A stretch of 21,205 nt of DNA from a virus. The first letter of the stretch is position 1. Each line of letters starts with the position of its first letter. The notes under the pieces were generated by a model. It saw nothing but the letters and a program-made list of their open reading frames with translations. It made no database searches and was not told the origin of the DNA. This document shows, piece after piece, positions 1-21,205 of this stretch. The stretch is taken from positions 1 through 21,205 of IMG/VR virus record IMGVR_UViG_3300017760_000132, one strand, 5' to 3'. The translations under genes were made by a program, and so were the position numbers.

Positions 1-48
1 ATGGATAATTTCGATTTAAAAAAATATTTAGCTGAAGGTAAGTTATTT
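1..48 (+). repeat. Leader-peptide DNA cassette, copy 1
   Basis: The first 42 bases match the start of the gene at 3593 with only two differences, and the first 27 match the start of the gene at 3062 with two differences. Downstream the three genes are unrelated. The repeat encodes the proposed capsid-targeting leader. Confidence 0.75.
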
Positions 49-537
49 GAAGAAGATTTTAAAAATCCAATTCTAGACAAATATCTAAAACTAAAAAAAT
101 CAATAGATTATAAAACAGTTTTTCCTACTGATTTACAAAGTTTTGTAGATTCACTAGATAATACTGAACGTGATGGGTTAGAAAGCGATTTAGGATTAGA
201 AAGAGATGAGTTATATGAAGGTAAATTACATGAACAAAAATCTCCTAAATTTAAAATAGGTGATTTTGTTCAACCTATTGAAGGAGCAACTTCTTATTTA
301 TTAGATGAACCAAGAGGAACTATCTCAAGTAAATATGTTGGCCAAATTAAAGATGTTTATATTAATAAACCTGAAAATCTAGAAATGAAAGATGGTGAAT
401 ACCTTTATTCAGTTACAAAATTAAATTACAGAGGAAGAATGACAATGTCATCTGATTTTAAAGAATCAGATTTAGAATCAATATCTGACCCAACTGATTA
501 TATAAAGAGTTTAACACCATATAGAAGAAGAAACTAA
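1..537 (+). CDS. Putative capsid-targeted internal protein with SH3-like C-terminal domain
   Basis: This is a 178-residue protein of unknown function. The N-terminus (MDNFDLKKYLAEGKL) nearly repeats in the proteins at 3062 and 3593, so the ATG at base 1 is very likely the true start. The leader is a short amphipathic stretch ending L-A-E before G. That matches the (L/I)-x-E cleavage rule of T4-type gp21 protease and resembles the targeting peptide of T4 internal head proteins. The middle, about residues 20-75, is charged and probably helical. From about residue 80 (KFKIGDFVQP) to 160 it is beta-rich and looks like a small SH3/KOW-like barrel. The C-terminus is basic (YRRRN). The next gene starts two bases after the stop. 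Inference: a head-internal or injected protein processed by the protease at 13976. No enzymatic motif is visible. Confidence 0.7.
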   Translation: MDNFDLKKYLAEGKLFEEDFKNPILDKYLKLKKSIDYKTVFPTDLQSFVDSLDNTERDGLESDLGLERDELYEGKLHEQKSPKFKIGDFVQPIEGATSYLLDEPRGTISSKYVGQIKDVYINKPENLEMKDGEYLYSVTKLNYRGRMTMSSDFKESDLESISDPTDYIKSLTPYRRRN

Positions 538-538
538 A

Positions 539-1636
539 ATGGATCCAATTACTAAATATTTAAATAGCATAGCATATAAATTTCCTAAAGGATATCCTGA
601 TATGAATGATCCTAAGGATAAAACTATGTTATTTGAACTAGTTAAAAATTTAATTGAGCAGGAAGAAATAAGTACTGCAAAATTAAAGGCTAAATTATTA
701 AAATTAGTTGATGAAACTGATGATGAAAATGAGTTAAAACAAATTGCAAGGTATGCTAGGGACATTAGTTTAAAAAATTCAATGAAACCTTATCTATCTT
801 CTAAAAATTTAAGCTCAAAAGATATTTTATTTTTTCAATCATTATTAGATGAATTGGATAAAGTAAGTGAATTTTCTACAATAGCAAATAATGCACCTAC
901 ATTTAATTTAGATAGCAAAAATTATTTTGATCAAATCCCATCTTTTACTCCAGAGGAATTAAAATCATTATATGGTGATATGAAAGATTCAATTCAAGGA
1001 ACAGTTTCATTAGGACCAGGTGAAGCGTTTTTATCAGTATTTTTTGATAATGTAAAAAAAGCTAATGCAAAGGGAGATTTAAATATTGATGGAAAAGAAG
1101 TTGAATTAAAATCAAGAACTGGTGCATCAGGTGCAATGGTGGCTCCTAAATATGTAGTTAGAGGTAAAGGTGAGGATATCTGGAAGGATTTAGCTAAATT
1201 AGTTGATAAATTTGATTTAGATAATGATCAAAAAGAAGAGTTAAAGAAAATTGCTCTTATTAAAGGCCAAAGAGGTTTTACTTGGCCTTTTAAAATTAAT
1301 AGTATTTACCAACAGGCATTAAATATGGGAGAAGATCAGAAAAAATTAACAAAATTATTTTCTGATGAAATTAGTTCCTGGTATAAAAATAAATTACCAT
1401 TAGATTTTAATAAATATTTTATTAATGATGAGTTTGAAGCCAAAAGATTTATAGGAGATTTAGCTAAACAACTAGCCAGGGATTATTTTGAAGAACATAA
1501 ATTTGATGGAATGATGTTTTCTAATAATGTAGGAGATTTTAAATATTATGAAGGGGATGATTTTATTGAAGATATAGGCAATACTATTATTATTTCAGCC
1601 CCATCAGATTTAGTACCAAGATTAAAAATAAAATAA
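539..1636 (+). CDS. PD-(D/E)XK-like phage protein, possibly virion-associated
   Basis: This 365-residue protein has an N-terminal helical half (residues 1-150). Residues 158-191 then read G-P-G-E, a hydrophobic helix, and GDLNIDGKEVELKS. This fits the PD-(D/E)XK nuclease-fold pattern, with E162 from the first helix, D180, and E189-x-K191. The C-terminus (FDGMMF, then a YYEGDDF stretch and a basic end) resembles a family I recall from T4-like marine phages next to structural genes. Fold membership is from motif reading only, and nuclease activity is inference. Start: the ATG at 539 follows the previous stop with one base between. The next gene begins one base after its stop, so the cluster is probably co-translated. 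It lacks the (L/I)-x-E leader of its neighbours. Confidence 0.65.
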   Translation: MDPITKYLNSIAYKFPKGYPDMNDPKDKTMLFELVKNLIEQEEISTAKLKAKLLKLVDETDDENELKQIARYARDISLKNSMKPYLSSKNLSSKDILFFQSLLDELDKVSEFSTIANNAPTFNLDSKNYFDQIPSFTPEELKSLYGDMKDSIQGTVSLGPGEAFLSVFFDNVKKANAKGDLNIDGKEVELKSRTGASGAMVAPKYVVRGKGEDIWKDLAKLVDKFDLDNDQKEELKKIALIKGQRGFTWPFKINSIYQQALNMGEDQKKLTKLFSDEISSWYKNKLPLDFNKYFINDEFEAKRFIGDLAKQLARDYFEEHKFDGMMFSNNVGDFKYYEGDDFIEDIGNTIIISAPSDLVPRLKIK

Positions 1637-1637
1637 T

Positions 1638-3062
1638 ATGTGTAAATGTGGATGTAATAGCTGTGAAACTAAAAGTACTGCGTTAGTACTCAAAGAAAGC
1701 AAATTTGTGCATACTCCTATATCGGAGGGGTTAAAATACCATATAGACAATAAAATACCGTTAAGCGAAAATATTTACCGCATTGGGTCTAAAGAATATA
1801 TGAAGTTATATAGTGAAGCTAGAGCATTATATTCTCGTAATAAATTAGATGTAAGTGAAGATGATAAATATTTCTTAACAGAAACTCATGTTGGTGATTT
1901 TGGTATGTTTGAAGGTAAAAGAGTACCATTAGATATTCCTATGTTAGAAGAAAATATTGACACAGGTGATTTTTTAAATAAAAATAGAGATCAAATTGAA
2001 TTAGATTTTGGTCCTAGAACATTTAGAATGTTACAAATCCAATTAATGAAAGATGATGAATCTTTTGTTAGAGATTGGTTAGTAGCAAATGGTTATATAG
2101 AAGAAGAAAAATTACCATTTGAGGAAAATCTTAAAAAAATAATAAAAGAAAAACTTTGTAAAAAAGGTGAAGCTTATCGTAAACGAAGAATGGCAGCAGG
2201 TGAAAAATCATCAGCTTATTTATCAGGACGTGCTGTTAAAGTTTGTAAGGGTCAAATGAGTGGTAAGAAAAAGAAAAAAGCAAATGAAAATACAGCTCCT
2301 AATCATGATGGGAAAGCTGCACCTTATGGGTCAGGATATAAAGTATTAAATATAGATGAAATAGCTGAGTCATTAAGAGATTGGTTTAAAAAAGAAAATT
2401 GGGTAAGAATTAATACATCAGGTAATATATCTGGTGATTGTGGTACAATGAAAAAAGGTAAAGCTACTACAAGATGTTTACCTAAGAAAAAAGCTCAATC
2501 TTTAACTAAAGCAGAACGTAAAGCTACTGTAGCTAAAAAAGTAAGAGGTAGTAAAAAAGGTAAACAATTTGTTTCAGTAAAAGAAAATTTTGAAATGGGT
2601 GATAGAGTAGAACTTACACCTGATTACGCAGAAACACCAGGTGAAGTATTTACAATAACACAAACATCAGGTAATAAGTATTTTATTGCTGATGAAGATG
2701 GTAGAGGATGGTATGCCTACGCAGATCAATTAGTAATGGCAGATGATGAATATGTAAATGAAGCTAAAAAGAAAAAGAAAAAAGAAAAAAAAGATCCACC
2801 TATTGGAAAACCAAAACGAGGTGGTTCTAAAGCATATTATGTTTATGTAAGGGATCCTAAAACTAAAAAAGTAAAAAAAGTATCATTTGGTTCAGGTGGT
2901 TTAAGAGCTAAAATTAGAAATCCAAAAGCACGTAAGGCATTTGCTGCTAGACATAATTGTAAAAACAAAAAAGATAGAACTAAAGCAGGATATTGGTCTT
3001 GTAATTTACCTAGATATGCACCTCAATTAGGATTAGGTGCTAAAATGAATACATTTTGGTAA
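1638..3062 (+). CDS. Modular lysine-rich protein with Cys-rich N-terminus and DUF5872-like segment
   Basis: This 474-residue protein is built of recognisable blocks. (a) Residues 2-9 form a cysteine cluster (CKCGCNSC). (b) Residues 29-105 (SEGLKYHIDNKIPLSENIYR onward) are a block I recall in other marine phage proteins. (c) Residues 172-212 are a basic block with paired cysteines (C174, C203). (d) Residues 245-305 (RDWFKKENWVRINTSG, C268, C280, AQSLTKAERKAT) resemble DUF5872. (e) Residues 318-370 look like a small SH3-like barrel. (f) Residues 390-474 hold YYVYVRDPKTKKVKKVSFG and a RHNCKNK...KAGYWSC motif. Lysine-rich linkers join the blocks. Several (L/I)-x-E sites fall at or near junctions (ISE|G at 30, IAE|S at 244). 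Inference: a DNA-associated head protein, possibly cut by the prohead protease. Function unknown. The stop overlaps the next ATG (TAATG). Confidence 0.7.
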   Translation: MCKCGCNSCETKSTALVLKESKFVHTPISEGLKYHIDNKIPLSENIYRIGSKEYMKLYSEARALYSRNKLDVSEDDKYFLTETHVGDFGMFEGKRVPLDIPMLEENIDTGDFLNKNRDQIELDFGPRTFRMLQIQLMKDDESFVRDWLVANGYIEEEKLPFEENLKKIIKEKLCKKGEAYRKRRMAAGEKSSAYLSGRAVKVCKGQMSGKKKKKANENTAPNHDGKAAPYGSGYKVLNIDEIAESLRDWFKKENWVRINTSGNISGDCGTMKKGKATTRCLPKKKAQSLTKAERKATVAKKVRGSKKGKQFVSVKENFEMGDRVELTPDYAETPGEVFTITQTSGNKYFIADEDGRGWYAYADQLVMADDEYVNEAKKKKKKEKKDPPIGKPKRGGSKAYYVYVRDPKTKKVKKVSFGSGGLRAKIRNPKARKAFAARHNCKNKKDRTKAGYWSCNLPRYAPQLGLGAKMNTFW

Positions 3063-3106
3063 TGGATAACTTTGATTTAAAAAAATATCTTAAAGAAGCT
3101 AAAGAA
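3062..3106 (+). repeat. Leader-peptide DNA cassette, copy 2 (diverged)
   Basis: Bases 1-27 of this gene differ from copy 1 at two positions. After the KKY codons the DNA diverges, though the peptide still ends L-x-E followed by a small residue. Confidence 0.6.
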
Positions 3107-3352
3107 GAAAATAATAGAGTACCTAGTGCTGAACTTATTTTACCTAGAGGTAAAGAAGTTGTACTACAGGCCGAATCTCAAGATTATAAAAGAGGATTAC
3201 TAGTAGAATTACTAGACAATGGTGGTTATAGAATAAAATATTGGTATGGAGATAATGTTAAAGTATACCCTGCTGAAGTTAAAGTAGATGGAGAACCAAT
3301 TAAAAAAGATGCTAAAGTAGTAGATATATTATTCCATCCAGAATTAAAATAA
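3062..3352 (+). CDS. Small putative capsid-targeted protein with beta-rich C-terminal domain
   Basis: This 96-residue protein begins MDNFDLKKYLKEAKEE. It is a third version of the shared leader, ending L-K-E before A, which again fits the gp21-type cleavage rule. An in-frame TTG six bases upstream is possible, but the ATG at 3062 restores the family N-terminus and overlaps the previous stop as TAATG, so it is preferred. After the leader, residues 20-96 form a compact beta-rich domain (YRIKYWYGDNVKVYPAEV, VDILFHPEL at the end). I recall similar sequences as unknown proteins in marine T4-like phages. No catalytic motif is seen. The stop overlaps the next start, so it is translationally coupled on both sides. 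Confidence 0.65.
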   Translation: MDNFDLKKYLKEAKEENNRVPSAELILPRGKEVVLQAESQDYKRGLLVELLDNGGYRIKYWYGDNVKVYPAEVKVDGEPIKKDAKVVDILFHPELK

Positions 3353-3600
3353 TGAAACCTTATTTTCATAAAAATAATATAAGAGAATTTTCTAAAGATG
3401 TTAATGAGATGGATCTTGTTTGGCATCAAGATAAAGAAGATAGAAAAATAGAAGTATTAGAAGGTAAAGGATGGAAATTTCAAAAAGATAATGAATTACC
3501 TTTGGAACTTAAAAAAGGAGATCGTATATTTATAGCCGAAGGAGAAATACACCGTGTAATTAAAGGAACAACAAATTTAAAAATAAAAATAAATGGATAA
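3352..3600 (+). CDS. Small cupin-like protein
   Basis: This 82-residue protein has the core MDLVWHQDKEDRKIEVLEG, then WKFQKDNELPLELKKGDRIF and IAEGEIHRVIKGT. Paired beta strands, a glycine turn, an early histidine (VWHQD) and a late one (EIHRVI) suggest a single minimal cupin barrel. Related small proteins are, from memory, common in T4-like cyanophages and other marine phages, where their role is unknown. It has no capsid leader, unlike its neighbours. The ATG overlaps the previous stop (TAATG). Its end overlaps the next start by eight bases, so it is embedded in the internal-protein cluster. Metal binding is not established, because the usual multi-histidine cupin set is incomplete. Confidence 0.6.
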   Translation: MKPYFHKNNIREFSKDVNEMDLVWHQDKEDRKIEVLEGKGWKFQKDNELPLELKKGDRIFIAEGEIHRVIKGTTNLKIKING

Positions 3601-3640
3601 TTTTAATTTAAAAAAATATTTAGCTGAAGGTAAGCTGTTA
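3593..3640 (+). repeat. Leader-peptide DNA cassette, copy 3
   Basis: Forty of the first 42 bases are identical to bases 1-42 of the window. Identity stops soon after the L-A-E-G-K codons. Confidence 0.75.
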
Positions 3641-4123
3641 AAAGAAGAACTAAGAGACGTTGAAGACGTATTAAAAAAAGCTGGATTTAGATTTGATGAT
3701 GGTATTTTAGGAGGTGTAGGTTCAGGTGGAGCTGGATATTATGATAACGCAAATGATTTAATATATGGTTTTAACCAAAAAGGCCCTTGGAACGAAGAAG
3801 AATTTAATAAATTTTATGATAATTTTAGCTTTAATTCTAATGTATACGAAAAAGAATTTGCTGAAGAAAATGATGATCCTTATGACTACGATATGGTAGC
3901 TCAAATGCTCAAACCTGGTATCTATTCTATTGGAGATGAGGGGTATGTAGAAATCCGTAGTAATGGCGATGTTGAAATTTATGCTATCCCACAATTATCT
4001 GATGATGAAGGAAGAGTATTCCTTCCTGCATTTAAAATGGATGCTAGTGGAAGAGCAATCCCTCTATTTAGTAAAGACGAAATGAGGAAAATGCTAAAAG
4101 ATGATATGATGTATATCTTATAA
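3593..4123 (+). CDS. Putative capsid-targeted internal protein
   Basis: This 176-residue acidic protein starts MDNFNLKKYLAEGKLLKEEL, almost identical to the gene at base 1 and with the same L-A-E|G site. The ATG lies inside the end of the previous gene (eight-base overlap), and the shared N-terminus supports it. The rest is unrelated to the protein at base 1. There is a glycine-rich turn (GGVGSGGAGYYDN, residues 40-53), an acidic mid region, and beta-rich segments (PGIYSIGDEGYVEI; DVEIYAIPQL) before a helical end with several methionines. Function not recognised. Inference from the leader and context: a head-internal protein matured by the prohead protease. Its C-terminal domain would then be the functional cargo. 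Confidence 0.65.
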   Translation: MDNFNLKKYLAEGKLLKEELRDVEDVLKKAGFRFDDGILGGVGSGGAGYYDNANDLIYGFNQKGPWNEEEFNKFYDNFSFNSNVYEKEFAEENDDPYDYDMVAQMLKPGIYSIGDEGYVEIRSNGDVEIYAIPQLSDDEGRVFLPAFKMDASGRAIPLFSKDEMRKMLKDDMMYIL

Positions 4124-4134
4124 AAATAAATCAA

Positions 4135-4443
4135 ATGGGTAATTTTAACATACATTCTTTCTATAAAAAACAATATTTAGCTGAGGCGTTAGTTAATGAC
4201 GTAGATAAAATACAAATATCATATACAGACCCAGGATTTCGTTTTTATGGAATGTATCTTACTAAAGATGGTAAAAGAGATAAAATTAGTTTTAATAAAG
4301 AAGCAACAGAATATCTTAATGATTTAGGTATTGATATACAAATGCCAAGAATGTATGATGAGGATATTTTAGATAAGATAGTAGATGAATTAAAAAAATT
4401 AGGAATAGAAGCATCTCATGATGCTGCAATGGATACAACTTAA
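4135..4443 (+). CDS. Small putative capsid-targeted protein
   Basis: This 102-residue protein begins MGNFNIHSFYKKQYLAEALV. It is a longer variant of the leader, with -KKQYLAE|AL in place of -KKYLAE|GK. The remainder has a short beta region (GFRFYGMYLTKDGKRDKISF) and a helical C-terminal part (DEDILDKIVDELKKLGIEASHDAAMD). I recall similar small proteins with this ending in marine T4-like phages, without known function. The start lies eleven bases after the previous stop, in an A-rich stretch with no Shine-Dalgarno motif. The position at the end of the leader-bearing cluster supports a head-internal role, but that is inference. Confidence 0.6.
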   Translation: MGNFNIHSFYKKQYLAEALVNDVDKIQISYTDPGFRFYGMYLTKDGKRDKISFNKEATEYLNDLGIDIQMPRMYDEDILDKIVDELKKLGIEASHDAAMDTT

Positions 4444-4465
4444 ATTAACTAAAAAAACTAAAATT

Positions 4466-4528
4466 ATGTGTAATTGTCAAGAATGTAAATGTGGAACAAG
4501 TTGCAAATGCAATTGTTGCAACTGTTAA
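4466..4528 (+). CDS. Cysteine-rich 20-residue protein, metallothionein-like
   Basis: A short open frame starts at the ATG at 4466, in the same AATT-ATG context as the genes at 6075, 6390 and 20072, and ends at TAA 4526-4528. It encodes 20 residues with cysteines at 2, 4, 7, 9, 13, 15, 17, 18 and 20. Three C-x-C pairs and a C-C-x-C ending give the spacing of a minimal metal-thiolate cluster. There are no aromatic residues, and two lysines are interspersed, both also metallothionein traits. It is followed by a terminator and preceded by the head-protein cluster, so it would be the last gene of that unit. Expression is unproven and the frame is short. The nine cysteines in 20 codons make chance unlikely. 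Metal or redox buffering is inference. Confidence 0.55.
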   Translation: MCNCQECKCGTSCKCNCCNC

Positions 4529-4579
4529 TAACTTATAGCTCGATTCATAGCCGAGTGTTTTGTAAAATTTAAAGAGATC

Positions 4580-4613
4580 TGTGGCCTCCAATTTGGAGGT
4601 CACATTTTTTTTT
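4580..4613 (+). terminator. Rho-independent terminator
   Basis: GTGGCCTCC and GGAGGTCAC flank a five-base loop (AATTT), with a flanking T-A pair and one G-U pair, giving a stem of about ten pairs. A run of nine T follows at 4605-4613. It closes the cluster of small head-type genes. Confidence 0.85.
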
Positions 4614-4625
4614 CGTATATTAATA

Positions 4626-4633
4626 TATAAAAT
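4626..4633 (+). promoter_or_regulatory. Possible late-type promoter box
   Basis: TATAAAAT lies just after the terminator and ten bases before the oxidoreductase ATG. It resembles the T4 late consensus TATAAATA with differences. Position after a terminator favours a promoter here, but AT-richness makes chance matches likely. Confidence 0.35.
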
Positions 4634-4643
4634 TTAAATATAG

Positions 4644-6071
4644 ATGAATAAAGATGTAGTAATTGTAGGAGCAGGGGTAGCAGGTATAAATGCTGCTACT
4701 AAATTAGTAGATAATAATTATCAAGGTAAAATTACCATTATTGATATGGGTAAAGATCCATATTTAAGACCTTACGAGGAGGTAATGACAGGGTTTTTAG
4801 GTGCAGGTGGTTGGTCAGATGGTAAATTAACCTATTCAACTCAAATTGGTGGACAATTATCTAAATATGTAGGTGAAGAAAAAGCAATGGAATTAATGAA
4901 ACAAGTTGTTGATAATTTTAGTAGATTCCACCCACACCCAGAACAAATAATACTATCATCTCCTCAGGAAGAACCAGATTTCATTAAACCATATTTTGGT
5001 TTAAGATTATTCCCTGTATGGCATATTGGTACTGATTATTTACATGAAATAGGTAAAAGTTGGTATGACTATTTAGTATCTAAAGGTGTAAAATTTAAAT
5101 GGGAAACTAAAGTAACAGATATTAATTTTCATAAACAAGTAGTATTTTGTGATAAAGATCATCATCATTCTTATGATACACTTATATTTGGTGTGGGCAA
5201 ATCAGGAATTGATTTTACTTCAAATATAATGAAACAATATAATTTACCAACTGAAGAAAAACCAGCTCAAGTAGGTGTTAGGTTTGAAGCACCACAAAAA
5301 CATTTTCAAAAATTAATTGATATAGCATATGATTTTAAATTATATAGAAAAGATGATAAAGTTAGTTTAAGATCGTTTTGTACTAATAATAATGCAGCTT
5401 ATGTAGCAGTTGAAGAAACATATGGTAATCATAGTTACAATGGACATGCTAAAAAAGATGAGGCATTTAGAAATGATATGACTAATTTTGGTATATTAAT
5501 GGAGATTAAAGGTATTAAAGAGCCATTTAAATGGGCAAGAGAATTAGTAAATAAAGTACAAGAAAATAGTACAGGTTTATTTTATAGTCCAACAAGAGAA
5601 CCATCTACAACATCAGAAGGTATAGATGTATCAGCTACTAAAATTGACAACTTAGATGTAGTTAAAGATGCATTTCAAGGATATTATAGTTACATAAAAG
5701 ACTTTATTAATGATATGAAAAAAGTATTCCCAACATTAAAAGATGATTGGGGAATATATATACCGGAGGTTAAATATTTAGCTCCAGAGCCATTAGTAAA
5801 TTATGAAGATTTATCATTAACTAAATATCCAAATGTACATTTTGTAGGTGATGCTTTAAGTGCAAGAGGTATATCAGTTTCAGGAGCTCATGGTACATTA
5901 GTAGCAGAGCAATTATTATCAATGAGTGATGCTATAAATGAGTTTTTAGAACATGCAGATAAACAAGGACCATGGTCTGAAGAAGATGATAAAATATATA
6001 CTATAGGAGGTTTAACCAATGACAAAGAAAGATCATTTATAAAATTTCAAAATCAAATAAATAAAAAATAA
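4644..6071 (+). CDS. FAD-dependent oxidoreductase (COG2509-like)
   Basis: This 475-residue protein has an N-terminal Rossmann fold. VVIVGAGVAGINAA (residues 5-18) carries G-x-G-x-x-G at 9-14, and D34 after beta-2 is placed to bind the ribose. A second FAD contact is near the C-terminus (VHFVGDALSARGISVSGAHG, about 398-417). Internal features recall the uncharacterised FAD-dependent dehydrogenases of COG2509: a GGWSDGKL motif near residue 56, VGVRFEAP, an RSFC segment, and NGHAKKDEAFRNDMTNFGIL. The substrate is not known. It is first in a unit that begins after a terminator, so it is likely separately promoted. A 475-residue oxidoreductase is unusual in a T4-like genome and is probably an auxiliary metabolic gene of host origin. 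FAD binding is confident, the exact family less so. Confidence 0.8.
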   Translation: MNKDVVIVGAGVAGINAATKLVDNNYQGKITIIDMGKDPYLRPYEEVMTGFLGAGGWSDGKLTYSTQIGGQLSKYVGEEKAMELMKQVVDNFSRFHPHPEQIILSSPQEEPDFIKPYFGLRLFPVWHIGTDYLHEIGKSWYDYLVSKGVKFKWETKVTDINFHKQVVFCDKDHHHSYDTLIFGVGKSGIDFTSNIMKQYNLPTEEKPAQVGVRFEAPQKHFQKLIDIAYDFKLYRKDDKVSLRSFCTNNNAAYVAVEETYGNHSYNGHAKKDEAFRNDMTNFGILMEIKGIKEPFKWARELVNKVQENSTGLFYSPTREPSTTSEGIDVSATKIDNLDVVKDAFQGYYSYIKDFINDMKKVFPTLKDDWGIYIPEVKYLAPEPLVNYEDLSLTKYPNVHFVGDALSARGISVSGAHGTLVAEQLLSMSDAINEFLEHADKQGPWSEEDDKIYTIGGLTNDKERSFIKFQNQINKK

Positions 6072-6074
6072 ATT

Positions 6075-6362
6075 ATGTCAAAATCTAAAATAAATATAAA
6101 TGAGCATATTAAGAATAGAAAATTCCGTAAAAAAGAAGAGGATGGATCTATTACTACTATGTTATGTTTAGAATGTAATGGAATAAATAAACTTCATAGC
6201 ATTGAAGAACCAGCATTAATTAATACTCAACAAAGAAAAAAAGAATATTATTTAAATGGCATAAAATATGATTATGAAACCTGGAATGAAATAAGAAAGG
6301 GAAGAGAAGGTTTACCTTGGTATAAAAAACCTGCTCCTAAAGGTATGACTCATAGAAATTAG
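6075..6362 (+). CDS. Hypothetical basic protein with a C-x-x-C pair
   Basis: This 95-residue, strongly basic protein is of unrecognised function. It has one cysteine pair (CLEC, about residues 31-34) followed by NGINKLHS. The C-terminal half is tyrosine- and tryptophan-rich (YYLNGIKYDYETWNEIRKG, then LPWYKKPAPKG). A single pair is too little for a confident zinc ribbon unless it dimerises. It starts three bases after the oxidoreductase stop, so it shares that transcript. The ATG at 6075 sits in an AATT-ATG context with no Shine-Dalgarno motif. Confidence 0.6.
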   Translation: MSKSKININEHIKNRKFRKKEEDGSITTMLCLECNGINKLHSIEEPALINTQQRKKEYYLNGIKYDYETWNEIRKGREGLPWYKKPAPKGMTHRN

Positions 6363-6389
6363 TTTGTATATTACAATAAAACATTAATT

Positions 6390-6911
6390 ATGAAAATAGG
6401 ATTTTGTGGTACAATGAGTGTAGGTAAAACTACATTAGTAAAAGCATTAAAAGAATTACCTGAATTTAAAGATTATACTTTTAGAACAGAACGTTCAAAA
6501 TATCTTATGGAAATGGGTATCCCACTAAATACAGATTCAACACTAAAAGGTCAATTAGTATTTGCTGCTGAAAGAGCAAGTGAATTACTCCAAAAAAACA
6601 TTATAACGGATAGAACAATTGTTGATGTAATGGCCTTTAATGCATTATCTAAATCAATGACAGCAACTGAATCATATTTTTTAAACCATACTTTAGAATG
6701 TTTAATTAATGATTATGATTACTTATTTTATATTTCCCCTGCAGGAGTTAAAATAGAAGATAACGGTGTTAGGGAAACAAATTCTAAATATAGAGACAGT
6801 ATTAATAAAAAAATATTAGAAATTTTAGATGCTTATTCTAATAAATATATTACTATTAGTGGTTCTGTAGAAAAACGTGTAGAAGATGTTAAACAAGCAA
6901 TTTTTTCGTAA
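6390..6911 (+). CDS. P-loop ATPase/kinase, AAA_28-like
   Basis: This 173-residue protein starts with a Walker A motif, GTMSVGKTT (residues 7-15). TERSKYLMEMGIPLN (33-47) and QLVFAAERASELL follow. A Walker-B-like TDRTIVDVMAF with D74 is next. The arrangement fits the AAA_28/NadR-kinase type of P-loop proteins, many of which are small-molecule or nucleoside kinases. The substrate cannot be told from sequence. The length is near that of single-domain kinases, so it looks complete. It lies 27 bases after the preceding gene. Phages often carry nucleotide kinases to balance DNA precursors, a possible role here but inference only. Confidence 0.75.
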   Translation: MKIGFCGTMSVGKTTLVKALKELPEFKDYTFRTERSKYLMEMGIPLNTDSTLKGQLVFAAERASELLQKNIITDRTIVDVMAFNALSKSMTATESYFLNHTLECLINDYDYLFYISPAGVKIEDNGVRETNSKYRDSINKKILEILDAYSNKYITISGSVEKRVEDVKQAIFS

Positions 6912-6915
6912 TATT

Positions 6916-6923
6916 TATAACAA
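6916..6923 (+). promoter_or_regulatory. Recurrent TATTTATAAnAAAA box
   Basis: ATATTTATAACAAAATAA precedes the ATG at 6935. The core TATAACAA resembles the T4 late promoter. Near-identical boxes precede 9301, 11246 and 20072. Confidence 0.45.
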
Positions 6924-6934
6924 AATAACTTATA

Positions 6935-7279
6935 ATGAAAAAATCAGAACTAAAATCCTCAATTAAAGAAGAAATTATTGAAATATTAAGTGAAGAAGGT
7001 ACAGTAACTACTGATGATGCAGGTGAAGCTGAAAAATTAGCTAAAAAGGGAATAGATGTAAATTTAACAGAAGAAGATGATGAACCTTCTAAATCACAAT
7101 TAAAGGGTGCATCTAAGGATTCAATTGCTACTATATCTAATAAATTACAACAAACAGCTAAAGAAATGAAGTCTACTGTTAATAAATGGAAAACAGCAGA
7201 AGGTGAAGAAAAACAAAAATTAAGAGACAAATTATTAAAACTAACTAATATAAAAAAAGAGTTAGAATCAATGTTATAA
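6935..7279 (+). CDS. Small acidic/coiled-coil protein of unknown function
   Basis: This 114-residue protein opens MKKSELKSSIKEEIIEILSEE. That is an amphipathic helix of a kind common at the N-terminus of small proteins in marine T4-like phages. A linker rich in D, E and T follows (about 20-55). A long C-terminal helix (ISNKLQQTAKEMKSTVNKWK to KKELESML) is probably a coiled coil. No catalytic residues are evident. The N-terminal helix could be another processed leader (IEILSE|E), but the fit to the (L/I)-x-E then G/A rule is weaker than in the 1-4443 cluster. A promoter-like box lies eleven bases upstream of the ATG. Its role may be structural or assembly-related, given the holin and terminase genes that follow. 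Confidence 0.55.
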   Translation: MKKSELKSSIKEEIIEILSEEGTVTTDDAGEAEKLAKKGIDVNLTEEDDEPSKSQLKGASKDSIATISNKLQQTAKEMKSTVNKWKTAEGEEKQKLRDKLLKLTNIKKELESML

Positions 7280-7289
7280 AATTATAGTT

Positions 7290-7685
7290 ATGAGTATATT
7301 ATCAAATTTATTTTCAGGTGGAGCAGCTGACCTAGTAAAAGGTGTAGGTGGGGTTATAGATAACTTACACACATCAGAAGAAGAAAAATTAAATGCTGGG
7401 AGAAAAATAAAAGCATTAATAGCAGAACATGAAGCTAAAATGGAAGCTAATATTACAGATAGGTGGAAAGCAGACATGAATAGTGATAGTTGGTTAAGTA
7501 AAAATGTAAGACCTTTAATTTTAATTTTTTTAGTAGTTTCTACAGTTCTTATGATATTCATTGATGCTGGAACTATTAACTTTACAGTTGAACAAAAATG
7601 GACTGATTTACTACAGCTAGTACTAATAACAGTAATTGGTGCTTATTTTGGAGGAAGATCATTAGAAAAAGTAAAAAAGATATAA
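7290..7685 (+). CDS. Putative holin (3TM/GTA-holin-like)
   Basis: This 131-residue membrane protein has a glycine-rich amphipathic N-terminus (LFSGGAADLVKGVGGVIDNL) and a charged helix (HTSEEEKLNAGRKIKALIAEHEAKM). SWLSKNVRPLILIFLVVSTV then starts the first membrane segment (about 75-92). A second runs about 106-121 (LLQLVLITVIGAYFGG), before a basic tail. This order (charged helix, W-x-x-x-x-RP, two hydrophobic segments, basic end) matches the holin family first described from gene-transfer-agent release clusters. It would permeabilise the inner membrane for lysis. No endolysin is visible in the window. The position just before the terminase gene is compatible. It could instead be a non-lytic membrane protein. 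Confidence 0.65.
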   Translation: MSILSNLFSGGAADLVKGVGGVIDNLHTSEEEKLNAGRKIKALIAEHEAKMEANITDRWKADMNSDSWLSKNVRPLILIFLVVSTVLMIFIDAGTINFTVEQKWTDLLQLVLITVIGAYFGGRSLEKVKKI

Positions 7686-7710
7686 TAGTAAATTATTCTT
7701 TACCTAAATA

Positions 7711-9279
7711 ATGGCGGATTTAAAGAAAATAATAAGACAAGAATATATAAAATGTGCAAAAGATCCTATACATTTTATGAAAAAATACTGTTATATTCAA
7801 CACCCACAAAGGGGTAGAATATCATTTAGTTTATATCCTTTTCAAGAAAAAGTATTAGGTTTATTTAAAGACAACCCATATTCAATAATTCTTAAATCTA
7901 GACAATTAGGTATTTCAACTTTAACTGCCGGTTATTCCCTATGGATGATGTTATTTCATAAGGATAGAAATATACTTTGTATAGCAACAAAACAAGATAC
8001 AGCTAAAAACATGGTTACTAAGGTAAAATTTATGTATGAAAATTTACCTTCATGGCTTAAAGTAGATGCAATGGAAAATAATAAATTAACATTACGTCTT
8101 AATAATGGATCTCAAATCAAAGCAACATCAGCAAGTAGTGATGCTGGTAGATCAGAAGCAGTATCTCTTTTATTAATTGATGAAGCAGCTTTTATTGAAA
8201 ATATTGGAGAAATTTGGGCATCAGCTCAACAAACACTAGCAACTGGAGGAGGATGTATAGCATTATCAACTCCTTATGGTACAGGAAATTGGTTTCATCA
8301 AACTTGGACGAGAGCAGAAGCCCAAGAAAATGAGTTTTTACCTATTAAATTACCTTGGTTTGTACATCCCGAAAGGAATCAAGAATGGAGAGATAGACAA
8401 GATGAATTATTAGGTGATCCTAGAATAGCAGCACAAGAATGTGATTGTGACTTTTCAACATCAGGTGATATTGTATTTTATTCTGAGTGGATTGATTTTA
8501 TAAAAGAAACAACTATAAAGGATCCATTAGAAAGAAGAGGAGTAGATCAAAATCTATGGATTTGGGAAAATGCTGATTATTCAAGAGAATATATGATTGC
8601 AGCTGATGTAGCTAGAGGTGATGGTAAAGATTTTTCAGCATGTCATGTAATGGATATTCAAACTAATACTCAGGTAGCAGAGTATAAAGGACAAATGCCC
8701 CCAAAAGAATTTGGTTATTTTTTAACTGGATTAGCTACTGAATTTAATAATGCTATGTTGGTAGTAGAAAATGCTAATATAGGATGGGCTACATTAGATG
8801 CAATTAGAGAAAGAGGATACAGGAATTTGTACCAATCACCTAAATCAGATCAATTAACAGCAGAATCATACTTAAGAGTATATGAGGGAAATTCAGAAAT
8901 GGTACCTGGGTTTACTATGTCAATGAGAACAAGACCCCTTTGTATTAATAAATTTAGAGAATTTGTTGGAGATAGATCAGTAACTATTCAATCAAAACGT
9001 TTATTAGAAGAAATGAAAGTATTTATTTGGAAAAATGGAAGACCAGAAGCTCAATCAGGATATAATGATGATTTAGTTATGTCCTTTGGAATTGGTATGT
9101 TTTTACGTGATACTTCTTTAAAATTTCAACAACAAAGTTTAGATGGAGCCCGTGCAGCATTGGGTAATATCCAAAAAGCAAAATCTTCCCATAGTGGGGG
9201 GTATAGTACTAATAGTGTTCAAAATCCCTATTCAATGAAAATAGGAGGAAAGAATGAGGACATTAAATGGTTATTATAA
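7711..9279 (+). CDS. Terminase large subunit (gp17-like packaging ATPase/nuclease)
   Basis: This 522-residue DNA-packaging motor has an ATPase domain with KSRQLGIST (62-70) and Walker B LLLIDEAAFI (D157, E158). STP (186-188) is the coupling motif. The nuclease domain has AADVARGDGKDF (D299), VVENANIG (E353) and YNDDLVMS (D453/D454), the three acidic positions of the RNase-H-like fold. T4 gp17 has SRQLGKTT. Here the usual Walker A lysine is Ile, and a lysine stands at the front of the motif (K62), as in deviant Walker A terminases such as lambda gpA. No small terminase subunit is recognised nearby. The portal gene follows directly. The start is the ATG at 7711 in an AT-rich context. Confidence 0.93.
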   Translation: MADLKKIIRQEYIKCAKDPIHFMKKYCYIQHPQRGRISFSLYPFQEKVLGLFKDNPYSIILKSRQLGISTLTAGYSLWMMLFHKDRNILCIATKQDTAKNMVTKVKFMYENLPSWLKVDAMENNKLTLRLNNGSQIKATSASSDAGRSEAVSLLLIDEAAFIENIGEIWASAQQTLATGGGCIALSTPYGTGNWFHQTWTRAEAQENEFLPIKLPWFVHPERNQEWRDRQDELLGDPRIAAQECDCDFSTSGDIVFYSEWIDFIKETTIKDPLERRGVDQNLWIWENADYSREYMIAADVARGDGKDFSACHVMDIQTNTQVAEYKGQMPPKEFGYFLTGLATEFNNAMLVVENANIGWATLDAIRERGYRNLYQSPKSDQLTAESYLRVYEGNSEMVPGFTMSMRTRPLCINKFREFVGDRSVTIQSKRLLEEMKVFIWKNGRPEAQSGYNDDLVMSFGIGMFLRDTSLKFQQQSLDGARAALGNIQKAKSSHSGGYSTNSVQNPYSMKIGGKNEDIKWLL

Positions 9280-9285
9280 CATATT

Positions 9286-9293
9286 TATAAATA
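9286..9293 (+). promoter_or_regulatory. Late promoter-like TATAAATA
   Basis: An exact TATAAATA, the T4 late promoter consensus, lies in the 21-base gap between terminase and portal, seven bases before the portal ATG. If it acts as a -10 element the transcript would have almost no leader. Confidence 0.5.
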
Positions 9294-9300
9294 AAATAAA

Positions 9301-11220
9301 ATGGCAGATAAAGGCTTATTTTCAAGATTAAAAAGATTATTTTCAACTGATGTATTAATACGTAATGTTGGGGGTAATGAACTTAAAGTTATGGATGTTA
9401 ATAAAATCCAAATGACAGGTGAATTAGAAACCAATTCTTTAATAGATCGATTCAATAGGGTTTACACTAATTCAGCTACCTCTTTGTATGGTCAACAACA
9501 AAATTTTAATTATCAAACTTTAAGACCTTATTTATACTCGGAATATGATGCTATGGATACAGATGCTATTATTGCTTCTGCTTTAGATATAGTTGCTGAT
9601 GAATCTACACTTAAAAATGATATGGGAGAGGTTTTACAAATTAGATCCTCAGATGAAAATATTCAACAAATACTATATAATTTATTTTATGATGTTTTAA
9701 ATGTAGAATTTAATCTTTGGCCTTGGATTAGAAATATGTGTAAATATGGTGATTTTTTCTTAAAGTTAGAAATTGCTGAAAAATTTGGGGTTTACAATGT
9801 TATACCCTATACGGCATATCATATTGAAAGATTAGAAGGAGGAATGGGATTAGACCAAGATGGTAATCCTTTAAACCCTACAGAAGTAAAATATAGATTT
9901 GACCCAGATGGCATATCAGGAACAGACTCAGGTTATTATAGTGTCCCTAACTCAGGAAATCAAGCGAATTCCATTATATTTGATAATTATGAAATGGCAC
10001 ACTTTCGTTTATTAACGGATATGAATTTTTTACCTTATGGTAGAAGTTACATTGAACCTGCCCGTAAATTATTTAAACAATATATCTTAATGGAAGACGC
10101 TATGTTAATTCATAGAATTGTTCGTGCTCCTGAAAAAAGAATTTATTATATGAATGTTGGAGCTATACCTCCAAATGAGGTAGATGCGTTTATGGAAAAA
10201 ACAATTTCTAAACTTAAACGTACTCCATATATGGATGAGAAAACTGGAGAATATAATTTAAAGTATAATATGCAAAATATGCTTGAAGATTTTTATATTC
10301 CAATTAGAGGAAATGATTCAACTACTAAAATTGATAACTTAGCAGGGTTACAATGGGATGGAATTGCCGATGTCGAATATTTAAGAGATAAACTATTTGC
10401 TGCTCTTAAAGTACCTAAAGCTTTTATGGGTTATGATGAAAATACTGATGGTAAAGCAACATTAGCCGCTCAAGATATTAGATTTGCTAGAACCGTAGAA
10501 CGTATACAAAGAATATTTACTTCAGAATTATATAAAATAGCATTAATTCATCTTTATACTCAAGGTTATAGAGATGGTGATTTAACAAATTTTGAAATTT
10601 CATTATCTACTCCTTCTATTATATATGACCAAGAAAAAGTAGCTTTAATGACTGAAAAAATAACATTAGCACAATCGATGTTAGATAGTAAATTAATTCC
10701 ATCAGATTGGATTTATGAAAATATTTTCCACTTTAGTCAAGACCAATATGAAGAATATAGAGATTTAGTTAATCAAGATACTAAACGTGGATTTAGATTA
10801 TCTCAAATTGAAGCTGAAGGAAATGACCCCTTATCATCAGGTAAATCTTATGGTACACCTCATGATTTAGCTGCTTTATATGGTAAAGGAAGAATGTATT
10901 CTGATCCTTCTAACTTACCTGATGGATATGATGAAGGAACAACTGATAAAGAACCATTAGGAAGACCTATTGAAAACCCTACAAATAGGGATAAACAAGA
11001 AGGTAATTTTGGTAAAGATAGGTTAGGAAGAAAAGGTATGAAAAAAGATTATAATGATACTACATCTCCTTTATCAGAATTAGAATCAAATAAAATATTA
11101 TCTAAATATGAGGATATGCTAAAGGATATTCCAATCAACAAAAATGTATTACTTTCTGAAGATAAAGTTAATAAAAAAATTAAAGGAAACGTAATTAATG
11201 GTAATAATAAAAAATCTTAA
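9301..11220 (+). CDS. Portal protein (gp20-like)
   Basis: This 639-residue protein of the T4 gp20 type forms the dodecameric head vertex through which DNA is packaged. Recognisable stretches include the MDTDAIIASALDIVADESTL region near residues 80-100 and the WPWIRNMCKYGDFFLKLEIA block. Later come ILMEDAMLIHRIVRAPEKRI with YYMNVG, and KVPKAFMGYDENTDGKATLA with ARTVERIQRIF. All are typical of T4-like portals. It is about 115 residues longer than T4 gp20. The extra length is a low-complexity polar C-terminus (GTPHDLAALYGKGRMYSDPS to NNKKS), which may be flexible. In T4, sheath and tube genes lie between terminase and portal, and here they do not. The promoter-like TATAAATA is immediately upstream. 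Confidence 0.93.
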   Translation: MADKGLFSRLKRLFSTDVLIRNVGGNELKVMDVNKIQMTGELETNSLIDRFNRVYTNSATSLYGQQQNFNYQTLRPYLYSEYDAMDTDAIIASALDIVADESTLKNDMGEVLQIRSSDENIQQILYNLFYDVLNVEFNLWPWIRNMCKYGDFFLKLEIAEKFGVYNVIPYTAYHIERLEGGMGLDQDGNPLNPTEVKYRFDPDGISGTDSGYYSVPNSGNQANSIIFDNYEMAHFRLLTDMNFLPYGRSYIEPARKLFKQYILMEDAMLIHRIVRAPEKRIYYMNVGAIPPNEVDAFMEKTISKLKRTPYMDEKTGEYNLKYNMQNMLEDFYIPIRGNDSTTKIDNLAGLQWDGIADVEYLRDKLFAALKVPKAFMGYDENTDGKATLAAQDIRFARTVERIQRIFTSELYKIALIHLYTQGYRDGDLTNFEISLSTPSIIYDQEKVALMTEKITLAQSMLDSKLIPSDWIYENIFHFSQDQYEEYRDLVNQDTKRGFRLSQIEAEGNDPLSSGKSYGTPHDLAALYGKGRMYSDPSNLPDGYDEGTTDKEPLGRPIENPTNRDKQEGNFGKDRLGRKGMKKDYNDTTSPLSELESNKILSKYEDMLKDIPINKNVLLSEDKVNKKIKGNVINGNNKKS

Positions 11221-11226
11221 CGTATT

Positions 11227-11234
11227 TATAATAA
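11227..11234 (+). promoter_or_regulatory. Recurrent TATTTATAAnAAAA box
   Basis: GTATTTATAATAAAATAAG lies between the portal stop and the next start at 11246. The core TATAATAA differs from the T4 late consensus at one position. Confidence 0.45.
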
Positions 11235-11245
11235 AATAAGTATTG

Positions 11246-12115
11246 ATGTATATAAAACATTCAAAATTTAAAAATACTGGTATCCTATTTGAATTACTAG
11301 TAAGAAAAATAACTGCTGATACATTAGCAGGTAATGACTCCCCATCTGTAAATATATTAAAAAAATATTTTGTAAATACAGAATTAGGAAAAGAGTATAA
11401 GTTATATGAAACTTTATCTAAATCAAAAAACCTTTCAGAAGGAAAAGCTAATACTGTTTTAACTACAATTTTAGAATCTTCTAAAAGATTAAATAGAAAA
11501 ACTCTTAAAAGAGAAAAATATAATCTTGTAAAAGAATTAAGAGAACATTATAATGTTGAAGATTTATTTAAAACTAGTATTTCTAATTATAAATCTTTAG
11601 CTGCCTTATATACTTTATTTGAAGTATACAATACAACAGATATTATTAATCCTAATCAAATTGTAGATAATAAATTAGTTTTATTAGAACAAATGTCTTT
11701 AAATAAAATAGATAAAGATAATATTAAAAATACCCTAATAGAAGAATTTAAATCTGAAGATAAAGATGTAAGACTTTTAACTTATAGAGTAATATTAGAA
11801 AAATTTAACGACAAATATTCTCACCTATCAGATGCTCAAAAATCAATATTAAGAGAATTTATTGAACATATTGATAGTACCAGTAAGTTAAAAGAATTTT
11901 ATAATTCTAAAATTCAAGAAATTAAAAAAAGTTTATCTAAAGAAATCCAATCTATAAAAGATAAAGCTACTAAAATTAAATTAGTAGAGGTAAATAAGTT
12001 TATTGTTGAAATAGGTAAAAATAAAAGAATCAACAACGAAAATTTAGTTGATTTGTTACAATATTGTAGTCTTTTAGAAGAAATAAAATCAACACATGAG
12101 CCAATACAAATATAA
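11246..12115 (+). CDS. Head-module protein of unknown function (between portal and protease)
   Basis: This 289-residue, mostly helical, lysine-rich protein begins [20 protein letters not shown]. The ATG at 11246 is chosen over an in-frame TTG three bases upstream. I recall the [19 protein letters not shown] opening in unknown proteins of marine T4-like phages at this same position. Long helices, few glycines and a helical C-terminus ([20 protein letters not shown]) suggest an all-alpha assembly protein. In T4 the portal-to-protease interval carries the prohead core proteins gp67 and gp68, so a role in core assembly is a fair guess, though no homology to them is visible. Its end overlaps the next gene by 20 bases. 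Confidence 0.65.
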
Positions 12116-13337
12116 ACTTAACGAAGTTCCAACAGTTGACCCAGGAGAAAAATTTAAAATAGGGGATACTAAAGTTTCTAAAGGTGTTAGATATACTGTT
12201 TCTGGCATTGATAAAGAAACTGGGGGTATAAAATGGGATATAGACTATCTACCTAATTTAACTCAGTTATTTGATGCTATAAATGATTTGTTTGATGTTA
12301 CTAAACAAGTAGCTAGGAAAGCTAAAAATGATCGTAAGTTTAGAGAAATAAGTGACGATGCTAGAAATCTAAGAAATAAAATTCGTACACACATTAGAAA
12401 AGAATACCCAGATGATTATCAAAGGATAACAGGAAGATTAGATGAAGATTTTGATGTAGGACATCAAGATAATGAACCTAAAATGACTAAAAGTGATTTA
12501 GCTAGAGCAGCTAAAATGGCTGTTATGCTTTATAAAAAAGTAGATAAATATGATACGGGTCGTGAGGTAGATTTTCCTGGTTGGTGGCAAGCAAAAATAA
12601 CTAAAGCTCATGATTATTTACAAAGTGCTTTTAATTATTTAGATGGTGCTGAGATGACTAGTGAAATATCTACAACAGGAGGAGGAGCAGGTGCTGCTTC
12701 ATTTTCACCTGGAACTGGAGCACAATATGCTACACCATTTGCATTTAGAAAAAAAGGACAAAAAGCAGATGATAAAGCTTATAAAGAATTAGGATATAAA
12801 GCAGTTAAAGAAAATATAGATAAAGTAGCAGGAGGTATTCCTTATAAAGTAGAAGGTAGTAAAGCTATAATTAGCGAACCTTTAGATGATGCTACAAAAG
12901 AACGTATTATTAAAAAAGCTGAAAAAAATGGATATTTAGCTAAACCTAATATGGGTGGAGGTGTTACTATTTTTATAAAAGAAGGAGTAGGTGCTAACTT
13001 AGGACCTGGTCCTAAAGCTGGTTCTGATGGGGTTACAGATAGTGCTTATGTAAAACAATTTAAATATAAATTAGTTCCTAAAAAAATAAAAGGAGCAGGT
13101 ACAATAGTGAAGCAATTATTTGAAGATGATTCAAAAAAAAACTTCCAATTAAAAAGAATAGAAGCATTTGATGGTGTTGAAGAAAAATTAAACGATATTT
13201 ATACCATGATATCTAATGCTAAAAACGAAACAGTAAAATATTATAAAGATAATCCTGATTCATTTAAAGTAATTAAACCTACAGATTTAATTATGGATTA
13301 TTTAACAGATATAGAAAAATTATTAAAAAAAGAATAA
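12096..13337 (+). CDS. Multi-domain head protein carrying a capsid-like cleavage motif
   Basis: This 413-residue protein begins [13 protein letters not shown], an L-x-E leader candidate. A beta segment follows (20-50), then a helical region. Residues 128-185 ([43 protein letters not shown]) form a helical block I recall from other marine phage structural proteins. At 190-212, [11 protein letters not shown] is followed by F-x-PGTGAQ, nearly matching the start of the mature capsid protein (E59 onward, gene at 15978). The rest includes an internal copy of the leader core ([11 protein letters not shown], about 327-337) and a charged helical end. Inference: a prohead component cut by the protease at 13976, perhaps at E190. 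It overlaps the previous gene by 20 bases and the next by one. Confidence 0.7.
12669..12731 (+). repeat. STTGGGAGA / PGTGAQ motif, copy 1
   Basis: This stretch encodes residues 192-212 of the head protein. Sixteen of 21 residues equal the capsid-protein stretch encoded at 16158-16220. In both, a glutamate lies one residue before the motif. Confidence 0.8.
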
Positions 13338-13972
13338 TGAAAACATTACAAGAACAATATAACCTAATTAAAGAAGGTAAAGGACATAAAGATGTATTTC
13401 TTAAAGATGCTAAATCACGTTATCCAAACTTGATTAGTAACGTTTTAACTTATGAACAAGCTACTACTATCTTAAAACAGCGTTCTGTTATTAAAGAGCA
13501 TATTTTAGGGGGTGTAGCCCAAAATATAGGAAAAAAACCAGATTGGTTTAACATTTTTGATAATAATATGGATATTATAGCTGAAAAAGATTTAAATAAA
13601 AATAGTTATAATTATGAAGACACTAAAAATGTAAATAATCTTAACGGTGAAGAGTTTAGATTAGGTGTTAATTTCGAAATGTCTAAAGTAATTGAATTAC
13701 TTACTAGTGAAAATATGGGTGAATATTTAGATAAAGCTAGAAAAACTGTAGCTAAAAATTTAGGTAAAAATCCATTATATTATGTTGAAAATGCTCAATT
13801 TGGTCAAGAAGGAATTGGATATACAGGAGATGCATTAGGTTTAAACCCAACAGAAATAAAAGGTAAATATGCTGAAAGTGGGTATGGTGATGCTACTAAA
13901 AAAACAGCAAATGATAAATTTGTAGAAGTTAAAGAATCAAAAATTTCATTTAACGATTTACTAAACGATTAA
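13337..13972 (+). CDS. Putative protease-processed head protein
   Basis: This 211-residue protein begins [19 protein letters not shown]. The opening resembles the capsid-targeting peptide of T4 internal proteins (MKTYQEFIAEA), including the final (L/I)-x-E before a small residue. I recall proteins with this start directly upstream of the prohead protease in marine phages. Residues 15-55 are helical (YEQATTILKQRSVIKEHILGG). About residues 100-150 hold EFRLGVNFEMSKVIELLT and a basic helix. The C-terminus ends VEVKESKISFNDLLND. No enzymatic motif is seen. The ATG overlaps the previous stop (TAATG), and the protease gene starts three bases after its stop, so the two are probably co-translated. 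Role in core assembly or as an internal protein is inferred. Confidence 0.65.
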   Translation: MKTLQEQYNLIKEGKGHKDVFLKDAKSRYPNLISNVLTYEQATTILKQRSVIKEHILGGVAQNIGKKPDWFNIFDNNMDIIAEKDLNKNSYNYEDTKNVNNLNGEEFRLGVNFEMSKVIELLTSENMGEYLDKARKTVAKNLGKNPLYYVENAQFGQEGIGYTGDALGLNPTEIKGKYAESGYGDATKKTANDKFVEVKESKISFNDLLND

Positions 13973-13975
13973 GTT

Positions 13976-14581
13976 ATGAAACAGGTATTAATTGAAACTG
14001 CCTTATTTAAACCCCAACAACTTTCATTTACTGAAGGTTTAAAATCAAAAAGAGGATTTCCTATAGTTGAAGGTATACTAGCAACTTGTGAAGTTAAAAA
14101 TGGTAATGGACGTTACTATTCTAGAGAGTTATGGGAAAGAGAAATGGAAAAATATAAGGATTTAATTGATGAAAATAGAGCAGTTGGAGAATTAGACCAC
14201 CCTGAAGACTCAGTAGTTAATTTAAAAAATGTATCCCATAATATTACTGATTATTGGTGGGATGGGGATAATATAATGGGTAAAATAGAAGTATTACCTA
14301 CCCCATCAGGAAATATTTTAAAAGCACTTATTGAAAGTGGTATTACAGTAGGTGTTTCTTCTCGTGGAATGGGTTCACTTAAACCAATGGGTGAAGTGCA
14401 AGAAGTACAAGATGATTTTCAACTATTATGTTGGGATTTTGTTTCAACACCATCTAACCCAGGATCTTACATGCATTTAGTTAAAGAAGGATTTAATGTA
14501 GATATAACAAATACATACACTAAAGTAAATTCTATTATTACAGAAATACTTTGCTCTAAAGGAAATTGCCCAATCTGGTAA
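13976..14581 (+). CDS. Prohead protease (gp21-like, family S80)
   Basis: This 201-residue serine protease matures the prohead by cutting scaffold, capsid protein and internal proteins after (L/I)-x-E. The family pattern is clear: GRYYSRELWEREME, then AVGELDHPE with catalytic His75, and ITVGVSSRGMGS with the nucleophile at Ser128 or Ser129. LLCWDFVSTPSNPGS follows, with Asp154 a candidate third residue. Length is close to T4 gp21. The C-terminus ends KGNCPIW with two nearby cysteines (C193, C198), and protease tails of this kind may be removed during self-processing. The scaffold gene follows after 128 bases with no gene in between. The position portal, core proteins, protease, scaffold, capsid is the T4 order. 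Confidence 0.92.
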   Translation: MKQVLIETALFKPQQLSFTEGLKSKRGFPIVEGILATCEVKNGNGRYYSRELWEREMEKYKDLIDENRAVGELDHPEDSVVNLKNVSHNITDYWWDGDNIMGKIEVLPTPSGNILKALIESGITVGVSSRGMGSLKPMGEVQEVQDDFQLLCWDFVSTPSNPGSYMHLVKEGFNVDITNTYTKVNSIITEILCSKGNCPIW

Positions 14582-14709
14582 TTTTTAATAATCCTAATAT
14601 ACGTATAATCGTAAATATGCTATAGCAACAATCTATATAGCATTAAAACTCGTATTAATTACTATTACGTTTCTAAATAAACGTACTTCCCAAACAAATT
14701 TTAGGAAAA
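14582..14709 (+). promoter_or_regulatory. Leader region before the scaffold gene with two inverted repeats
   Basis: This is the longest non-coding stretch in the head module. ATGCTATA (14617-14624) pairs with TATAGCAT (14636-14643) around an eleven-base loop. TACGTTT (14666-14672) pairs with AAACGTA (14679-14685). Neither has a T-run, so they are not standard terminators. Several ACGTA/CGTA motifs recur (near 14600, 14610, 14651, 14682). The end (AGGAAAAATG) gives the only clear Shine-Dalgarno-like sequence seen at a start in the window. A promoter and/or a translation-controlling leader for the abundantly needed scaffold and capsid genes is likely. The exact elements are not resolved. Confidence 0.5.
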
Positions 14710-15936
14710 ATGAACAGAGAATTTTTAAAAGAGGCTATCGCCGATGCAAAAGCTGTTAAAGAAACTGCAATTGCAAATGCTAAAGCTGCTTTAGAAGAAT
14801 CTTTCACACCTCACCTTAAAACTATGCTATCAGCTAAACTTGAAGAAATGGAATTAGATTCCATGAGAGAAGAAGATGATGATACCATGAGAGAAGAGGA
14901 TGATACTATGAGAGAAGAAGATAAAGTAGATGAAGCAAAAGATTCTGATAAAATGGAAGAAAAGAAAGAATACATGACCAAAAAGGAAAAGCGCGAAGGT
15001 GATGACCGTAAAAAAGATAATAAAGCGGAAACAAAAACCGAAAAAATGCGTAAAATCGATGAGGAAGATGATTCAGACTTGGATGAAGTTTTAGCAGAGT
15101 TAAAAGACGAATTAGATGAAAATAAGAGAACTGACGCTGAACAAGAAGGATACGAAGATGGTATCGAAGACGCTAAGGATGACATGGAAAAAAAGATTAA
15201 AAAAATCGAATTAGAAGAAGACGAACGTACTGATGCTGAAGAGGAAGGATATCTTGACGGTATGGAGGACGAGAAAGCTGATGAGGATGAAGAAATTGAT
15301 CTTGAAGACATGACAGATGATGATCTTAAAAAGTTTATCGAAGACGTAATTTCAGATATGGTCGCTGCTGGTGAATTAGAAGCAGGCGATGAATTTGAAG
15401 TTGAAGATGAAGTTGAAGTTGATGATGAAGTTGAAGTTGAAATAGACGAAGACGTAACCATTGGTGAAGACGCAAGAACTGACGCTGAAGAAAAAGGATA
15501 CAAAGATGGTATCAAAGACGCTAAGGCAGACGCTAAAAAGGAAATTGACTCAATTAAACTTGAAGAAAAAGATGAAGAATTAAAAGAAGCTTACGCTACT
15601 GTTGAAACTTTAAGAAATGAGTTAAATGAAATCAATTTACTTAATGCAAAATTATTATATACTAACAAGATTTTCAAATCTAAAAACTTAAGTGAGAACA
15701 ACAAAGTTAAGGTTTTAACTTCTTTTGACAAAGCTGATACAGTTAAAGAAGCAAAATTAATATATGAAACATTAAAAGATGGATTAGCTGAGAAAAAAGC
15801 TAAGAAAACAGTTAATGAAAATATAGGAATGGCTTCTAAAGCAATAGGTAAAGGTCCAAAGAAAGTTAACGCTCAACCAATTGTTGAATCTAATCTTATG
15901 GTAGATAGGTTTAAGAAACTTGCAGGTATAATTTAA
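14710..15936 (+). CDS. Prohead core scaffold protein (gp22-like)
   Basis: This 408-residue, very acidic protein forms the inner core on which the capsid assembles and which the protease then degrades. The N-terminus (EAIADAKAVKETAIANAKAA then FTPHLKTMLSAKLEEM) is typical of gp22-type scaffolds in T4-like marine phages. So is the C-terminal third (NAKLLYTNKIFKSKNLSENN, KVLTSFDKADTVKEAKLIYE, ending DRFKKLAGII). In between lie tandem M-R-E-E-D-D units (residues 52-70) and three copies of RTDAExxGYxDG (starting at 140, 173, 256), with long E/D runs. It is larger than T4 gp22 (269 residues), mostly because of these repeats. Codons end in C more often (GAC, ATC) than in neighbouring genes, suggesting selection for high expression. 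The start is supported by AGGA six bases upstream. Confidence 0.9.
   Translation: MNREFLKEAIADAKAVKETAIANAKAALEESFTPHLKTMLSAKLEEMELDSMREEDDDTMREEDDTMREEDKVDEAKDSDKMEEKKEYMTKKEKREGDDRKKDNKAETKTEKMRKIDEEDDSDLDEVLAELKDELDENKRTDAEQEGYEDGIEDAKDDMEKKIKKIELEEDERTDAEEEGYLDGMEDEKADEDEEIDLEDMTDDDLKKFIEDVISDMVAAGELEAGDEFEVEDEVEVDDEVEVEIDEDVTIGEDARTDAEEKGYKDGIKDAKADAKKEIDSIKLEEKDEELKEAYATVETLRNELNEINLLNAKLLYTNKIFKSKNLSENNKVKVLTSFDKADTVKEAKLIYETLKDGLAEKKAKKTVNENIGMASKAIGKGPKKVNAQPIVESNLMVDRFKKLAGII
15127..15183 (+). repeat. Scaffold internal repeat A
   Basis: Encodes RTDAEQEGYEDGIEDAKDD. Fifty-one of 57 bases equal repeat C at 15475-15531, in the same frame, suggesting recent duplication within the gene. 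A diverged copy B starts at 15226. Confidence 0.8.
15475..15531 (+). repeat. Scaffold internal repeat C
   Basis: Encodes RTDAEEKGYKDGIKDAKAD. It is nearly identical in DNA to repeat A, but four glutamine/glutamate-to-lysine/glutamate changes make it less acidic. Confidence 0.8.
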
Positions 15937-15977
15937 AAACGAAATTAATTATTAACGATATTTAAAAAATTTAAAAA

Positions 15978-17639
15978 ATGTCACAATTAAACACTTTATT
16001 AGAAAGCGCTAATCCTTACAAGTCACTACAAAGTGATGCAGCAAGATTAGCTTCCAAGTGGGCTAAAACAGGCTTACTTGAAGGTTTATCTGATAATGAT
16101 AGTAACAATATGTCAATGTTACTTGAAAATCAAGCTAAACAGCTAGTAACTGAAACTTCTACTACAGGTGGAGGTGCAGGTGCTGGTAATTTTACTCCTG
16201 GTACAGGAGCACAGTGGGCGGGCGTTGCTCTTCCATTAGTAAGAAAGGTATTTGGTCAAATCGCAGCAAAAGAATTTGTTTCGGTTCAACCAATGAATCT
16301 TCCTTCAGGTCTAGTATTTTTCCTAGATTTCCAATATGGTACTACTAAGTCACCATTTACTGCTACTAATTCTTTATATGGTACTACTGATCCAGCTGGT
16401 ACGTTTGGTAACACAAACACAGGTGGTCTTTATGGTACAGGTAGATATACTTACTCTACTCAATTAACTGCATCTACAAGTGCCGCAGCTGTTGTAGCTA
16501 CTGCTTCTTGGGATGACGCTAATTATGATGGAGCTCTTTCATCTTCATTTACTATTGCTGCTGGTGTTTCTACTTCTGATTACAGAACTATAAGCTTCCC
16601 AATTGCAGGTTTAGATACTAACTATGACGCAGAAGCAGTTAGATCATTTACTTTATTTACAATTCCAGAAGGAGGTGCAGCTGGTGCTTACGCAGATGTT
16701 ACTTTACCAGCATACACTAAAGTTGTAGGTACTGATTTACAGTTCTTAGTTATTTCTTCATCTATTGGAGTTGGAACACCTATTACTGCAGTAGTTTCTC
16801 AATCATTACAGCCAACTGATGCTGATAGAGGTGATTTTGAAGATGCTAATACTAACTTAAATAATGATAATAGTATTATCAATATTCCTCAAGTTAATGT
16901 TCAAATGTCAAGTGAAGCTATTGTAGCTAAAACTAAAAAATTGAAAGCAGTTTGGACTCCTGAGTTTGCTCAAGATTTAAATGCTTATCATTCTTTAGAT
17001 GCTGAAGCTGAATTAACTTCAATCATGAGTGAGTACATTTCATTAGAAATTGACTTAGAAATTCTTGATATGTTAATCGAATCTGCTAACGCAGGAACGG
17101 AAACATGGTCAGCAGTTAACAACCAAGCTATTGCTCAAGATGCTTTTGGAACTGCAACTGATTTAGGATTTTATAATTCACAAGGACAATGGTTCCAAAC
17201 ATTAGGAACTAAAATCCAAAAATTATCTAACATTATTCATCAGAAAACTCTTAGAGGTGGAGCAAGTTTCTTAGTTTGTTCTCCAACAATAGGAACAGTA
17301 TTAGAATCTATTCCAGGATTTGCTGCTGCTTCTGACGGTGATGCTGCAAAAGCTTCTTACGCATTTGGTGTACAGAAAGTTGGTCAGTTAAATGGTAGAT
17401 ATCAAGTATATAAGAATCCTTATATGACTGAAAATCAAATATTACTTGGATACAGAGGAACACAATTTTTAGAAGCTGGTGCAGTATTTGCTCCATACAT
17501 TCCATTAATTATGACTCCAATGGTATACGATCCTAACACTTTCACACCACGTAAAGGTCTATTGACTAGATACGCTAAGAAAATGTTAAGACCAGAATAT
17601 TATGGTTTAATTAAAGTATCTGGATTAAACACTATTTAA
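15978..17639 (+). CDS. Major capsid protein (gp23-like)
   Basis: This 553-residue precursor builds the head hexamers. Residues 1-59 form a charged pro-region (SLQSDAARLASKWAKTGLLE, SMLLENQAKQ) ending LVTE. Cleavage after E59 would give a mature N-terminus beginning [10 protein letters not shown], followed by F-x-PGTGAQWAG, as in T4 gp23 maturation at E65. Family landmarks include PLVRKVFGQIAAKEFVSVQP with MNLPSGLVFFLD (about 84-116). YISLEIDLEILDMLI and LRGGASFLVCSPTIGTVLES lie in the middle, and LTRYAKKMLRPEYYGLIKVS at the C-terminus. About residues 117-300 are rich in G, S, T and A and include the insertion-domain region. Length is close to T4 gp23 (521). A strong terminator follows 25 bases after the stop. 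Confidence 0.96.
   Translation: MSQLNTLLESANPYKSLQSDAARLASKWAKTGLLEGLSDNDSNNMSMLLENQAKQLVTETSTTGGGAGAGNFTPGTGAQWAGVALPLVRKVFGQIAAKEFVSVQPMNLPSGLVFFLDFQYGTTKSPFTATNSLYGTTDPAGTFGNTNTGGLYGTGRYTYSTQLTASTSAAAVVATASWDDANYDGALSSSFTIAAGVSTSDYRTISFPIAGLDTNYDAEAVRSFTLFTIPEGGAAGAYADVTLPAYTKVVGTDLQFLVISSSIGVGTPITAVVSQSLQPTDADRGDFEDANTNLNNDNSIINIPQVNVQMSSEAIVAKTKKLKAVWTPEFAQDLNAYHSLDAEAELTSIMSEYISLEIDLEILDMLIESANAGTETWSAVNNQAIAQDAFGTATDLGFYNSQGQWFQTLGTKIQKLSNIIHQKTLRGGASFLVCSPTIGTVLESIPGFAAASDGDAAKASYAFGVQKVGQLNGRYQVYKNPYMTENQILLGYRGTQFLEAGAVFAPYIPLIMTPMVYDPNTFTPRKGLLTRYAKKMLRPEYYGLIKVSGLNTI
16158..16220 (+). repeat. STTGGGAGA / PGTGAQ motif, copy 2
   Basis: Encodes capsid residues 61-81, directly after the predicted maturation site. 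It matches the stretch at 12669-12731 in 16 of 21 residues. Confidence 0.8.
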
Positions 17640-17663
17640 TAGTAGTTTAACATATATTTAAAG

Positions 17664-17691
17664 AAGCCCCGCATTAGCGGGGCTTTTTTTT
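17664..17691 (+). terminator. Rho-independent terminator after the capsid gene
   Basis: AGCCCCGC and GCGGGGCT form a perfect eight-pair GC-rich stem with an ATTA loop, followed by a run of eight T. It is the most GC-rich patch in the region and ends the head module. Confidence 0.95.
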
Positions 17692-17725
17692 GTTATTTGG
17701 TTACCTAGTAGATACTTAGTATATT

Positions 17726-17733
17726 TATACTCA
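17726..17733 (+). promoter_or_regulatory. Possible promoter for the DDAH-like/psd/phoH unit
   Basis: AGTATATTTATACTCAACAAAATAG lies between the capsid terminator and the ATG at 17751. It shares the TATTTATA core with the boxes before 6935, 9301, 11246 and 20072. A promoter is expected here because of the strong terminator just upstream. Confidence 0.4.
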
Positions 17734-17750
17734 ACAAAATAGTTATTAAA

Positions 17751-18665
17751 ATGAAAGAAACTCCCTCACAGTTACCAATTCAAAGTTACGTAATGAATTT
17801 CCCACATACCTTTTCAACAGATGATCCTAATAATGTTTGGATGAAGGAAATGTCTAATAAAGAATTAATAATAAATAGACCAAAAGCATATAAACAGTTT
17901 ATGGACTTATATAACTTTATGGCTGGACAATCATTAGTACATTTATTACCTGCAGAAGGTAATTTTCAAGATTTAATTTATGTAGCAAATTTAGGATTAC
18001 AATTACCCCACATTAAAAATAAAAATCATATTTTATTATCTAATTATACCTCACCCCCAAGACAAGGAGAAGAATATGTAGGTGAAAAATTCTTTAAACA
18101 AATGGGTTATAATACTCACATATCACCTCATAAATGGGAGGGCGAAGCAGATATAAAATATTTAAAAGATAATGTTTATATAGGGGGGTATGATATTAGA
18201 TCTGATATAAAAACTTATCATTGGATGGAAGAAAATTTTGATATGAATATTATTAAAGTTAAAATGGTTGATGAATATATGTACCATTTAGATTGTAGTA
18301 TTTTTCCGTTGAATACGCGATCAACTATGGTTTGTACAGAACTATATGATAAAATAGAGTTAGATAGAATATCACGTTATACTAACATTATAGACATAGA
18401 TATTGATGATTCAACGTATGGGATAGCTAATTCTGTTAGATTAGGAAATATGGTACTATGTGCCTCTAATATATCAGAATTAAAAAAATCAAATGAATTC
18501 TATGAGGGAGAAAAACATAAAATATCATCATTAGAAAAAATATGCTCTGATGAAGGAATGGAACCAGTAATATTTAACCTATCAGAATATATGAAATCTG
18601 GAGCTATGTTAAGTTGTATGGTAATGCATTTAAATAGAGTTGATCATTTTAAAACTCTTCTTTAA
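17751..18665 (+). CDS. Guanidino-group-modifying enzyme (DDAH/amidinotransferase-like)
   Basis: This 304-residue protein has the signature order of the arginine deiminase/DDAH/amidinotransferase superfamily. FQDLIYVANLGL (72-83) corresponds to the family D-x-x-F-x-x-N region. W-E-G-E-A-D (129-134) and GGYDIRSD (145-152) follow. Catalytic H179 lies in YHLDCSIFPL and the nucleophilic cysteine C289 in SGAMLSCMVMHLNR. Such enzymes attack the guanidinium carbon of arginine or methylarginine through the cysteine, releasing an amine or transferring the amidino group. The precise substrate cannot be assigned. The eukaryote-type DDAH subgroup looks closest, from memory. The gene lies just after the capsid terminator, and its stop overlaps the next start (TAATG). 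It is probably an auxiliary metabolic gene. Confidence 0.82.
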   Translation: MKETPSQLPIQSYVMNFPHTFSTDDPNNVWMKEMSNKELIINRPKAYKQFMDLYNFMAGQSLVHLLPAEGNFQDLIYVANLGLQLPHIKNKNHILLSNYTSPPRQGEEYVGEKFFKQMGYNTHISPHKWEGEADIKYLKDNVYIGGYDIRSDIKTYHWMEENFDMNIIKVKMVDEYMYHLDCSIFPLNTRSTMVCTELYDKIELDRISRYTNIIDIDIDDSTYGIANSVRLGNMVLCASNISELKKSNEFYEGEKHKISSLEKICSDEGMEPVIFNLSEYMKSGAMLSCMVMHLNRVDHFKTLL

Positions 18666-19384
18666 TGGCAGAAAAATTAGAAGATTGGTTAAATGGAGAA
18701 GTAAAAGAGTTATCTAAAATGTCAGTTGGAGAATTAAGTAATACTTTTTTCTTTAGAGACCCAATAAGACCTACTTATATAGATAATGAACATTTTTATA
18801 GCCCAGCAGATGGAACTATTTTATATCAAAAAATAGTATTACCTGATGAACAGGTATTAGAAATAAAAGGTATAGATTATACCATTCAAGATGTTATGGG
18901 GGATAAAAATTATAATCAACCTTCATTAGTTATAGGAATATTTATGTCTTTTTATGATGTTCATATTAATAGAATTCCTTATAGTGGAGTAATAAAATAT
19001 AATCGTTTAGAACCAATAGAATCAACAAACAAACCTATGTTAGCTGTTGAAAAAGATATTTTAAATAAAGTAATTAATCCTAACAATATGGATTATTTAA
19101 AATATAATGAAAGAATGTTAAATAAAATATATAATTCATCTTTAGATTATACTTATTATATAATACAAATTGCTGATGAAGATGTAAATGTAATAGCTCC
19201 TTTTAAACAACAAGAAGATTTATGTACTCAAAATGAAAGATTTAGTTTAATAAGATGGGGGTCACAAGTAGACTTAGTTTTACCTCTTGATGATAGATTT
19301 ACATTTGAATTATTATTAAAAGAAACAATGCATGTAAATGCTGGATTAGATCAATTAATTAAAATAAATTATGCCAAAAACTAA
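18665..19384 (+). CDS. psd: Phosphatidylserine decarboxylase proenzyme-like
   Basis: This 239-residue protein shows the full set of Psd landmarks. YSPADGTIL carries D49, IFMSFYDVHINRIPYSGVI carries H100, and IRWGSQVDLVLP carries the G199-S200 bond. S200 should be converted to the pyruvoyl cofactor by self-cleavage. D49, H100 and S200 correspond to the D/H/S triad of the E. coli enzyme. The enzyme makes phosphatidylethanolamine from phosphatidylserine at the membrane. Cleavage would leave a small alpha chain of 40 residues (200-239). It is shorter than E. coli Psd (322), near the size of the small bacterial class. No phosphatidylserine synthase is in the window. The start overlaps the preceding stop (TAATG), and its end overlaps phoH by 14 bases. 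Confidence 0.88.
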   Translation: MAEKLEDWLNGEVKELSKMSVGELSNTFFFRDPIRPTYIDNEHFYSPADGTILYQKIVLPDEQVLEIKGIDYTIQDVMGDKNYNQPSLVIGIFMSFYDVHINRIPYSGVIKYNRLEPIESTNKPMLAVEKDILNKVINPNNMDYLKYNERMLNKIYNSSLDYTYYIIQIADEDVNVIAPFKQQEDLCTQNERFSLIRWGSQVDLVLPLDDRFTFELLLKETMHVNAGLDQLIKINYAKN

Positions 19385-20036
19385 TATATCAAAAACTCCC
19401 CCAAAGGGATCAGTAAGGTTTTCTTTAAGTTTATCAGAAGAACAAAAAAAATCAAAAACTCAAATTTTAAAACATCCTTTTAATTTTGTAGTAGGTAAAG
19501 CAGGATCTGGTAAAACTTTATTAGCAGTGCAAATAGCACTAGATCAATTTTTTAAAAGACAATGCAATAAAATCATTATTACAAGACCTACTGTATCAAC
19601 GGAAGATAATGGATTTCTACCAGGATCAGAAAGAGAAAAAATGGAACCATGGTTAGTACCAATTAGATCTAATATGAGAAAAATTTATAATAAACCTTCT
19701 ATTTTAGAAAAAATGGAAAAAGAAGAACAGATTGAATTAGTTTCATTAGCTCATTTTAGAGGTAGAACATTTGATAATGCAATTGTAATTGTAGACGAAT
19801 TTCAAAATTTAACAAGATCCCAATTAGCAATGGCTATTGGTAGGTTAGGTAAAGATTCTAAAATGATATTTTGTGGAGATTCTTACCAAATGGATTTAAA
19901 AGATAAAAATTATTCTGCGTATCATGATATGGCTAAATTAACAAATTCTGAATATGTTTTTAAATGTGTGTTAGAGGATTCCCACAGACATAATGCTATT
20001 GATGATTTATTAGAATTACTAAATGGATACCATTAA
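19371..20036 (+). CDS. phoH: PhoH-like P-loop ATPase
   Basis: This 221-residue protein has Walker A GKAGSGKT (42-49) and ITRPTVSTEDNGFLPGSERE, typical of PhoH. The family FRGRTF segment is at 129-134, Walker B IVIVDEFQNL has D142/E143, and a late FCGDSYQMDL follows. PhoH proteins are widespread in marine phages. They are NTPases of uncertain role, proposed to link to phosphate stress or RNA metabolism. The length matches the short, single-domain phage form. It overlaps psd by 14 bases and forms the last gene of the three-gene unit. Which function it has during infection cannot be told from sequence. Confidence 0.93.
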   Translation: MPKTNISKTPPKGSVRFSLSLSEEQKKSKTQILKHPFNFVVGKAGSGKTLLAVQIALDQFFKRQCNKIIITRPTVSTEDNGFLPGSEREKMEPWLVPIRSNMRKIYNKPSILEKMEKEEQIELVSLAHFRGRTFDNAIVIVDEFQNLTRSQLAMAIGRLGKDSKMIFCGDSYQMDLKDKNYSAYHDMAKLTNSEYVFKCVLEDSHRHNAIDDLLELLNGYH

Positions 20037-20058
20037 TTTACTTCTATTTTATAATATT

Positions 20059-20066
20059 TATAACAA
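20059..20066 (+). promoter_or_regulatory. Recurrent TATTTATAAnAAAA box
   Basis: AATATTTATAACAAAAATT lies between phoH and the ATG at 20072. Its core TATAACAA is identical to the box before 6935 and ends five bases before the start codon. Confidence 0.45.
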
Positions 20067-20071
20067 AAATT

Positions 20072-20497
20072 ATGGCAGCAGGTAGATATTCTTTTGTTAT
20101 AGAGCAAGGTGCTACTACAGATTTTGAAGTAATATATAATGGTGGAGATTGTACTCCTATAGATTTAACAGGATATTCTGCTAGAATGTCCATTAGACAA
20201 TCTCAAGATAGGAATAGCCAATTATTCATCACTTTAAGTAGTAGTTTAGGACCTTGTGGTACAGGTTTAAACTTAAGTGGTTCAGTTTCTGCTCAAGGTT
20301 ACCCTAAACCTTTATCATCTGGATCAATAGGAGTTTATATCTCAGCAGCTTCTTCATCACAATTAACTTTTAATGAAGGGCATTATGATTTAGAATTAAT
20401 GTCTGGAAGTGGAGATTGTACCACAGTAACAAGATTACTTATGGGGGTTGTTAGATTATCAAATGAAGTAACAATTGGTAATATTGGAGGAATTTAA
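20072..20497 (+). CDS. Putative virion/fibre-associated protein with BppU-N-like fold
   Basis: This 141-residue, beta-rich protein opens with RYSFVIEQGATTDFEVIYNG. CTPIDLTGYSARMSIRQSQD follows, and later SGSIGVYISAASSSQLTFNE with GHYDLELMSG. The G-x-T-x-x-F ... I-D-L-T-G-Y-x-A-R-M-x-I-R pattern is common in small phage tail or fibre proteins, including the N-terminal domain of baseplate upper proteins. Residues 50-85 are rich in S and G. It precedes the collagen-like fibre gene by 16 bases and probably takes part in the same fibre or decoration structure. Exact function not known. A promoter-like box directly precedes it. Confidence 0.65.
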   Translation: MAAGRYSFVIEQGATTDFEVIYNGGDCTPIDLTGYSARMSIRQSQDRNSQLFITLSSSLGPCGTGLNLSGSVSAQGYPKPLSSGSIGVYISAASSSQLTFNEGHYDLELMSGSGDCTTVTRLLMGVVRLSNEVTIGNIGGI

Positions 20498-20513
20498 AGA
20501 AAAAAAATAATAA

Positions 20514-21205
20514 ATGGCTTGTAATAATTGTGGTAATAATTGTGGTGGTAATTGTAGATCTGTGCAAATTAGCTCTAATTGTACTGAAGTAAACATAGCA
20601 CTAGCTAAAACTAAAGTAGTTGAAGTTAACCATCCAGGTGCTAGAGGTGCTACTGGTATGCAAGGTATTCAAGGTATTCAAGGTATAACAGGTATTCAAG
20701 GTATTCAAGGAATACAAGGTATTAAAGGTAATCAAGGAACAACAGGTGCAGGTACTCAGGGTACTATTGGTTCACAAGGTACAACAGGTACACAAGGAAC
20801 TATTGGTTCTCAAGGTACAACAGGTGCAGGTACTCAAGGTACTATTGGTTCACAAGGAACAACAGGTACACAAGGTACTATTGGTACTCAAGGTACAACA
20901 GGTGCAGGTACTCAAGGTACTATTGGTTCACAAGGTACAACAGGTACACAAGGAACTATTGGTTCTCAAGGTACAACAGGTGCAGGTACTCAAGGTACTA
21001 TTGGTTCACAAGGTACAACAGGTACACAAGGAACTATTGGTTCACAAGGTACAACAGGTACACAAGGAACAATCGGTTCACAAGGTACAACAGGTACACA
21101 AGGAACTATTGGTTCACAAGGTACAACAGGTACACAAGGAACTATTGGTTCACAAGGTACAACAGGTACTCAAGGTACTATTGGTTCACAAGGAACAACA
21201 GGTAC
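20514..21205 (+). CDS. Collagen-like fibre protein, 3' end outside the window
   Basis: The frame is open from the ATG at 20514 to the window end, giving 230 codons with no stop. The N-terminus is cysteine-rich (MACNNCGNNCGGNC, C3, C6, C10, C14, then C23). A short linker ending EVNHPG leads into Gly-X-Y repeats from residue 42. First comes a GIQ-rich section (48-74). From residue 75 there are 14-residue GTTGAGTQGTIGSQ units alternating with 12-residue GTTGTQGTIGSQ units, and then only 12-residue units. The two-residue GA step breaks the Gly-X-Y phase in each 14-mer. Such repeats form trimeric fibres in phage tail fibres or head decorations. No globular tip is visible because the gene is cut by the window edge. 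Confidence 0.85.
   Translation, partial: MACNNCGNNCGGNCRSVQISSNCTEVNIALAKTKVVEVNHPGARGATGMQGIQGIQGITGIQGIQGIQGIKGNQGTTGAGTQGTIGSQGTTGTQGTIGSQGTTGAGTQGTIGSQGTTGTQGTIGTQGTTGAGTQGTIGSQGTTGTQGTIGSQGTTGAGTQGTIGSQGTTGTQGTIGSQGTTGTQGTIGSQGTTGTQGTIGSQGTTGTQGTIGSQGTTGTQGTIGSQGTTG
20637..21205 (+). repeat. Collagen-like coding repeat array (36/42 bp units)
   Basis: From 20736 the units run 42, 36, 42, 36, 42, 36, 42, then 36 five times, with a partial 36-bp unit at the edge. Neighbouring 36-bp units at 21012-21191 are nearly identical in DNA. The earlier alternating part forms a 78-bp higher-order repeat. Confidence 0.9.

Follow-up and report, generated by a model that had tools for sequence, protein, structure and literature searches.

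Small fungal copper metallothioneins, such as that of Neurospora, are about 25 amino acids long and contain seven cysteines. The mammalian metallothionein beta-domain, as described in PMC10243857, holds a Zn3Cys9 cluster. Regulatory polycysteine small open reading frames (sORFs) have been described in mycobacteria (Canestrari et al. 2020, PMC8764745, as cited in PMC9094748), and the structured manA and wcaG RNA motifs belong to marine T4-like cyanophages (PMC2864571). Our literature search, which was limited in scope, found no phage metallothionein. Here we analyzed a window of 21,205 nucleotides, the whole of the viral DNA stretch under study, in which an initial annotation made from the letters alone had pointed to a 20-residue frame with nine cysteines as a possible minimal phage metallothionein.

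The nine-cysteine sORF and its genomic context

The sORF lies on the forward strand at 4466-4528 and encodes the peptide MCNCQECKCGTSCKCNCCNC (20 amino acids plus stop). Translation of the frame confirmed the composition and spacing that had been reported for it: nine of the 20 residues are cysteine, arranged as C-N-C, C-K-C and C-K-C-N-C-C-N-C, and none is aromatic. The 20 nt upstream of the ATG are 65% A without a Shine-Dalgarno sequence, and starts near the sORF in the window are likewise 30-75% A with a Shine-Dalgarno sequence almost never present, in agreement with the annotated similarity of its start context to that of neighbouring genes. The gene upstream (4135-4443, forward strand) encodes a 102-aa protein with no assigned function, and ends 15-33 nt before the sORF in close relatives.

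Terminase, portal, protease and gp23-like capsid genes mark the window as a fragment of a T4-like phage genome. Since its portal is 61% identical to that of Flavobacterium phage vB_FspM_immuto, the host is probably a bacteroidote. Otherwise unlike proteins encoded at 1-537, 3056-3352 and 3593-4123 share the N-terminal motif MDNFDLKKYLAEGK, which was found at 48 loci and which by eye resembles the T4-type capsid-targeting leader that is cleaved by a gp21-like protease, the T4 internal proteins being the source for this comparison (PMC3012670). The presence of such leaders on nearby genes suggests that the peptide would be made among likely head or internal-protein genes; the peptide itself carries no leader of this type. 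In the same region, a 474-aa protein (1638-3062) starts with MCKCGCNSCETK, and its M-C-x-C-G-C-x-x-C start, which may bind a metal ion, is conserved in relatives (20 N-terminal variants).

The sORF is single-copy in all seven large contigs that carry it. It is found upstream of a FAD-oxidoreductase gene in 40 contigs, and elsewhere it sits in several contexts between T4-like virion genes, with gaps of ~20 nt upstream and ~11 nt downstream, the capsid- and sheath-like neighbours having been named by eye. Many relatives of the window phage are without the exact nine-cysteine pattern, indicating that the peptide is not essential. In named phages, no homologue was recovered either by tblastn with a consensus of 21 aa (a weak test, given the short query) or by blastn with the region, and the sORF was not found in phages immuto and Mel-JY01. 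A host origin was considered and rejected, since the family was absent from 395 Bacteroidota genomes, where the only matches were low-complexity or repeat sequences.

Conservation of the nine-cysteine family

A first pattern scan of IMG/VR recovered the same 20-codon frame in ten contigs, and a scan on cysteine spacing alone returned at least 120 rows, from which simple cysteine-codon repeats, a large share, were removed. With all loci pooled, the family, carried by many marine T4-like phages that probably infect Bacteroidota, comprises at least 80 distinct coding sequences on IMG/VR contigs and at least 75 distinct peptides of 20-23 amino acids, a set partly retrieved by the cysteine pattern itself. 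Across these peptides the spacing C-x-C-x2-C-x-C-x3-C-x-C-x-C-C-x-C is invariant, the stop codon directly follows the ninth cysteine in all, and cysteine makes up 39-45% of residues; Phe, Tyr and Trp do not occur, and His occurs in one. Length differs only by whole codons 5' of the first cysteine, together with the whole-codon deletion of one residue in a further member that keeps all nine cysteines (L018).

A subset of 27 distinct coding sequences is free of this retrieval bias, as it comes from loci brought in via the downstream RNA element or the oxidoreductase gene, with counting still requiring the exact spacing. All 27 sequences have nine of nine cysteines, with no replacement among 243 cysteine codons, and TGT and TGC are both present in all nine cysteine columns. 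Heterozygosity at codon positions one, two and three is 0, 0 and 0.36 for the cysteine codons, compared to 0.37, 0.29 and 0.38 for the other codons. Constraint at the non-cysteine codons is weaker than at the cysteines (dN/dS about 0.56 among the matches listed); these residues vary, with G9, S11 and N or D at positions 2 and 18 fairly conserved. A tolerant search for frames with six to eight of the nine cysteines found none that was family-like in the RNA-element and oxidoreductase loci, the few matches being low-complexity or unrelated.

By these sequence comparisons, the recurrence of nine cysteines with an immediate stop is far beyond chance. The invariant cysteines, the mixture of TGT and TGC, the lack of frames with six to eight cysteines and the stop after the ninth cysteine together indicate that selection on the nine cysteines acts at the level of the peptide. 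The initial annotation had proposed looking for the same small frame in related phages, and it is present there, with 9/9 cysteines, in loci that were retrieved independently of the peptide; loss of conservation, frameshifts and a lack of third-position bias, which it named as grounds for abandoning the idea, were looked for and did not emerge. Its interpretation is supported in part: the view of the frame as a real, overlooked microprotein of metallothionein-like sequence has strong support in the conservation among relatives, the nine invariant cysteines, the third-position bias and the absence of aromatic residues, and the metal binding, redox buffering and place in the virion that it put forward are candidate properties.

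The RNA element downstream of the sORF

A structured RNA element (4538-4613, forward strand) begins ten nt 3' of the sORF stop codon with hairpin P1, in which 4538-4542 pair with 4552-4556 around the loop AUUCAUAGC (4543-4551). The loop sequence UCAUAG (4545-4550) forms the 5' strand of a putative pseudoknot, P2, the 3' strand of which, CUGUGG (4579-4584), lies within the 5' arm of a terminator-like hairpin (4580-4604) followed by a run of nine T (4605-4613). The terminator annotated after the sORF therefore exists as a hairpin with nine T (4580-4613), although it belongs to a separate, pseudoknotted element rather than to the sORF. The element occurs in well over 100 phage contigs (loci L018-L135, L138-L215, L245-L261 and L369-L383). 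No Rfam 15 family matches it at the gathering score, and of its 29 matches in a genome collection, 28 were without the conserved stem context and are attributed to chance, while one, on a metagenome-assembled contig (L226), is real.

P1 of at least 5 bp can be formed in 157 of 162 distinct elements, compared to about 30 with shuffled partners, and several pair types occur at four of its positions. For P2, scans for two-sided changes, which exclude one-sided changes by design, found 17 contigs changed at the G8-C1' pair, all compensatory (16 U-A and one A-U) and all with P1, and 12 true elements changed at C4-G5', all to U-A. Inspection of 73 independently fetched oxidoreductase loci revealed one compensatory change (L185), one compatible one-sided change (L213) and no broken pairs. 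Since the sequences are related, the 29 cases reflect a minimum of two to three events rather than 29 separate ones, and compensatory changes at two of its pairs support the P2 pseudoknot. Changes at a further pair, A7-U2', were not accepted, as the scan matches lacked the stem and reflect chance. In 144 of 157 elements the CUGUGG strand is part of this 5' arm, and P2 and the terminator-like hairpin would be mutually exclusive because they have that strand in common. A T5 run is present in 107 of the 157 elements, leaving about a third of the hairpins without a T run.

The element is found ~100 nt before the start of the oxidoreductase gene, or before a small gene that precedes it, while the genes upstream vary. 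It lies before the oxidoreductase gene in 53 of the 73 loci, and several of the others are truncated or have an intervening gene. The RNA element is thus linked to the oxidoreductase gene or operon, not to the peptide. In the window this gene (4644-6071, forward strand) encodes a 475-aa FAD-dependent oxidoreductase with a Rossmann FAD motif, the predicted fold of which (pLDDT 78) is nearest to that of VP0956 (PDB 3nlc, TM 0.66).

Between the hairpin and the oxidoreductase gene lies a promoter-like site on the forward strand, TTTGGA (4592-4597) N18 TATATT (4616-4621), identified by strong enrichment of its exact spacing; its -35 box is inside the terminator-like hairpin and overlaps the 3' arm. 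The same motif, with sharply fixed spacing, is present at 17696-17725 and in loci L018-L135. We do not count as a promoter a further match upstream of the sORF (3501-3530), since the sequence there is a conserved coding motif. Given the promoter-like site between hairpin and gene and the third of hairpins without a T run, the RNA element may be either an antitermination switch for read-through or a 3'-end element of upstream transcripts.

Relationship of the sORF to the RNA element

The position of the sORF raises the question of whether it acts as a cysteine-codon leader, in which stalling at scarce Cys-tRNA would refold the RNA element and control the oxidoreductase. Its stop codon lies 10-19 nt before P1 in the window and in about 30 relatives, upstream of the oxidoreductase gene, and there is precedent in the mycobacterial polycysteine sORFs, which control their own operons. 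The slot before the RNA element is moreover often occupied in other phages by a second cysteine-rich sORF family of ~28 aa (MKEKICKxICKITFNKVCLGWCxxKCCK; L038, L081, L096, L144, L146, L071, L143 and L027). However, most RNA-element loci have no cysteine-rich sORF, the sORF occurs at one locus (L207) where the element is missing, and in the large contigs the two assort independently, being 78 kb apart in G004, while only the sORF is present in G003, G005 and G006. The sORF also lies 11 nt before unrelated genes, its several unrelated downstream genes offering no single conserved target operon, and the spacing of the cysteine codons is conserved along with several non-cysteine residues, neither of which would be needed for stalling alone. 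Gene context and co-occurrence therefore make the attenuator an improbable reading, and the independent assortment (both, sORF only or element only) suggests that the sORF and the RNA element are neighbours rather than one device. At the level of sequence, the analysis establishes a genuine conserved phage gene, its invariant cysteine pattern, selection on the peptide and independence from the RNA element.

Two other explanations bear on what is being conserved. An sORF that is not translated, its conservation reflecting an RNA or DNA element, would fit its position next to a strongly structured RNA; but the first and second positions of the cysteine codons never vary while the third does, length changes are by whole codons, and copies unlinked to the RNA element keep the same peptide, so that this explanation is ruled out by the codon-position pattern for practical purposes and we give it hardly any weight. 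A peptide that acts on a specific partner, such as a virion protein or host enzyme, as a small factor with redox, Fe-S or zinc-finger-like properties, instead of as a bulk metal buffer, would fit the location of the sORF among head genes, beside the protein family with the conserved four-cysteine N-terminus, and the fair conservation of G9, S11 and N or D at positions 2 and 18. Against this, nine closely packed cysteines with C-x-C and C-C arrangements exceed a single zinc site, and charge varies freely at the non-cysteine positions; we consider such a factor unlikely, if less so than the attenuator.

Discussion

The reading we favour, with some confidence, is that the sORF encodes a one-cluster metallothionein-like peptide whose nine thiolates would likely surround soft metal ions, serving as a Zn or Cu buffer. 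The peptide shares sequence features of the metallothionein class, namely low mass, very high cysteine content, conserved C-x-C and C-C arrangements and no aromatic residues, and its variable residues are hydrophilic. An odd number of cysteines in a presumably cytoplasmic peptide would be ill suited to a pure disulfide fold.

We infer that this minimal, single-copy gene, with its A-rich start lacking a Shine-Dalgarno sequence, would be translated as the last small cistron in a run of late, head-associated genes. By analogy with the Zn3Cys9 cluster of the mammalian beta-domain, its nine thiolates would wrap one soft-metal cluster of three divalent ions or, alternatively, Cu(I), and the phage may benefit from a peptide that buffers or sequesters Zn or Cu inside the infected cell. 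A more far-reaching picture can be offered only tentatively, and we think it rather less likely to hold in full: the peptides would form the smallest known one-cluster metallothionein-like family, confined to T4-like phages that infect Bacteroidota and produced alongside the head proteins so as to seize host Zn or Cu, and in some lineages they would lie beside an undescribed pseudoknot switch governing a phage flavoenzyme operon.

The family has escaped notice because its genes are shorter than gene callers accept. If the peptides bind metal, they would be a phage metallothionein-like family among the smallest gene-encoded metal-cluster proteins, and phage control of host metal pools would become directly testable. 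Separately, the RNA element is a new regulatory RNA candidate, supported by covariation and common in phage contigs.

Sequence searches place the peptide outside the described families. There was no significant metallothionein match in Pfam, the best being Metallothio_2 (E 0.57; score 11.6 bits, cutoff 23; two of 41 members); NCBIfam and PHROGs gave no match, and neither Pfam nor PHROGs has a family for the peptide. Among sequences of solved structures in the PDB, the only match was wheat Ec (2kak), which was not significant (E 6.2). Since this test of sequence-family homology was negative, the best reading is that the peptide probably works like a metallothionein, by its composition and a size suited to one cluster, and is not a member of a known family. 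To our knowledge, the one-cluster domains described so far are longer than twenty residues for nine thiolates, which, like the lack of a family match, counts against the metallothionein-like reading.

These comparisons can be extended to individual systems. The RNA element, like the manA and wcaG motifs, is a structured RNA of marine T4-like phages near metabolic genes, but differs from them in structure and gene association. The mycobacterial polycysteine sORFs are similarly short and cysteine-rich, and in some phages the sORF likewise precedes a regulated-looking operon, whereas here the cysteine spacing is fixed, the downstream operon is not, and copies occur far from the attenuator-like element. 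The plant type 4 (Ec, 2kak) and type 2 (Metallothio_2) metallothioneins share C-x-C-G-x-x-C-x-C stretches that align with the peptide at chance level; they are two-domain eukaryotic proteins, and the scores are far below thresholds. Small fungal copper metallothioneins resemble the peptide in one-cluster size, very high cysteine content and C-x-C repeats, whereas the phage peptide has nine cysteines in 20 amino acids, is phage-borne and shows no sequence relationship to them. The vertebrate beta-domain likewise has nine cysteines, C-x-C arrangements, no aromatic residues and Lys, Ser, Thr, Gly or Asx between the cysteines; in contrast, and with no demonstrable homology to it, the phage peptide is free-standing, 20-23 amino acids long, and has a different cysteine spacing that includes a C-C pair.
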